The notes beneath the pieces were generated by a model that had not been told where the DNA came from, made no database searches, and worked only from the letters and a program-made list of their open reading frames with translations. Below are positions 1-64,000 of a stretch of DNA of 64,000 bases, piece by piece. The position numbers were made by a program, and so were the translations under genes. Each line of letters starts with the position of its first letter. Within the stretch, counting starts at the first letter, position 1. Location: contig DYIU01000003.1 in NCBI GenBank assembly GCA_020723485.1, positions 310,001 to 374,000 on the forward strand, read 5' to 3'. This DNA is from Acidimicrobium ferrooxidans. GTDB lineage: Bacteria > Actinomycetota > Geothermincolia > Fen-727 > Anoxymicrobiaceae.

Positions 1-91
1 CCACGTGCGCCGGCGTCGCCGCCGCGATGACGAGCGGCAGAGCGCAGAGCTCCACCAGCTTCGAAGCACCGCGCCGGGGTGAACCTCTCAA
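1..91 (-). CDS. possible 5' end of a leftward gene, cut by the window edge
   Basis: Read leftward from a TTG at 91 there is an open frame to the window edge. It has a short basic stretch followed by a hydrophobic run (about LCALPLVIAAA), as at the start of a membrane or exported protein. A GAGG lies about nine bases upstream of the TTG. Only 30 codons are visible and no family can be recognised, so this may be chance. No convincing gene is seen on the other strand in bases 1-334. Confidence 0.25.
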   Translation of the reverse strand, partial: MRGSPRRGASKLVELCALPLVIAAATPAHV

Positions 92-162
92 GCCTGTCGA
101 CCTCCCTCATCGAGTCACGTCCGATAGAATTCTGCGCCTTGCGGCCTGCCAATGCAAGCAAG

Positions 163-244
163 GGGGTCAGACCATTTTCGTTCCAAAGGCACTCTTCGTT
201 ACATGTTGAACATGTTGCTAATGGAACGAAAATGGTCTGACCCC
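163..244. repeat. GGGGTCAG hairpin element, copy 1
   Basis: A long inverted repeat. The outer arm starts GGGGTCAGACCATTTTCG at 163 and returns as its complement ending at 244, giving a stem of about 23 bp. The interior holds a second near-palindrome, AACATGTT-GAACATGTT. Near-identical copies lie at 1974-2056 and 3711-3793. This copy sits between the window-edge frame and the TldD gene. Together with that gene's short leader it accounts for the otherwise empty 92-334 stretch. Such elements resemble REP/BIME-type sequences mobilised by RAYT transposases; no RAYT gene is in the window, so the link is inference. Confidence 0.85.
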
Positions 245-334
245 ATTGGAAAAAACTGGTTGCACGCCAGACCCCGTTGCATTAACCTCATTTAGCGGAC
301 TCAAACGACAACGACCGAACTGGAGCTCTGCGCT

Positions 335-1729
335 TTGACCGTTATCGACCCCGAGCTGGCAATGGAGGCAGCGAGGGCGGCCCTCAAGACGGGGGGCGCC
401 TACGCCGACGTGCTCTGCCAGCGCCGCTCCATCCAGACCGTGCGCTACGAGGACTCGAAGCTCGACGACCTCTCACTCGGGGTGGACGCTGGCGCCGGGG
501 TCCGCGTCATCAAAGGAGACCTGGCCGCCTTCGCCCACACCGACATCCTCGACCGCGAGCACCTGATGCGCGCCGCCGCCATCGCCGCAGAGGCTCTCGA
601 GCACGCGGCCCCCGGCGAGCCCCTCGAGGCAGTCGCCTCCACCCGCCAGGCTCCCCCGCCGGTCTGCGAGCCGGACCACGGCACGCACGAGGTACGCGCA
701 GTCGTCGAACACCTCGAGGCCTGCGATGAGGCCGCCCGCTCCGAGAGCGGGGACGTCCGCCAGGTCACCGCGGTCCACAACGCCTCGACCGAGGAGAGCC
801 TCCTGGTCAACAGCCTGGGCGAGGTGCGAACCGACTCCTGCCGCCGCACGCGCCTCGTCGTCCAGGTGGTGGCAAGCCGCGACGGCGTCATCCAGGTCGG
901 GCAGGAGGCCCCCGGCTCACTCGCGGGCCCGGACTTCTACGCGCGCCACGACCCGGCGGCGACCGCGCTCGTCGCCGCCCGCCGTGCCCTCGTGATGCTC
1001 GAGGCCGGCCCCTCCCCGACGGGGAAGATGGCGGTGGTGATGAACTCCGGGACCGGGGGCGTGCTCCTCCACGAGGCGTGCGGCCACGGGCTCGAGATAG
1101 ACCACGTGCATAAGGGAGCGTCGGTTTATGCCGATAAAATAGGAGCGATGGTAGCGAGCCCGGTGGTGTCGGCGTCGGACAACCCGACACTCGCCGGGCA
1201 GTGGGGCTCCTACGAGTACGACGACGAGGGGACGCCGTCGAGGCACACCCTCCTCATCGAGAAAGGGGTCCTGCGGGAGTTCCTCTACGCGAGGCACGAG
1301 GCGATGAAGGACGGCTGCGAGAGCACCGGCAACGGCCGGCGCCAGTCGTTCCGTTTCACACCGGTGCCGCGCATGAGCAACACCTACATCGAGCCGGGGG
1401 AGGACGACCCGGCCGACATCATCGCCTCGACGCCCAGGGGGCTCTACGCGAAGAAGATGGGCGGCGGGCAGGTCGACCCGGCGACCGGGGACTACGTCTT
1501 CGGAGTCTCGGAGGGCTACCTGATAGAGAACGGGCGCATCGGGCCGCCGGTCCGGGGCGCGACCCTCATCGGGAACGGGCCGCGGACGCTGGAGCTAGTC
1601 GACGCGGTAGGAAACGACCTCTCTTTCGAGGAGGGGACCTGCGGCAAGGACGGCCAGGGGGTGCCGGTCACGACCGGCGGGCCCACGTTCCGCATAGCGG
1701 AGCTCACGGTCGGGGGAACAGAGATTTAG
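335..1729 (+). CDS. tldD: TldD/PmbA family metalloprotease
   Basis: 464 residues, the usual length for TldD. TldD/TldE-type zinc proteases process peptide precursors and unfolded peptides in the cytoplasm. The signature HEACGH at residues 246-251 supplies the HExxxH zinc ligands. The C-terminal CGKDGQ...GGPTFRI stretch is also typical of the family. The start is TTG at 335. No strong SD is visible, but the homologous N-terminus begins within a few residues of it. No TldE/PmbA partner lies nearby, which is unusual because the active form is normally a TldD-TldE heterodimer. An AbrB-like gene follows 14 bases downstream and is probably cotranscribed. Confidence 0.9.
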   Translation: MTVIDPELAMEAARAALKTGGAYADVLCQRRSIQTVRYEDSKLDDLSLGVDAGAGVRVIKGDLAAFAHTDILDREHLMRAAAIAAEALEHAAPGEPLEAVASTRQAPPPVCEPDHGTHEVRAVVEHLEACDEAARSESGDVRQVTAVHNASTEESLLVNSLGEVRTDSCRRTRLVVQVVASRDGVIQVGQEAPGSLAGPDFYARHDPAATALVAARRALVMLEAGPSPTGKMAVVMNSGTGGVLLHEACGHGLEIDHVHKGASVYADKIGAMVASPVVSASDNPTLAGQWGSYEYDDEGTPSRHTLLIEKGVLREFLYARHEAMKDGCESTGNGRRQSFRFTPVPRMSNTYIEPGEDDPADIIASTPRGLYAKKMGGGQVDPATGDYVFGVSEGYLIENGRIGPPVRGATLIGNGPRTLELVDAVGNDLSFEEGTCGKDGQGVPVTTGGPTFRIAELTVGGTEI

Positions 1730-1743
1730 AGAAGGGATGCGCA

Positions 1744-1971
1744 GTGATAAAGAAGATCGACAACCTCGGGAGGGTCGTGGTGCCCAAGGGTTACCGCCAG
1801 ATGCTGGGGCTCGAGCCGGGCGACCAGCTCGACGTGTCGGTGGACGGCGATAACCTCGTGATAACGCCGCACAAGGAGGGCTGCGCCCTTTGCGGCGGCT
1901 CGAGCGTCCTCCACGCGTACCTCTCGAAGCAGATCTGCTCTGACTGCGTCGAACGGATCAGGGCGCTCTAG
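1744..1971 (+). CDS. AbrB/SpoVT-type DNA-binding protein with C-terminal zinc-ribbon-like tail
   Basis: 75 residues from GTG at 1744, preceded by GAAGGG at 1731-1736. Residues 1-45 match the swapped-hairpin AbrB fold: KIDNLGRVVVPKGYR, then LEPGDQLDV and a short beta strand. The tail carries two CxxC pairs (CALC and CSDC) about 18 residues apart, suggesting a bound zinc. Bacterial AbrB/SpoVT proteins of this architecture are transition-state type transcription regulators. The gene follows tldD at 14 bases and its stop lies two bases before a hairpin element. Confidence 0.8.
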   Translation: MIKKIDNLGRVVVPKGYRQMLGLEPGDQLDVSVDGDNLVITPHKEGCALCGGSSVLHAYLSKQICSDCVERIRAL

Positions 1972-1973
1972 AT

Positions 1974-2056
1974 GGGGTCAGACCATTTTCGTTCCGTTGG
2001 GCACTCTTCTTAACATGTTGAACATGTTGCTAATGGAACGAAAATGGTCTGACCCC
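1974..2056. repeat. GGGGTCAG hairpin element, copy 2
   Basis: Second copy of the long inverted repeat at 163-244, with the same arms and the same AACATGTTGAACATGTT core. It fills the gap between two convergent genes: the AbrB-like stop ends at 1971 and the rsmI stop begins at 2059. A stem of this size should act as a two-way transcription stop or RNA stabiliser, which is inference from position and structure. Confidence 0.9.
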
Positions 2057-2058
2057 AT

Positions 2059-2877
2059 CTACTCGATGGCGGCGTTGTAGAGAGCGCTCTTCGATATGCC
2101 GGGAGACCTCCCGGCGACCTCGCCGACAGCGTCCTTGAGCGACGCTCCCCTGGCGCGCAGCACCCGAACCTCCTCCAGGGCTTTCCTGTAATCCGCACCG
2201 GCTTCCCCGGACGCGCCGCGCACCACCAGCACCACCTCGCCCCTGACGGGCTTCTCCGCGACCCGGGCCGCGACCTCGAAGACCGTCCCGCGGATGACCT
2301 CCTCGAACTTCTTGGTGAGCTCGCGCGCGAGCGCCATCTCGCGGTCGCCCAGGCATTCGCGGATGTCGCCGAGCGTATCCGCGACGCGCTGGGGGCTCTC
2401 GTAGAAGACGAGGGTGCGCTCGTCGGGGGCAAGCGCCTCGAGCGTCCTGCGACGGGCGCCCTTCTTCCGAGGTAGGAACCCCTCGAAGCTGAAGCGCGAG
2501 GTGGGAAGGCCCGAGAGCACCAGGGCGGTGAGGGCGGCGTTCGCCCCGGGGAGCGCCTCGACATCGAGCCCGAGCTCCAGGCAGCGGATCACCAGGTCGT
2601 GCCCGGGGTCTGAGATGCCGGGGGTGCCGGCGTCAGATACCAGCACGACGTCCGCGCCCTCCTCTATCCGCCCGATGATCTTCGAGCCCGCGGCGTCGCG
2701 GTTCTCCTCGCGGTAGCTCATCATCGGGGTGTGGATGTCGTAGTGCGAGAGCAGGCGGCGGGTGCGGCGCGTGTCCTCGGCGGCGATGAGGTCGCACGAG
2801 CGCAGCGCCTCGAGCGCCCGCACCGTGATGTCGCCGAGATTCCCTATCGGCGTAGCACAGAGATAGAGCTTACCCAT
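2059..2877 (-). CDS. rsmI: 16S rRNA (cytidine-1402-2'-O)-methyltransferase RsmI
   Basis: 272 residues, the family length. RsmI adds a 2'-O-methyl group to C1402 in the decoding centre of 16S rRNA using S-adenosylmethionine. The N-terminus shows CATPIGNLGD, then AAEDTRRT, then VSDAGTPGISDPG, which are the hallmark motifs of this tetrapyrrole-methylase-fold family. A basic C-terminal helical region ends with the recognisable SPGISKSALYNA helix. The start is ATG at 2877. It converges on the AbrB-like gene across a hairpin element. Confidence 0.95.
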   Translation of the reverse strand: MGKLYLCATPIGNLGDITVRALEALRSCDLIAAEDTRRTRRLLSHYDIHTPMMSYREENRDAAGSKIIGRIEEGADVVLVSDAGTPGISDPGHDLVIRCLELGLDVEALPGANAALTALVLSGLPTSRFSFEGFLPRKKGARRRTLEALAPDERTLVFYESPQRVADTLGDIRECLGDREMALARELTKKFEEVIRGTVFEVAARVAEKPVRGEVVLVVRGASGEAGADYRKALEEVRVLRARGASLKDAVGEVAGRSPGISKSALYNAAIE

Positions 2878-3052
2878 GAGTTAAGTCTACAGCAGATGGC
2901 CGCTCAGACCTCAAGAGACAGCGGCTCAGCTGACAGGATTTCTCGCCCACCAACCGTGTAGACATGCACATAGGAAGCTGCAAGAATTCCATCTGTAACT
3001 CGGAATTCTCTGCTCCAGCCGAATAGCTCTCACGGGACAGGGAGGTCATGTC

Positions 3053-3700
3053 ATGTTCAAGCCAAGGCTTGTCGCTGACGAACGGGCCGATGAAGAGCAG
3101 ACAATCGAATCGTACGACCACATGCAGAGGAGGTTCCGGGACAAAGGCTGGCTGGAGACCGAACAGGTCATCGAGTCGGGGATAGACCACGGCCGTGCGC
3201 TCGAGGTGGGCCCCGGTCCCGGTTATCTCGGCCTGGAATGGTTGACGAAGACAGAGGGAACCAGCCTCAAGGGACTCGACATAAACCAGGGTATGGTCGA
3301 TCTCGCGGCGCGGAACGCTCTGGCATACGGCCTTCAGGAACGGGCTTCCTTCGAACTGGGAGACGCCCTGCACATGCCCTTCGCGGATGCCGCGTTCGAT
3401 GGCGTTTTCTCCAGCCTCCTGCTGCATGAATTACCCGCTCCTGGAGCGTTCCTCGATGAGGTCAACAGGGTGCTGAAGCCGGGGGGCAAGTATTTCATAA
3501 GCGACCTGCGGCGCGATACGAACCCGTTGAAGAAATGGCTCGTCAGGGCGTCGGTCAAGCCAAAGGACAGGCGGCCGGGAGTAGCCTCATCTTTTAAAGC
3601 CGCCTATACAATAGACGAGGTGGAGGCCATGCTCTCTGAGGCGGGCATGGAGGCCTACAAAATCAGGAAGACTTTCGACGGGCTGGTAATAACCGGATGA
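3053..3700 (+). CDS. class I SAM-dependent methyltransferase
   Basis: 215 residues with a Rossmann-like methyltransferase domain. Motif I is LEVGPGPGYLG near residues 50-60, an acidic loop follows (LDINQG), and motif IV-like sequence is FDGVFSSLLLHEL. The layout is that of Methyltransf_11/25 proteins (UbiE-like), but the substrate cannot be deduced. A strong GGGAGGT lies upstream of ATG 3053. The gene stands alone between rsmI (divergent) and the transpeptidase (convergent). Confidence 0.85.
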   Translation: MFKPRLVADERADEEQTIESYDHMQRRFRDKGWLETEQVIESGIDHGRALEVGPGPGYLGLEWLTKTEGTSLKGLDINQGMVDLAARNALAYGLQERASFELGDALHMPFADAAFDGVFSSLLLHELPAPGAFLDEVNRVLKPGGKYFISDLRRDTNPLKKWLVRASVKPKDRRPGVASSFKAAYTIDEVEAMLSEAGMEAYKIRKTFDGLVITG

Positions 3701-3710
3701 ATGGGTGAAT

Positions 3711-3793
3711 GGGGTCAGACCACTTTCGTTCCATCAGGCACTCTTATTAACATGTTGAACATGTTGCTGATGGAACGAAAGTGGTCTGACCCC
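3711..3793. repeat. GGGGTCAG hairpin element, copy 3
   Basis: Third copy of the long inverted repeat. Both arms carry the same compensating change relative to the other copies (CCACTTTC paired with GAAAGTGG instead of CCATTTTC/GAAAATGG). It again fills the gap between convergent genes: the methyltransferase ends at 3700 and the transpeptidase stop starts at 3796. The paired substitution implies that selection or copying maintains the fold. Confidence 0.9.
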
Positions 3794-3795
3794 AT

Positions 3796-5895
3796 TCATC
3801 GCGGGATGGAGAAGTACATCGCGCGCTCGACGATGATGGGCAGGCCCCCGGTCACCGCCGAGGCGAACTCGGCGTTGGTCAGGCCCTCGATCCCATCGAC
3901 GTGCACCGTGTAGCGGCTGTACGCCCCGACCGTGAAGCTCCTGCCCACCTGGGTGCCGTCCGACTTCAGGAAGCTGATGTCCACGTTGGTGGGCTGGTCG
4001 TTCGGGTTCATCACAACGACGTAGGTGTCGAAGTCACCGCCGGTGTACCCCTCGGCCAGGTACCAGAACCTGTTGGCGTCGGTCACGCCGGGCGCGTCCG
4101 CCCCGCCGGGCCGCCCGTAGCTCACGAAGTACATCGAGCGCTCTACTATGACGTCCGCGTTCGCCACCACCTGGGTCGCGAGCTCACGCGAGGCGAGCTC
4201 GGGTATCTCGTCCACGTGGATGGTGTGCCGCGAGTGCGGCACCAGGTTGTAGACCTTGACCAGGTTGTAGCCGTCCGTGCACATGAAGGTGACCGTCGCC
4301 CTGGCATCGGTGTCGCCCGGGTTCTGGATGGTGACGTACTCGTCGAAATCTCCCCCGGTGTAGCCCTCTGCGAGGTACCACTTGCGCGCCGGCGCGCGCA
4401 CCGCGGCCGAGGCGTTACCCTCGCGCTTCCCGTAATAGTTGAAGTACTGGGCGCGCTCAGCCACTATCGGCTGGTCGCATGTGAGCCTCGCGGAGACCTC
4501 GCAGCTCGTGACCTCCGGCACCTCGTCCACGTGCACGCTCAGCCGCGAGTGCGCGTTTATAGGCCAGTCATGGTGGAAGCTCTGCCCGTCGGTGCGCATG
4601 AAGTCGATGCCGACAGTGGCGTTGGCGTCCCCCGGGTTCTGCACCGTGATGTACTCGTCGAACTCACCGCCCGTGTACCCCTCGGCGAGGTACCACGTCG
4701 CCGCCGGGGCCTGCACCCCGGCCGAGCACGTCCCGCCCTCCTTGTTGTTGAAGAAGTCGTGGAAGTACATCGAGCGCTCGGCGGCAATAGGCTGATTGGA
4801 GCGCAGGCGCGTCGAGACGTCGCAGTTCTCGAGCCCGCCCACCTCGTCGACGTGGATGGTCTTGCGCGAGAGCGGCGCCACGCCCACCGCCATGGTCACG
4901 ACGTGCCCGTCCGAGCGCATGAAGTCGGCGGTAACGGTCGCGGCTACCGCGTTCGGGTTGACCATGGTCACGTACTCGTTGAAGTTACCGCTCGTGCACC
5001 CCTCGGCCATGTACCACTCGGTCGCGGCCTGCATCCCCTGGCTCGCATGCCCGCCCTTGTACGGCGGAGGCGGCGGCGGAGGCGGCTCCCAGTGAAGCCC
5101 GCTCACGTCCACGCGCGTGCCGTCCGGCGTCCAGGCGTAGGCCCACTGCGCGTCGGCGAGCGCCTGGCGCACGCACCCGTGCGACGCCCTCGAGCCGAGC
5201 GAGTTGGCACCGGTCCAGGTGCCCGAGCTCGGGTTGTAGGGAAGGGCGTGCATGCCGGTGTCCGGCGCGAAGTTCATCCAGTAATAGCAGTAGGCGCCGC
5301 CGTACATCTCGCTTATGACCAGGTAGGCGTGCCAGTCTATCTTGAAGACCCCGAGCGGGGTGGGCTTGTCGTAGGTGCCCGTCGAGCAGAGGTGGGATTT
5401 GACCAGCACGTCGTTATCAAGGAAGTAGATGCGCTGGTCGTAGACGGAGATGATCACGTGCTTTCCGGCGTACCCTCCCGAAACGGCGGCCCTTTTCGGG
5501 ACTGTGCCCCCGGCGGTCGGGGTGATGCCGAGCTCGCGGCCCGCTGAGTCGAGGAGCGCCACCCGGTAGTAATAGGTATCGCCTTCCTTGAGGTCGCCGT
5601 CGAAGTGGTCCATGCGGTTCAGGGCGGTGTCGAGGAGCCCCACGGTGTCTATGCGCTTGAACCCGGAGCCCGGCTCGGTCGAGCGGTACACCCGGTAGGA
5701 GCGGACCCGCGCGGGCTCGTCAACCTTCCACTCGAGCCTCAGGTACCCCCCGACGCTCGATTCGGGCGCCCCGACGGTCAGGTCGTAGGGAGCTGCGCCG
5801 TGCCCCGCGGCGAGCGCGAGCGGCGCGAACGCCGCCACGAGAGCCAGTACGAGCAACGCCGCCAGCGTGGTCCTGCCGATCTTTCCAGAAACCAA
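3796..5895 (-). CDS. secreted L,D-transpeptidase with FN3-like domain and four C-terminal repeat modules
   Basis: 699 residues. A signal peptide (about residues 1-30) leads into a fibronectin-III-like domain, then a YkuD L,D-transpeptidase domain with catalytic SHGCVR (Cys241). After a Pro-rich linker of eight prolines come four modules starting near residues 292, 398, 505 and 611. Each module runs WYLAEGYTGG-FDxYxxxxNP ... ERxMYF. L,D-transpeptidases form 3-3 peptidoglycan cross-links or attach proteins to the wall. The four-module tail is shared with four other secreted proteins here. The start is TTG at 5895 with GGAGGTGG upstream. The stop lies three bases from a hairpin element. Confidence 0.88.
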   Translation of the reverse strand: MVSGKIGRTTLAALLVLALVAAFAPLALAAGHGAAPYDLTVGAPESSVGGYLRLEWKVDEPARVRSYRVYRSTEPGSGFKRIDTVGLLDTALNRMDHFDGDLKEGDTYYYRVALLDSAGRELGITPTAGGTVPKRAAVSGGYAGKHVIISVYDQRIYFLDNDVLVKSHLCSTGTYDKPTPLGVFKIDWHAYLVISEMYGGAYCYYWMNFAPDTGMHALPYNPSSGTWTGANSLGSRASHGCVRQALADAQWAYAWTPDGTRVDVSGLHWEPPPPPPPPYKGGHASQGMQAATEWYMAEGCTSGNFNEYVTMVNPNAVAATVTADFMRSDGHVVTMAVGVAPLSRKTIHVDEVGGLENCDVSTRLRSNQPIAAERSMYFHDFFNNKEGGTCSAGVQAPAATWYLAEGYTGGEFDEYITVQNPGDANATVGIDFMRTDGQSFHHDWPINAHSRLSVHVDEVPEVTSCEVSARLTCDQPIVAERAQYFNYYGKREGNASAAVRAPARKWYLAEGYTGGDFDEYVTIQNPGDTDARATVTFMCTDGYNLVKVYNLVPHSRHTIHVDEIPELASRELATQVVANADVIVERSMYFVSYGRPGGADAPGVTDANRFWYLAEGYTGGDFDTYVVVMNPNDQPTNVDISFLKSDGTQVGRSFTVGAYSRYTVHVDGIEGLTNAEFASAVTGGLPIIVERAMYFSIPR

Positions 5896-6019
5896 AAAAG
5901 TCCACCTCCGTGGGCTCCGCTGCCACTTATTACGTCATTCCATGACAAAGCCGGACGACTGCACCCCAGCACCCACAGTCTCCCGGCACCCGTGATTATA
6001 ACGTATTTCCGGCTTAAAT

Positions 6020-6088
6020 GGGGTCAGGCCTGATATTAAGCGAGTGCGTCAGAAACGAGACGCCGGCTTAATATTCAGGCCTGACCCC
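6020..6088. repeat. GGGGTCAG hairpin element, second family
   Basis: An inverted repeat with arms GGGGTCAGGCCTGATATTAAG (6020-6040) and the complementary CTTAATATTCAGGCCTGACCCC (6067-6088), differing by one bulged base. The outer GGGGTCAG is shared with the 163, 1974 and 3711 elements, but the inner sequence is different. It lies in the divergent gap between the transpeptidase and the FAD oxidoreductase, so it is not limited to gene ends. Confidence 0.85.
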
Positions 6089-6133
6089 GGAACTGAAGTG
6101 ATAGTATGTCGTGCAACACGATGGGGAGGAGCC

Positions 6134-7255
6134 ATGAAAAAGGTAACGATCGTAGGCGCGGGTCTTGCCGGCCTGACGGCCGCCGTCATCCTGGCCCGCG
6201 AGGGCCATGAGGTCACGGTCCTCGAGCAGGAGAAGGCGGTCGGCGGCGCCTCTCTGCACGCCTCCGAGGTCGCCGGGCACGAGGTCTGCGTCGCGGACAT
6301 GACCCCGCTGGACCCCGATGCCATGGGCAGGTACCTGGGGTTCGGGCTTACCGTCGAGGAGGGCTCCGACCCGCTGCCGTTCTACAACCCCCTGCCCTGC
6401 CTGCGGTTCCACTTGTTCGGCAGGACCAAAGAACTCGCCCTTCCCGGCGACGTCCACATGAAGATGGTAGAGCGCGGGGCCCGCCCCTCCTCCATCGACA
6501 TGTATCTCTACCGCCTGGCGGCCGATTCGGGGGTCGAGTTCTCCTTCGGCTCGCCGGTGCGAACGCGCAAGGAGTTCGGCGACCTCCCGCCCGGCACGAT
6601 AGTGGCCACCGGCATGTTCCGGGAGGCGTTCGAAGCGCTCGGCATCCCGTACACGAAGGCCTACGGGCATTTCGCCTCCGGTCCGGCCCCCGAGGACCGC
6701 AGTCCGTTCTGCGTCGCCTACTACGACGAGCATACCCGCGACTACGCCTACTACGCGACGGCCAACGGCGTCGGCGCCGCCGTCCTGTTCCAGAGGGGCA
6801 AGCCCCTCACCGCCGCGGCCCTCGACTGGTTCCCGAGGCAGCTATTCGCCGACGAGGGCATAGAGTTCAGCGACTGGCACACCATCGAGAACCTCGTGGG
6901 CACCCCCACCGGCTCATTCTCCAACCCGCGGCTCTTCTCCGGGCCTCTCGTCCTGGCGGGGACGCTCGCCGGCATGCAGGACCCCAGCATGGTCCTGGGA
7001 GTGCACGGCGCCCTCGTCTCGGGCAGGATAGCCGCCATGGCAGTGACCGACCGCGAGGGAGCGATGAGGGAGTTCCACCGCATGAACCGGTGGTGGAGGC
7101 TCGCCTACCTCACGCGCAGGCTGCTGTGGGCCACGCACCCCTGGGGGCCCCGGACGCTCATCCCGGTCGTGCTCGGCCTCGTGCCCCACGTGGACCAGCG
7201 GTTCCTGTGGCTGCTGAACCCGGCGGTGCCCGGGTGGATGCGCCTGCCGAAATGA
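6134..7255 (+). CDS. NAD(P)/FAD-dependent oxidoreductase
   Basis: 373 residues from ATG 6134, chosen because GGGGAGGAG lies just upstream and the dinucleotide-binding fold starts at once. Residues 1-35 form the beta-alpha-beta nucleotide fold with GAGLAG (8-13) and the terminal acidic ELEQ-like residue in VLEQE. The rest resembles FAD-dependent amine oxidase/phytoene-desaturase-like proteins. I cannot assign the substrate. The stop overlaps the start of the M48 peptidase gene by four bases (ATGA), so the two are translationally coupled. Confidence 0.75.
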   Translation: MKKVTIVGAGLAGLTAAVILAREGHEVTVLEQEKAVGGASLHASEVAGHEVCVADMTPLDPDAMGRYLGFGLTVEEGSDPLPFYNPLPCLRFHLFGRTKELALPGDVHMKMVERGARPSSIDMYLYRLAADSGVEFSFGSPVRTRKEFGDLPPGTIVATGMFREAFEALGIPYTKAYGHFASGPAPEDRSPFCVAYYDEHTRDYAYYATANGVGAAVLFQRGKPLTAAALDWFPRQLFADEGIEFSDWHTIENLVGTPTGSFSNPRLFSGPLVLAGTLAGMQDPSMVLGVHGALVSGRIAAMAVTDREGAMREFHRMNRWWRLAYLTRRLLWATHPWGPRTLIPVVLGLVPHVDQRFLWLLNPAVPGWMRLPK

Positions 7256-8187
7256 GGATCGCGAAGAGCAGCGGCCTGGAGCCGCAGGTAATAGAGTGCA
7301 TCAAGCACTACCGCCGCCGGGCCTTTGCGCTGCGCGCGGGCGCGGCGTGCGTGCTGATGGCCGCGGTCATCGCGGCCCTGGCAGTATATGTCGTCAAGCT
7401 TGCCGGACTTGCCGGAGAAGGAGCCACGCACCCCGCCGGCGCCGGGCCGTGGGTCGCCCTCGGGGTCGTCGCTGCAGCGCTCGCCCTGGCGGTAATGCTC
7501 ATCGACCCCGGGATAATACCGGTGGTCTCTCCGAAAAGCTTCGACTCGTTCAAGGACTTCGGGAACGCCCTGGAGGGCGTGAGCATCGCGGCGGGCATCG
7601 AGCCCCCGCGGCTGCTGGCGACGGACCTGCCGACGGCCAACTCCATCTCTATCAGGTACTCCGGCAGGCCCGCGGTCGGGGTGACGACCGATGCCCTGCG
7701 GGCGGGGCTCTCCCCCCGGCACGCGGAGGCCATGATGGCCCACGAGGTGTCCCACATACTCCTGGGCGACGTGGTGCTCGACACCAGCACGCGCCGGTGG
7801 CGGCTGGTCGGCCTGTCGCTGGTCGCGGCGATCGTGCTCCCGTTCGTCTTCCTCTCCCTGGCTTACGGGTTCGGCCCGTGGATCTACATAGGGCTGGTGG
7901 GCTGGACGGTCTTCACCGTGGTCCTCATCAATGTCGCGGGGAGGCAGGTGTTCCGCCAGAACGACCTCCTGGCCGACTCGGTGGCCGCGAAGATGACGTC
8001 CGACCCCGGCGCCATCAGGGAAGCGATAGTCCGGCTGGACAAGATGTTCCGTGAGAACGAGAAGCCGTTCACCCCCGGCGTCCGCTACCCCATGGCCTTC
8101 TTCGTCAGCGACGCGGGAGAGGAGACCGCGGAGCGCATAAAGAACCTCGAGGCGATAGAGCGCGGCCACTGGATGGAATTCGAGTAA
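7252..8187 (+). CDS. M48-family membrane metalloprotease (HtpX-like)
   Basis: 311 residues. Hydrophobic segments lie at about 28-54, 66-90 and two more at about 178-222. HEVSH at 164-168 is the zinc-binding HExxH. The family's third ligand is normally Glu in a motif like RExxAD, but here the matching stretch reads QNDLLADS, so Asp occupies that position. HtpX-type proteases degrade damaged membrane proteins. The ATG overlaps the upstream stop (ATGA), and the gene converges on the zinc-ribbon gene across a set of small hairpins. Confidence 0.8.
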   Translation: MRIAKSSGLEPQVIECIKHYRRRAFALRAGAACVLMAAVIAALAVYVVKLAGLAGEGATHPAGAGPWVALGVVAAALALAVMLIDPGIIPVVSPKSFDSFKDFGNALEGVSIAAGIEPPRLLATDLPTANSISIRYSGRPAVGVTTDALRAGLSPRHAEAMMAHEVSHILLGDVVLDTSTRRWRLVGLSLVAAIVLPFVFLSLAYGFGPWIYIGLVGWTVFTVVLINVAGRQVFRQNDLLADSVAAKMTSDPGAIREAIVRLDKMFRENEKPFTPGVRYPMAFFVSDAGEETAERIKNLEAIERGHWMEFE

Positions 8188-8202
8188 TAATCGAAGCCGA
8201 CC

Positions 8203-8279
8203 GTGGCGCCGACCTCTGGTCGGCATGTCCGTAGCGCCGACCTCTGGTCGGCAGTGATGGAGCCGGCCGGAGGCCGGCG
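8203..8279. terminator. hairpin cluster between convergent genes
   Basis: Two copies of GCGCCGACCTCTGGTCGGCA (about 8206-8225 and 8234-8253) each fold as CCGAC-CTCTG-GTCGG. A third GC-rich hairpin, GCCGGCC-GGAGGCCGGC, ends at the neighbouring stop codon. No U-tract is present. Because the cluster fills the gap between the M48 gene and the leftward zinc-ribbon gene, it probably stops or insulates transcription from both sides. Confidence 0.6.
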
Positions 8280-9392
8280 TTACGTGGGGGTGACGGTGAA
8301 GGAGACGACGCCGGGGCGGGTCTTCTCCCAGGTGACAGCGCTCTTCTTCTTCTCGAGCGCCTCGTAGAGCCCCTGGAACGTGCCGGCGAGGATGTTCGGC
8401 TCGTACGGGTTCTCGACCACGAGGCTCACCGAGCCGTCGTGCATCTCAAACTTGACCGGGTTCCCGTACCCGTACAAGGGCAGCATCTTGAGGTAGTCAC
8501 GGTAGGCGGCCTCGAGCTCCTCCATCGAGAGCGGCCCGTCCCCACCGGAGAGCCCCAGCTCCCCGACGTTGTCGATGGTCCAGTCCTTCTGCGCCTCGAC
8601 CATGAGGTCGTATATCTCCTCTCCCAACTCGCTCGCGAGCTCGCGGAAGACGGTCTTTATCATGTATCCGTCGAGGAAGATGACGCGCGCGCCGGTCCGC
8701 GTGTCGACTATCGTCCCCTCGCTCTCCATCCATTTGAGCGAGTTGGCGAGCGCCCAGGGCACCTTGCAGCGCGGGCACCTGTCGAACTGCAGGTTCCCGG
8801 GCAGCGGCGTCTCGTACTCGATGCTCAGCCGCTCGGATATCTCCGGCTTCTCCCCCGTTGCCTCGATATGAACGAGGTAGGTGCCGCCGGGCTCCTTCTC
8901 CCATTCTTGAGAGAACGGGATGCCCTCGAGCGACTCGAACGCCCCGACGACGTTCGCCGACATCAGGTCCATGTTGAACGGGTTCTTGAAGCGCGCGACC
9001 CCGATGCGCCCCGGGACGTACTCGACGGTCTCCGAGTAAGCCATGCCCGTCAACACGCCCACCTTGTGGAAGAACTCGACCGAGATGCGCCTCACGAACT
9101 TGAACTTGAGGAACAGGCTCGTGCCCGGCAGCTTGTTCTTGAACGCGTCGAAGGTTGCCTTGCTGGCGTTGCGCTGGGCCTCGAACGCCAGGTGCTCGAT
9201 GGAGATGCCTATCTTGGACTCGATGTTGGAGAAGAGGTTTTCCAGAAAGCCGTGGTGCAGGATGACCACGCGGAAGTTCTTGCGCATGAGCTGGACGACC
9301 GTGCCGTTGTCCTGCCACTTGATGAAGCCGCCCACCAGGCGGGGGAACCCGCACTCCCTGCACCTGATCATCATCCTGGCCTTCTTCGCCAT
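8280..9392 (-). CDS. uncharacterised double zinc-ribbon protein, paralogue of 52565-53641
   Basis: 370 residues, no signal peptide, unknown function. A CxxC pair opens the protein (CRECG) and another occurs near residue 208 (CPRC). After each pair comes a similar block: a Trp, a Gly-[ST/D]-[IV]-V turn, then a helix-rich stretch (LFSNIESKIGIS...EAQR in half 1; TVFRELASELGEEI...EAQ in half 2). The protein thus looks like an internal duplication. The gene at 52565-53641 has the same two-half layout, including the SELGEEI motif. Start is ATG 9392, with GGTGG upstream. Confidence 0.7.
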   Translation of the reverse strand: MAKKARMMIRCRECGFPRLVGGFIKWQDNGTVVQLMRKNFRVVILHHGFLENLFSNIESKIGISIEHLAFEAQRNASKATFDAFKNKLPGTSLFLKFKFVRRISVEFFHKVGVLTGMAYSETVEYVPGRIGVARFKNPFNMDLMSANVVGAFESLEGIPFSQEWEKEPGGTYLVHIEATGEKPEISERLSIEYETPLPGNLQFDRCPRCKVPWALANSLKWMESEGTIVDTRTGARVIFLDGYMIKTVFRELASELGEEIYDLMVEAQKDWTIDNVGELGLSGGDGPLSMEELEAAYRDYLKMLPLYGYGNPVKFEMHDGSVSLVVENPYEPNILAGTFQGLYEALEKKKSAVTWEKTRPGVVSFTVTPT

Positions 9393-9531
9393 CTGAGTAC
9401 CACCATCCCGTCCAGGCCGCCGGCGTCACTTGCACCGTTCATTTTATCACCGACCCCGGTAAATCAAGCAATTCAGCCACGGATAATGATTCCCCGGTAG
9501 AAAACGCTAGCCGTTTCCCTACACAGGGGAA

Positions 9532-9553
9532 AGGCCCCCGTTTCCAGGGGCCT
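9532..9553 (-). terminator. Rho-independent-like terminator of the 9590-11212 gene
   Basis: Read leftward, AGGCCCC-TGGAAACG-GGGGCCT forms a GC-rich stem about 40 bases beyond the stop codon at 9590. It is followed by TTCCCC, a weak pyrimidine run rather than a clean U-tract. Confidence 0.6.
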
Positions 9554-9589
9554 GTCCTGTCAGCCAGCTTCCGGCGTTGTGCCGGTTCC

Positions 9590-11212
9590 TTACTCTCCTA
9601 CCCCGAGCGAGCTGTGCCCGCCCACGATGCCGTTGTACTCGAAGTACATCGCGCGCTCGGCTATGATGCCGTACTCGCAGGCAGCCGCGCGGCCTTCGCC
9701 CTCGACCGGGCCCAGCACCTGCAGCTTGGTCGAGACCTCGGCCGACTCCAGGCCCTCTATCCTGTCGACCGGGATGGTGAGCCTGCTCATCGTGGAGACC
9801 GGGTACTCCCGCACGATGGGCTCCCCCTCAGGCGTCATGAAGGTGACCTTCACGTTGACGTCGTAGGCGTTCGGGTTCTGGATGAGTATCCAGGTGTCGA
9901 ACGCGCCCTTGGTGTAGCCCTCGGCGAGCAGCCAGTACTCGTGCTTGGTCGTGGCGCCGACGCTCTCGTGGCCGTCGCCGTTGTTGCCCCGGGTGAAGTA
10001 GACCGCCCGCTCGACGACCACCGGGTTGCAGTAGCCTCCGCCGCTCTCCCCCGCGCCCTCGCCATCGACCGGCTCGGCCCAGGACTCGATCATCGTCGAG
10101 ACGTCGGTCGCCTCGAGGCCTTCGACCTGGTCGAGAGCTATTGTGTAGCGCTCGAGCGGGTCCACCACGAACTCCTTCGTGACCACGCTGTCGGGCACGG
10201 GCTCGGGGTCGGGCTCCCACTCGGGCGGGTCCTCCACGTAGGGGTTCGCCTCACGCGCGCCGGTCCCGGCGCCCTCAGCCGGCACCATGAACGTGGCCTT
10301 GACGTGGGTCGCGGTCGAGTTCGGGTTCATCACAGTCACGTAGGTGTCGTATTCGCCGGCGGTGCGCCCCTCGGGCAGGTACCAGACGTTGGAGGGGTAC
10401 GGCGCCCCGATGGAGCAGTGCCCGCCGTTGATACCGAAGTAGGTGAAGTACATGGCCCGCTCGCAGACCACCCCGGGGACGGTCTCCTCCTCTATGGCCG
10501 CGTCACGGCCCGCGCCCTCCTCGGGCGGGTCCGCCGACTCCACGAACACCTCGGTGCTGACCTCCGCGTCCTCTAGACCCTCAACCTCGTCCACGTGGAT
10601 GGTGAAGCGCCTGTTGGCGTCCACCTTGTACTCCTTCACTATATACTGCGGCTCGACGGCCTCTCCCCCGGCGCCCCCGAGCGCCGGCTTGATGAACTTG
10701 GCCTTGATGTTGACCGCCACGTCGTTCGGGTTCATCACCAGGATGTAGGTGTCGAACTCGCCCCCGGTGTAACCCTCGGCCAGGTACCAGCTCCGGGAGG
10801 TCTGGTTCGCCCCCATGGAGTTGCTGCCGCCGGCCTTGCCGCCCTCGTACTTGAAGTACATCGCCCGCTCGACCACCACCCCGCTCGAGGTGTTGACCAT
10901 GGTCGAGACGTGAGAGTCCTCGAGGCCGGGCTGCTCGTCCACCGAGATGGTGGTGCGCGAGTTGGGCCCGAGCTCGTAGGTGACCGGCTCCGTGACCGAA
11001 TCCTCGGTCATGAAGCGGACCGAGGCCTCGGCATCCCAGTCATTCGGGTTCTGGATGGTCACCCAGGTGTCGAAGTTACCGCCCGTGTAGCCCTCGGGCA
11101 GGTACCAGTTGCCGAAGCCGCACGCATGGGCCCCGGCGGGTAGAGCGATGACCAGCAAGGTCGAGATCATGAGTGCTGCTATGAATACTGCGATAAACCT
11201 TCTTGCCGCCAT
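9590..11212 (-). CDS. secreted protein made only of four repeat modules
   Basis: 540 residues. A signal peptide (about 1-31) is followed directly by four modules beginning near residues 36, 142, 275 and 415. Each starts W(Y/L)L(P/A)EG and has the FDTxxxxxNPN and ERAMYF/ERAVYF signatures. Modules 2-4 carry Gly/Glu-rich inserts (PEEGAG, DGEGAG, VEGEG) just before the ERAMYF strand, which accounts for their greater length. No transmembrane or LPXTG anchor is seen at the C-terminus. This is the simplest member of the five-protein family. The function is unknown; a cell-surface or wall-binding role is inferred. Start is ATG 11212 with AAGGGGG upstream. Confidence 0.8.
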   Translation of the reverse strand: MAARRFIAVFIAALMISTLLVIALPAGAHACGFGNWYLPEGYTGGNFDTWVTIQNPNDWDAEASVRFMTEDSVTEPVTYELGPNSRTTISVDEQPGLEDSHVSTMVNTSSGVVVERAMYFKYEGGKAGGSNSMGANQTSRSWYLAEGYTGGEFDTYILVMNPNDVAVNIKAKFIKPALGGAGGEAVEPQYIVKEYKVDANRRFTIHVDEVEGLEDAEVSTEVFVESADPPEEGAGRDAAIEEETVPGVVCERAMYFTYFGINGGHCSIGAPYPSNVWYLPEGRTAGEYDTYVTVMNPNSTATHVKATFMVPAEGAGTGAREANPYVEDPPEWEPDPEPVPDSVVTKEFVVDPLERYTIALDQVEGLEATDVSTMIESWAEPVDGEGAGESGGGYCNPVVVERAVYFTRGNNGDGHESVGATTKHEYWLLAEGYTKGAFDTWILIQNPNAYDVNVKVTFMTPEGEPIVREYPVSTMSRLTIPVDRIEGLESAEVSTKLQVLGPVEGEGRAAACEYGIIAERAMYFEYNGIVGGHSSLGVGE

Positions 11213-11472
11213 CAGAAAACCCCCTTTCCAAAGTCTGCCAGCGTTCCTGCATGCTCTACTGTTTATCGTCGATGGGTGCCTGCTTGCTTACGTTTTTGGG
11301 AGATAATCTTCAGCGGATTGGGGAAAATACTCAGAACGGGCTAAACAGGCTCGGCGCCGAGGGTTAGTCCGCCCTCCCCCGTTTCCCCGCCCACCATTAA
11401 GGAGGCTTTGTACGTAGGAGTCGGCCGTTGCGAGTGGTAATATATCCCCCAAACAACCAAGGGGTGGTGCAA

Positions 11473-11988
11473 TTGCCGATCGACGCCATACACAAGAGGC
11501 GCAGCGTGCGCAAGTACGAGGAGACCGAGGTCACCGACGAGCAGCTCAACCAGGTGCTGGAGACGCTCACCTTCGCACCCTCGTGGGCAAACAAGCAGGG
11601 ATGGCAGGTGATGGTCGTAAGGAGCCCCGAGACGAAGGCGAAGGTCTCCGAGGTGCTCGAGCACAACCCGGGCCAGAAGGCTGTCGCGGCCGCGCCGGTG
11701 CTCCTGGCGGTCTGCATGGACCCGGAGGCCTCGGGCCAGCTCCCCGGGCGCGACTACTTCATGGTGGACGCAGGCATCCTGATGGACCACATCATGCTCG
11801 AGGCAGCCGACCTGGGCCTTGGCACGGTCTTCATAGGGATGTTCGACGAGGAGAAGGTCCGTGGAGCGCTGGGCGTCCCCGAGCCCTGGCGGATAGTGGG
11901 GCTCACCCCCCTGGGCGTCCCCGCCAAGATGCCCGGCGAGCGCCCCCGCAACGAGCTCTCCGACATGGTCCACTACGAAACCTGGTAG
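11473..11988 (+). CDS. nitroreductase-family FMN oxidoreductase
   Basis: 171 residues. The N-terminus IHKRRSVRKYEE is the FMN-contacting motif of nitroreductases, and LEAADLGLGTVFIG and LTPLGVPA are later family motifs. These enzymes form FMN-bound homodimers that reduce nitro groups, quinones or flavins with NAD(P)H. The start at TTG 11473 is preferred over upstream TTG 11428, because AAGGGG lies eight bases before it and the family motif begins seven codons later. Confidence 0.85.
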   Translation: MPIDAIHKRRSVRKYEETEVTDEQLNQVLETLTFAPSWANKQGWQVMVVRSPETKAKVSEVLEHNPGQKAVAAAPVLLAVCMDPEASGQLPGRDYFMVDAGILMDHIMLEAADLGLGTVFIGMFDEEKVRGALGVPEPWRIVGLTPLGVPAKMPGERPRNELSDMVHYETW

Positions 11989-11996
11989 GTCTTAGA

Positions 11997-12020
11997 GGGG
12001 TCTGACCCCTTGTGTTGCAA
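11997..12020. repeat. short GGGGTC-TGACCCC palindrome
   Basis: GGGGTC directly followed by TGACCCC, then TTGTGTTGCAA. It carries the same end sequence as the long hairpin elements without an interior, and the TTGCA tail matches the complement of the sequence at 59806. It is probably a collapsed copy. It lies between the nitroreductase stop and the thyA-like gene. Confidence 0.55.
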
Positions 12021-12038
12021 ATAGTCTAAGGAGCTAGC

Positions 12039-12710
12039 TTGGACATAACGCTAATCACCGCCCGCGACATCCCCGACGCCTGGTTCCAGTGCATCTGGGA
12101 GGTCATGGAGAAGGGCCGCGAGTACACTATCGACCGCGGCTCCTACGAGGGCCAGAAGCGCCGCGAGTTCGAGTTCGTGGTGGTGCGCATCACCCACCCC
12201 GAGGCGCGCCCCCTGGTCCCCACCATGCCCGAGGGCTCGAGCCTGCCTCCCCCCACCGACATGGAGTTCGTCAACCGGTACCTGGAGAAGCTGGTCGACT
12301 CCTACTCGAAGGCCGAGAACGAGGACTACACATACGCCGACTACCTGGAGCCGCAGATCCCCGAGGTCATCAAGATGTACAGGGAGGACGGCTTCGGCAC
12401 CAACCAGGCGTGCATGGCCGTCTGCGACTCGCAGGCAATCCTGCTCGGCGACCCCCCCTGCCTGCGCCAGGTCGACACCCGCATCTGGCCCGACGAAAAG
12501 AAACTCCATTTCATCCTTTACTTCCGCTCCTGGGACCTCTGGGGCGGCTTCCCCTCCAACCTCGCCGGCCTCCAACTCCTCAAGGAGTACATGGCCGACG
12601 AGATCGGCCATGGCGTCACCCCCGGCGAAACCATCGCCGTCAGCAAAGGCCTGCACCTCTACGACATGTACTTCGAGGTGGCTAACCTCAGGTTGGGGCG
12701 AACACCTTAA
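12039..12710 (+). CDS. thyA: archaeal-type thymidylate synthase (ThyA family)
   Basis: 223 residues, close to archaeal TYMS length and shorter than the 264-residue E. coli enzyme. It makes dTMP from dUMP with methylenetetrahydrofolate as methyl donor. Cys141 in GDPPCLR fits the catalytic Cys. RSWDLWGGFPSN (163-174) is the dUMP-binding counterpart of RSxDxxLGxPFN, and HLYDMY (206-211) is the conserved His-Tyr motif. The start is TTG 12039 with AAGGAG upstream. No dihydrofolate reductase is adjacent. The family call is by motif; catalysis is inferred. Confidence 0.85.
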   Translation: MDITLITARDIPDAWFQCIWEVMEKGREYTIDRGSYEGQKRREFEFVVVRITHPEARPLVPTMPEGSSLPPPTDMEFVNRYLEKLVDSYSKAENEDYTYADYLEPQIPEVIKMYREDGFGTNQACMAVCDSQAILLGDPPCLRQVDTRIWPDEKKLHFILYFRSWDLWGGFPSNLAGLQLLKEYMADEIGHGVTPGETIAVSKGLHLYDMYFEVANLRLGRTP

Positions 12711-12867
12711 ATCTACGATTCCGTTCAACGCCTAGGAGTAAATGGTGATGGCTCTGGTTTGTGACCTCTCCCTTCTTTGACATAAAGAAAGTAGAATGTT
12801 CCTGGCAGCATACGATCTCTGAGTGTAGGGGCGTAAACCCATTCGTGATTGGAATAGGTGATTTGTG

Positions 12868-15800
12868 ATGGCCCCATTGGCAGCGGTGTCAGTACCTGAA
12901 GCACTGAAGGACTTCGCCAGGACAGTAACGGGTAAGTTTAAAGTCCAGGTACCAGGGGACCCGGAGGATCAACTTAGGGCACCAATTGAGACCTTTCTGA
13001 AGGCCTCCGGATCAGCGATGAGTGAAGCTGTAGTTCCAAAAGGCGAATCGCAAGCCGAAAGGATCGGGCGGCCCGATTTCGCTGTCACGGCCAAAGGCCT
13101 CCTTATTGGCTACGTCGAGCTAAAGGCTCCCGGAAAGGGAGCAGATCCCAAATACTTCAAAGGGCACGACAAGAAGCAGTGGGACCGTTTCCAGTTGCTA
13201 CCCAACATTATCTACACCGACGGCAACCAGTGGGCGCTGTACCAGCGGGGGTCACTCGTTGACAACCGAGTCACTCTCCACGGTGACGTTGCCAAGAGCG
13301 GAGTCCGCGCCATTAAGGACGATGACGCCTCCCGGATCGAGGATATGCTCCGGAAGTTCTTCTCGTGGCGACCTATCGTTCCCGAATCTCCAGGGCAGCT
13401 CGCGCGCCAGTTGGCACCGCTCTGCCGCCTACTCCGTAACGAGGTTCGCGAGCAGCTTGATGACTCCGACTCCGTTGTCTCTCGGCTCGCTGGCGAGTGG
13501 CGAGAGCTACTCTTCCCAGGCGCCAGTGACGATCAGTTCGCAGACGAGTACGCGCAGACAGTAACGTATGCCCTGCTTTTAGCTCGCGCTGAGAACACAA
13601 GCACTTTGGACATACATAAAGCAGCGGACTCTCTTCGACCACGTTTTACACTGATTGCGAAGGCTCTCGAAGTTCTAACGCAAGATCAGATTCGAAGAGA
13701 AATCCCAACACCGCTCGACATGCTCCAGAGGGTCGTGAACGAGGTCAAGCCCGAGGTCCTTGCCGAAAAGACAGAGGATCCCTGGCTCTACTTCTACGAG
13801 GATTTCCTCACCGTGTATGATCCCAAGCTGCGCAAGGACATGGGGGTCTATTACACGCCGTTACCAGTCGTGCGTGCTCAGGTCCGACTAGTTGACGAAA
13901 TACTGCGAGAGAAGATAGGGAAGAAGCACGGGTTCGCTGACTCGAACGTCACCACGCTCGATCCAGCGGTGGGAACGGGGACATATCTTCTTGGAATCAT
14001 CGAGCACTCTCTTGAACGGATAGGCAAACCTGCAAAGGAGGGTGGCCTCGGGCCAGGAGCGGTACCTGCGAGGGCAAGCGAACTTGGTGGTAACCTCTTT
14101 GGCTTCGAGATAATGGCTGGCCCATATGCCGTGGCAGAACTACGGGTCGCTCAGCAGCTTGAGGCCTATAAGGCCACTCTGCCACCAGATGCCCCGAACA
14201 TTTATCTGACAGACACTCTTGAGTCGCCGTACACAATACCGCCTGCGCCCAAGCTCTTCTACGATGATATTGCGCGCGAGCATGAGAAAGCCCTCAAGGT
14301 GAAAGAGTCTGTACCTGTGCTCGTATGCATCGGCAATCCACCGTACGATCGCCACCCAGCCAGTGGCACGCGCGCTCGTACCGGCGGGTGGGTGCGCCAC
14401 GGTGATGAAGGTGATCCAACCAGTGTGCCGATTCTTGAATCCTTCCTGAAACCGGTTCGCGACGCCGGCAAGGGCGGCCAACTCAAAAACATCTATAACC
14501 TCTATGCATATTTCTGGCGGTGGGCTCTTTGGAAGGTGTTCGAGCACAATGTTATCGATGGACCCGGAATCGTGTCTTTTATCAGTGCCGCGTCTTATCT
14601 TGAAGGCGACGCTTTTACTGGCATGAGGGAGCACATGCGCAGAGTCTGTGACGAGATTTGGATAATCGACCTCGGGGGTGAGAACCGGGGTCCACGAAAG
14701 AGTGAGAATGTCTTTAATATCCAGACCCCTGTAGCAATCGCTGTTGCTGTCAGATACGGGAAGACGTCGAGCACCGAACCGGCCCAAGTGAGATATACGA
14801 GGGTCGAAGGCAGCCGAGAAGAGAAGTACGAAGAGCTTGAAGCTATTGCATCGTTCGCGAGTCTCAAGTGGAAGAAGTGCCCGTCGGGCTGGCCTGATCG
14901 CTTTCGTCCAAAAGGCAAAGGTGATTTCTTCAGTTGGTCGGAGCTCATTGACCTATTCCCTTGGCAACATTCTGGTGTTGAACCGACACGTACGTGGCCT
15001 ATTGCTGTAGACGAAGATACGTTGCGTCGGCGGTGGAAGGCGCTGGTCTTTTCCTCCGAGCAAGCCGAGTTGTTTCAAGAAACCAGAGATAGGAAAGTTG
15101 ACAGAGAATATCTATCAGTGCAAGGAACCGCGCGACTCCCCGCATTGGCAACACTTAAAGAAGATGCGGGGATGGAAGCCCCAATACGATATGCACTTCG
15201 TTCTTTGGATCGTGAGTATATAATTCCCGATGGCCGTTTGATCACATGGTCTCGGCCAGCCTTATGGCACGCTCATAGCCGTAGGCAAATCTACTTAGCC
15301 AGTTTGTTAACTACCGTGCTTGGTAGTGGACCAGCAGCAATGGTGGCGGCAGATCTGCCGGACAGGCATTATTTCTCTGGCAGAGGGCAAAGAGACATAG
15401 TCCCACTATGGCGCGACTCTGCGGCAACAAAACCGAATATAACTCCTAGGCTACTTACGAAGCTCAGCGACATCTATTGCGAGGATGTCTCTCCCGAAGG
15501 CTTCATCGCATACTGCTACGGAATCCTTTCCCATCCACAGTACACCGAGAGGTTTGCATCTGAGCTCGAAAGTAGCGGCCCGAGGTTACCTCTCACGAAG
15601 GATGTGAACCTGTTCAACGAAGCCCGAGATCTAGGACGGCGGTTAATTTGGTTACATTCCTGGGGCGAACGCATGGTGCCCAAGGATAAGAAGACGGGCA
15701 TCGTTCCTCCAGGTCAGGCAGGCTGCCAGCGAGCGATCTCAGACGACCCTGAAAATTACCCCGAGGCCTTCAGCTTTGAAGCTTCCACGGAAACCTTGGT

Positions 15801-16242
15801 TGTCGGTGAAGGGAAGGTAGCGCCGGTGCCGATAGCTGTATGGGGATATGAGGTTTCTGGCCTCAAGGTGCTTGGCTCGTGGTTGTCGTATCGGATGAAG
15901 AATCCCTCCGGAAAGAAGAGTTCACCTCTCGACAGAATTGGCCCTGAAAGGTGGACCACCGAAATGACGGAAGAACTCCTGACTCTTTTATGGATTCTCG
16001 AACACACTATCGAAGTCAACAAACAGCAGGCCGTCGTACTTGACTCTGTTGTTGCTGGACCGGTTTTCACAGCTAATGAGCTTCCAAAGCCAAGGCCAGA
16101 GGATCGTGAGCCTCCTGGCGAACACGAGGCCCCGAAGAAAGGGAAGGCCGCGCTGAAGGAAGTCCTCCATCCAGATGCGATGTTCGAAGATGGACTACTC
16201 AGCGCGGATGTAGTTGAGGAATACGGGGGCAGAGAAGACTAA
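12868..16242 (+). CDS. restriction endonuclease-methyltransferase fusion with Type ISP C-terminal domain
   Basis: 1124 residues. Residues 30-130 hold a PD-(D/E)xK-like nuclease (RPDF at 68-71, VELK at 83-86). The central N6-adenine methyltransferase has motif I DPAVGTG at 365-371 and catalytic NPPY at 490-493. The C-terminal region (about 960-1090) matches the Type ISP specificity domain: SPLDRIGPERW, then TEELLTLLWIL and GPVFTANELP. Canonical Type ISP enzymes such as LlaGI carry a helicase between nuclease and methyltransferase; none is present, so this should act as a Type IIG-like single-chain enzyme. ATG 12868 has AGGTG seven bases upstream. Lower GC marks the start of the defence island. 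Confidence 0.85.
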   Translation: MAPLAAVSVPEALKDFARTVTGKFKVQVPGDPEDQLRAPIETFLKASGSAMSEAVVPKGESQAERIGRPDFAVTAKGLLIGYVELKAPGKGADPKYFKGHDKKQWDRFQLLPNIIYTDGNQWALYQRGSLVDNRVTLHGDVAKSGVRAIKDDDASRIEDMLRKFFSWRPIVPESPGQLARQLAPLCRLLRNEVREQLDDSDSVVSRLAGEWRELLFPGASDDQFADEYAQTVTYALLLARAENTSTLDIHKAADSLRPRFTLIAKALEVLTQDQIRREIPTPLDMLQRVVNEVKPEVLAEKTEDPWLYFYEDFLTVYDPKLRKDMGVYYTPLPVVRAQVRLVDEILREKIGKKHGFADSNVTTLDPAVGTGTYLLGIIEHSLERIGKPAKEGGLGPGAVPARASELGGNLFGFEIMAGPYAVAELRVAQQLEAYKATLPPDAPNIYLTDTLESPYTIPPAPKLFYDDIAREHEKALKVKESVPVLVCIGNPPYDRHPASGTRARTGGWVRHGDEGDPTSVPILESFLKPVRDAGKGGQLKNIYNLYAYFWRWALWKVFEHNVIDGPGIVSFISAASYLEGDAFTGMREHMRRVCDEIWIIDLGGENRGPRKSENVFNIQTPVAIAVAVRYGKTSSTEPAQVRYTRVEGSREEKYEELEAIASFASLKWKKCPSGWPDRFRPKGKGDFFSWSELIDLFPWQHSGVEPTRTWPIAVDEDTLRRRWKALVFSSEQAELFQETRDRKVDREYLSVQGTARLPALATLKEDAGMEAPIRYALRSLDREYIIPDGRLITWSRPALWHAHSRRQIYLASLLTTVLGSGPAAMVAADLPDRHYFSGRGQRDIVPLWRDSAATKPNITPRLLTKLSDIYCEDVSPEGFIAYCYGILSHPQYTERFASELESSGPRLPLTKDVNLFNEARDLGRRLIWLHSWGERMVPKDKKTGIVPPGQAGCQRAISDDPENYPEAFSFEASTETLVVGEGKVAPVPIAVWGYEVSGLKVLGSWLSYRMKNPSGKKSSPLDRIGPERWTTEMTEELLTLLWILEHTIEVNKQQAVVLDSVVAGPVFTANELPKPRPEDREPPGEHEAPKKGKAALKEVLHPDAMFEDGLLSADVVEEYGGRED

Positions 16243-16312
16243 ACCGTTTGACTTTACTCTGAATCAGAAGGCGACAGCCATACAGCCATTGACATGAGTT
16301 AGGAGGAAGTAC

Positions 16313-18319
16313 ATGCCTCAGGAAGGTAATCCCGGCAAGTATCGGATGAAGATCTCCAGGCTGACTATCGACAAGCTTGGAATACAGCTATATGACAAGG
16401 TCTGGGCTGTAATGGCGGAGTTGATCGCCAACTCTTACGACGCTGATGCCACGAAAGTGGTTATAACACTTCCCTTCAACGAGTGGTTGGCTGCGAAGTC
16501 GGGTGGCGAAACGGTTGACCTCGGCCGAGAAATAACAATAGAAGACGACGGCCAGGGGATGACCGCTTCAGAGGTCAATGAGTTCTACCTCCGAGTTGGT
16601 ATTAACCGTCGGGCACGCGGTGAGACGAGTCCGAAGGGCCGGAAAGTGATGGGCAGAAAGGGGATTGGCAAGCTAGCACCTTTCGGAATATGTAGGGAAA
16701 TCGAGGTTATCACTGCGGGTGGCGAGCCTGATAGTGAAGGCACGTATGAAGTCTCGCACCTTGTGCTTCAGTATGACGGGATACTCACTGATGAAGAAAC
16801 GGATTACGAACCGGTTGTAGGTGAACTAGATGGGACAAGAAAGGAAGCCACCGGGACGAAGATAATTCTGCGAGATTTCGACCGCCGCAAAGTTCCATCG
16901 GCCGAAGACCTCCACCGTAGGCTCGCCGCCCGGTTTGGACTAAGACAAACCGATTGGAGAGTAGAGGTAATAAACAGTGAAGACGCAGGAGATAGTTTTG
17001 AGGTTGGTACACTCCCGATTGATTTACTAGATGGAACCAAGATAGATGTGGATGATCGACCGGTAGTAATGGAAGATGGGTCGAGATTGAACGTCACGGG
17101 GTGGGTCGCATACGCAAAGGACCCTTATAAAGATGAGGCAATGGCAGGTATCAGGGTGTTTGCTCGCGGAAAGCTGGTTGCACAGCCAAGAGATTTCGAT
17201 ATCCATTCTGGTTTCACTGGCGAATTCAAGATGCGTAGTTACGTTGTTGGTGAGGTCCAGGCAGAGTGGTTGGATGAGGGAGACGAAGATCTTGTCCGGT
17301 CAGATCGACAAGACATTATCTGGAATTCTGACAAGGGAGATGCCTTCCGGAAATGGGGACAGGAGCTTATCCGCGAATTAGCCAGACGGGCCGAGGCATC
17401 GATTCAGAATAGGACATGGGAGGATTACCTCGAAGCATCGGGGCTTGAAGACATGCTCAAGGGAACCGTGGGTGAGTTTCAATCCAGCATAGAGAATGCC
17501 GCCAAGTATCTCGTTCGCCGGATTGACAGGGATGCATTGAAAGACCCAGATTATGTTGGACGGATTACGAGTTTTGCGCTGGCCATAGGCCCACATAGGA
17601 CACTTCTCGATGCGCTGCAGAAAGCGGCTGATGAGACCAACACCTCTCTGGAAACAGTACTAGACCTATTCGAGAAAGCGCGAATTGCCGAAATGTATTC
17701 CCTTGGACAAGTTGCGCGTGAACGGGTCGATGCGGTTCAAAGGCTGATGCAGCTGATAGATAAGACAGAAACCCTTGAGCGCGAACTTCAGCAGCTTATC
17801 GAAGAGGCACCCTGGATTCTGCATCCAGACTGGACGCCTTTGAGCAAGAACCAGACGCTGGAGCGCGTTAGGGCGGCTTTTCAAAGTTGGTATAAGAAGA
17901 GATTCGGGGAGGACATTGCCACATCCGCCATCAACAACCCTGGCATGAGGCCTGATTTCATCCTGCTAACGGAAGAGGGTCAGCTTGAGATTGTCGAGAT
18001 AAAGAAACCTGGCCATGCACTTAACGACGAGGAGATGGAACGTGCATACAAATACTTGGAGAATCTGAGGCAGTTTCTCGACGAGAATGCCGACTTGAGG
18101 GCAGCTTTTCCCCGGTGCCGCCTGACCATTGTCCGCGACCGTGATGATTTCAAGAAAGCTACGTCGGGTGGTGCTTGCAAGGACGATGACGTTCGGGCAA
18201 GAACATGGGAGGAAGTGATGAACTCCACAATGCGGGCACATGAGGATTACATCGCGGCTATCAAGACATTGGATGCGTTGAAACCGGAGCAATCAACTTC
18301 GGAGAAGGAAGACGGGTAG
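16313..18319 (+). CDS. GHKL ATPase fused to a Shedu-like PD-(D/E)xK nuclease
   Basis: 668 residues. The N-terminal GHKL (Hsp90/MutL/MORC-type) ATPase shows the N-box [10 protein letters not shown] (36-45), G1 box DDGQGM (78-83) and G2 box GRKGIGKL (114-121). The C-terminal 150 residues carry EEAPWIL, then RPDF (Asp548) and EIVEIKKPG (Glu562, Lys564), the PD-(D/E)xK pattern of DUF4263/Shedu-type nucleases. The two parts together suggest an ATP-gated DNA-cleaving dimer. GHKL ATPases are known partners of C5 methyltransferase/Vsr restriction operons (MORC-related systems). AGGAGG precedes ATG 16313. It sits 70 bases after the fusion enzyme and 31 before the C5 methyltransferase, so it is probably in the same operon. 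Confidence 0.82.
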
Positions 18320-18350
18320 TCGCCCGCAAATCACTTTCATGAGGAATCCT

Positions 18351-19460
18351 ATGTCGCGAAACGGAAGCGAAGGTGACATCACTGCCAGAGCCAAGCCCGT
18401 AGCCATCGACTTGTTCTCTGGCAGCGGAGGGCTCACCTGGGGCCTGCGGCAAGCAGGCTTTGACGTATTGGCAGCAGTCGAGATTGATTGCGCCGCAGCA
18501 TCCACTTACAAGTGGAACAACCGCAAGACTCACCTAATCCGAAGGGACATCAAGAGTGTTACCGCTGGAGAAATACGGAGGACAGCGGGGAGTAGGAAAT
18601 TCGATCTGCTAGCGGGTTGCGCTCCATGTCAGGGTTTTTGTTCACTGACGTCAAAGTGGAAGCGTGAAGATAAACGCAATGAACTGTTGATGGACATGGG
18701 GAGACTTATCGAAGCAATTAAGCCAACCGCCGTCATGATGGAGAATGTGCCTGGAATTGTTACAAGAGGAAAAGCAATCTTCGAAGAATTCCTTGAGGTA
18801 TTGGACAACCTTGGATACGTTGCGAAATGGCGAATCGAGCAAATGGCCGACTTCGGTGTACCTCAGTATAGGAGACGGTTGGTTCTTCTTGCTGGACGTG
18901 GCTTTGAAATACCATTGCCGGAAAAGACGCATGCTCGGATACCTGGCGAGCAGTCTGGTCTGCTACCTTGGGTTACAGTTCGACAGGCAATCGGTGGTAG
19001 AACTGCACCGGTCACATTGTCATGCGCGAGAAAGAATGGTGGGCCACAGGTACACGATTGGCATGTTGTGAGTGATCTGCAGCAAAGGACGAAAGCGCGT
19101 CTGCGAGCGGCACTACCTGGTGAGACGTGGTTGAGACTGAGCGAATCGATAAGACCTACTTGTCACCAAGGTGAATACCAAGGTTTCACAAATGTATATG
19201 GTCGGATGGAATGGAATGCTGTGTCGCCGACAATCACAAGTGGCTGCACTACCCCATGCAAAGGCAGGTTCGGCCACCCTGATCGACGTCGTTACACTAT
19301 TTCAGTGCGAGAGGCTGCGCTGCTGCAGACATTTCCGGATAACTATCGTTTTGCGACTGATTCCATTGAAGCTGCTTGTGAGATGATTGGCAATGCTGTT
19401 CCGCCTGTGTATGCAAAGATTGCGGGGCGGCAGTTGTTACGTGCGATCTCAAGCCAATGA
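18351..19460 (+). CDS. DNA (cytosine-5-)-methyltransferase
   Basis: 369 residues. Motif I is [12 protein letters not shown], motif IV carries the catalytic Cys in GCAPCQGF, motif VI is MMENVPG, motif VIII is [11 protein letters not shown] and motif X is [11 protein letters not shown]. It would methylate cytosine in a specific site, protecting host DNA or marking it. ATG 18351 is preferred over ATG 18339 because GAGGA (18341-18345) is correctly spaced only for the later start. The stop overlaps the Vsr-like start by four bases. The target sequence cannot be read from the protein. Confidence 0.93.
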
Positions 19461-19927
19461 CAGGTTTATCGCAGATGAAATCTTGGCCTGGTGATTCTGG
19501 CAAGGAAATTACCGCTTTTGGCGGACTTTCGCGTGGACAACTCATGTCTCGTATTGCTAGTAGTGGTAACAAGACAACGGAAAAGCGACTTGAAGAACTG
19601 CTTGAAGAGTCAGGAGTGCCTGCGTGGTGCAATGGGAGTTCTCTGCCTGGTCGACCGGATTTTGTGTGGCCGCAACACAAAGTGGTAGTGTTTGTCGACG
19701 GTTGTTTTTGGCATGGACACGATTGCGGCAAGAACATTAGCCCACAGACAAACAAGACCGAATGGCAGGCTAAAATTGAAAGTACACGACGAAGAGACCG
19801 GAGGGTTTCAAGGATTCTCCGGGAAGATGGCTGGCATATTGTTCGCATATGGGAGTGCCGCCTCGCGAAGAGCCCGGCGACTTGCGTTAAGCGGATTACG
19901 AATATGCTTGAAGACCAAGTAGCCTGA
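19457..19927 (+). CDS. Vsr-type DNA mismatch/very-short-patch endonuclease
   Basis: 156 residues. Typical Vsr motifs are present: [38 protein letters not shown] and WHIVRIWEC. Vsr cuts next to T:G mismatches left by deamination of 5-methylcytosine, and in many restriction operons a Vsr-fold protein is instead the restriction nuclease. Coupling to the C5 methyltransferase by an ATGA overlap supports either role. Compared with classic Vsr, an extra 30 residues precede the MSRI block. Confidence 0.9.
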
Positions 19928-20270
19928 CTACCAGTCCCGAAATAAGTCCGAAACTCACTCCAGTTCGTGATGCTTTGTCCTATGTGTCAGGAATAGGGCT
20001 CAAGATAAGGTCCATTAACGAGTGTTGCCACTGCGATTGCCAACTGATTCAAAGTGGTGTGAAAAACGGCGAACCAACTTGACAGGCTAGTAGTTATCGA
20101 TGGAGATCTAACAATCGGACCCTGCAACTCGATCTCTGCGTTATAGTACCTCGACTTGACTAACTCCTACGCATCGGCGCCCCGCTTTCTGACAAGGATT
20201 CTCACTGCCGCTGCTTTTATCTGTGAGCTGGCCCCGCTATGAGTAAATATCTAGTCACAGTTGAATCAAC
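19928..20270. other. 343-base gene-free stretch inside the defence island
   Basis: This lies between the convergent vsr and EVE-nuclease genes. It is more AT-rich than the surrounding genome, and no frame of useful length, tRNA fold or strong hairpin with U-tract is visible. It may be the remnant of a lost gene or simply spacer. Confidence 0.5.
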
Positions 20271-21371
20271 CTATTCTTCCCTATAGTAGGGCTCTGCGAT
20301 TTCCGCAATGAAACTTGATTTTAAATGAGGAATTACATCCTCTACTTCTCGTACTTTCTCTCGTAAGGATGAATACGAAATATACTGGCAGCATTCAGAT
20401 AGAGGTGGCTTCAGCTTGGCAAATGTTGGTCTTAGGACTTCCTCGGCAACCTTTTTGCGTCTCTTATCAGGAGCAACAATATATAGACTTATATTGACAT
20501 TTGGTTGCATTGAAATGAGGTCAGACATTCGGAGAAGACCACTATAGATCGCAGTTGAATGCTCAATCTCGAATGCTGCAACAATTGCTTTATCAGCCAA
20601 CCAAAGGACATCGATGTTTTGAATCGTTTTGTTTGTTGCTTCATCAAAATGCATAGGAGGCTTGGAAACGCTCAGTTCGCCTAGACGCTTACCTCTATAT
20701 GTCTTGTTCTTATCTCCCCTAGCAACATGAACATCTAGTCCAAGATCCTTGCCAAGCTTGAGTAGAACCCACTGAATCTCAACGTGAGCCCTTTCTTCCT
20801 TTTCCTCATCCTCACAAACTGGTGTTTCTGCCTCATCTGGGATGGTGACCTCGAGGCTGCCAGCCTGATAGGTCTTGGGAGGAATGGGTATCCGTCTATA
20901 TTTCTTCTCGTCATACGGAATCGGCTTGGGATTGGCTTCAGCATCTCTTAGAGCTGCGATAACGATCTCTGCATCTTCAGCTTTCTCTCTGGCAGGGGAA
21001 CCTCTAAAATGGCCGGACCAAAGGTGCGGATTTTTCAGGTTCTGGAAGTATGACAGTTTGTCTCTAAGACTCAGAACGGGTACAGCGTTTTCGGGAGAGA
21101 GCTGGATAAGTGGTTTGACAGGAAACCGCCAGGGAAACGCCTCCCTCGACCAAATCCTAGTCTGATCATCGTAATAGACTGGCCCCGCCACTTCTAATAG
21201 GCCAATCCAGCGCGAAATCCCCGTGACATAGCACAAGAAGTAATCTCCAGGTTTGATCTTCTGCACCACCTTCTCGCGCGACTGCCTGAAACCACTGACC
21301 GAACTTCCAGCGGCTACGAATTCATCCCAGGTGTTTCCGGTGAAGAGGTCCAACCAATAATTGATCGCCAT
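20271..21371 (-). CDS. EVE-domain protein with C-terminal nuclease-like domain
   Basis: 366 residues. Residues 1-140 form an EVE (PUA/YTH-like) domain: INYWLDLFTGNTWDEF, then VSGFR and KIKPGDYFLCYVTG, with SRWIGLLEV. EVE domains bind modified bases in DNA or RNA. The C-terminal half has IQNIDVLWL followed by AAFEIEHS and SGLLRMSDL. The Asp and the Glu-x-Glu fit a divergent PD-(D/E)xK restriction fold, although the usual Lys is absent. A modified-DNA-dependent nuclease is inferred. ATG 21371, preceded by GAGG, is preferred to TTG 21383. It faces the C5 methyltransferase/Vsr operon. Confidence 0.75.
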   Translation of the reverse strand: MAINYWLDLFTGNTWDEFVAAGSSVSGFRQSREKVVQKIKPGDYFLCYVTGISRWIGLLEVAGPVYYDDQTRIWSREAFPWRFPVKPLIQLSPENAVPVLSLRDKLSYFQNLKNPHLWSGHFRGSPAREKAEDAEIVIAALRDAEANPKPIPYDEKKYRRIPIPPKTYQAGSLEVTIPDEAETPVCEDEEKEERAHVEIQWVLLKLGKDLGLDVHVARGDKNKTYRGKRLGELSVSKPPMHFDEATNKTIQNIDVLWLADKAIVAAFEIEHSTAIYSGLLRMSDLISMQPNVNISLYIVAPDKRRKKVAEEVLRPTFAKLKPPLSECCQYISYSSLREKVREVEDVIPHLKSSFIAEIAEPYYREE

Positions 21372-21520
21372 AAGTTGCCTCAATCTCGCGTGTACTTTCT
21401 ATACATATATTACTACAGCTGGAAAGAGCGCCAACGCAAGGCAATTCTTATGCTCATCTATTCATGAGTCGACTCTTGGAAGAAGTGAGTACTGAATGGC
21501 CATAATGCACGACAGTGGGC

Positions 21521-21640
21521 CTTATCGAATATGAGAAAGGGCTCGACAATCGGGCTTATCATGCGCGCCTGATAATTAGTATTATCGTGCACGCCCGGGC
21601 ACGATAAACCTTATTCTGCCGCGCGATGAAAACGATAAGG
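21521..21640. promoter_or_regulatory. cluster of TTATC/GATAA motifs with two hairpins
   Basis: Within 120 bases upstream of the EVE gene there are copies of TTATCG/TTATCA at 21522, 21556 and 21583, and of its complement at 21602 and 21633. Two of the pairs form hairpins: TTATCA-TGCGCGCC-TGATAA (21556-21575) and TTATCGTGC-ACGCCCGG-GCACGATAA (about 21582-21607). They could be operators for the EVE gene or a terminator for the membrane-protein gene that ends at 21662. Confidence 0.45.
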
Positions 21641-21661
21641 AGATACTCGGCTACTGACGAA

Positions 21662-22396
21662 TCAGGCGGACGCTTGGGCTTCTGTCGGCGCCTCGGTTCT
21701 TAAGATCGACCAGAAAAGAAATGCGACGGCAAAGTAAACCGGGCCGATAACAATACCGAGGTATGGCTTCCACAAGACAAGCAGCAGAATTGTGGCGATC
21801 CCTGCAGCCAACAACACTAAGTAGTAATAGGTCAGAGACACCTTGGGTCTTCTAATGAGCAAGAGAATCCCTGCTATGAAAACGAAGCTTATAGTTGCGC
21901 CGAGGAATGCTATCTTGAACGTCGCACACAGCGAGGCCAGGGCCGGACTCGCCCGCCCCATCTGAGTCCTTTGCTTCATCATCGAGAACAGGAAGACGTT
22001 CTCCATGGCATCAAATATCGCGGCGAGGACCGGGGCGAGGATAAAGAAGAAACCGACCTCTTGAAGCCTGCCCTTGAGTCTCCGCGCGATCAGGAGAATG
22101 AACAATCCTGCGAACAGGGCATAGACGACCAGGTACAGGTTATCGACACGGTGCGCGAATATCTCGTAGCGAACTCTTGATAACCCCCAGGCTCGCAGAA
22201 TCATTTGTGCCGTATTGCGGGTCCAGACAAGCTCGAAGTCCAGCACGCCGTAGCCCGATGAGGCCATCAATGCACGCTCGTTGATGACAAAGAAGATCGT
22301 CAGGAAGAAGAACGGAATGAACGATAGTAGAGCAGCCAGTGCAACGATGCCGTCGCTTGGCACTTCTCTTATCTTTTCAAATGAAGGTCTTTTCAT
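21662..22396 (-). CDS. multi-pass membrane protein of unknown function
   Basis: 244 residues with about six hydrophobic segments (near 15-40, 60-75, 85-105, 115-145, 165-185 and 195-230) separated by short charged loops. No recognised motif. Start ATG 22396 is preferred, though an in-frame GTG lies at 22411. It is the first gene of the leftward pair that ends with the EVE gene, but 290 bases separate them, so co-transcription is uncertain. Confidence 0.65.
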   Translation of the reverse strand: MKRPSFEKIREVPSDGIVALAALLSFIPFFFLTIFFVINERALMASSGYGVLDFELVWTRNTAQMILRAWGLSRVRYEIFAHRVDNLYLVVYALFAGLFILLIARRLKGRLQEVGFFFILAPVLAAIFDAMENVFLFSMMKQRTQMGRASPALASLCATFKIAFLGATISFVFIAGILLLIRRPKVSLTYYYLVLLAAGIATILLLVLWKPYLGIVIGPVYFAVAFLFWSILRTEAPTEAQASA

Positions 22397-22521
22397 CGCC
22401 CCGTCTTGCACACGCCCATCAGATTACCAATGAAGCCCTGAGATTGACTCTTCTCGTATTGGACTGGTGGCGGTGTTCCATCCGCATCCAGAACCCAGCC
22501 CAATCAGCTGCCACCATGAGA

Positions 22522-22833
22522 CTACATCTTGAGCCCCAGCATCGCCAACGCGTCCTCCGGGCTCACAAGAGTCTCGACGTTGTACGTGTATCCCGGCACA
22601 ACCGCGAATGCTACAAGATCCTCTCCAATCCGAAGGAGGCCCTCGTTCAGATGTTCATCCTCGTACTCCATCAGCAGGTAGCTCTTTAACCCATCGTCCG
22701 CGCCCGCGGCAGTAAATACCTCGCGCCTCTTGACGTAGTCCGGCACCGGCCTGCTCCAGACCTCGAGGAAGACCTTGCCGACGTCGTTACTCGAAGCCAT
22801 TGGCCATTTGCTCGTCACCATTACAAATGCCAT
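22522..22833 (-). CDS. small conserved-looking protein of unknown function
   Basis: 103 residues from ATG 22833, with a G-run SD eight bases upstream. The extended frame to 22944 adds an implausible Cys/Arg-rich leader. The sequence suggests a small alpha-beta fold (MAFVMVTSKWP..., then DDGLKSYLLMEYEDEHL). The VEVWSRPVP-like and PGYTYNVETLV segments would fit a dimeric ferredoxin-like (Dabb-type) fold, but I recognise no named family. Confidence 0.6.
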   Translation of the reverse strand: MAFVMVTSKWPMASSNDVGKVFLEVWSRPVPDYVKRREVFTAAGADDGLKSYLLMEYEDEHLNEGLLRIGEDLVAFAVVPGYTYNVETLVSPEDALAMLGLKM

Positions 22834-23006
22834 GATTGTCGCCCCCCCAATGACGCATACGTATGCACGACAGGAGTACTCAGAACGGAACACCACCCCC
22901 AGTTGCCGCCTTGAAGTATAGGCACGGCAATGGACCTCGGTCAATGGATAGTCAACATCGGCCGCGAACCCGGGCGGGAATGCCGTTGTCTAGCCCGCTG
23001 CCCGAC

Positions 23007-23054
23007 TTGACTCTGGCCCATTTATCCTTCATAATTGGGCCATATTATGACCCA
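23007..23054 (+). promoter_or_regulatory. promoter with overlapping palindromic operator upstream of the first fic gene
   Basis: TTGACT (23007-23012) and CATAAT (23030-23035) are separated by 17 bases. Immediately after the -10 element lies a 19-bp near-perfect palindrome, TGGGCCATATTATGACCCA (23036-23054). Its half-site GGCCCAT recurs at 23015-23021 in the spacer and at 23071-23077. Binding there would block initiation, consistent with autoregulation by the downstream protein, whose C-terminus looks like a winged helix. Confidence 0.6.
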
Positions 23055-23102
23055 AATAACTCAGCTATACGGCCCATATTGCGGACCATAAAGAGGTTCT
23101 AA

Positions 23103-24245
23103 ATGGCTCGATACATCTGGCAGGGCAGTCTATGGCCCAGCTTCAAATGGAACAGTGAACGACTGCTGCACCCCCTGGGGGAAGCAAGAAAGGCCCAGGG
23201 GAAGATTCTTGGCCTCGCCGAGTTCTTTGAACTCGAAACCCAGGCGGATGTTATCACTGAAGAAGCGGTCACAACGGCCGCGATAGAAGGTGAAAAACTC
23301 GACCGTGCAACGGTGCGTTCTTCGGTGGCTCGCAGGCTGGGCTTGCCTTCAGCTGGACTTCCACCGACACAAAGGCATATAGAAGGTCTGGTTGATATGC
23401 TTATAGACGCGACTCAGAATCATGCGGATGCTCTTACCGCCGAACGGCTCAAGGGGTGGCAGGCTGCCTTGTTTCCAACCGGATACTCCGGGATAACCAG
23501 AATCATCACCGGGGATTGGCGCAGCGGTGACGAGCCGATGCGAGTCGTGTCCGGCCCAATCGGCAAAGAAACGGTTCACTATGAAGCTCCACCCGCGGCT
23601 GGCGTCGATTCCATGATGAGCGAATTCCTGGAATGGTTTGCCACCCCGCAGGCTAACCTGGACGGCCTGGTGCGCGCCGCTGTAGCTCATTTCTGGTTTG
23701 TGTCCATCCACCCTTTCGAGGATGGGAACGGCCGAATAGCCAGGACCATCGCGGATATGGCTCTCGCTCAAGACGAGAAGACAGATTGCAGGATGTACAG
23801 TATGTCGGCCCAGATCGAAATCGAGCGCGATGACTATTATGAAGTCCTGGAACGAAATCAGAAGGGCAACGGCGACATCACGGAATGGATGGTCTGGTTT
23901 CTGGAATGTCTCAGGCGGGCGATCCAACGGTCAGAGGCTGAAGTTCAAAAAGCGGCGGACAAAGCCAGGATGTGGCAGGAGCTGGCCTTTCTGGATCTTA
24001 ACGAACGTCAGAAAAAAGTGATTAACAGGCTCCGTGAGTCTGGCGAGGGCGGGTTCGAGGGAGGTCTGACCACTCGCAAGTATATGGGAATGACACATAC
24101 AAGCCGGACGACAGCCAAACGCGAGATAGCAGATCTCATAGTAAAAGGTCTTCTATTAAAGAACCCGGGCGAAGGAAGAAGCACAAGCTACAGACTATCC
24201 TGGCGAGAGGGTGCATCCCCACCTGCCAATCCAGGCGCTCGATAA
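23103..24245 (+). CDS. Fic-family protein with N-terminal inhibitory helix and C-terminal winged helix
   Basis: 380 residues. Fic enzymes transfer AMP (or other nucleotide phosphates) onto target proteins. The active motif HPFEDGNGR is at 203-211. The inhibitory motif (S/T)xxxE(G/N) is at 58-63 (TAAIEG), so the protein is of the intramolecularly inhibited class II. The N-terminal 90 residues match the DUF4172-like Fic partner domain. The C-terminal 80 residues look like a winged helix (TRKYMGMTHTSRTTAKREI). AGAGG precedes ATG 23103. It converges on a second Fic gene. Confidence 0.9.
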   Translation: MARYIWQGSLWPSFKWNSERLLHPLGEARKAQGKILGLAEFFELETQADVITEEAVTTAAIEGEKLDRATVRSSVARRLGLPSAGLPPTQRHIEGLVDMLIDATQNHADALTAERLKGWQAALFPTGYSGITRIITGDWRSGDEPMRVVSGPIGKETVHYEAPPAAGVDSMMSEFLEWFATPQANLDGLVRAAVAHFWFVSIHPFEDGNGRIARTIADMALAQDEKTDCRMYSMSAQIEIERDDYYEVLERNQKGNGDITEWMVWFLECLRRAIQRSEAEVQKAADKARMWQELAFLDLNERQKKVINRLRESGEGGFEGGLTTRKYMGMTHTSRTTAKREIADLIVKGLLLKNPGEGRSTSYRLSWREGASPPANPGAR

Positions 24246-24329
24246 GAGACGGTCGAGAATCAGCTTCGGGCGAATATCCCCTGGGGAAAGCGCTACAACG
24301 TTACTCTACTTCCCTGTCGCGCAGCTCTC

Positions 24330-25427
24330 TTACTTCTGGAACAGGTTCACGTACCAATCGAAACGGTATCGTCTGTCACGCGAGCGCCCGGTTATCTCCG
24401 TGATCGCTCCCATGGCCTCGAGTCTCTCCACCGATTTCGCGGCTGTCGCGAAACTCGAGTGGGTTCTGTCAGCCACATCGCCCACGCTCATGATGGGATT
24501 GACGAAGAAAGCCTCCAGGGCCAGGCGATCGCGTGGACCGGCTCCTTTTTTGGCCGAGATCTTGTTCTCCAACTCCTCCCGGAGGCTCTCGACCTGGCGC
24601 GCGGTGGCGATTGCCGAATCGCTCACCACTTTGACCCCATCACAGAAGAATTCCAGCCAGGACTCCCAATCCCCATCGTCTCTTATCCCCGTCAGCCGGC
24701 CATAGTACTCCTGTCTGTTCTCCAGCAGATAATGGCTCAGGTAGAGGAGCGGCAAGTCCAGTGAACCGCGGCTGCAGAGCAGCATGGTTATTAGCAGTCG
24801 TCCCATCCTGCCGTTTCCGTCGCCGAAGGGGTGGATGGTCTCGAACTGGGCATGAGCAATGCCGGCCTGTATGAGGGGCGGGAAGCTCTGGTCGTGAAGG
24901 AATTTCTCGAAGTTGTCGAGTGGTCCTCGCAGGTCACCTGGAGGCGGCGGGTAGAAGACACCGCCGACCACGACTTGATGGTTTCGGAACTCGCCCGGCG
25001 TTCTATCCTCGCCTCGCACCCCCTTGAGCAATACTGAGTGTATCTCCCTGATTAACCTGAGAGACAGGGGCAGCTCGTTGAGCCTCTCCAGCCCGAACAT
25101 TATGGCATCGACGTGCCTCACAACTTCGCGGGCGCTCTCACGTGATAAATCCCCCGCCTCGAACCTGAGCAGGTCGTCAAGCGTGCTCTGGGTACCCTCG
25201 ATCTGCGAACTCAGGACCGCTTCCTTCTTGACGTACATACTCATGAACAGTTCCGGGTGAGGGAAGGTCCGGGTTGCTTCGGCCAGGCGCCCAAGCGCTG
25301 CGCTGGAGTCGGCAAGCGCCGTCACGAGCCTTTCGTTGTAGGCCACTGGGGGATTCGGTGGCAGCGGAGCAGGAATGAAGAGATTGAACCTGCCCCGCCG
25401 TTCGTAATGGCCTGCCCTGCCGTTCAA
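24330..25427 (-). CDS. second Fic-family protein, class II
   Basis: 365 residues. The catalytic HPFGDGNGR is at 199-207 and the inhibitory SSQIEG at 73-78. The N-terminus fits the Fic/DOC N-terminal domain, and the C-terminus carries a winged-helix-like block (MSVGDVADRTHSSFATAAKSVERL). It differs from the neighbouring Fic protein in most positions, so this is not a recent tandem copy. The start is TTG 25427 with GGAGG seven bases upstream. It is expected to AMPylate, or regulate transcription of, an unknown partner. Confidence 0.9.
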   Translation of the reverse strand: MNGRAGHYERRGRFNLFIPAPLPPNPPVAYNERLVTALADSSAALGRLAEATRTFPHPELFMSMYVKKEAVLSSQIEGTQSTLDDLLRFEAGDLSRESAREVVRHVDAIMFGLERLNELPLSLRLIREIHSVLLKGVRGEDRTPGEFRNHQVVVGGVFYPPPPGDLRGPLDNFEKFLHDQSFPPLIQAGIAHAQFETIHPFGDGNGRMGRLLITMLLCSRGSLDLPLLYLSHYLLENRQEYYGRLTGIRDDGDWESWLEFFCDGVKVVSDSAIATARQVESLREELENKISAKKGAGPRDRLALEAFFVNPIMSVGDVADRTHSSFATAAKSVERLEAMGAITEITGRSRDRRYRFDWYVNLFQK

Positions 25428-25608
25428 TCTGAGCCTCCGTTATTCACGAGAATGAAATACATCTGATCACTATTTTAATATATGACTAATAATTAAAATA
25501 GTGTGCGGGCGAAGTCCTATTTATTCAGGTACTTGCTCGAGCCCCAGCCGGAAAGGCTTGTGATAGGATTCCTGCGACGCGGGAAATAGGTAACTCAATC
25601 GTAATCCG

Positions 25609-26019
25609 ATGCAGACGTACCTCTATCCAGATTTACTCCAAGGCAACGTGGGGGTGGTGCAGTTGGCACTGGAAACGGCAGACGCGTTCGCTGTAATGTC
25701 CACCGCTTATCGAGTGGGGGTGCTCGACAAAATGATCCCGCTGGTCGGCCTGGCCCTGGAAGGCTGCCAGGAGCGGGCCGGGCTCGAATACGGGGATGTT
25801 TACCTGATGATGGACGAGGCTCGGCCCGAGACCATCGAGAAGCTGGACAGGCTCTTCAAGAGATCCGGGTTCCTGCTGCGCCTGGCCGACAACGAGCTCC
25901 TCTTGAGGGTCTTCTCGCGGCTGATGGACCTCGATGTCGTGAAGAGGGCGACCACGGCCCTGCTGACCTGGGTGCTTCTGAAGGTAGTCGGCGCGAGCGG
26001 GAACGTGGGGAGGCGATAG
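25609..26019 (+). CDS. small protein of unknown function heading the FAD/Fe-S operon
   Basis: 136 residues, mostly helical and not recognised. A Leu-rich C-terminal segment (TTALLTWVLLKVVG) could be membrane-associated. The start is uncertain: ATG 25609 has a weak SD, while TTG 25663 is preceded by GGGGGTGGTGC, very like the SD context of the nitroreductase gene. The stop is one base from the next gene, so it belongs to the operon and may help assembly or membrane attachment of the oxidoreductase. Confidence 0.6.
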   Translation: MQTYLYPDLLQGNVGVVQLALETADAFAVMSTAYRVGVLDKMIPLVGLALEGCQERAGLEYGDVYLMMDEARPETIEKLDRLFKRSGFLLRLADNELLLRVFSRLMDLDVVKRATTALLTWVLLKVVGASGNVGRR

Positions 26020-26020
26020 C

Positions 26021-27520
26021 ATGGCCACAACCGCGATCTCGGACATCAGGAAAGACCTAGAGGACATAGTTGGCCAGGCCGCCATCAGCGATGACCCGGA
26101 AGCCTTCGGCTCGTACACTAACTGCCTCGGGCCGGTAAAGCCGCCGGGGCCCGAAAGGCCGCTCCTTGTGGTGAGGCCGGCGGATACCGCGCAGGTGCAG
26201 AGCCTGGTAAGGCTCGCTAACGAGCTCGGCCTGAACCTCATCCCCGCCTCGTCCGGCGCCCCTCATGTCCATGGAGGGACCGCCCCTTACGCGGAAGGAG
26301 TGATCGTCGACCTCTCCAGTATGAACAGGATCGTGCGGATGAACCGGCTCCACAAGGTCGCCATAATCGAGCCCGGGGTGACCTTCGGCCAACTCAAGGA
26401 GGAGGCCGCCAGGCAGGACCTCAGGCCGTTGATGCCCCTCTTGCCCCGGGCGACCAAGTCGGTGCTCGCCTCGTACCTCGAGAGGGAGCCCATCACTTTC
26501 CCCCGATTCCACTGGGACATGACCGATCCGCTGCTCTGCACCGAGCTGGTCTTCGGCACCGGTGACCTGATGCGCACCGGTTCGGCGGCGGGCCCGGGGA
26601 CCCTTGAACAGCAGTGGGAGCGCGAGATACAGCAGAAGAACCCCACTGGAGGACCGGGAGCGGTCAACTTCGTGCAACTGTTCCAGGCCTCCCAGGGGAC
26701 CATGGGCATCGCGACCTGGGCCTCGATCAAGCTGGAGATGCTGCCCAAAGTGCGAAGGCCGCGTTTCGTCCCCGAGGCGGACCTGGACAGGCTCATCGAT
26801 TTCTCGTACCGCATGCTCCGTCTCAAGCTCGGCGACGAGTTCCTCATCCTCAACCGCTTCGCCCTGGCCAACCTCCTCGCGGAGGACCCCGCGGAGATAA
26901 AGGCACTGGCGGAAAAACAGGCACCCTACACCCTCTTCTATTGCGTGGCGGGTTACCAGCATTTCCCGGAGAAGCGGGTCGAGTTCCAGGAGCACGACAT
27001 AGCCGGGGTCGCCCAGCACTATGCCGTGCTGCCGCGAGACGAGGTGCCCGGCGCCAGCGCCGTGCGGATGCTGGAGATACTGGACAACCCCTCCCCCGAG
27101 CCCTACTGGAAGCTTCGCTTCAAGGGGGGCTTCAGGGAGATATCGTTCATCACCACCATGGACCGTGCGCCCTCGTTCATCGCGCTGATGGAAGAGACGG
27201 CCTCTAGTCTGGGCTACGCGGCAGACGAGGTCGCCGCCTACCTGCAGCCGATGATGCAGGGCAGGAACTGCCACGTGGAGTTCAACCTGTTCTACGACCC
27301 CGCCGACGAAGGCGAGGCCCAGCGGGCCGGTAAGGTGTTCGACGCGGCGGGCGTCGCACTCTCGGATGCCGGCGCCTTTTTCTCCCGTCCCTACGGTCCG
27401 TTGTCGGACATCGCGTACGCCGGGTGTCCGGACACCGTCGCCACCCTGAGGAAGGTCAAACAGCTGTTCGATCCCAACGGGGTGATGAACCGCGGGAAAC
27501 TCTGTTTCGAGGAGGTGTGA
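26021..27520 (+). CDS. FAD-linked oxidase, GlcD/PCMH type, first copy
   Basis: 499 residues. The N-terminal FAD-binding PCMH domain runs from about 45 to 225: VVRPADTAQVQ, then a Pro/Ala-rich FAD loop (PASSGAPHVHGG) and KVAIIEPGVTFGQL. A C-terminal FAD-oxidase domain ends with FDPNGVMNRGKL, the usual family ending. Such enzymes oxidise hydroxy acids or related alcohols and pass electrons to a partner Fe-S subunit. GGGGAGG precedes ATG 26021. It lies one base after the upstream stop and two bases before the Fe-S gene. Confidence 0.85.
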   Translation: MATTAISDIRKDLEDIVGQAAISDDPEAFGSYTNCLGPVKPPGPERPLLVVRPADTAQVQSLVRLANELGLNLIPASSGAPHVHGGTAPYAEGVIVDLSSMNRIVRMNRLHKVAIIEPGVTFGQLKEEAARQDLRPLMPLLPRATKSVLASYLEREPITFPRFHWDMTDPLLCTELVFGTGDLMRTGSAAGPGTLEQQWEREIQQKNPTGGPGAVNFVQLFQASQGTMGIATWASIKLEMLPKVRRPRFVPEADLDRLIDFSYRMLRLKLGDEFLILNRFALANLLAEDPAEIKALAEKQAPYTLFYCVAGYQHFPEKRVEFQEHDIAGVAQHYAVLPRDEVPGASAVRMLEILDNPSPEPYWKLRFKGGFREISFITTMDRAPSFIALMEETASSLGYAADEVAAYLQPMMQGRNCHVEFNLFYDPADEGEAQRAGKVFDAAGVALSDAGAFFSRPYGPLSDIAYAGCPDTVATLRKVKQLFDPNGVMNRGKLCFEEV

Positions 27521-27522
27521 GC

Positions 27523-28815
27523 ATGGCTCTATCGGATTACGCGCGCGACATGGCCGGGTGCTCCCGGAACTCCTACTGCAAGTTCGTGCCGTGGAACAAG
27601 GCGAAGAGCTGGAGGTTCTCCAACCTCTGCCCCTCGATAACCCGCTTCAACTTCCACGCCTACTCCGGGGGCGGCAGGCTCAACATGGGCTTGTCCCTGG
27701 TCCAGGGAAGGAGCGAGCTGACGGACGGGGTGGCGGAGATAATATACCGCTGCCAGCTCTGCGGGGCCTGCGACATGGCCTGCAAGGTGTTCAAGGACGA
27801 CTTCGACATAACGGACATCCTCCTGGAGATGCGCACTCACTGCGTCGAGCAGGGCCAGTTCAACCCCGAGCACATGTTCATGCTCGACAACCTGAAGAAA
27901 GAGGGCAACGTCCTGGGGGAGCCGAAGGCCGAGCGCGGAGACTGGGCGGAAGGGCTCGGTCTCAAGGACATAAACACCGAGAAGGCCGACGTCCTCTTCC
28001 ACGCGGGGTGCCGCTACGCTTACGACAAGGACCTGTGGGGTGTCGTCCGTGGGGCCGTCAGGCTGATGCAGGCCGCTGGCGCGGACGTTGGGACGGCCGG
28101 CAACGCGGAAGCCTGCTGCGGGGGCCGTATCTACGAGCTGGGGTTCCGGGGCGAGGCGATGAACTACGCCGACGACATGCTGTCCCGGATAGACGCCTCG
28201 GGAGCCTCCACCCTGGTGACCTGCTGCTCCGATGGATACGCCCACTTGCGTTACCTCTACCCGCGCATGGGGAAGACGCCGCCCGTCGAGGTGCTGCACA
28301 TCACCGAGTTCCTGAGTCGGAAGATCGCCGAGGGGCGCCTCCGCATGAGGAACGAGGTCCCCATGGTCGTCACCTACCACGACCCCTGCCACCTCGGGCG
28401 GATGAGCGAGTCCTACCGCGGGGAATGGGAGGGGGACAAGCTCGACAGGCCGATGGCTATGAAGCGCACCGGGAAGCAGGGCTGCTACGAGCCGCCTCGG
28501 GAGATCCTCGGGTCGATCCCCGGTCTGCGCCTGGTGGAGATGGAGCGCATCAGGGAATACGCGTGGTGCTGCGGCGCCGGCGGGGGCGTGCTGGAGGCCT
28601 ACCCCGACTTCAGCTCCTGGACCGCGATGGAGAGGCTCGAGGAGGCGCAGTCCACGGGTGCCGAGGCCCTGGTCACCGCCTGCCCGTGGTGCGAGCGGAG
28701 CTTCAAGGATGCCCTCTCCACAAACGGGACGCGCCTGGAGCTATACGACCTGACCGAGCTGGTGCTCCAAGCCGCCGGGATCCAGGGTGAGGGAGGCGAT
28801 AGCGATGCTGCCTGA
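27523..28815 (+). CDS. Fe-S oxidoreductase with two CCG domains (GlcF/HdrD-like)
   Basis: 430 residues. An N-terminal Cys set (13, 19, 36) and a classical CxxCxxCxxxC (77, 80, 83, 87) bind Fe-S clusters. Two CCG domains follow, with CCGGRIYELG and CCGAGGGVLEAYP as the paired-Cys motifs and HDPCHLGR between them. These form the non-cubane 4Fe-4S site of heterodisulfide-reductase-type subunits. It should receive electrons from the flanking FAD proteins and reduce a quinone, disulfide or electron-transfer flavoprotein. GAGGAGG precedes ATG 27523. Its end overlaps the next gene by 11 bases. Confidence 0.88.
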   Translation: MALSDYARDMAGCSRNSYCKFVPWNKAKSWRFSNLCPSITRFNFHAYSGGGRLNMGLSLVQGRSELTDGVAEIIYRCQLCGACDMACKVFKDDFDITDILLEMRTHCVEQGQFNPEHMFMLDNLKKEGNVLGEPKAERGDWAEGLGLKDINTEKADVLFHAGCRYAYDKDLWGVVRGAVRLMQAAGADVGTAGNAEACCGGRIYELGFRGEAMNYADDMLSRIDASGASTLVTCCSDGYAHLRYLYPRMGKTPPVEVLHITEFLSRKIAEGRLRMRNEVPMVVTYHDPCHLGRMSESYRGEWEGDKLDRPMAMKRTGKQGCYEPPREILGSIPGLRLVEMERIREYAWCCGAGGGVLEAYPDFSSWTAMERLEEAQSTGAEALVTACPWCERSFKDALSTNGTRLELYDLTELVLQAAGIQGEGGDSDAA

Positions 28816-30439
28816 GGAAGCCTACAAAGAACTGCAGGATGCACTCGGGCCGGAGAACATCTCCGACGAGCCGGCCCTCCTCGATGCTTATGCCTGGCAG
28901 CCGGCCTTCAGCATCAACCCGGACGTCTGGACGCCGCGGCCGATCGCCGTCGCGCTCCCGGGCAGCACCGAGGACGTTGTGGCGATAGTCAGGATTTGTA
29001 ACAAGCACGGGCTGAAGTACAAGGCGATGTGCCTTGGATGGGGGGCGCACGCGGCCCCGGGCTGCGAAGGCGTCGTGCAGATTGACCTCAGGCGCATGGA
29101 CCGCATCCTCGAGATAGACGAGAAGAACATGTACGTGGTAGTGGAGCCCTTCGCCGTGGCGGGGCAGATCAACGCGGAGGCCAAGAAGCTGGGCTTCTCG
29201 ACCCACATGATATCGGCGGGCGCGTCTCACTCGCCGCTGGCCAGCTCCACCTCCGGCTGGGGATGTTGCTGGGACGGCGTCTCGATGAGCTGGAGCTCGC
29301 GGAACGTCATGGGGGTTGAATGGGTCCTGCCCACCGGCGACGTGCTGCGCCTGGGCTCGCTCGACTCCGGCCTGGGCTGGTTCAGCGGGGACGGCCCTGG
29401 TCCGTCGCTGCGCGGCATCATGAGGGGTCGCGGCGGCGCCTTCGGCGGGCTCGGGGTCTTCACCAGGTGCGCGCTGAAGCTCTATCACTGGCCTGGCCCG
29501 ACCGAGAACGTTCCAGACGGGCTCCTGTGGGATACTCACAAAGAGCTGCCAGAGAACAGCCGGGCGTACATAGCGCTCTTCGGCGACGAGAGGGCGCTCG
29601 CGGATGCCACCCAGGAGGTGGCCAACGAGGGCATCGGCTATCACTCCTTCGGCGTGGGCCTGGGGAACTTCCTCTCGGGCATCTGGCCGCACCTGATGAG
29701 GAACGAGGCCTTCAGGAAGGCGGAGTGGCTCCGAAAGATCGTGGACGTGATGCAGTTCAACTGGATGTGGCTGCTATGCGCCAATTCCCCGGGGGAGCTC
29801 GAGTTCCAGGAGATGGTTATCCGGAAGGAGGTGGCCGAGCACGGCGGGGTCCTCATCGACATGGAGCAGATAGGCCTGGGCCAGCCGCTGTTCTGGGGCT
29901 GGGTCCTGGGTTCCTTCATGGGGGTGGCCACCCGCTGCGGCGTCATCGGGACCATGTGGGGGCAGGACGAGGTGCAGCACGCCATGATGGAGGAACGGGT
30001 CCACGGCGGAGAGCCGATCAAGGCGAGTGGCGTAGAGCGGGGATTCGTCGAGAACGACCTGCCCGGGAGCGGCTTCCACTTCTTCCTGGAGGAGGGCATC
30101 GTCAGCCACTACGAGGAGGTCCTCTGGTACGACCATCGCGATCGCAAAGCCACGCAGGGCGTCCGTGACATGGTGGCGGAGTACACGATGATGAACATCG
30201 ACTACTGCATGGAGAGCGGGTTCGTTGCAGGCGAGCCCGAGCTCCGCACGCTCTACGGCCCCATGGAGCACAACTTCCACGAATGGCAGAAGAAGATCAA
30301 GGGGGTGCTCGACCCCGGCGACTCATCCGACCCGACACTCTATTCCACCGAGCAGGAGTTCGACCTCTCGTCACTCAGCCCCGCCGAACAGGCCAGGGCG
30401 AGGAGACTTATCGAGGAAAAGAGGTCGGGGAACCGTTGA
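28805..30439 (+). CDS. FAD-linked oxidase, GlcD/PCMH type, second copy
   Basis: 544 residues. The N-terminal PCMH domain has IAVALPGSTEDVVAIVRICN, a glycine-rich loop (CLGWGAHAAPG) and VVVEPFAVAGQIN. The C-terminal catalytic domain is longer than in the first copy, and the end (ARARRLIEEKRSGNR) is not the typical FAD-oxidase ending. ATG 28805 is chosen over GTG 28787 because AGGGAGGCGATAGCG lies upstream; nearly the same leader precedes the first FAD gene. Sequence similarity between the two copies is low, suggesting different substrates or roles. Confidence 0.83.
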   Translation: MLPEEAYKELQDALGPENISDEPALLDAYAWQPAFSINPDVWTPRPIAVALPGSTEDVVAIVRICNKHGLKYKAMCLGWGAHAAPGCEGVVQIDLRRMDRILEIDEKNMYVVVEPFAVAGQINAEAKKLGFSTHMISAGASHSPLASSTSGWGCCWDGVSMSWSSRNVMGVEWVLPTGDVLRLGSLDSGLGWFSGDGPGPSLRGIMRGRGGAFGGLGVFTRCALKLYHWPGPTENVPDGLLWDTHKELPENSRAYIALFGDERALADATQEVANEGIGYHSFGVGLGNFLSGIWPHLMRNEAFRKAEWLRKIVDVMQFNWMWLLCANSPGELEFQEMVIRKEVAEHGGVLIDMEQIGLGQPLFWGWVLGSFMGVATRCGVIGTMWGQDEVQHAMMEERVHGGEPIKASGVERGFVENDLPGSGFHFFLEEGIVSHYEEVLWYDHRDRKATQGVRDMVAEYTMMNIDYCMESGFVAGEPELRTLYGPMEHNFHEWQKKIKGVLDPGDSSDPTLYSTEQEFDLSSLSPAEQARARRLIEEKRSGNR

Positions 30440-30545
30440 GCGGCCTTGAGTCGTACTCCGATATTGAATGAACACGGACCAGGAAGGTCGTGCGCCATCA
30501 GGCCGTTCTTGCGCTCGCTAGCGTGACTAGAGGGCTAACGATTAA

Positions 30546-30564
30546 GATAGGCAAGCAACCTATC
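30546..30564. promoter_or_regulatory. small palindrome upstream of the SDR gene
   Basis: GATAGG-CAAGCAA-CCTATC, 30 bases before the SDR start. It is short and lacks a U-tract, so it could be an operator or a leader hairpin. Confidence 0.3.
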
Positions 30565-30593
30565 CTATCGGGTCTTGCGGAGGGCGGTACTCA

Positions 30594-31667
30594 ATGAAGG
30601 TCCTGGTAACCGGCGCAGGTGGGTTTATCGGGAGGCACATCGTAGAGGAACTCTGCGAGCAGGGGCGCCAGGTGAGGGCGACAGACCTCCCTTCCAGCGA
30701 CCTGTCAGCATCCGCGGAGTCCGGCGCCGAGGTCATGCCCGGAGACCTCCTGAACCAGGCAGACGTAGCAGAGATGCTGGACGGCATCACGCACGTCATC
30801 CACTGCGCGGCAACCTTCAACATGGGTCTCCCCGTCGAGACCTGCCTTAGGGTGAACAGGGACGCGGCATGCCTTCTCTGCGACGAGGCCGGAAAACGGG
30901 GCGTGGAGCAGTTCCTGCATATGAGCACCGGTGGTGTCTACGGCTCCTCGGTCTATACCCCCATGCGGGAGGACCATCCTCATCACCCTCCCGATGCCTA
31001 TTCGTTGAGCAAGGAAGCCGGGGAGGCCGCGGTCCTGCACCGGATGCGGAAATTCGGAATACCGCTGACCATCTTCCGCCCCACCGCCGTGTACGGGCCT
31101 TACAGCACCTACATCGCAGGAGCCTTCTATGTCCTGCCCTCGATCCTCAGATACTACGGGCTGAAGAAGCTCCCCTCGGTCAAGGGCGGCAAATCGCTCA
31201 CGCTGGTCCATGTAAAGGACATCGCCGGTTCGGTCTGTTTCTGCCTGGACAACGAGGATGCTTTCGACGAGGATTTCAATCTCTCGGAAGACGTACCGAT
31301 GGTTGCCGGTGAGTTCTTTGACTTCCTCTACAGCCTGTTCGACATCGACGTGGCGTTCCGCGTTCCTTACCCGAAGCCGCTGGTCGAAGGGCTGGCCATG
31401 CTTCTGACCAAGATGCCGGCCACCGTGTCGTTCGGGCCCGTGAACGCTCTGCTCGAGAGAATCTGGCAGAGGATCGTCGAGGAGCGCGGCCTCACGACGC
31501 AGCTCAAACCGCACTTCGACCGGGATTTCATGTACATGCTGCTCGGCAACCATTACCTGGACAACTCGAAGATAAGGTCTATCGGGTACGAATCACGGTA
31601 CCCGACCTGCATGGACGGCCTCGGCGAGACGATCGAATGGTACAGGCGGGAGCGGTGGCTCCCCTGA
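30594..31667 (+). CDS. NAD(P)-dependent epimerase/dehydratase (extended SDR)
   Basis: 357 residues. GAGGFIG (7-13) is the nucleotide-binding glycine motif, TGGVYG and YSLSK carry the catalytic Ser/Tyr/Lys, and FRPTAVYGP follows. The architecture fits 3-beta-hydroxysteroid dehydrogenase/isomerase-like or nucleoside-sugar SDRs; I cannot choose between them. GGAGGG precedes ATG 30594. Confidence 0.85.
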   Translation: MKVLVTGAGGFIGRHIVEELCEQGRQVRATDLPSSDLSASAESGAEVMPGDLLNQADVAEMLDGITHVIHCAATFNMGLPVETCLRVNRDAACLLCDEAGKRGVEQFLHMSTGGVYGSSVYTPMREDHPHHPPDAYSLSKEAGEAAVLHRMRKFGIPLTIFRPTAVYGPYSTYIAGAFYVLPSILRYYGLKKLPSVKGGKSLTLVHVKDIAGSVCFCLDNEDAFDEDFNLSEDVPMVAGEFFDFLYSLFDIDVAFRVPYPKPLVEGLAMLLTKMPATVSFGPVNALLERIWQRIVEERGLTTQLKPHFDRDFMYMLLGNHYLDNSKIRSIGYESRYPTCMDGLGETIEWYRRERWLP

Positions 31668-31728
31668 GCCAGAATTCATCAGAAGCAGAAGACAGGCGGA
31701 ACGCCCGCCGGAGCAGACAGGAGGAATC

Positions 31729-32265
31729 ATGACAGTGCCGCTGGATCTCGGGATCAACACCTGGATCGGGATGACGTTCTCACTGGCTGCTCAGGATAAG
31801 CTCAAGGAGCTCGAGAACGAAGGCACCATCCTCGCGACCACGCCGTACCGGGACGGCCTCGCGTTCGCCGCTACGGTCGGGATGGGCATCGCGGGCCTCT
31901 GCTACAAGGTTGCCCCGGACTGGATGCTCATGTACTACGCCGACCACGAGGACATCCCGGTCGGGGTGCAGGCGGGGATGTTCGGCCTCTACCCGGCCAT
32001 GTACACCCTGGGCTTCCTGATGGCGCACCAGCTCGAGAAGAAGAGGAAATCGCTCGGCTGGGCGGCCTGGGGCGCCAACTTCGTCGGGGTCCTCGCGTTC
32101 ACCCTCGTTTCGCTCGACAGGCTGCTGAAAGTGGGGACGACCAGGGAGTTCAAGGAAGGCGAGGCGAAGAGCATCTTCAAGTCCGCCCTGGCGCCGATAC
32201 TCATCGCCGGGATGCCCGCTGCGTTCCCGGCGCTCTATTACTTCGCCAGGCGCGCGGCAAGGTGA
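31729..32265 (+). CDS. membrane protein of unknown function
   Basis: 178 residues with about four hydrophobic segments (near 42-60, 78-100, 112-130 and 152-172) and a basic C-terminus. AGGAGG precedes ATG 31729. It lies 61 bases after the SDR gene on the same strand and converges on the ferric-reductase-like gene. Confidence 0.65.
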   Translation: MTVPLDLGINTWIGMTFSLAAQDKLKELENEGTILATTPYRDGLAFAATVGMGIAGLCYKVAPDWMLMYYADHEDIPVGVQAGMFGLYPAMYTLGFLMAHQLEKKRKSLGWAAWGANFVGVLAFTLVSLDRLLKVGTTREFKEGEAKSIFKSALAPILIAGMPAAFPALYYFARRAAR

Positions 32266-32278
32266 TCGGCTGAGTCCT

Positions 32279-32887
32279 TCAGGTCGAGGCAGCCGCCCGT
32301 GCGGCCTTCTTCCGCCTCGAGGCTGAGTAGCGGTACAGGCGGTAGCAGAGACCGAGAGCGGCCAGAGCGGTATAAGCGTAGATGACGGCCATGAGCGCGG
32401 GCGTGCTCCGGGTCGCCGACCCGATCACGAGCGCCTTGACCGTTAGGCCTGCAAATATAAGGTAGTTCACCTGGTGCACCCGGCGCCAGGCCTTCTTGTA
32501 GCGCTTGCGGAGCAGTGCGGCCGCGATGGTCACCGCGAGCAGCACCAGGGCTACAGGGCCGACGATCCAGACCTTGTTGTAGGAGGCCATGGTGCGGTCG
32601 AGGAGTATGAGGACCCCGTGCACCAGCGCCAGCAGGAAGCCTGCGATGCCGGTGACTATGTGGTACCTGGAGACGTACCTCGCGTTGTAGAGCCTGTAGA
32701 AAGGGAGGCCGGCGGAACCGGTCATTATGTTCTGGAATATCAGCGCGTAGGCGAGCATGGCCGAGGTCTTTATGAAGTTGACCGGCGCCAGCAACGTCGG
32801 GAGGACGAGCGTCACAGCCGCCAGGGCGAGAACAAACCCCTGGAGAACCCGCTTCCACATGGTCTTCGCCTCAGCGCTTCCGCTCAT
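32279..32887 (-). CDS. ferric-reductase-like transmembrane protein
   Basis: 202 residues and about six transmembrane segments. Histidines in YHIVTG and ALVHG (about 15 residues apart) and in VHQVNY match the haem-ligand spacing of the FRD/MsrQ-YedZ fold. This suggests a membrane b-type cytochrome passing electrons across the membrane. No flavin or FAD partner is fused. ATG 32887. Confidence 0.65.
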   Translation of the reverse strand: MSGSAEAKTMWKRVLQGFVLALAAVTLVLPTLLAPVNFIKTSAMLAYALIFQNIMTGSAGLPFYRLYNARYVSRYHIVTGIAGFLLALVHGVLILLDRTMASYNKVWIVGPVALVLLAVTIAAALLRKRYKKAWRRVHQVNYLIFAGLTVKALVIGSATRSTPALMAVIYAYTALAALGLCYRLYRYSASRRKKAARAAAST

Positions 32888-33098
32888 CGCTGCTTCCCTT
32901 ATCTACTTTCACCAACCACCACTCTCAAATGCTCTGCTTTCGGCCGCCGGCACCAATCATATATTCAGCTCAGCTTGGAAGATAGGCGAATCCTCAGGCA
33001 GAGCAGGAGGGTGTATCCTTGAAGCAGCAGTAGTTGTGCACGGCGGAGCTGGATAGCGCGCGACGGCCGCGCCCCGGCTACGGCATGGGAGGCGCGCG

Positions 33099-33785
33099 AT
33101 GAGCGAAAAGGTTCCGGGCGCAAGGAAGAGGAACGCTGCCTGGGTCGGAATCGGGGGAACACTGATCACGGTGCTGACCGTCATGGTGATAGTCTACGTC
33201 CCCAGGATTCTCTCAGGGGGCAAGGCGGAGAGCGACATATCCAAGCTGAAATTGACTGCCGCGGATGGGTCCTCCCTGGATTACGACAGGGTGCTGCTTG
33301 GTGAGAGGGTTACCTTTACTGCGACCGCCGAGCCCGCGTTTCGTGGGGACGAGCCGGCATCATTCACCCTGCTGATACGCAGAGGGGCTGCCGAAGTCAT
33401 CGAAAGGAAGACGTTCGAGATACCCTCGTCCGGCGAACCGCAGACGAAGAAGCTCACCCTCACCCTTCCCGAAGGCTTGCCCGAGGGCTCAGGCGCTAAT
33501 TTCACCGCGGAAGCGATACTGGAGTCGCCGGACCGCAATGACGCACTCAAGCTCGAAAGCCACCTGCCCTTCTACGGGGCGCCCAAAGGAACAGAAGGTG
33601 AATACGAGGCCGGCTATTCCGCTGGATATGCCGCCGGGTTGTCCAGCTACAGAGGCGACACCGACGGGTCTGATTTCTATGAGGAGAATGCCGGGAAGCC
33701 TCCCGAATACAATCGCGGTTTCGAGGATGGTTTTAACGATGGCATTGAAACTGGGGGTAAGGAGGAAATGGAAGACTCCAACTGA
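33099..33785 (+). CDS. membrane-anchored protein with Gly-Tyr repeat tail, unknown function
   Basis: 228 residues. One N-terminal membrane segment (about 14-36) is followed by a beta-rich extracellular part. The C-terminus repeats short G-[YF]-x2-G units (AGYSAGYAAG, then RGFEDGFNDG). Similar tails occur in surface-exposed bacterial proteins, but I know no function. GGGAGGC precedes ATG 33099. Confidence 0.6.
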   Translation: MSEKVPGARKRNAAWVGIGGTLITVLTVMVIVYVPRILSGGKAESDISKLKLTAADGSSLDYDRVLLGERVTFTATAEPAFRGDEPASFTLLIRRGAAEVIERKTFEIPSSGEPQTKKLTLTLPEGLPEGSGANFTAEAILESPDRNDALKLESHLPFYGAPKGTEGEYEAGYSAGYAAGLSSYRGDTDGSDFYEENAGKPPEYNRGFEDGFNDGIETGGKEEMEDSN

Positions 33786-33855
33786 AACCAGCTTCTGTAC
33801 GGGTTGAGGGTAATCAACGCCTGGTCGCTGAAATCACCGCAAGCTCCCGTGAACC

Positions 33856-33894
33856 TTGACATGGTGATTCCGTTAACTTAACATATTTGTTAAG
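33856..33894 (+). promoter_or_regulatory. promoter and palindromic operator of the AbiE-type pair
   Basis: TTGACA (33856-33861) and TAACAT (33879-33884) are 17 bases apart. The perfect palindrome CTTAACA-TATT-TGTTAAG (33877-33894) covers the -10 element and the likely start site. The ATG follows at 33899, so the leader would be only about seven bases. AbiEi-type antitoxins are known to repress their own promoter by binding inverted repeats. Confidence 0.75.
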
Positions 33895-33898
33895 TATC

Positions 33899-34561
33899 AT
33901 GGAACAGATATTGGCGGAGCGTCTCGCTCGAGAACTAAAGATAGATGTTACCCAGGTGGCAAGGGAATACTGGGAGGTAATCCTCCTGAACCGGCTCTTT
34001 GAAACACCGGGGAGCGGGGACCTGGTGTTCAAAGGAGGAACCGCTCTGAGGTTGGCCTATGGCTCCCCGCGCTTCTCGGAAGACCTGGACTTCTCCCTGC
34101 TCGAGGACCTACTTGGAGAAACCTTCAATAAGCTGGCCTCGGAGCTGGTGAAGCCGATTGCCATAGCGGACATCACCGACCTGGCCGCCAAACGGTGGAC
34201 GTACCTCTGCGAGATCAGGTTCACCGAGGATTATCTCCCGCAGCCTTTCCGCATCAAGCTGGAGATATCGAGACGGGAGGCCGAGGGCTACCGCAACGAA
34301 CTGCGGCTCATCACCTCGCCCACAACGCCGGTCCAGGCTCTCTGCAGGGTGGCGACCCTCGAGCAGATGCTCGAGGACAAGCAGGCCTGCATAAAGGACC
34401 GTGCCGCTCCGAAGGACATCTTCGACCTCTGGTTCATTTCTCAGAAGATGGGAATCCAGTACCGGCCGCCTGACACGGAGATCACTCAGAAAGAGCTCCG
34501 GCGAGAGCTCGCGAAGTACCTTCCGTCCAGCTACCAAGCGGCAATCGAGGAACTGCTTTGA
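33899..34561 (+). CDS. AbiEii-type nucleotidyltransferase toxin
   Basis: 220 residues. FKGGTALRLAYG and SEDLDFSL (about 44-67) are the AbiEii/MNT nucleotidyltransferase motifs, and KDIFDLWF is a later family motif. AbiEii toxins (type IV systems) modify tRNA 3' ends and arrest growth on phage infection. ATG 33899 lacks an SD, consistent with near-leaderless translation; an in-frame TTG at 33887 lies inside the operator. The toxin precedes the antitoxin here, the reverse of the classical abiE order. The last codon overlaps the next start (TTGA). Confidence 0.85.
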   Translation: MEQILAERLARELKIDVTQVAREYWEVILLNRLFETPGSGDLVFKGGTALRLAYGSPRFSEDLDFSLLEDLLGETFNKLASELVKPIAIADITDLAAKRWTYLCEIRFTEDYLPQPFRIKLEISRREAEGYRNELRLITSPTTPVQALCRVATLEQMLEDKQACIKDRAAPKDIFDLWFISQKMGIQYRPPDTEITQKELRRELAKYLPSSYQAAIEELL

Positions 34562-35133
34562 AGGAAAAGGAACTCCTCAAGGCCCTCAAGGGTACAACCA
34601 AGCAGTTCTTTACCATCTCGGACTTGGAGAAGGTCACAAGCCTGGACAGAAACAGTCTCTACGTCTCGCTCAACAGGTGGGTCAAAGGAGGGGCTCTCGA
34701 GAGAGCGGGCAGGAATATCTATGTCATCGGCGGTGAGCCGGTCAGGCCCGAGATGATCGCCGGTCAGGTCTACTTCCCGAGCTACCTGTCGTTTGAATCG
34801 GCCCTTTCCCGGTTCGGTGTATTGAACCTGCTCCCCTATTCGATAACGTTTGCCACCACCAGGAAGACAAAATCGTCGACCCTGCTGGACCGCAGGGTTG
34901 TCTACAGGCACCTCAAGAAAGAGCTGTTTTTCGGCTACACGAATGAGGAGGGCCTCTACGTAGCTGAACCGGAGAAGGCCTTACTCGACCTGGTTTACCT
35001 TCGCTCACTCGGCAAGGCTGAAATTCCCTCAGGTGAAATGGACTTGAGGTCGCTCTCTCGGAAGACCCTCCGGGAATACGCCCCGCGATTCCCGCCGAGA
35101 GTGACGGAATCGCTCGAGGAGCTTTTCTCGTAG
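34558..35133 (+). CDS. AbiEi-type antitoxin/repressor
   Basis: 191 residues. The N-terminal 60 residues form a winged helix (FFTISDLEKV, then SLYVSLNRWVKGGALER). The C-terminal region matches AbiEi-like proteins, with SYLSFESALSRFG and EPEKALLDLVYLRS. It should repress the shared promoter and neutralise the toxin. The start is TTG 34558, overlapping the toxin stop. Confidence 0.8.
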   Translation: MKEKELLKALKGTTKQFFTISDLEKVTSLDRNSLYVSLNRWVKGGALERAGRNIYVIGGEPVRPEMIAGQVYFPSYLSFESALSRFGVLNLLPYSITFATTRKTKSSTLLDRRVVYRHLKKELFFGYTNEEGLYVAEPEKALLDLVYLRSLGKAEIPSGEMDLRSLSRKTLREYAPRFPPRVTESLEELFS

Positions 35134-35141
35134 AACCGCCT

Positions 35142-35210
35142 GTCAGGTCAGACTGCACTCCCGGCCCGGGAAGGTCACGGCGCGAGCAACTTGCTCAGAG
35201 CTGACCTGAC
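35142..35210. terminator. nested inverted repeats between convergent genes
   Basis: Perfect 10-bp arms GTCAGGTCAG (35142-35151) and CTGACCTGAC (35201-35210) enclose two smaller palindromes, CCCGGCCCGGG and GAGCAACTTGCTC. The structure covers the gap between the AbiEi gene and the leftward FGGY kinase, whose final codons are inside it. It is probably a two-way transcription barrier. Confidence 0.6.
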
Positions 35211-36754
35211 TCCCTCTCCAGGAGGGTTATCGCCATCTGGTTTGCCAGGAGCTCGTCGCTCTCCGCCCGCAGCCTGAGCGCCTCCCTCCAACCCGAGTAG
35301 AGCCTTTCATACTTCGCGGCATCCGCCCCGGGCTCATGCTCTCTCGCGATGCCGCCGAGGCGCTCGGCGCCCTCCGTCATGTCCGCGAACGTCCCGGCTC
35401 CCACCCCCGCGCAGACAGCCGCGCCCAGCGCGGAGACCTCAGGCGTGGAAGGGACCCTCACCGGCTTTCCGGTGACATCGCTTACCATCTGGGTCCAGAG
35501 CGCGCTCCTGGACATGCCGCCCGCGACCACTATTCCCTCGGTGTCTGATCCCGACACCTCGAGAACCTGCTCCAGGTTGGCCCTGGCGGAGTAAGCTATA
35601 CCCTCAATCGACGCCCTTGCTATGTGACAGCGGCAGCCGGACGTCTCCGGGGTGACCATGTGGGACATGGTCAGGTTGCCCAGGAGTATATTGATGGTCC
35701 GGGCGTCGAAAACGCGCGCCCCGAACGTCGAATAGATGCCGGCCGCACCCGGTTCGGACGCCCCGGCATCCTCGAACATCTCCCCCACGGGGTCGTCGCT
35801 GCCCGGATAGAAGATCTCTGAAAGCCATTCGAGGACCTTACCTGTGAGCATGCCGTTGCTCTCCAGGACGAAGAGACCGGGCACGGCATGGCGGCCGCTC
35901 CAGAGGCTGCCCTCTCCATCCAGCAGGAACTCGCCCGTCACGAGCTGAACGGGCATCCCGGTGCCCGCCATCACTCCAACGTCGCCCTCGCGCACGCACC
36001 CCGCTCCCAGCAGGCCGCTCTGGGTGTCCGCGCCCCCGGCGGCAACCGGCGTGCCCGGCGCGAGCCCCAGGTGCTCCGCGGCGCCCTCAGAGAGGCTCCC
36101 CACCCGGTCGCCGGCGTCAACCACCCCGGGAAAGACCGAGGCCGGAAGCCCCAGCGACTCGATAAGCCCGAAATTCCATTCGCCTGCGCGGTGGTCGAAC
36201 AGGAGGGTCTCTCCGGCCTGAGACCTCTCCGCGAACAGGTCTCCCGACAGCCGGTACGCGACCCAGTCCGACAGGCTCGCCACCCTCCAGGCCCGCTCCA
36301 GCGCCTCGGGAGCATGTTCCTTGAGCCACAATAGTCTACTGCCCATGAAGATGGGGCTCGGCCAGTGCCCGCCCGCTTCGTACACCCCCTGCCCGCGCTC
36401 CGCACCGAGCATCAGGGCATTTCCCAGGGCTCGGGCGTCCTGGTTGGGCGCCGCGAAAAGCGAGCGGCCTTCACCGTCAAGGAGAATGGTCGTGTTGCGC
36501 ATGCTCGTGGCTGCCAGGCCGAGGACCGACCCCGGCGCCGCCCCCGACTTCTCCATGACCTCACGGGACGCCTCCCCCAGCTTCGACCACATGTCCTCGG
36601 TGTCCATGTCATACCCGAGGCCGGCCGTGCCCGGTGCTATCGCGTAGGTCCAGCCCCTGCTCGCGAAGAACGACTCGCGTGAATCAAGGTCTGTTAGAAG
36701 GCACCTGCCGGACCCGTTCCCAAGGTCGAGGGCCATCAGAAACCGCTTGTCCAT
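35195..36754 (-). CDS. FGGY-family carbohydrate kinase
   Basis: 519 residues, the family length. Residues MALDLGNGSGRC form the N-terminal phosphate-binding loop, GGADTQSGLLGAG and MAGTGMPVQL are mid-protein motifs, and VAGGMSRSALWTQM is the C-terminal FGGY signature. The enzyme phosphorylates a sugar or polyol with ATP; xylulokinase-like and autoinducer-2-kinase-like members both fit. GGAGG precedes ATG 36754. It follows the UroD-family gene by 28 bases on the same strand, a likely two-gene operon. Confidence 0.85.
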   Translation of the reverse strand: MDKRFLMALDLGNGSGRCLLTDLDSRESFFASRGWTYAIAPGTAGLGYDMDTEDMWSKLGEASREVMEKSGAAPGSVLGLAATSMRNTTILLDGEGRSLFAAPNQDARALGNALMLGAERGQGVYEAGGHWPSPIFMGSRLLWLKEHAPEALERAWRVASLSDWVAYRLSGDLFAERSQAGETLLFDHRAGEWNFGLIESLGLPASVFPGVVDAGDRVGSLSEGAAEHLGLAPGTPVAAGGADTQSGLLGAGCVREGDVGVMAGTGMPVQLVTGEFLLDGEGSLWSGRHAVPGLFVLESNGMLTGKVLEWLSEIFYPGSDDPVGEMFEDAGASEPGAAGIYSTFGARVFDARTINILLGNLTMSHMVTPETSGCRCHIARASIEGIAYSARANLEQVLEVSGSDTEGIVVAGGMSRSALWTQMVSDVTGKPVRVPSTPEVSALGAAVCAGVGAGTFADMTEGAERLGGIAREHEPGADAAKYERLYSGWREALRLRAESDELLANQMAITLLERESGQL

Positions 36755-36782
36755 GTTTGACCTCCGTGCCGGCGTCGAAACC

Positions 36783-37880
36783 CTATCCCCGTATGTCTAT
36801 CGGGTAATTCCCGTACTTGCGAGCCGCCTTGACCATGGCGATGTAATTCTCCGGCCTGCAGGCCGGGTGGATAGTGTTGGACGAGCACAGGACGAACCCG
36901 CCCCCGGGCGCGGCTGCCGCTATGGTGTCCCTCACGGACGCCTCCACTTCCGACTCGGTCCCGAACGGAAGCAGGTACGCGCAGTCTATGTTGCCCAGCA
37001 GGCACAGCCTGTCTCCGTAGCGCTCCTTGACCTCTCCAATGTCCATGCACTGGGGCTGAATGGAATGAAACCCGTCAAAGTCTGTCTCCACCAGGCGGTC
37101 CATGAGCGGCCACATGTTGCCATCGGAGTGCTTGAAAACGAGCTTACCTCGGGAGTGAACGAAATCGACTATCGCCTTGTGGTGCGGCCCGATGAACTCG
37201 TCGTACTGGGCGGGCGAGATGAAGGTCGACTTGTTGTAGGCGAAATCCCCGTCGAGGCAGACGATGTCGGCGCCGAGGTCCATCGCCATGTCGAGCGAGT
37301 CCAGGACGTACTCCGTGGTCATGTTCATGATGTCACGCACGAATCCTGGGTTCCTGCGGATGTAGGGGAAGAACTTCTCCATCCCACCCGACAGGTTGCG
37401 GCTGAGCTGGAACGGCCCGGGGTGGACCAGTATCTGCGACAGCTCGTCGCCGAAGTACCCTTTGGCGGCCGCCAGCACCAGGTAGTCGGACTCCCTCGGG
37501 CGGTACGCCGAGAAAGAGGCGAGTTCTTCCGGCCGGGTTATAGGCCCCGCCTTTATCACCGGCTCTCCCGCCTCGCTCTCCTGGAAAACGCATCCCCAGG
37601 CGTCCTTTATGAAGCCCGCGCCTGCCGGTTCGGACCCGAGCAGCAGAAGAGAGGGGAAGCCGTCGAGCTCGAGCTCTTTCACCACCGTGAACAGGAGGGC
37701 CAGGAGCCCGAGCTTCTCCTCGGGCGTCATGTCGTGCACCGGTTTTGCCGGGGGAAGATCGTCCGTGAAGAAGCGCCCGATGCCGAGGATAGACTCTTCG
37801 TTGAAAGCCATCTCCCAGACGGGGACCCTGTCCGGCTCCACGTGCCGGAAGGCTTTCTCTATCCTTTCTCTTCCGGTCAT
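36783..37880 (-). CDS. uroporphyrinogen decarboxylase-family protein (methyltransferase MtaA/MtbA-like)
   Basis: 365 residues. It belongs to the UroD superfamily, which includes true decarboxylases and cobamide-dependent methyltransferases. TGRERIEKAFRH opens the protein; later features are ADIVCLDGDFAYN, a SRGKLVFKHSDGN His-containing metal-site-like motif and CLLGNIDC. The Cys-containing pattern and neighbourhood favour the methyltransferase branch over haem synthesis. ATG 37880 with GGAG upstream is preferred over the longer frame starting at 37949. Confidence 0.75.
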   Translation of the reverse strand: MTGRERIEKAFRHVEPDRVPVWEMAFNEESILGIGRFFTDDLPPAKPVHDMTPEEKLGLLALLFTVVKELELDGFPSLLLLGSEPAGAGFIKDAWGCVFQESEAGEPVIKAGPITRPEELASFSAYRPRESDYLVLAAAKGYFGDELSQILVHPGPFQLSRNLSGGMEKFFPYIRRNPGFVRDIMNMTTEYVLDSLDMAMDLGADIVCLDGDFAYNKSTFISPAQYDEFIGPHHKAIVDFVHSRGKLVFKHSDGNMWPLMDRLVETDFDGFHSIQPQCMDIGEVKERYGDRLCLLGNIDCAYLLPFGTESEVEASVRDTIAAAAPGGGFVLCSSNTIHPACRPENYIAMVKAARKYGNYPIDIRG

Positions 37881-38018
37881 AGTTACTCCATTCCTCGAGT
37901 GAGCGAGCCCGCAATCAATCGAAGCGTCAATACCGTGGCAAGCGCACACTATATATTAGTTCAAACAGGCGGTTGCAGGCCCGGGCCGAGACCGACAGCA
38001 GATATAATTGTCGCATCA

Positions 38019-39394
38019 ATGGAAACATCGCCCGTTCGCAACATAGCTCCCGGGCCGGGAAGGCCTGATGGCATCGCACAGGAACTGATATCAGGTTACC
38101 GCTGGGTCGTGCTCGCCGCGTTCGGGCTCGTGCTCTTCTCCCAGGCGCTCCTGTGGCTCACCTTCGCGCCCATCGAGACGGACGTGCAGGTGGCCCTCGG
38201 TGTCGGCCATTTCCCGGTGCGCCTCCTGGCGCTGGTGGACCCGCTGGTCTTCATCGCCCTTGCGGCCTTCATCGGCATGCTGGCCGACAGGCGGGGCTTC
38301 AGGTTCACGGTCACGCTCGGGCTAGGCCTGATGGTGCCTGCGGCGGTGGGAAGGGCAGTCGCGGCAAACCTCGGCCTGTCCGGCCATACCCTCTACTGGG
38401 TACTCCTCGTGTTGCAGCTGGTTGTCTCGGCCGGAGCCTGCTGCTGCGTCGTCTGCGTCTTCCAGATGCCAGTGAAGTGGTTCCCCCAGAGCCAGAGGGC
38501 CACCGCGACGGGCCTGGCGGGCATGGGACTTCTCCTGGGCAACGCGCTGGTCTTCCCACTTGCGGCTTTCATCGGAGGGTTCCCAGCGGCGCCCACCCCG
38601 GACCAGGCGATGGCGGGCCTGAGCAGGGTGCTGGTCGTGTTCGCGGTGGTGGTATCGGTCATCGCCGTGGCCTTCCTGGCCCTTATCAGGAAAGACCCGG
38701 AGTCTCCCCTGGCGCAGGAGCACCTCGCCCCGGGCCTGGCCACGGTCCGCCGGCTCCTCGCCCTGCCGGACTTCCGGGCCATGTGCCTCATCTTCTTCTG
38801 GGGCATGGGCACCTACATCACCCTGATGATAACCATGGAGAAACTCATGGGCTTCCATGGGTTCAGCGCCCGGTTCGCGGCGCTCGTGGCAGGGGCCCTG
38901 ACACTCGGCGGCATCTTCGGTTCCATGTCGCTGCCGGCGGTGTCCGACAGGCTCGGGAGGCGCCGGCCGTTCATACTGCTGCCCGCGGCCTTGCCATCCC
39001 CCTTACCATCGTCATAGCGTTCCTTCCCGTGCGCTCGCTCGACCTCGCCTGCGCGGCCCTGCTGGGGTTCGTGATGCTGGCGGCCCAGCCGGTGTTGTTC
39101 ACGATGCTCGGGGAGATGGAGGACATAGGGCCGCACCTGGCGGCGACCGCCGTAGGGGTGCTGTTCGGCCTGGGCAGCGTGGGGCAGATAGTCATACCCC
39201 TCCTGACAGAGCTCTTCCACCGGACCTCCCCCACCGGCGCACTGGATTACAGGTGGTCCATCCTGGTCCTGGGAGTGCTGGGCATCGCGGGCTTCGTGTT
39301 CGTCGTCCGCTATGTTCCCGAGACCGGGCCCGGCCGGGAAGGTCACGGCGCAGGGCTACCCGGGGCGGCCCTGCCGGAATATGAAGAGATTTGA
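38019..39394 (+). pseudogene. MFS transporter broken by a frameshift
   Basis: About 458 codons of an MFS permease with twelve expected helices. The first frame runs from ATG 38019 and stops early at about 39017. The downstream helices (LTIVIAFLPVRS, ALLGFVMLAAQ, GVLFGLGSVGQIVIP, ILVLGVLGIAGFVFVVRYVPE) continue in another frame to 39394. Inserting one C near 38990 restores a single frame (RRRPFILLPAALAIPLTIV). Both parts are conserved in character, so the break is recent or is an assembly error. A TATAAT box lies 11 bases before the ATG. Confidence 0.85.
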
Positions 39395-39425
39395 ACAAGC
39401 TGGTAGCTGGACATGTGAATTTGCG

Positions 39426-39695
39426 TCAGCCTCTGCGCTCGAGCTTTTTATACACGTCTTTCCGGTGGGCGATAAGTAGAACCAGGACACCGCCTTTCGT
39501 CCTGGTGTACACAACCCGGTAATCGCCCACACGCAACCGCAAGAGGCCAGCGAACTTGCCCTTGAGCTGCTCTCCGACGTCCGGGTCCTTTTTAAGTTCC
39601 TTCTCGAGCTTGTCGACGATCCTCTTTGCATCGACCTTGTCGAGGTTTCTAAGGTCTTTTACGACGGATTTCTTGTACTGGATCTCAAAAGCCAA
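39426..39695 (-). CDS. RelE/ParE-type toxin
   Basis: 89 residues. KKSVVKDLRNL, then LRLRVGDYRVVYT and LLIAHRKDVYKKL are the RelE-superfamily motifs, including the Arg/Tyr pair. RelE toxins cut mRNA in the ribosomal A site; ParE-type relatives attack gyrase. The start overlaps the antitoxin gene by 11 bases. Confidence 0.88.
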   Translation of the reverse strand: MAFEIQYKKSVVKDLRNLDKVDAKRIVDKLEKELKKDPDVGEQLKGKFAGLLRLRVGDYRVVYTRTKGGVLVLLIAHRKDVYKKLERRG

Positions 39696-39903
39696 GCGAC
39701 TTCCTCAGCTCAGAACTCGAGATGATCTCGTCGCCCTTGTCAAGCAACCTGTGCAGTGCCACGAGGTAATCGTTGTACTCGGTGACGTATGTGCTGATGG
39801 CTTCGTTTATGAGTGAGCTCCTGGACCTGCCGAGGAGCGAAGCCAGCTCGTCGAGCTCTGAAAGAACCTCCTCGGGTACCCTCATCGAGATATTGCCTGC
39901 CAT
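39685..39903 (-). CDS. ribbon-helix-helix antitoxin
   Basis: 72 residues. ISMRVPEEVLSELDELASLLGRSRSSLINEAI is a textbook ribbon-helix-helix DNA-binding domain, and the acidic/hydrophobic C-terminus would wrap the toxin. AAAGGAG precedes ATG 39903; the longer upstream frame is not needed. Operator repeats lie directly upstream. Confidence 0.88.
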   Translation of the reverse strand: MAGNISMRVPEEVLSELDELASLLGRSRSSLINEAISTYVTEYNDYLVALHRLLDKGDEIISSSELRKSLGF

Positions 39904-39918
39904 GACTGCTCCTTTCGC

Positions 39919-39956
39919 TGTATTACAAGTATTACATAGTGATACAAGGGGGTCAA
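39919..39956 (-). promoter_or_regulatory. promoter and operator repeats of the RHH/RelE pair
   Basis: Read leftward, TTGACC (39951-39956) and TAATAC (39929-39934) are 16 bases apart. Three direct copies of an eight-base motif overlap the promoter: on the top strand GTATTACA, GTATTACA and GTGATACA at about 39920-39946, spaced nine to ten bases apart. This phasing matches RHH dimers bound side by side. Confidence 0.7.
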
Positions 39957-40067
39957 GAAAGCGTGCGAGGTTCCGGGTAAGTTCTTGTGATATCCTCCCT
40001 TTCGTGAACCCTATGAAGAGAGGCACGGAAGCCGCGAAGGTCTGGAGACGATATCAGAGACGTTGAG

Positions 40068-42461
40068 ATGAGCCCTGTTGGCCGGGTGAGACACACCGGG
40101 CTGCTTTCCACGGTTGTTGTTCTTTCAGTGCTTTCATCAGTCTTGATATCGTTGATATCCGGCCTCCTCGGGCCAGCCGAAAGGGCCCACGCGAGAGCCC
40201 CGGGTCACAGGTATGTCGGCTGGTGTGTCGGAGGAACCAGGGACGGGTACGGGGTGATCCTTCACTCCGTTGACGGGGGCCGGACTTGGAACAGGCAGGG
40301 GACGCCTGCCAGCATCCCCGACGTCGGTCTCGAAAGCGCGGCCGCTGTTGACGCCGACAGCTGCTGGGTCGTCGGCGCCAACGTCGACGGTTACGGGACC
40401 ATCCTCCGCACGAATGACGGGGGGCGGACCTGGGTCAGGCAGGGGACCCCTGCGAGCATCCCCGACGTAGGGCTGGCAAAGATAAGCGCGGTGGATGGAA
40501 ATACCGCCTGGGTGGTCGGCGGTGAAGGCACCGTCCTGTTCACAGGCGACGGCGGACTGAACTGGGCAGCCAGAAACACGGCGGACGTTCCGGAGGTATG
40601 GCTGCAGGGCGTCTATGCGCTCAATGCGGACAGCGTCTGGGTCACAGGCGACAGGGACAGCGGCTACGGGACCATCTGCCGCACAACCGACGGCGGCGCG
40701 ACCTGGCAGAGAAAAGGATCGGCGGCTGATATCCCCGACGTCCAGATGCAGGATGTGCACGCGGTTGACGAGAACACCGCCTGGGTTGCCTGCCAGGGGA
40801 ACCCCAGCGAGGAATTCCACTCCGTGCTGCGCACCGACGACAACGGTGATTCCTGGACCGGCAAGGCGCTCGGTGCGGGATTCTTCGACACTAACAGCCT
40901 TACCACGGTCGGCCGGAACACGGTGTGGGTGGTAAAAGACGCCGACGGAATATTCCGGACCGACAACGGCTGGGACTTCGTCCAGCAGCAGGCGGCAGGG
41001 GGCTCCTATGATTACTACTTGTTGAGCATCGACGCCCTCGACGGTGACACCGCCTGGGTGTGCGGGGCCTCGGGGACCAATCACGGGATCATCGAGCACA
41101 CGACGGACGCCGGCAGTGAATGGGTCAAGCAGCTGGAGTACGACGCCGGGCTCTCAGGCATATCCTTCGTCGAAGTCCCAGACCTCGCCACCTGGTACCT
41201 CGCCGAAGGCACCAACGCCTGGGGCTTTGACACCTACATCACGATCGAGAACCCCAACAACCAGGATGTGACCGCTCGCCTCACCTACATGGACCCGCAG
41301 CCCTCGAGCGGCGATGGGGTTGTGGGCACCCGTGACGTCATGCTCCCGCCGCTTTCTCAGACCACCGTCTCTTCAACGGCCGACATAGGGCCTGTCGACT
41401 TCTCAACGAAAGTGGAATGCCTCCAGGGAAGACCGATCGCCGTCGACCGCACCATGTTCTGGACCGGCGAGGGCGCCCCGTCCCCCGGATACCACTCCTC
41501 GGTTGGGACCACCACGCCTTCGAAGACCTGGTACCTGCCGGAGGGCACATCCGCCTGGGGATTCGAGACGTGGACCTCGGTGTTGAATCCCAACGATACT
41601 CAAGCAAGCCTCACCCTTACATACATGACCGAGGCCGAAGGCCCCAGGACCCTGAACAAGACCATCCCGCCCAACTCCCGGGCCACATACTCCATGGTTG
41701 AAGACATCGGGGCGCATGACGCCTCCACGAAAGTGGAGAGCGACATCCCTGTGGTGGCAGAGCGCTCCATGTACCGGGGCAGCCGCCGGGAGGGGTCCTG
41801 CTCCATCGGGGCCGCCGCGCCGTCGAACGACTGCTTCCTTGCCGAAGGGGCGGTGGGCTACGACTCGGGCTTCACCACTTACGTGCTGGTCCAGAACTCC
41901 AACGACGAGACCAACGACGTCGCCCTCACCTACCAGACCGCGGCGGGTGCCGTCCCCGGCCCCACCTTCACCATGGAGCCGAACTCCAGAAAGACCGTGA
42001 AGGTGAACGAGGACCTGCCCACGGATACTGACGTATCCACGCAGGTACATGGGAGCAAGCCGCTCATCGCAGAGCGTGCTGTGTACTGGAACTCCAGCGC
42101 GGGCGAGGCTTTCCACGCCTCCACCGGTCTTGCTTTTCCCCACATGAGCTTCATGCTCCCCGATGGCCAGACATCAAACGGCTTCGAGACCTACACATGC
42201 GTACAGAATCCCAACGGCACCCCGGTGGAGGTCACCATGACCTACTTCCCTGCCGGGGGTGGGACCCCGGTCACCCGCATTGAGCACATCCCTGCAAAGA
42301 CGCGCAAGACCTGCAACATGCTGGAGCACTCCGGAGTAAATGGACGAGCCTCCATCATGGTCCGGAGCAACATCACCGGAAAGTCCGTCATTGTGGAGCG
42401 CGCCATGTACTGTAACTCGAGAGGCGCTGGAACGGGCACCATCGGGGCTGCCTCGGACTGA
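40068..42461 (+). CDS. secreted protein with BNR/YCF48-like propeller and four repeat modules
   Basis: 797 residues. An N-terminal signal peptide or membrane anchor (about 10-42) precedes seven or so repeats of the type TxDGGxTWxxQGT, typical of BNR/YCF48 beta-propellers. Four modules follow from near residue 375 (WYLAEGTNAWGFDTY, WYLPEGTSAWGFETW, CFLAEGAVGY, FMLPDGQTSNGFETY), with NPN and ER[SA][MV]Y motifs. Module order matches that of the 57317 protein one-for-one. It is an extracellular surface protein; the ligand is unknown. Confidence 0.82.
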   Translation: MSPVGRVRHTGLLSTVVVLSVLSSVLISLISGLLGPAERAHARAPGHRYVGWCVGGTRDGYGVILHSVDGGRTWNRQGTPASIPDVGLESAAAVDADSCWVVGANVDGYGTILRTNDGGRTWVRQGTPASIPDVGLAKISAVDGNTAWVVGGEGTVLFTGDGGLNWAARNTADVPEVWLQGVYALNADSVWVTGDRDSGYGTICRTTDGGATWQRKGSAADIPDVQMQDVHAVDENTAWVACQGNPSEEFHSVLRTDDNGDSWTGKALGAGFFDTNSLTTVGRNTVWVVKDADGIFRTDNGWDFVQQQAAGGSYDYYLLSIDALDGDTAWVCGASGTNHGIIEHTTDAGSEWVKQLEYDAGLSGISFVEVPDLATWYLAEGTNAWGFDTYITIENPNNQDVTARLTYMDPQPSSGDGVVGTRDVMLPPLSQTTVSSTADIGPVDFSTKVECLQGRPIAVDRTMFWTGEGAPSPGYHSSVGTTTPSKTWYLPEGTSAWGFETWTSVLNPNDTQASLTLTYMTEAEGPRTLNKTIPPNSRATYSMVEDIGAHDASTKVESDIPVVAERSMYRGSRREGSCSIGAAAPSNDCFLAEGAVGYDSGFTTYVLVQNSNDETNDVALTYQTAAGAVPGPTFTMEPNSRKTVKVNEDLPTDTDVSTQVHGSKPLIAERAVYWNSSAGEAFHASTGLAFPHMSFMLPDGQTSNGFETYTCVQNPNGTPVEVTMTYFPAGGGTPVTRIEHIPAKTRKTCNMLEHSGVNGRASIMVRSNITGKSVIVERAMYCNSRGAGTGTIGAASD

Positions 42462-42626
42462 AACAAAGGACAGTTGTAAGCCCGCCCGGAAAACATGTCA
42501 TACCCCCGCCTTATACTGTCCCCTGGCAACAGGCATCAGCGGAAACCCTCAAGCCCGTCACCAGGATGACTGTCGGCTGAGGCCGGGTCCGCTCAGAAGT
42601 CGGACGGCAGAAAGAAGGGGATGGCA

Positions 42627-43259
42627 GTGACAACGGAACAGAACGGAATGGAAGTGTTCATCCTGCTCGACCGCACCGGGTCGATGGCAGGCCTCTGGGA
42701 GGAGGCCGTCACGGCGGTGAACGCCTACGTGCACGAGCTCAAGGTGGACGGGGCGCGCGACCGCATAACCCTGGCGGCGTTCGACGCCATAGAGGACGGC
42801 ATGCACTTCGACGTTCTTCGCGACGCGGTGGCGATTGCCGACTGGAAGGACGTCGGCCCCGCCGAGGTCAGCCCTCGTGGGATGACACCGCTCCTCGACG
42901 CGCTCATGCGCATCATCACGAAAGCCGAGGAGGTCGGAAACGAGAAGACCGCGCTGGTGGTCATGACCGACGGCTACGAGAACGCGAGCAGGGAGGTCGC
43001 GCCCGCTGACGCCCGCGCGGCGCTCGAGCGGGTCCATGCGAAGAACTGGCAGGTGAACTTCCTGGGGGCGAACTTCAACAACTTCGACCAGGCGGAAGGC
43101 CTCGGCGTCGCCCGGGACGTCTCGCTCAACTTCCGGGCAGGCCAGGCCGACAGCGCGATGCAATCGACCGCCAATGCTCACCGGCACTACCGGCTCAGCC
43201 AAAGCCAGGTCGCCTACAGCGAGGAGGACAGGAAGAACGCACGCGAGGACGAGGTGTAG
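42627..43259 (+). CDS. VWA-domain protein
   Basis: 210 residues. FILLDRTGSM is the MIDAS metal-binding motif (DxTGS, a variant of DxSxS), SPRGMTPLLDAL holds the Thr ligand and VVMTDGYENAS the Asp. This is a cytoplasmic von Willebrand factor A domain without signal peptide. The start is placed at GTG 42627 because AAGGGG abuts ATG 42621 and is properly spaced only for the GTG. Confidence 0.8.
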   Translation: MTTEQNGMEVFILLDRTGSMAGLWEEAVTAVNAYVHELKVDGARDRITLAAFDAIEDGMHFDVLRDAVAIADWKDVGPAEVSPRGMTPLLDALMRIITKAEEVGNEKTALVVMTDGYENASREVAPADARAALERVHAKNWQVNFLGANFNNFDQAEGLGVARDVSLNFRAGQADSAMQSTANAHRHYRLSQSQVAYSEEDRKNAREDEV

Positions 43260-43261
43260 TA

Positions 43262-43291
43262 GGGCCGGTCTTGGGGATATAAACCCGGCCC
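43262..43291 (+). terminator. hairpin after the VWA gene
   Basis: GGGCCGG (43262-43268) pairs with CCGGCCC (43285-43291), two bases beyond the VWA stop. No U-tract follows, so termination is likely Rho-dependent or weak. The remaining bases to 43524 show no other gene. Confidence 0.45.
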
Positions 43292-43524
43292 GGGGGCGGG
43301 GTCACAACCGTGGCCTCGCCCTCACTCTATCCCCGCTTCTTCGCCCTCCAGGCGCATCGGCGCCCCGCGCGACATCGCGGATTGCATCACCTTCCTCTGA
43401 CTTGCTCGCTATCCTCCAAAGACTGGAAGCCGCCCAATCTTCCGTGCTCTGGACCCAGGGGATAAGATATCTTGAAGTCCTGACTATGTACGGCGACGGC
43501 GATATGAAAGGATGGCCGGTTTGA

Positions 43525-44268
43525 ATGCACGCTAAGCTGCCCCGCAAGTTATGGATAATGGTGACGGCCACCTACGCGACCGTGTGCATAAGCCTCGGGG
43601 CGATCTACCACGTTTACATTAAGCGTGACTACGAGAGGGCCTACGGAGACAGGATCTTCCACTGGTACGCGAAGAAGATCATCGATGTCACGAGGGTGCG
43701 GTATGCCGTCAACGACCCTTTCGACCTGGAGACAGAGCCCGGCAAGCGCTATATCATGATGGTCAATCACCGCAGCCTCTTCGATATCCCCTTGAGCGTT
43801 CTCAGCCTGCCTGACAGCCTCCGCATGCTCACGAAGAAGGAGCTGTTCAGGGTACCGATCTGGGGACAGGGACTGAAGGCCGGTGAGTTCGTATCGATCG
43901 ACCGCTCCGACCTGCAGAAGGCGATAAAGGACCTCGCCGAGGCGCGCAGGATAATGGAGAGCGGGATAGTCCTGTGGATCGCGCCGGAGGGAACGCGCTC
44001 CCGGGACGGCAGGCTGGGGCCGTTCAAGAAGGGCGGCTTCGTCATGGCTATAGAATCGGGCGCTACCATCGTTCCGGTCGGCATCCAGGGGTCGGAGAAG
44101 ATACTGAAACCGAAGACGTTTGACTTCTACCTCGACCAGGAGGTCACGATCAACATCGGCGCTCCGATAGAGGCCTCCCGCTACACGCTGGATGACAAAG
44201 AGCAGTTGATGGAGGAGGTCAGGCAGGCGATAGTCTCCCTTTGCGGAGAAGATACCCTCGTTAAATAG
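43525..44268 (+). CDS. plsC: 1-acyl-sn-glycerol-3-phosphate acyltransferase
   Basis: 247 residues. It acylates lysophosphatidic acid to phosphatidic acid at the membrane. The HX4D motif is NHRSLFD (His82, Asp87), and APEGTRSRDG is the substrate-binding EGTR motif. An N-terminal hydrophobic segment (about 10-27) anchors it. AAAGGA lies 12 bases before ATG 43525. Confidence 0.88.
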   Translation: MHAKLPRKLWIMVTATYATVCISLGAIYHVYIKRDYERAYGDRIFHWYAKKIIDVTRVRYAVNDPFDLETEPGKRYIMMVNHRSLFDIPLSVLSLPDSLRMLTKKELFRVPIWGQGLKAGEFVSIDRSDLQKAIKDLAEARRIMESGIVLWIAPEGTRSRDGRLGPFKKGGFVMAIESGATIVPVGIQGSEKILKPKTFDFYLDQEVTINIGAPIEASRYTLDDKEQLMEEVRQAIVSLCGEDTLVK

Positions 44269-44289
44269 GCGCTGTCGACCGTTGGTTAT

Positions 44290-45387
44290 CTACTTGTGCT
44301 GCAGGTGCATCAGCTCGTAGAGCGCCCTGCCCTGCTCCACGGACTTGACCCCCTTCAGGTCCACCTTGAGCTCGAGGTCCGCGTTGAAGTCGTAGTAGTA
44401 AGGGTTGGCCACCAGGTGCACCAGGGGGCGCTTCCACTCCGGGGTCCCGTCGAGCATGTCCAGCGCCTCGATGAGCTTCGGGTTCCGGATGGTCAGGGCG
44501 ATGTCGCCCTCGTCGGAGTGCCAGGTCCAGTCCAGCTTTGTCGGGTAGGAGCCACCAAGGGGACCGTCCACGTAGTCGCTGGTCTCCAACCTCAGCGGCA
44601 GGCCGTTGTCAGTGAGCACCTCCTCGCCCCTTGCGAGCATCAGTGTGGGCATGTTGAGGCTGCCCACGAACGGGACGTAGGGCGTCACCATCTGGACGAA
44701 GACAACCGTGAAATCGCCCACGTGCGCCCTGCCCCAGTACCAGTGGTCTATGGCGCTCTGCAGGGAGAAGTTACCCCAGTTGTGGTCGTGGTAGCAGGTG
44801 CCTTTCACCTGCTTCTTCTCCCCCTTGAACGTCACGGTGCCCTCCACGGTGCCGAAGGTCACGGGGACCACCCAGCCGAAATATCTCTCCTCCTTGCGTC
44901 CCCCGTAGGTTATGCCCGAGCCGGGCCTCCAGGAAGGACCGACGCGCGTCAGGGTCAGGTCGACCGCGCAGTCGTCGGCCTCGGCTTGCATCTCGTACCG
45001 GTTCAGGTCACCTTTGACCGTGTTGGGCCCTATGCGCACATCACATCCCTCGACAGACGCCGAGAGGTCGCCGGGCTCAAACTCCTTTGTGAGCCTGACC
45101 TTGTCACCCTCCGCGGATTTCATGATGAGCAGAAGGGTGGGGCGCAGGTCTCCCTTCGGGTTGTTCGCCGGCCGGCTGGTGTAGGTGACGACCGCGGTGG
45201 ACCCGTCATCGAACTCGCAGTCGAAGTACCACCACTCGAACGTGCCGGGCTTGTCCTTGGTGCGGTAGCCGTCCTCCCAGGGCTCGACGACACCTGCCTT
45301 GAGCCCCTCGCGCGCCAGCGACTCTGCAGTGCCCTTCTCCATCCGCTCCTTGATATCGGGAAACCTGTCCTCCAGTTCCTTTGCCAT
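44290..45387 (-). CDS. CrtC/AttH-type lipocalin-like protein
   Basis: 365 residues. FEWWYFD near residue 50 and GTCYHDHNWGN near 215 are the signatures of the AttH/CrtC fold, two lipocalin-like halves that include carotenoid 1,2-hydratase. No other carotenoid gene is near, so a generic hydrophobic-ligand or lipid-modifying role is safer. GGAG precedes ATG 45387, preferred to the two-codon-longer start. Confidence 0.75.
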   Translation of the reverse strand: MAKELEDRFPDIKERMEKGTAESLAREGLKAGVVEPWEDGYRTKDKPGTFEWWYFDCEFDDGSTAVVTYTSRPANNPKGDLRPTLLLIMKSAEGDKVRLTKEFEPGDLSASVEGCDVRIGPNTVKGDLNRYEMQAEADDCAVDLTLTRVGPSWRPGSGITYGGRKEERYFGWVVPVTFGTVEGTVTFKGEKKQVKGTCYHDHNWGNFSLQSAIDHWYWGRAHVGDFTVVFVQMVTPYVPFVGSLNMPTLMLARGEEVLTDNGLPLRLETSDYVDGPLGGSYPTKLDWTWHSDEGDIALTIRNPKLIEALDMLDGTPEWKRPLVHLVANPYYYDFNADLELKVDLKGVKSVEQGRALYELMHLQHK

Positions 45388-45477
45388 GATCACTCCGTTC
45401 TCGCGAGGAAGCGCCCGTCCACTCAGCCCACGGTATACGATGACGTCAGGAAAAGGAAGATGGAATGCTCTTGCCGG

Positions 45478-46845
45478 TCACTTCCTGAGCACTCTCTCGA
45501 GCGGCATTATCATGCGCTTGTTGGCGTCCTTGTACATCTGCTTTCTCATGGAGGGTATCCGGCGCATAGAGAAGAAGAGGAGGTTCATCGCCTGTACCTT
45601 CAGGTCCGTCAGCGGGAAGTCGTACATCCGGTTCTCCCGGTAGAACTCGTGGTCGGCCTTGAATATCCCCCTCATGCTGTAGATGAGGTCCCTGAACACC
45701 TTGTGCCCGCCTACGCCCAGGAAAGACGGGGGCTTGCTCAGCCCTACGTCGATGGCCCACATCAGGTCGTCCGCCAAGGCCTTGATAAGCGCGGTGGTCT
45801 CTCCGGAATCCTCGCACTCGTCGGTCACGATGCCCACGTTCCTCGACCGCGGATTCTCGGAATAAGCCTCGAGCGTCTGCCTCAGGTTCGGTATCTGCTT
45901 GAGCGGGCCTGATATCATCCACGCGGTCGGCTTCTCACCGATGACCGGGCGGTGGCCGTTGTAGAACATGCGGTCGATGAACATCTTCCACCTGGCGGAC
46001 AGGTACCTGTCCCTGATGCTCCCCGCGTAGACCACGGCGTCCGCCGGGAGTATCTTGCCCTCTACGACGTCCCTCACGCCGTCCTTGTACATGCAGATGC
46101 CCTCGTAGATGCAGTTCAGGCACCCCAGGCATCCGCCCCGCATGTTCAGCTCATGAAGGTTGATCACCTCCACCTCGCCCGTGACGGCGCTCAGGAACGT
46201 CTCCGTCATGCGCTGGAGGTTGGAATCGCCCTCCGCCGCGTCGGTGACGAGCACTATCTTTCTGCCTGAGTCCTTTGTGACGTCCTCGACCTCGCCCGGC
46301 TCGTAGTCCGGCATCTCGCCCGGAATCCTCATGAACGTTTCACAGGTCGGCTTGCCGGTCTCGACGGCGCCGAAGAAGCCGTCCGCGAAGTTGCGAATCT
46401 GCTTCCTCTCATCAGGCCTCAGCAGGTCGTTGAACTCCGCCGAGTACCCGTCGACGTACCTCATCTGCAGGTCCTCGCACACGGCGCGCATGTAGTTATG
46501 GGCGGTGTGGTCGTAGAAGTGGGCGGACGTGGTGAAGGTGGTCGCGTACTTTTCGGCGAACGCGCCCTGTGCCCCGCGCTCGAAGACCAACTCTATGAAG
46601 CGCTTGAGTTGGGAGGGCACCAGCAGTATATAGACGGGCGTGCACCATATCACCGCCTGCGAGTCAGCCACCGTATCGATGATGGCCTGCCATCGTTCGG
46701 GCTTTCTCTCGATGTTCTTTATCTCGCGCCCGACGTGGAACACCTCGAACTCGCAGCCCGGGTGGTGCTTCTGGATGTACTTCACGTATTGAAGCGTCAC
46801 CCCGATCTCACCCTTGGGGCTTCCGTTAAGGACAGTTATCTTCAC
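45478..46845 (-). CDS. tandem flavodoxin-fold Fe-S flavoprotein
   Basis: 455 residues made of two NADPH-dependent FMN reductase-like domains. The first starts at once (KITVLNGSPKGE) and has CTPVYILLVP. The second starts near residue 215 (KIVLVTDAAEGDSN) and carries CLGCLNC...C, the compact Cys motif of iron-sulfur flavoproteins (ISF), absent from the first domain. A role in anaerobic electron transfer is inferred. GTG 46845 with GGGAG five bases upstream is preferred; the longer frame to 47001 overlaps a repeat and the neighbouring gene. Confidence 0.78.
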   Translation of the reverse strand: MKITVLNGSPKGEIGVTLQYVKYIQKHHPGCEFEVFHVGREIKNIERKPERWQAIIDTVADSQAVIWCTPVYILLVPSQLKRFIELVFERGAQGAFAEKYATTFTTSAHFYDHTAHNYMRAVCEDLQMRYVDGYSAEFNDLLRPDERKQIRNFADGFFGAVETGKPTCETFMRIPGEMPDYEPGEVEDVTKDSGRKIVLVTDAAEGDSNLQRMTETFLSAVTGEVEVINLHELNMRGGCLGCLNCIYEGICMYKDGVRDVVEGKILPADAVVYAGSIRDRYLSARWKMFIDRMFYNGHRPVIGEKPTAWMISGPLKQIPNLRQTLEAYSENPRSRNVGIVTDECEDSGETTALIKALADDLMWAIDVGLSKPPSFLGVGGHKVFRDLIYSMRGIFKADHEFYRENRMYDFPLTDLKVQAMNLLFFSMRRIPSMRKQMYKDANKRMIMPLERVLRK

Positions 46846-46918
46846 GATATCTCCCAGTTCCGTAGGTTTTTGGGGTCTACTGCCCTGTGATACTAACATG
46901 ACGCTGTCCCTCCCACCG

Positions 46919-46939
46919 CTTAATCTCAGGCCTGACCCC
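46919..46939. repeat. solo half of the second GGGGTCAG element family
   Basis: CTTAATCTCAGGCCTGACCCC matches the right arm of the 6020-6088 element with one change. The left arm is not seen nearby apart from a weak GGGGTC at about 46872, so this is a degenerate or half copy in the divergent gap between the flavoprotein and radical SAM genes. Confidence 0.65.
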
Positions 46940-47010
46940 GCCTTAAGCCACAGGCAACATGAGCTTATGTCATGGCGATTTCGCCTCGCAGCGGTTATCA
47001 TGCGACCGTC

Positions 47011-48318
47011 ATGAAGTCTCAGAAGGTCCTCGTCATAAGCGAGAACATGTGCAAGGACAGCCTCGTCCCGTTCCCGCTGGGTCCGGCATGGATAGCGGCG
47101 GCGCTCGAGCGGGAGGGATACGAGGTGATGGGGCTGGACCTCATGTTCTCGGACGACCCCGGGGGGGAGTGTGCGCGGGCGGTCGAGGAGTTCCGCCCCG
47201 ACTGCATCGGTCTCTCCATCAGGAACATAGACAACCAGGACGTCGAGAACACCGAGTTCTACGTCGACAACGCGGTGCCGCTCATCGCCGCGATGAAACG
47301 GGCGTCCGGCGCTCCCATCGTGCTGGGCGGCGCCGGGTACAGCATCTACCCCACCCAGTGCCTCGAGTACCTCGGGCTCGAGTACGGGGTCGTTGGAGAG
47401 GGCGAGACGGCGTTTCCCGCCCTGCTCGAGTGCCTGGCCGCCGGCGGTGACCCGCGCAGGGTCCCCGGCGTCGCTACCCGCCTTGACGGGGTCGCCTCCC
47501 CCGGCTCTCCCGGCGCCCGGCCCGACCTCGCGTCGCTACCTGCGCCGGACAGGCGGATGTTCGACGTCACGCGCTATGACTGGCACCCGGAGCTCGGCCC
47601 GCCGCTGTACGTCCCCAACATCCAGTCCCGGCGCGGCTGTGCCCGGCGCTGCATCTACTGCTCGACCCCGGACATAGAGGGCTCGAAGGTCCGCGTCAGG
47701 CCGGTTAAGGCGGTCGCGGACGAGATGGAGTCCATGGAACATGAGTTCGGCCTCGGCCTCGCGATAATCAACGACTCACTCTTCAACGTCCCCGAGGAGT
47801 ACGCGCTCGACCTCTGCCGCGAGTTCATCGAACGCGGCCCCGGGATACGGTGGTCGACGGGGCTTGACCCGTCCGCGTCGGACGAGCTGCTCGAGACGAT
47901 GGCCCGCGCGGGATGCACGAACCTCAGCATGGGGAACGAGAGCGGGTGCGACCACATCCTCATGAGACTGAGGAAGGGGTTCGGCGTGGCGGACGTCGAG
48001 AGGGCCGTGCGGACCGCGAAATCCGTCGGCATCAAGATAAACTGCTTCCTGCTGCTCGGCGGGCCGGGAGAGACCCGCGAGACCATCGACGAGAGCGTCG
48101 AGCTCCTGGACAGGCTCGCCCCGGAAACGGTGAACGTCTCACCAGGCGTGCGTATCTACCCCAACACCGAGCTGGCCGCGATAGCGGTGGAAGAGGGGGT
48201 CATCAGCCCCGACGACGACCTGCTCCTGCCGAGGTTCTACGTCGCCCCGGCGGTGAAGGACTGGCTCTTCGACTACACGCGGGAGATACTCGAGGCGCGG
48301 AACGGCTGGGAACAGTAG
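47011..48318 (+). CDS. B12-binding radical SAM protein
   Basis: 435 residues. The N-terminal B12-binding-like Rossmann domain (about 1-130) includes VLGGAGYSIYP and GVVGEGE. The radical SAM domain has CARRCIYC (Cys210, 214, 217) as its cluster-binding CxxxCxxC, followed by INDSLFN and SMGNESG. Such proteins catalyse methylations or rearrangements on diverse substrates. No substrate can be named. ATG 47011 is chosen to fit the family N-terminus; ATG 46972 is possible. Confidence 0.85.
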   Translation: MKSQKVLVISENMCKDSLVPFPLGPAWIAAALEREGYEVMGLDLMFSDDPGGECARAVEEFRPDCIGLSIRNIDNQDVENTEFYVDNAVPLIAAMKRASGAPIVLGGAGYSIYPTQCLEYLGLEYGVVGEGETAFPALLECLAAGGDPRRVPGVATRLDGVASPGSPGARPDLASLPAPDRRMFDVTRYDWHPELGPPLYVPNIQSRRGCARRCIYCSTPDIEGSKVRVRPVKAVADEMESMEHEFGLGLAIINDSLFNVPEEYALDLCREFIERGPGIRWSTGLDPSASDELLETMARAGCTNLSMGNESGCDHILMRLRKGFGVADVERAVRTAKSVGIKINCFLLLGGPGETRETIDESVELLDRLAPETVNVSPGVRIYPNTELAAIAVEEGVISPDDDLLLPRFYVAPAVKDWLFDYTREILEARNGWEQ

Positions 48319-48340
48319 GACGATAGAAAGAGTCCGGGGC

Positions 48341-48628
48341 CTAGAAAGCCTCCTCGAGCACTCTTACCTGGCTTTTGTTGAGCCCCTTCATGTTATTGAG
48401 GAAGAAGACGAATACTCCCACCTTGAACATCGAGTTCCTCTTCTGGAAGTCCAGGGAGATGTTGTGGACTCTTTCCAGGTTCTTCTCCTGGTTGCCCTGC
48501 AGGAAGACGTAGAACACGTCGTCCCATTCGTCGTTAGACTTGAAATGCACGGGTTCGGTGGACCTGAACACAGCCGCCACGTCGGGCACTTCCCTTATCT
48601 GCTCGACCAGCTTTCTCGTGATGTCCAT
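48341..48628 (-). CDS. small protein of unknown function
   Basis: 95 residues from ATG 48628, with GGAG eight bases upstream (an in-frame ATG also lies at 48643). The sequence is alpha-beta, with no recognised motif: it ends NNMKGLNKSQVRVLEEAF. It converges on the radical SAM gene 23 bases away. Confidence 0.55.
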   Translation of the reverse strand: MDITRKLVEQIREVPDVAAVFRSTEPVHFKSNDEWDDVFYVFLQGNQEKNLERVHNISLDFQKRNSMFKVGVFVFFLNNMKGLNKSQVRVLEEAF

Positions 48629-48869
48629 ATCCAGGTCTCCCATTCACTTAATACATAGCACGCTGCGTCCGCTGTCTTGTCGCGAGGAGCGGCTCCCGCG
48701 TCCCTCACCTATATGTTCGGCCGGTATGGCAAATCACTTCAGTTGCTCTGGTAAAAAGCCATACCTACCCGGACTACCATCGGGATTCTTTCTTCGAGCG
48801 CCTGGCGTATAGAATAGTGTGCCGAGCAGTGAAAGCGACCCGGACCGTCCCGGGCATGAAAGGTGAGCC

Positions 48870-49556
48870 GTGCAGATAACCCTTCTGGGAAACAGCACAC
48901 TTCTACTGGAGCTCTCAGGGCTCCGCATCCTCACGGACCCCTGGTGGGGGCAGTTCGAAGTACTCCGGGGAGTGCCGATGGCGGCGGATCCCGGGCTCCG
49001 CGAGCGGATAGACCTGATGCTCGTCTCGCACAACCACCTGGACCACTGGTCCAGGTCTGCCATAATGCTCGCCCGCAGCCAGGGGATACCTGTCATCGGC
49101 TCCGAGAAGGCCGTCCGGAGGGCTTCCACGTACAGGCACTCAGACGCCGTAGTGGCAAGACCGGGTGACAGGGTCGACTTCGAAGGGGTCGCCATAACCG
49201 CTGTTCCCGCCTTCCACCTGTGGGCGCCGGATGCCGTGGGCTTCGTCATCGATGGCGAGAAGAACGTCTACTTCTCAGGCGATACGCGCCGCGAGCCCGC
49301 GCTCGTAGAGGCCCTGAAGCCGTTCAGGCTTGACGTCGCGTTCCTGCAGGTCTCCTGCTCGGATTACCCGCTCATCGGTAAGCACGGGATGAGACTGGAG
49401 GACGCGGCCCTGCTCGCAGCCGAGGTCGGGCCCTCGCTCGTCATCCCCATCCACTACCACGGCAGGGGTAAGGTGCTCCGGCAGAGCGAGCTCGAGGCGT
49501 GGGAGCCCGGGGCTCCCGCGGCGGTCCTCGAGCCCGGTGTCCCCCTCGAGCTCTGA
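48870..49556 (+). CDS. metallo-beta-lactamase-fold hydrolase (UPF0173-like)
   Basis: 228 residues. SHNHLDHW (His54, His56, Asp58, His59) is the metal-binding HxHxDH motif, YFSGDTR carries a later Asp ligand and IPIHYHG the last His. The size and the short N-terminal strand pair fit the UPF0173/UlaG-like group, often acting on phospho- or cyclic esters. GTG 48870 has AAAGGTG upstream. Confidence 0.85.
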   Translation: MQITLLGNSTLLLELSGLRILTDPWWGQFEVLRGVPMAADPGLRERIDLMLVSHNHLDHWSRSAIMLARSQGIPVIGSEKAVRRASTYRHSDAVVARPGDRVDFEGVAITAVPAFHLWAPDAVGFVIDGEKNVYFSGDTRREPALVEALKPFRLDVAFLQVSCSDYPLIGKHGMRLEDAALLAAEVGPSLVIPIHYHGRGKVLRQSELEAWEPGAPAAVLEPGVPLEL

Positions 49557-49652
49557 GCCGAAGACCGATTTCGCGACCGCTTGCAGGATAACGGCGTGTT
49601 TTGATTAAATCGACCTGCGCACGGGGGACATCCGGCAAAAGGGGGGATTCCA

Positions 49653-52358
49653 ATGAGATTTCACCATGGGCACCTGCTGACTGTCGGAAGGTGCGGCTGG
49701 AAGAACAGGTGGGTTGTGATTCTCGCAATTATGACCATGGCGGCAACGCTCACCATCCTCGCCGGCCCGGCGCTCGCGGACGTGGGGACCGTACTCCTTG
49801 CCTCGAGCAGGGCGAACGGCACCCAGGGCAACAATCCGAGTGCCCTTTCGGCGATCAGCCGCAGTGGACGTTACGCTGCTTTTACCTCCCTGGCGACCGA
49901 CCTGGTCAGCCCTGTCACCGCCGGACAGCAGAACTTCAGGAAGGACCTCTCGACCGGCGCGATAGTGCTTATCTCCTCCAACGCGTCGGGCGTCCAGGGC
50001 GACAACCTGAGCGCTTACCCGAGCCTGAGCTATGACGGGCGCTACTCGGCATTCGAGTCCCAGGCTACCAACTTCCTGGCGGCGCCTACGTCTGGCCAGC
50101 AGATATTCCGCAAGGACCTCGACACCGGCGGGATAGTGCTGGTCTCGGCCAACGCGGCCGGGACCCAGGGGAACGGCGTGAGCCAGTTCAGCGCGATAAG
50201 CGCGGACGGTCGCTTCGTGGTATTCGTATCATCTTCCACCAACCTGCTGGCGGCGCCCACGACGGGCCAGCAGCTATTCCGCAAGGACCTCATGACCGGG
50301 GCGGTCGCCCTGGTGTCTGCAAACGCCGCGGGGAACGAGGGGAACGCCGGGAGCTCTTTCCCCGACGTAAGCGCGAACGGGCGCTTCGTGTCATTCATGT
50401 CCGCAGCTACCAACCTGCTCGCCGCGCCCACGACCGGCACCCAGGTGTTCCGCAAGGACCTGGCGACTGGAGCCGTGAGCCTGGCGTCGGCGAACGTATC
50501 CGGTGTCGAGGGTAACAACGTCAGCTTGTTCCCCCAGATAAGCCCCGAGGGCAACTACGTAGTCTTCATCTCGCCGGCCACCAACCTCGTGACGCCGGCG
50601 ACCACCGGCATAATGCAGGTGTTCATGAAGAACATCGCCAGTGGGCAGGTGATGCTAATCTCGGCGAACGCCGCCGGAGTCGAGGGTAACGCCGCCAGCT
50701 CCTTCGGTGGGAGTGTGAGCGCGGGCGGCAACTACGTGACGTTCGCGTCGGCTGCCACGAACCTGGTCACACCCGCAACCACGAATACACAGGTTTTCCG
50801 CAAGGAGACTGCGACGGGGGCCGTCGCGCTGGTGTCAGCTAACGCGGCCGGGACTCAGGGCAACAACGGGAGTGCCAACCAGTTCACATCATGCATCTCA
50901 AACGAGGGACGGTTCAGCGTGTTCTACTCGACCGCCACCGACCTGGTGACGCCCGCGACCACCGGCCAGCAGGTGTTCCGCAAGGAGCTCTCCGTCCCCT
51001 TCTACTTCGCGGAGGGGAGCTGCCGGCCCGGATTCGACCCGTACATCACCATCCAGAACGCGGGGGGGGCGTCGGCGAACGTCAAGATAACCTACATGAG
51101 GGGCGACGGGACCACCACGGACCAGACCCTCGCGGTGGCCGCCCATGCCCGCAGCACGGTGACGGTCAAGCAGACGCTGGGCGAGGCCAACGACGACGCC
51201 CACGACTTCAGCTGCAAGGTGGAGTGCACCAACGGGCAGACCATAATCGCCGAGCGGCCGATGTACTTCAACTACAAGCCCGGGGTGCTCAACTGGAACG
51301 ACGGCAGCGACGTGGTGGGGGCGCTCGCGCCGACAACCGCCTTCTACTTCGCCGAGGGCTCATGCCGGCCGGGGCTTGACCCGTACCTGACCATCCAGAA
51401 CCCTGGGGGTGCGGCCTCAGACGTAAAGATAACCTACATGAGGGGCGACGGCACCACCACCGAGCAGACCCTCACGGTGGGGGCCCACGCCCGCAGCACG
51501 GTGACCGTCAAGCAGACCCTGGGCGAGGCCAACGACGACGCCCATGACTTCAGCTGCAAGGTCGAGAGCACCAACGGGCAGAACATCGTGGTCGAGCGCC
51601 CGATGTACTTCAACTACAAGCCGGGGGTGCTGAACTGGAACGGGGGCAGCGACGTGGTGGGCGCGATAATCGCCATGCCCAACTACTACTTCGCGGAAGG
51701 AAGCTGCCGGCCGGGCCTTGACCCGTACCTCACTATCCAGAACCCGAACGCCACCGGGGCTGACGTCAAGATAACCTACATGAGAGGCAACGGGACCACC
51801 ACCGAGCAGACGCTCTCGGTGGCAGCCAACGCCCGAAGCACGGTGACAGTCAAGCAGACCCTGGGCGAGGCCAACGACGACGCGCACGACTTCAGCTGCA
51901 AGGTGGAATGCACCAACGGGCTCGACATCATCGCCGAGCGCCCCATGTACTTCAACTACAATCCCGGGGTGCTCAACTGGACGGGCGGCCATGACGTGGT
52001 CGGCGAGATCGCGCCCGACGTCGCCTACTTCTTCGCCGAGGGCACCTGCCGGCCCGGGTTCGACCCGTACCTGACCATCCAGAACCCGGGAGGCGCGCAG
52101 GCCAACGTGAAGATAACCTACATGAGGGGCAACGGGACCACCACGGAGCAGACGCTCTCGGTGGCGGCGAACGCCCGCAACACGGTGACGGTCAAGCAGA
52201 CGCTGGGCGAGGGCGATGACGACGCCCACGACTTCAGCTGCAAGGTTGAGTGCACCAACGGGCAGAGCATCATAGCCGAGCGTCCCATGTACCTGAACTA
52301 CAAGCCGGGCGTGCTCAACTGGAACGGCGGCACCGACGTGGTAGGTTTCACCTTCTAG
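49653..52358 (+). CDS. secreted protein with TolB/PD40-like propeller and four nearly identical repeat modules
   Basis: 901 residues. A signal peptide (about 18-44) precedes seven or more repeats of the type SxDGRxxxFxSxATNL, like WD40/PD40 (TolB-like) propeller blades. Four modules follow, 114 codons apart, each with YFAEG[ST]CRPGxDPYxTIQN, VKITYMRG[DN]GTTT, TVTVKQTLGE, DAHDFSCKVE and ERPMYxNYKPGVLNW. It is presumably exported; there is no membrane anchor at the end. AGGGGGG precedes ATG 49653. Confidence 0.82.
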   Translation: MRFHHGHLLTVGRCGWKNRWVVILAIMTMAATLTILAGPALADVGTVLLASSRANGTQGNNPSALSAISRSGRYAAFTSLATDLVSPVTAGQQNFRKDLSTGAIVLISSNASGVQGDNLSAYPSLSYDGRYSAFESQATNFLAAPTSGQQIFRKDLDTGGIVLVSANAAGTQGNGVSQFSAISADGRFVVFVSSSTNLLAAPTTGQQLFRKDLMTGAVALVSANAAGNEGNAGSSFPDVSANGRFVSFMSAATNLLAAPTTGTQVFRKDLATGAVSLASANVSGVEGNNVSLFPQISPEGNYVVFISPATNLVTPATTGIMQVFMKNIASGQVMLISANAAGVEGNAASSFGGSVSAGGNYVTFASAATNLVTPATTNTQVFRKETATGAVALVSANAAGTQGNNGSANQFTSCISNEGRFSVFYSTATDLVTPATTGQQVFRKELSVPFYFAEGSCRPGFDPYITIQNAGGASANVKITYMRGDGTTTDQTLAVAAHARSTVTVKQTLGEANDDAHDFSCKVECTNGQTIIAERPMYFNYKPGVLNWNDGSDVVGALAPTTAFYFAEGSCRPGLDPYLTIQNPGGAASDVKITYMRGDGTTTEQTLTVGAHARSTVTVKQTLGEANDDAHDFSCKVESTNGQNIVVERPMYFNYKPGVLNWNGGSDVVGAIIAMPNYYFAEGSCRPGLDPYLTIQNPNATGADVKITYMRGNGTTTEQTLSVAANARSTVTVKQTLGEANDDAHDFSCKVECTNGLDIIAERPMYFNYNPGVLNWTGGHDVVGEIAPDVAYFFAEGTCRPGFDPYLTIQNPGGAQANVKITYMRGNGTTTEQTLSVAANARNTVTVKQTLGEGDDDAHDFSCKVECTNGQSIIAERPMYLNYKPGVLNWNGGTDVVGFTF
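51000..52358 (+). repeat. four tandem 342-base coding repeats
   Basis: Module starts fall at 51000, 51342, 51684 and 52026, exactly 342 bases apart. Long blocks are nearly identical in DNA as well as protein (for example AAGATAACCTACATGAGG). This points to recent duplication or ongoing gene conversion, unlike the diverged modules in the sister proteins. Confidence 0.85.
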
Positions 52359-52564
52359 TTCCGGCTATAGCGGCAGTCCGTGCCGGGCTCGAGTCCCGGT
52401 CGCGGGCCCGGGTCATGGCGGCCCTCCGGAAGAGATTCCTGGGGGCCGCCTTTCCCGTCACCATCCCTGGCCAGGCCGGATTGCCCGTCCGCGGCTCATC
52501 AAGTTTCCGCAACTTGCCGAACCTATACCTGGAATGTTCGCATAGACAGAGAGGACCAGCGCGT

Positions 52565-53641
52565 ATGATAGAGGTGAACCGGTGTCCTGAATGCGGTGTC
52601 CCGGAGATCTTCATGCAGACGCAGGTCTGGCTGAACAACGGGGACATCGTCCAGAGGGCCAATCCGTTCGCCCGCGCGGGCTTCATCGAATGCGAGAACT
52701 ACGACCCCCTCTTCAACAACATCTCCGACATCATCGGCGTCTCCATCGACCGCATCGTGACCAACATCGAAGCGGCGGTGAGCGACGTCTACATGAGGAG
52801 CGTCATCCCCACCGAGGTCATCCAGATGATCCGGGAGGGGCAGATCGAGCCGAGCGTGCTGACCGAGCCGACAATCATGCTCTGTCACATCCTGGGATTC
52901 GGGAAATACGAGTTTGTCGACAGCCGCTACGAAAGAGACGAGAACGACTTCTACAGGCAGCGCATCACGAAACCATACTCGGTTCCCATGAGCGCCGGCG
53001 ACCTTGCCGGGGTCCTGACGACCATCCTCGGGGGACACCACCAGGTCGCCTACGAGGAAGTGGACCCGGGGTGCTACGAGTACACGACCTCGTGGACGGA
53101 CCGCCCGACAGAACTGCTGGAGCGCCTGGAGCTGGAGGTCTACCACCACGTCGACGGCGACCTCGAGCTGGAGCGCTGCCCTAGCTGCGACATGCCCGGG
53201 GCGTTCGGCGGCTACAGGTGGGACGTGGAGAACGGCCTTATAACCAGCGGATTTTCGGGGAGGCGCATGACGCTCATGGGCCCGGGTACGATGGACCAGT
53301 TGTTTACGCAGCTCGAGAGTGAGCTCGGCGAGGAGATACCCCAGGTGGTGGTCGAGGCGCAGCGCCGCTTCGTCCGCACGGGTTTCTATCCCATAGAGAG
53401 GCTGAGCGACACCGCCGATTTCAGGACGCAGCTGGCCCTGCGAGGCCTCGGGAACCTCCGGGAGATGCGGATGACCCCGGCCGGCTTCGAGATGCGCATC
53501 GACAACGTGGCCGGTCACCTGATGACCATCGGGATGGTGCAGGGCCTCTTCGAGATGACATTCGACATCGATTCCCACGTCGACTGGGAGGTTTCCGAGC
53601 GCGGAGACCTCACCGTCGAGATCGTGCCTAAGGCCTCATAA
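52565..53641 (+). CDS. uncharacterised double zinc-ribbon protein, paralogue of 8280-9392
   Basis: 358 residues. CPECG opens the first half and CPSC (near residue 203) the second. Each is followed by a Trp-containing strand and a helix-rich block: LFNNISDIIGVS in half 1, LFTQLESELGEEI...EAQ in half 2. The layout is the same as the 8280-9392 protein, though overall identity looks low. No signal peptide and no known function. ATG 52565 lies about ten bases after AGAGAGGA. Confidence 0.7.
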   Translation: MIEVNRCPECGVPEIFMQTQVWLNNGDIVQRANPFARAGFIECENYDPLFNNISDIIGVSIDRIVTNIEAAVSDVYMRSVIPTEVIQMIREGQIEPSVLTEPTIMLCHILGFGKYEFVDSRYERDENDFYRQRITKPYSVPMSAGDLAGVLTTILGGHHQVAYEEVDPGCYEYTTSWTDRPTELLERLELEVYHHVDGDLELERCPSCDMPGAFGGYRWDVENGLITSGFSGRRMTLMGPGTMDQLFTQLESELGEEIPQVVVEAQRRFVRTGFYPIERLSDTADFRTQLALRGLGNLREMRMTPAGFEMRIDNVAGHLMTIGMVQGLFEMTFDIDSHVDWEVSERGDLTVEIVPKAS

Positions 53642-53659
53642 GGCCGGTCAGCCGTTGTG

Positions 53660-53929
53660 CTATCGGGTCGGCTTGCCCCTGGCGGCCTTGACCGCCCTCT
53701 TTTTCTCCACGGCCTTGCCCGCAACCTCACCTGACATCTCGTGGACGAGGCCCGCCAGGTCGTCCATGGTCTTTTTCGCGTCCGCCCGGAGCTTCAGGAC
53801 CGCGTCGAGGGCCTTCTTGTTCCCGATGTCCAGCGCCTTCAGCGCCGCAAGTCCGAACGCCGCTTCAAGGTCGCTGGGCTGCGGGATGAGCACCTGCGTC
53901 TCGGTGTTGTGCAGCTCGAGTATTCCCAT
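53660..53929 (-). CDS. small basic-tailed protein of unknown function
   Basis: 89 residues from ATG 53929, with GAGGGGG upstream; the longer frame to 54229 is rejected. A helical central region (LEAAFGLAALKALDIGNKKA, then KLRADAKKTMDDL) and a Lys/Arg/Ala-rich tail resemble phasin-like or nucleoid-associated small proteins, but this is only a resemblance. It converges on the zinc-ribbon gene. Confidence 0.6.
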   Translation of the reverse strand: MGILELHNTETQVLIPQPSDLEAAFGLAALKALDIGNKKALDAVLKLRADAKKTMDDLAGLVHEMSGEVAGKAVEKKRAVKAARGKPTR

Positions 53930-54107
53930 CGTTCCCCCTCTCGACAGATTCGCGCCGCCCGCCGTGCGCGGATTACGCCACCATTGTACGCCGCCGGGGC
54001 GCCCGCCCGCAGGCCGGGAACCGCACCGCGACCCCTTCATCACGCAGCGGTTTTGAGTCATGATTAGACAGGACCGGCGGACCCGACGCGGCACGGGGGT
54101 GTTCCTC

Positions 54108-55424
54108 ATGGGGGTTTCGAAGAAGCTTGCGGCACTGGTACTGGCACTTACACTTCTATCTCTGACAATGCTCGCGTCCTCGTGCGGGCAGGGGCAGGCG
54201 CCCGGGGTGAGCACCTTCCAGTTCGTCACCGGGACTGAGGCCTACCCCGCGCCGGGCATGCGGATGCCCGCGAAGGCGGAGCGCTTCAGCGACCCGGATT
54301 TCACGACCACGCTGCAGCGCATAACCGAGAAGGATGACGGCTATTCGGGCCCGGGTATCCAGAACGAGTACTCGAAGATGGACCCGGCGAACTGTGACGG
54401 GACGCTGCTCATGCTGCGGGGTAACGACGCCGCCTACTACCAGTACGACCCCGAGGACTGCGCGATGCTGCGCAAGGTGTCCGCCTTCGACGAGTGCGAC
54501 TTCTGCGAGCCGGAGCCTAGGTGGGACGACGCCGACCCGCAGGTGTTCTACTGGGTCTGCAATTCCGAGCTCCGCAGCTACAACACCGGCTCGAAGAAGT
54601 CCGCCGTCATACACGATTTCAAGAATGACTTCCCCGATGCCGCATATGTCTGCACAAAGGGAGAAGGTGACGCGTCGCTCGACAGGCGCTACTGGTGCTT
54701 CATGGTGCAGGACGCGGACGACGAGATGATGGCGGTCGCGTGCTACGACATGAGCGAGGACCGCGTGGTCGGGACGAAGTCAGGCGGGTTCCCCGACAGC
54801 CTCAACTGGGTCGGCATGAGCATGTCGGGCGAGTTCTGCATCGTCGGCTACGAGGACGTGGCGATGTACACCCAGGTCTTCTCGAGGGACTTCTCCGAGA
54901 CGGTGGAGCTGCCGGACGGGTCGGCCGGCCACGGCGATGCCGCGCTGGCCGCCGACGGGCGCGACCTCTACGTCTACCAGAACGTGCGGAACGATTACAT
55001 CTGCCAGGCCGACATGGCGACCGGGGCCGAGACCGAACTCCTGCACATACCCTTCGACGTAAACTCCGACATCGGGCTCCACGTCTCGGGCAACTGCGCG
55101 GACACCCCCGGGTGGGCCCTGGTCTCGACCTACGGCGCCGAGAACCCGCCCCCCGGCGAGGGCCACTCCTGGATGGACAACCAGCTGTTCATGGTGGAGC
55201 TCACGAGCGAACCCAGGGTCTGGAGGGTGGCCCACACCTTCTCGTACACCTCTCGGGATTACGAGGGGGAGAAGAACTACTTCGCGGAGTCCTTCGCCGC
55301 GGTGGACACCGCCGGAACGCGCGTGTTCTGGGGGTCCAACTGGGGCGATTTCAGCCAGGAGTACTCTGACGCCTACCAGGCGCTGCTGCCGGAGAACTGG
55401 CCTGACCGCATGCCGCAGCAGTGA
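54108..55424 (+). CDS. lipoprotein with beta-propeller-like body
   Basis: 438 residues. A lipobox (LASSC) ends the signal peptide, so the mature protein should carry an N-terminal lipid anchor. The remainder has repeated beta-strand patterns with conserved Trp/Asp turns, suggesting a propeller, and is rich in Cys for a propeller protein. No family recognised. ATG 54108 is preferred to ATG 54060 because the signal peptide starts there. Confidence 0.65.
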   Translation: MGVSKKLAALVLALTLLSLTMLASSCGQGQAPGVSTFQFVTGTEAYPAPGMRMPAKAERFSDPDFTTTLQRITEKDDGYSGPGIQNEYSKMDPANCDGTLLMLRGNDAAYYQYDPEDCAMLRKVSAFDECDFCEPEPRWDDADPQVFYWVCNSELRSYNTGSKKSAVIHDFKNDFPDAAYVCTKGEGDASLDRRYWCFMVQDADDEMMAVACYDMSEDRVVGTKSGGFPDSLNWVGMSMSGEFCIVGYEDVAMYTQVFSRDFSETVELPDGSAGHGDAALAADGRDLYVYQNVRNDYICQADMATGAETELLHIPFDVNSDIGLHVSGNCADTPGWALVSTYGAENPPPGEGHSWMDNQLFMVELTSEPRVWRVAHTFSYTSRDYEGEKNYFAESFAAVDTAGTRVFWGSNWGDFSQEYSDAYQALLPENWPDRMPQQ

Positions 55425-55483
55425 GTCCAGAGATTGACTCGGAGTATTTCGGTCAGGGTTGGTGTGGCGGTTCCGGCGTCAGC

Positions 55484-56035
55484 CTAGTTGATGGACTTCT
55501 CTTCCTCCCAGTGGAGCGCGTCGTGGCACTTGAGGCAGAGGACCTCGCATTTCTCGATCTCCTTGAGGGCGGCGCTTCTCGTGCCGCACTGCGCGATGTT
55601 GATCTCCTTCTCGGAGGGGTCTTTGTGGTGGAACTCCAGGCAGACCGGGTCGTCCTCTTCGCACTTCACGCATCCACGCTCGCGCTTGTAGTTCCCCAGC
55701 CACGCCCTGAAGCCGCGCGCCTCCCGCTCGGGGCGCTCGAACTCCTTGGCGAAGCAGTTGCTGCAGTAGCACTCGCAACGCCGCAGCATCTCGAACGCGT
55801 AGTCCCCGTCGCGCCAGTTGCGCCTCGCGTAGGTGATGGATATCTTGTTTTTCGTGGCGGGGTCATAGAACAGCAGGCACGCGGGGTGGCTTTCCCCGCA
55901 CACCCGGCATTCCGACCCGTGCTTGTAGAGGTTGAAGGCGCGCACGATGTCCCTGGTGCGCCCCGGCAGGCTCCTATCGTAACCGCTGTGTAGACTGATA
56001 ATACCGTCCTCCCACTTTAACGTAACGTGCTTCAA
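55484..56035 (-). CDS. HNH-like zinc protein
   Basis: 183 residues. Several CxxC pairs (CRVCG, CYCSNC, CVKC, CLKC) are present. The C-terminal segment CVKC...LEFHHKDPSEKE...CLKCHDALHW matches the HNH nuclease fold with its His-His and final Cys/His. Role in DNA cutting is inferred; defence or phage context is not evident. The TTG start at 56035 has a poor SD, so the N-terminus is uncertain. Confidence 0.7.
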   Translation of the reverse strand: MKHVTLKWEDGIISLHSGYDRSLPGRTRDIVRAFNLYKHGSECRVCGESHPACLLFYDPATKNKISITYARRNWRDGDYAFEMLRRCECYCSNCFAKEFERPEREARGFRAWLGNYKRERGCVKCEEDDPVCLEFHHKDPSEKEINIAQCGTRSAALKEIEKCEVLCLKCHDALHWEEEKSIN

Positions 56036-56217
56036 CAGACTTGTTCATGATCAGGAAAGGCCGTCCTGAAGAAAAACTTGAGGAATTCTCGAGCTTCACT
56101 AAGCATGCGGCTGTATATGTTACCTGTTCAACCGGCATAATTCAAACGCGGCTTTCAGGCACGCAGCCTGAAGGATGGTAAAATCTTCCTGTCGGGAGCT
56201 CGCGGGGAAACAGGATT

Positions 56218-57246
56218 ATGCGAAACAGGAACCAAAACATCATATGGGTCGCACTCGCCGCTCTGGTCGTGCTGCTCCTCGCGCCCGGCGCGTTTCCATC
56301 CCTGGTGGCGTCAGCCGCTCCTCCGGCCGGCGAGACCGCGCGCCTGATAAACGAGATCGATTCGATCAACACGAAGCTCGCAGAGATAGACAGGGATTAC
56401 GGGGCGCTCATCGCGAGCCTCGACCAGTTCAATTCACAGGCCGAGGAAGCCTCGGTTCTCCACAGGCAGGCAGAGAAGGACCTCGAGGCTAAAAAGCAGC
56501 GGCTCAACCGCAGGCTGGTCGCGCTCTACAAGTCGGGCAAGGGTGACTGGTTCACGAGCCTTCTCTACTCGCGCAACGTGCTGGACTTCCTCGACAGGGT
56601 CGACCTGGCCGGGCGCGTGGCCAGGGTTGACGCGGAAGCGTTTACCGCAGTGAGGGCGGCCGAGCAGACGGTGCGCGCGCAGGAGTACTCGATAGTCAAC
56701 AAGCGGAGGACGCTCAACTCGCAGTGCAGCTGGGCCATCCAGCAGCAGGGCGCCCTCAGGAGGCAGCTCGACCAGTGCATGAAGAAGCTCGCCTCGACCG
56801 ACCCCGTCCTCGCGAGGGTGATGGCCCAGCCGCAGACCGACCTCTCCCGCAGGATAAACGCCTATTTCGCGAAGAGGCGCAGCCCGCTCACGGGCTACGG
56901 CATCGTGTTCGTCCAGGCCGAGCGGAGGACCGGGGTCAGCGCCAGGCTCCTGGTGGGGCTGACCGCGGCCGAGAGTTCGTGCGCCACCGCCGGACTGTAC
57001 TCAAGGACGAACCACAACGCCTGGGGGATGAAGGGTCCCCAGCCTCGCATAGCCGGAGGCATCCCGGCGAAGTACGGGTTCTGCACCTGGCCCGACTGGG
57101 AGACCGCCATCCAGCAGGCCGCGGATTTCATAATCCATTACTGGGGTCCGGCCCAGACCGCCAGGCAGCTGCGGGGCTACTGCGAGACCGGGGGCCCGGG
57201 CTCACCCTGGGAGAACAGGGTGGAGACCTCTAGGACCGCGATCTGA
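56218..57246 (+). CDS. secreted coiled-coil protein with glucosaminidase/lysozyme-like domain
   Basis: 342 residues. A signal anchor (about 8-32) precedes a long coiled coil (about 40-180) of the CwlO/FtsX-partner type. The C-terminal 130 residues have ESSCATAGLYSRTNHNAWGMKG and WENAIQQAADF-like sequence (WETAIQQAADFIIHYW), matching the lysozyme-like glucosaminidase fold with its catalytic Glu. It should cut glycan strands of peptidoglycan. ATG 56218. Confidence 0.8.
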   Translation: MRNRNQNIIWVALAALVVLLLAPGAFPSLVASAAPPAGETARLINEIDSINTKLAEIDRDYGALIASLDQFNSQAEEASVLHRQAEKDLEAKKQRLNRRLVALYKSGKGDWFTSLLYSRNVLDFLDRVDLAGRVARVDAEAFTAVRAAEQTVRAQEYSIVNKRRTLNSQCSWAIQQQGALRRQLDQCMKKLASTDPVLARVMAQPQTDLSRRINAYFAKRRSPLTGYGIVFVQAERRTGVSARLLVGLTAAESSCATAGLYSRTNHNAWGMKGPQPRIAGGIPAKYGFCTWPDWETAIQQAADFIIHYWGPAQTARQLRGYCETGGPGSPWENRVETSRTAI

Positions 57247-57316
57247 CCACCAGCGGGCTTGAGCCGATAATGCCGATGAAATACCATGGTGGACGGCTCT
57301 AATCAAAGGAGGAGAC

Positions 57317-59725
57317 ATGCGCGCTTCCAGACACTTACCCCGGTCGATCATCACTCTCGCGGCCCTTTTCGCCCTGGTGCTCGCGGGCCTGGCCCTGGCC
57401 CCGGCCGCAGCGGGCGCGGCGGAGCCGTGGGAGTGGACACAGATCAACGAAGACGGTTTCGGGGGCGCGGCCCCGCTGACCAACGAGCAGGTCGCCGCCC
57501 TGTGCGAGTTCAACGGGCAGCTCTACGCAAGCACCCGCAACAACGAGCTGGGCGCCGAGGTCTGGCGCTACGACGGGGGGACCGCCTGGACACAGGTCAA
57601 CCAGAGCGGCTTCGGCAACCCGGCGAACAGGGGCACCGACGACCTCATCGTCTACAACGGCAAGCTGTACGTCGGCGTCTGGAACGACAGCGGCTGCTGG
57701 GTGAACTCATACGACGGCAGCACCTGGACGCCGGCCAGCACGCCGAACTTCGGCGACGCCGGCAACACCTACTCCTCCGCGGCTGACTTCATCATCTTCA
57801 ACGGCAGCCTGTACTGCGCGGCCGGGCTTTATGATTCCAACGTCTACCGCTACGACGGCGGAACAACCTGGACGAAGGTCACGGCCAACGACTTCGGCAA
57901 CGCCAATAACGAACGCTCGAGATGCCTTGCCGTTCACAACGGCGTCCTATACGCGGGCATCTACAACGATACCGATGGAGGAGAGGTCTGGGCGTGGACC
58001 GGCAGCGGCAACTGGACCCAGGTTGGCAGCGCCGGGCTGGACGATGTCAACAACATCGAGATACGCAGCCTCTTTTCCTACAACGGTTCCCTCTATGGCG
58101 GAACGGCGACCCCCGATTCTCACACGTGCGGGGTCTACCGCTACGGAGGCGGCTCGACCTGGAGCAGGGTAAGCCCGCCGGAGCTGGCAGCGGATGTGGT
58201 CCGCTCCATGACAGACTACCAGGGGCTCCTGACAGTCGGCGTGAGCAACGATGGCACGGGCGCCAGCGTCTGGGCGTTTGACGGCACGACCTGGAACCAG
58301 GTGAGTCCAACCGGGTTCTCCGGACAGCAGGTAGATTCCGTCCAGTGCCTGACCGCCTTCGACGGCCGGCTCTGCGCCGGCACCGGTAAGTGGGGCGCGA
58401 CGCCCGGCCAGGTATGGGCCGGCCAGCCGCCCGCGAGCTCCTGGTACCTAGCGGAAGGCACCACAACCTGGGGCTTCGAAACCTACATCACGATCGAGAA
58501 CCCCAACGACCAGGAGCTCACCGCGCGTGTCACATACATGGACGCGAACCCCGAGGCGGGCGCGGGGAGGGTACTGCCGAGCCGGGATGTCACCCTGCCA
58601 CCACTCTCGCAGACCACGGTCGATCCCAGGTGGGACCTGGGGGACTTCGACTTCTGCACCAGGGTGGATTGCCTGGAGGGTGAGCAGATAGCGGTGGACC
58701 GCACGATGGTCTGGACTGGCGAGGGGGCCGCGAGCCCCGAGGCACATAACTCCATCGGGGTCACCGAGTCCTCGAACTCCTGGTACATGCCGGAGGGGAG
58801 CTCGAACCACGGCTTCGAGACCTGGACCACGGTGCAGAACCCGAACGGCGTTGAAGCCGCCCTCACGATCACCTACATGACCGAGGGATTCGGGGAGAAA
58901 AAGGTGAACAAGCAGCTCCCCGCCTACTCGAGGGGCACCTACTCCATGGGCGAGGACATAGGCTCCTTCGACGCCTCCATCCAGGTCGACTCCGACCTGC
59001 CGGTGATTGCGGAGAGAAGCGTTTACCGCAACAACCGCAGGGAGGGCTCCTGCTCGATAGGAGCCACCGTCCCCGCGACCGACTTCTTCCTGTCCGAGGG
59101 GAGCACCGCCTGGGGTTTCACCACCTACGTCTGCGTGCAGAACCCGAACAACTCCGAGGCTGAGGTGACCATCACTTACATGACACCTGACGGTGCTCTT
59201 CCGCAGGACCCGTTCACCATGCCGGCCAACTCCCGCAGGACAGTGAAGGTGAACGATGAGGCCGGGATGTGGCCCACCGACTTGTCCACCATGGTACACG
59301 CGGACAAGCCCATAGTGGCGGAGCGGGCCATGTACTGGAACAACGGGACCGGCGAGGCATGCCACGACTCCGTCGGGCTCGATGCGGCCCATATGAGCTT
59401 CATGCTGCCGGACGGCCAGACCTCGGGCGGCTTCGAGACCTACACCTGCGTGCAGAACCCGAACCCCTCCTCTGTGACCGTGCGGGTGACCTACCTCCTT
59501 GCAGGCGGCGGGACCCCGGTGAGCTTCACCGACGAGATACCGAAGGACTCCCGCAGGACCTACAACATGGCCGACAAGGGCGTTACCGGAAGGGCCTCGA
59601 TTCTGGTCGAGTCCCTGGACGGCGCGCGCCCCATCATGGCCGAGCGGGCCATGTACTGGAACTCGAAGGGCGCCGGGACCTCCACGATCGGGGGGTTCGC
59701 GGACTCCGCAACCGCGCCGATCTGA
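57317..59725 (+). CDS. secreted protein with a propeller and four repeat modules
   Basis: 802 residues. A signal peptide (about 10-35) precedes about seven blades of the type FNGxLYAGTxNxxGxEVWRYDGxxWTQV, a beta-propeller different from those in the sister proteins. Four modules start near residue 375 (WYLAEGTTTWGFETY, WYMPEGSSNHGFETW, FFLSEGSTAWGFTTY, FMLPDGQTSGGFETY). They align one-for-one with the modules of the 40068 protein, including an unusual SFMLPDGQTS start in module 4. AAAGGAGGAG precedes ATG 57317. Confidence 0.82.
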   Translation: MRASRHLPRSIITLAALFALVLAGLALAPAAAGAAEPWEWTQINEDGFGGAAPLTNEQVAALCEFNGQLYASTRNNELGAEVWRYDGGTAWTQVNQSGFGNPANRGTDDLIVYNGKLYVGVWNDSGCWVNSYDGSTWTPASTPNFGDAGNTYSSAADFIIFNGSLYCAAGLYDSNVYRYDGGTTWTKVTANDFGNANNERSRCLAVHNGVLYAGIYNDTDGGEVWAWTGSGNWTQVGSAGLDDVNNIEIRSLFSYNGSLYGGTATPDSHTCGVYRYGGGSTWSRVSPPELAADVVRSMTDYQGLLTVGVSNDGTGASVWAFDGTTWNQVSPTGFSGQQVDSVQCLTAFDGRLCAGTGKWGATPGQVWAGQPPASSWYLAEGTTTWGFETYITIENPNDQELTARVTYMDANPEAGAGRVLPSRDVTLPPLSQTTVDPRWDLGDFDFCTRVDCLEGEQIAVDRTMVWTGEGAASPEAHNSIGVTESSNSWYMPEGSSNHGFETWTTVQNPNGVEAALTITYMTEGFGEKKVNKQLPAYSRGTYSMGEDIGSFDASIQVDSDLPVIAERSVYRNNRREGSCSIGATVPATDFFLSEGSTAWGFTTYVCVQNPNNSEAEVTITYMTPDGALPQDPFTMPANSRRTVKVNDEAGMWPTDLSTMVHADKPIVAERAMYWNNGTGEACHDSVGLDAAHMSFMLPDGQTSGGFETYTCVQNPNPSSVTVRVTYLLAGGGTPVSFTDEIPKDSRRTYNMADKGVTGRASILVESLDGARPIMAERAMYWNSKGAGTSTIGGFADSATAPI

Positions 59726-59805
59726 ACTCGGAACAGACTGAAGACTGAGGGGCGGCCGCCCAGGCCGCCTCTCTTCTTTCTGTCGTGCTCCGACCGCTCT
59801 GAAAA

Positions 59806-59835
59806 TGCAACAAAACGACCTGACCCCATTTTTGC
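59806..59835. repeat. degenerate CTGACCCC repeat
   Basis: TGCAACAAAACGACCTGACCCC followed by an AT-rich ATTTTTGCA. CTGACCCC matches the end of the long hairpin elements, and the TGCAACA block is the complement of the tail at 12010-12020. It lies just after the 57317 gene, in a 277-base gap that otherwise holds nothing recognisable. Confidence 0.5.
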
Positions 59836-60002
59836 AGAGCGCGGCCGGCGGAGCCGGTACCCGTTGTGGGTCGTTGCCTCCCCTGGAGCTTCGTTCGTTA
59901 CCTCGACGTTGACAGTCATGTCATTCTAGTCTAGAGTCTGGCGTGGCAACGGGTGCGCCGCGCGAATTCCACCTTTTCGTGTGGTGACATGGAGTGGTTT
60001 GC

Positions 60003-63000
60003 TTGGGTAAACAATCATTTCGTCTCTTCTTGCGCATTGGCTGTCTTGGCGTTGCGTGCTTTGCCGTGATGCTGTTCTGCGTGACGCCGGTTGGCGTCTC
60101 GAGCGCCGAGACCGAACCTTACGGCCAGGAGTTTGTGCGCAATTACGTCTCCAGCGTGGACGGGGTAAGCCTCCCCTGCTCCATCTATATCCCCCCCTAC
60201 GGAATCAACCGGAACATGCCGGTATGGATCGACCTGCACGCGCTCAACGGCCCCGGCGGCATCCGGTTCGACTGGAAGGAATGGTGCAGGCTCCGGGGCT
60301 GGATGCTCATCTCGCCCTGGGGGAGGAACTACAGGGGCGTCTGGGCCGATGGGATCGAGCCGGCCGGGACCACCCCTGAACCGAGTATCTTCGAAGACTT
60401 CTCCGGGGGTGCCGCCGGCTGGATGGAGCTCACCGGCGCGTGGGGCTGGGACTCCGGCGACCGGAGCTTCGAGCAGGCCGACACCTCCGACTCGTGGAAG
60501 TCCGCGGTAAAAGACGGCTCGAGCGGCGCCGACTACGCCGTCAGCGTCGACATCCAGGAGACGGGGGCCTCCGGCGACGACATCAGCGCCGCCGGGCTGG
60601 TGTTCCGGCGCCAGCCGAACGGGGACTGCTACCAGGTCGACATAGCCAGCTCATCAGTGCAGAAGCTTCTGCGGCTCTACAGGTTCCAGGGTGGCACGTG
60701 GACCCCGCTCGCCATCGAAGACCTGGGCTCCTTCGACATCCGCCAGAAGCACAACCTGATGGTGAGTGTGTCCGGCAACAACATCGACGTCCGGCTGGAC
60801 GGCGGCATACGCGTGCTCGACAAGTCCTACACCTACCACCAGGACACGTCCGAGTATCCTGACCGCCAGGACGAAGCGTTCAGCTCCGGCGCGGTCGGCC
60901 TGGTGAGTTACGGGGGGAGCCACCGGTTCGACAACTTCCGGGTACAGAACGACTTTCTCTACGGGGAGAAGGACGTCCTGGACACCGTCGAGCAGTTCAT
61001 GGAGGATTTCAGCGACGACCAGAACTACCGCGCGGACCCCACCAGGGTGTACCTGTCCGGCTTCTCCATAGGAGGCACGGGAGCCTGGAACATCGGCTTG
61101 CATTACCCGGACATGTTCACCGCGGTCCACCCCTCCACGGGCACGACGGACATGTACGAGGAGTACAGTTGGATGGACGGGCAGCGCCACGACAGGACGT
61201 TCGACCCTGAAGGCGCGCCGCCCCGCTACTACGCGGAGCAGGATTTCCTCTACAACGAGAGCACGGAGGCCCTTCTCGGGGGCGAACCGGGAAGCGCCGT
61301 AGACCAGAACAGCAGGATGCACGAGTTCAGCGCCCGCTACATCATCGAGAACAGCCTGAACACGCCTTACCGGATAGAGCACACGAAGTACGACACCATA
61401 GCGCCCAATACCACCGAACCGATGTGGGTCTGGTTGAACTCGATGGAAGGTCTCATCAACTCTACCCGGGACGCCAGGGCGGATTACGCCCACAGCCAGT
61501 ACATCTGGGACCGGTGGAAAGACGTCCCGGGCCTGACCAACTGCGTCCAGGAGACCGCGCTCTACGGAGAGGACGGGACGCCGCCCGCGGACCCGGAGGT
61601 GGTCTGGGACGAGGCGAGGTACGACCAGCAGTACTGGGGAGGCGGTCACGGCTCCTGTTACTACGACTGGCTCATGGTGCACAGGCACATAGCCTTCATC
61701 GACAGGGCCTTCAGCCAGTATGGCGCCCTCCACGACGACCCGGACGAGGTCGCCTACAAGACCTATGACGACCTGCGCAACAGGGCCTGGTGGCTCACCG
61801 TCGGCATCGCGGACCCGGACAGGGACAGCCCGGGGCTGGCACGCGTGAAGCGGGACAGGGCGAACAACGCGGTGCAGGTCCACGTCAAGAACGTCAGGAC
61901 CACGATACTCGACCTGGCCAGGATGGGGATGTCACTTGATCCCGGCCGGAGCCTGAGGATAACCGTCGACAACGCAACCGTTGAGTCCGAACCGCTGAGC
62001 GACACCTCGAAAGCCACCGATTTGAGGCTTGCCGGCGAGTGGGACACCGCGGCGGTATATCCCGTAAGAGTGAACGGCGCGGCGGTAGCGCCCGTCGTGA
62101 CTCCCGGGTCCATGACCATCCCCGGGGTGCGGTCCGAGCCTCCCTCCGAGGTGCTCGTCGACCTGCCCCAGACCCAGGGCAACATGCTTGCGAACGCCGG
62201 GTTCGAGCAGGGAGCGGACAGCTGGGAGACCTCGGTCACGGGAGGAGGCCATGCGGTCTTCGAGGAGAACATCCTGAAGGCCTTTGCGCATACCGGTGCG
62301 GGCTCCCTGCGCATAAAGGACGCGGCGGCGGCCGGCCCGCCGTACACCGCTTCCTATACCTCCGAGCGGGTGCCGGTGGTCCCGGGACGCCAGTACACCC
62401 TGGGCGCCTTCGTGAAGACGAGGGCGCTCGCGGCACGGAACAGGGTCTTTGAAAACGGCAGATACAATACTGACGAGCAGCACAACTCGTGGGCCCGTGC
62501 AGGGCTGCTCTGGACGGACGCCGACGGCGCGGCCATTTCCGAGAGCGATTCGTCAGGCAGGACGAACACCTGTGACTGGGTCCCCCTCGAGGTCACGGCC
62601 GCGGCACCCCCGAACGCTGCGTACGCCCGGGTGGTGCTCAAGGCGGAGAGCCCGGATGCCGCGGGTTCGACCGGAAGCGCCTGGTTCGACGACGTCTCCC
62701 TGAGACGCGGGTACGGTGTGTCAGGGACGGTGCCTGCTCTGAGCGTCGTTTCCCCGGGCACGGCGACGAACAGCGGCCCGGTCAGTATCACACTGGATGG
62801 CTCCGGTTTCTCCAGCGGAGCAACCGCAAGGTTGCTCAAGGCCGGGGAGGCTCCCATAAACGGGGCGGTCGGGACGGTCACCGCGGACCGCATCACCTGC
62901 GTCTTCGACCTCACGGGCGCCCAGGTGGGCGACTGGGACGTGGAGGTCACCAATCCGAACGGCGAGCGGGCGGTCCTGCCGGGCAGGTTCCTTGTATATC

Positions 63001-63407
63001 CCCCGACCGGCCCGCTTTCGGTGACGGGCATCAGCCCGGGCTCAGGCACTGCCGGCAGCACGGTCCCGGTCACCTTATCCGGGACGGGATTCGTCCCGGG
63101 AGCCGCGGTGACGCTCGAGGCGAGCGGGGTGGCACCGGTCACGGCGAGCGATGTCAACTGCGATTCCGCTTCCAGCCTGACCTGTACCCTGAACCTCACC
63201 GGCGCCGCTGCGGGCGACTACGACGTCGTGGTGAAGAGCCCGGACGGTTTGACCTCGCGGAAGACCGGGGCTTTCAGGGTCAATGCGGCCGCTCCGGCAT
63301 GCGGGACCGGCGGCGCGTCGGGCGTGCTGATGTTCGGCCTCGCCATGGGATTCCTCGCCATCGCAGGACTGGGCAGCACAAAAGCGAGGGCCGGGAGCTC
63401 GCGATAA
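60003..63407 (+). CDS. large secreted alpha/beta-hydrolase with LamG-like insert and two IPT/TIG domains
   Basis: 1134 residues. A signal peptide (about 1-35) precedes an alpha/beta-hydrolase split by an insert. The first part is DLHALNGPGG, the insert (about 125-310) looks like a laminin-G/concanavalin beta-sandwich, and the nucleophile elbow GFSIGG follows (Ser355). A CBM-like sandwich (about 715-905) and two IPT/TIG domains (about 910-1000 and 1000-1090) precede a C-terminal helix after CGTGG. PHB-depolymerase-like esterase activity is inferred. TTG 60003 has GGAG eight bases upstream; GTG 59994 is an alternative. Confidence 0.78.
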   Translation: MGKQSFRLFLRIGCLGVACFAVMLFCVTPVGVSSAETEPYGQEFVRNYVSSVDGVSLPCSIYIPPYGINRNMPVWIDLHALNGPGGIRFDWKEWCRLRGWMLISPWGRNYRGVWADGIEPAGTTPEPSIFEDFSGGAAGWMELTGAWGWDSGDRSFEQADTSDSWKSAVKDGSSGADYAVSVDIQETGASGDDISAAGLVFRRQPNGDCYQVDIASSSVQKLLRLYRFQGGTWTPLAIEDLGSFDIRQKHNLMVSVSGNNIDVRLDGGIRVLDKSYTYHQDTSEYPDRQDEAFSSGAVGLVSYGGSHRFDNFRVQNDFLYGEKDVLDTVEQFMEDFSDDQNYRADPTRVYLSGFSIGGTGAWNIGLHYPDMFTAVHPSTGTTDMYEEYSWMDGQRHDRTFDPEGAPPRYYAEQDFLYNESTEALLGGEPGSAVDQNSRMHEFSARYIIENSLNTPYRIEHTKYDTIAPNTTEPMWVWLNSMEGLINSTRDARADYAHSQYIWDRWKDVPGLTNCVQETALYGEDGTPPADPEVVWDEARYDQQYWGGGHGSCYYDWLMVHRHIAFIDRAFSQYGALHDDPDEVAYKTYDDLRNRAWWLTVGIADPDRDSPGLARVKRDRANNAVQVHVKNVRTTILDLARMGMSLDPGRSLRITVDNATVESEPLSDTSKATDLRLAGEWDTAAVYPVRVNGAAVAPVVTPGSMTIPGVRSEPPSEVLVDLPQTQGNMLANAGFEQGADSWETSVTGGGHAVFEENILKAFAHTGAGSLRIKDAAAAGPPYTASYTSERVPVVPGRQYTLGAFVKTRALAARNRVFENGRYNTDEQHNSWARAGLLWTDADGAAISESDSSGRTNTCDWVPLEVTAAAPPNAAYARVVLKAESPDAAGSTGSAWFDDVSLRRGYGVSGTVPALSVVSPGTATNSGPVSITLDGSGFSSGATARLLKAGEAPINGAVGTVTADRITCVFDLTGAQVGDWDVEVTNPNGERAVLPGRFLVYPPTGPLSVTGISPGSGTAGSTVPVTLSGTGFVPGAAVTLEASGVAPVTASDVNCDSASSLTCTLNLTGAAAGDYDVVVKSPDGLTSRKTGAFRVNAAAPACGTGGASGVLMFGLAMGFLAIAGLGSTKARAGSSR

Positions 63408-63533
63408 GAGCGGCCCGGCCCACCAGGCACAACCACTGCGATACAATTATTACCGATAGTCCCGCGCCCCATGTTAAATGGCACGGGTCGGCAAGAAGGC
63501 ATGCTGCAGCCCGCGGAGAGCAAGGAGGGTGAG

Positions 63534-64000
63534 ATGACCGGTTCCGGACGGAAGCACTTCTACCTGAGCGCGGCAGTCTGTATCGGCACGGCCCTGCTCG
63601 TATCGATGGCGGCCGGGTGCGGCCCCGGAGCGCCCGTCATCAAATCCGTGAAGCCCAACAGGGGGCTAATAAAGACAGGATTCAAGATATCCGGCACTAC
63701 GTTCGGGGTGAAACAGGGCAAGAGCACGGTGACGGTCGGAGGCAAGAAAGCTCCCGTCCTCGACTGGTCCGAGACTTCCATCGAGGCGACGGTGCCCGTC
63801 AAGCTCACCGCCGGTAAGTACCCGGTGGTCGTTACGACCGAGGGCGTCCCCAGCAACAAGGTCACCTACACGGTCTACGCCACCTTCACCGGCTCGACGC
63901 CTCTGCCGGCGATGCTCGAGTTCCTCAAGAACAGGAAGATAGATACCGAAGGCATGGAGTTCTCGGTCGTAGCGACCAGCAAGGCGAACCCCGCCTGGAA
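63534..64000 (+). CDS. lipoprotein with IPT/TIG domain, cut by the window end
   Basis: A 155-codon partial frame open to the window end. The lipobox MAAGC closes a signal peptide of about 28 residues. Residues 35-120 match an IPT/TIG immunoglobulin-like domain (SVKPNRGLIKTGFKISG, then GGKKAPVLDWSET and PVVVTTEG). AAGGAGG precedes ATG 63534. It may act with the upstream TIG-bearing hydrolase, 126 bases away on the same strand. Confidence 0.75.
   Translation, partial: MTGSGRKHFYLSAAVCIGTALLVSMAAGCGPGAPVIKSVKPNRGLIKTGFKISGTTFGVKQGKSTVTVGGKKAPVLDWSETSIEATVPVKLTAGKYPVVVTTEGVPSNKVTYTVYATFTGSTPLPAMLEFLKNRKIDTEGMEFSVVATSKANPAW

Follow-up and report, generated by a model that had tools for sequence, protein, structure and literature searches.

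Within the window analysed here (the whole 64,000-nucleotide stretch of DNA), the gene at 16,313–18,319 on the + strand encodes a protein, R, that we read as the restriction endonuclease of a type II-like operon comprising a GHKL nuclease, a C5-cytosine DNA methyltransferase (M) and a Vsr endonuclease (V). We put the probability of this reading at roughly 77%. R is a single unbroken frame of 668 amino acids. M begins 20 bp downstream (18,339–19,460, +; 373 aa) and matches PF00145 (E 1.2e-55) and TIGR00675, with motifs I, PCQ, ENV and QxRxR intact. V (19,457–19,927, +; 156 aa) shares 4 bases with M and is identified as a very-short-patch-repair endonuclease by TIGR00632 (1.8e-29, above its cut-off), PF03852 and motifs conserved in 13 Vsr proteins. 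Catalytic motifs are intact in R, M and V alike, and a whole-genome search of the source genome (95% complete) found M as its sole C5-methyltransferase. The methyltransferase and Vsr genes that follow directly make a restriction-modification endonuclease the most likely identity for R, ahead of a stand-alone Shedu gene. The first-pass annotation had recognised the two domains of R and its likeness to Shedu, both of which hold up, but it was aware of no characterised protein with the pairing and missed the genes beside it.

R is laid out as a GHKL ATPase, an S5 domain, a helical linker and a Shedu-type PD-(D/E)xK nuclease, as judged from profile matches (NF050001, HATPase_c_3 and SduA_C), hhalign comparison with Shedu and a full-length AlphaFold model (pLDDT 84). 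The ATP-binding domain spans approximately residues 10–195 (16,340–16,900, +) and matches HATPase_c_3 in Pfam at E 7e-20. It carries the complete GHKL set: the N-box (E36/N40/D43), G1 (D78xGxG82), G2 (G114xKGxGK120) and motif IV (T182). The N-box, G1 and G2 boxes of an Hsp90/MORC-type ATPase were rightly called from the letters alone, and N40, D43, D78, G80, G82, G114, K116, G117, G119 and K120 proved invariant in 48 homologues. An S5-like transducer domain follows at approximately residues 197–356 (16,901–17,380, +; limits approximate), placed by AlphaFold secondary structure and conservation and marked by conserved K287, D326 and R332; in the model it matches the corresponding modules of MORC2/3, SMCHD1 and MutL. 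The modelled GHKL-S5 head as a unit resembles MORC2, MORC3, SMCHD1, Hsp90 and MutL in Foldseek searches (E 1e-8 to 1e-12). R shares GHKL and S5 folds with the MORC, MutL and Hsp90 ATPases, but their C-terminal domains are unlike its own, and the nuclease of MutL has another fold. The helical linker occupies approximately residues 357–483 of the AlphaFold model (17,381–17,760, +).

The C-terminal part of R (approximately residues 489–656; 17,777–18,280, +) is, on sequence comparison, a Shedu-type (SduA_C) PD-(D/E)xK domain, with E489..LQ..PW501, D548 and E562-x-K564 as its conserved landmarks. The first-pass annotation had placed Asp548, Glu562 and Lys564 of the segment RPDF...EIVEIKK in a Shedu-like setting, and this is borne out. 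D548 and E562 are invariant in 48/48 homologues and K564 is kept in 47/48; with E489 (31/48), the tail of R presents an E-D-ExK set. The Pfam SduA_C model scores R just below its gathering score (25.9 versus 27 bits; E 1.3e-5) and matches 27 of 44 relatives at E ≤ 0.01. When a profile of the tail was aligned with 10 true Shedu domains, all from genomes in its own phylum, hhalign gave a probability of 98.1% (E 1e-13), with E..Q, D and ExK conserved, while a negative-control profile of Vsr, another restriction-fold family, reached 0.3%.

It is this profile comparison that carries the Shedu-type assignment, the Foldseek evidence for the fold being weak on its own. The best PDB matches of a separate tail model (pLDDT 83) are mostly PD-(D/E)xK enzymes (EcoO109I, AspBHI, BspD6I, BbvCI, NucS, MspJI and Shedu 8ti9), none with E below 0.02. 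Comparison with MORC and Shedu structures, proposed along with the original call, was accordingly clear for the head and weak for the tail. Among sequence searches of the PDB, the nuclease profile found NucS as its best match (E 0.07, not significant), and R as a single sequence returned no matches. The prospect that the tail might lack a PD-(D/E)xK fold nonetheless runs against the strong Shedu profile match and the negative Vsr control. R thus shares a nuclease domain with Shedu SduA; its N-terminal part differs from that of SduA, and it has a methyltransferase neighbour. At one homologous locus, L086 (7001–8866), the active site of the nuclease reads ExM in place of ExK (ILELMRPG), and that enzyme may lack activity or rely on a different residue; the corresponding stretch in L013 is EFMRPG.

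R is homologous, on profile evidence, to the restriction enzymes that NCBIfam names the BbrUII/HgiDII family (NF050001), although it lies outside the named equivalog. The match runs across residues 10–653 (E 2.9e-78) but scores 264 bits, short of the curated equivalog cut-off of 550. All 14 members of the set A1 match NF050001, and PADLOC matches R best to a model for type II restriction enzymes. A tree of 77 homologues places R in a fully supported clade of 38 rows, set apart by long branches from the 15-row clade that holds the over-cut-off members. Both the score and the separate, long-branched clade count against the restriction-modification reading. R is accordingly counted as a family member at the level of the superfamily: real, well formed and divergent. 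It shares with the BbrUII/HgiDII enzymes its length, the full-length profile match, a C5-methyltransferase neighbour and a GHKL domain combined with a C-terminal nuclease; over-cut-off members at L004 and L019, in contrast, are only 25–27% identical to it. R.HgiDII and R.BbrUII are SalI-like restriction enzymes, as the family name also conveys. For M.HgiDII, 5mC methylation of GTCGAC is on record (PMC5867850). The methyltransferases of the family members are 36–39% identical to M, and GTCGAC is not established as the site of R.

The pairing of a GHKL ATPase with a Shedu nuclease, of which the first-pass annotation knew no characterised example, was in fact predicted in 2008 and put to the test in a relative in 2025; paraMORC3, VcSduA and the BbrUII/HgiDII family all have this combination. 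Iyer, Abhiman and Aravind predicted paraMORC3 to be a GHKL-S5 ATPase with a C-terminal restriction-fold nuclease, compared it with MutL, and described its genes as linked to cytosine methylases and Vsr, with stand-alone copies as well (PMC2292703). The GHKL-S5 head, the restriction-fold tail with E-D-ExK and the cytosine methylase and Vsr neighbourhood all recur in R. The R locus differs in having no helicase gene, and the clade of R is mainly from Actinomycetota, Chloroflexota and Gemmatimonadota, whereas the bias reported in 2008 for paraMORC3 was towards Proteobacteria/Bacteroidetes. Phage PhiR44_1 encodes a homologue that lies beside Dcm, was deposited under the name ParaMORC3 and scores 751 bits on NF050001, and PGAP assigns identical proteins encoded on E. 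coli chromosomes to the BbrUII/HgiDII family; paraMORC3 and BbrUII/HgiDII are therefore overlapping names for one superfamily. The more recent example is VcSduA from V. cholerae, a GHKL Shedu protein of type I-D in which an N-terminal GHKL ATPase is joined to a C-terminal DUF4263 PD-(D/E)xK domain (PMC12137116), and to which R is likened by architecture. The same study presents VcSduA as a system of one gene that works independently (PMC12137116); that stand-alone arrangement is not found here, where R instead runs with M and V.

These relatives suggest how the operon most likely works. M would mark host DNA at its own site and so protect the chromosome. On binding ATP, R would dimerise through its GHKL heads and a clamp would close round DNA, after which the paired Shedu-type domains would cut DNA that lacks the mark of M; both the clamp and the sensitivity to methylation are extrapolated from relatives. 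Vsr would repair the T:G mismatches that arise when 5-methylcytosine is deaminated at the site of M. By analogy, R is probably gated by ATP-driven clamp closure. It is reasonable to model the nuclease as gated by ATP in this way given the support for it in VcSduA, in which the E27A and K557A substitutions each abolish phage defence and which has been modelled as an entwined dimer containing a clamp-like cavity, its ATPase being proposed to control the nuclease (PMC12137116).

The genomic context of R is conserved among its homologues. Loci were drawn from plasmids, phages, viral contigs and genomes, and 154 were counted as having at least 1.2 kb of flank on each side. A C5-methyltransferase lies within 1.5 kb in 127/154 and Vsr is near in 41/154; these are not independent events, as the set contains near-duplicates. 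Single-sequence scans of genomes and viral contigs found no R homologues, which were recovered by alignment-based scans. M and V find their nearest common kin at the same two loci, L084 and L093 (M 63–66% and V 53–55% identical), and on that account look like one module that seems to travel as a unit, R being the part that is exchanged. The nearest kin of M overall (60–66%) accompany nucleases that are only 26–28% identical to R. Conversely, R is 60% identical to the nuclease of L052 and 50–54% identical to those of L020–L026, L040 and L074, while M is 25–31% identical to methyltransferases of the L020/L052 type and 36–41% identical to those of a Streptomyces type. Nucleases 50–60% identical to R pair with at least three types of methyltransferase or, in Nocardia, with none nearby. 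Such close relatives with unrelated partners, or with none adjacent, count against a simple matched pair of R and M. The mismatch could reflect scattered substitutions in R, or different methyltransferases that share one site.

This exchange of partners bears on how the specificity of R follows its partner. R might act as a type I-D, VcSduA-like nuclease that senses invader DNA by itself, with the methyltransferase and Vsr modulating or protecting rather than setting the target. Its Shedu-type nuclease domain would fit such a role, and VcSduA defends with no methyltransferase reported (PMC12137116). At 16 Nocardia loci (L027–L039, L069, L075 and L085) a protein 49–52% identical to R has no adjacent methyltransferase, its motifs being intact in those aligned; at two of the loci the adjoining genes were checked and are not methyltransferases. 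Nor does any coherent block of R follow the type of methyltransferase: when R proteins paired with the M type seen here were compared with equally distant ones lacking it, z was 2.6 at most, and such values came only from isolated stretches of 30 residues out of more than 40 compared. Against this stand the recurrence of the methyltransferase beside most homologues and the gap of only 20 bases between R and M here. Every Nocardia genome tested also holds at least one unlinked C5-methyltransferase, so a split system acting in trans is possible there and a solo nuclease is not proven. On balance we consider a self-sufficient R unlikely. More doubtful still, as a tentative generalisation, is the idea that GHKL-Shedu proteins are methylation-licensed clamps rather than classical site-readers, in which an ATP-driven dimer scans DNA and what is spared is set by the mark of the partner methyltransferase instead of by a recognition domain in the nuclease. 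If this were true, one clade of nucleases could swap unrelated methyltransferases, as with the three types seen at 50–60% nuclease identity, and a nuclease could persist with none adjacent, as in Nocardia.

Two further readings fare far worse. A MutL-like role in methylation-directed repair, in which R and Vsr would jointly serve very short patch repair and not restriction, draws on the MutL-like head, the adjoining Vsr gene and the interaction of E. coli MutL with Vsr (cited in PMC2292703). It is highly improbable: Vsr is found at far fewer homologous loci than the methyltransferase, the nuclease domain is of Shedu rather than MutL type, and the homologous genes are carried on plasmids, prophages and viral contigs. 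The other would tie R functionally to the gene upstream (12,865–16,242, +, complete), which encodes a type ISP/IIG-like enzyme of 1125 aa and ends 71 bp before R on the same strand. This protein already has its own N-terminal nuclease motif (PDF..VELK), an N6-methylase and a Type_ISP_C specificity domain; family scans found no helicase region in it. No homologue of it was found in any of approximately 175 R-homologue loci, whereas the methyltransferase recurs, and we rejected it as a partner of R, the least credible of the readings considered. The restriction-modification reading is favoured because of the full-length NF050001 match, the adjacency of methyltransferases across homologues, the status of M as the only C5-methyltransferase found in the genome and the shared kinship of M and V. 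The intact motifs, the setting of R in a low-GC island with other restriction genes and the requirement of VcSduA for both active sites (PMC12137116) favour it as well.

The R locus is in itself an ordinary defence locus. What the analysis adds is a bridge that brings together the BbrUII/HgiDII enzymes, the paraMORC3 ATPases known from prediction and, on grounds of architecture, the Shedu proteins of GHKL type. Two questions thereby become open to direct testing: does a GHKL clamp driven by ATP control a restriction enzyme that is type II-like, and how does such an enzyme keep pace when its methyltransferase partner changes?

Some homologous loci depart from the arrangement of one nuclease gene and one methyltransferase. 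L041–L043, L045–L047, L055 and L073 each have one C5-methyltransferase, often together with Vsr, and two different GHKL-nuclease genes that flank or accompany it; the paired products may be the two subunits of a restriction enzyme whose site is asymmetric. L061, from an uncultured Cenarchaeum, has tandem GHKL-nuclease genes (6683–8743 and 9011–11,236) with no C5-methyltransferase detected nearby.

The region of the window from 12 to 26 kb has a GC content of 45–59%, against 62–69% in its surroundings, and holds other restriction genes; such a trough around R is what an acquired defence island would be expected to show. No clear element boundary emerged from the repeats and tRNAs nearby. Just upstream of the island lies a gene for a thymidylate synthase-like protein (12,039–12,710, +; Pfam E 8.5e-9 in its C-terminal part). 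Downstream of V, the product of 20,271–21,383 (−) combines an EVE (PUA-like) domain with a C-terminal match (residues 197–342) to one of the PADLOC models for type II restriction enzymes and is a candidate modification-dependent restriction enzyme. At the edge of the island, two convergent genes (23,103–24,245, +, and 24,330–25,427, −) encode two different Fic-domain proteins.
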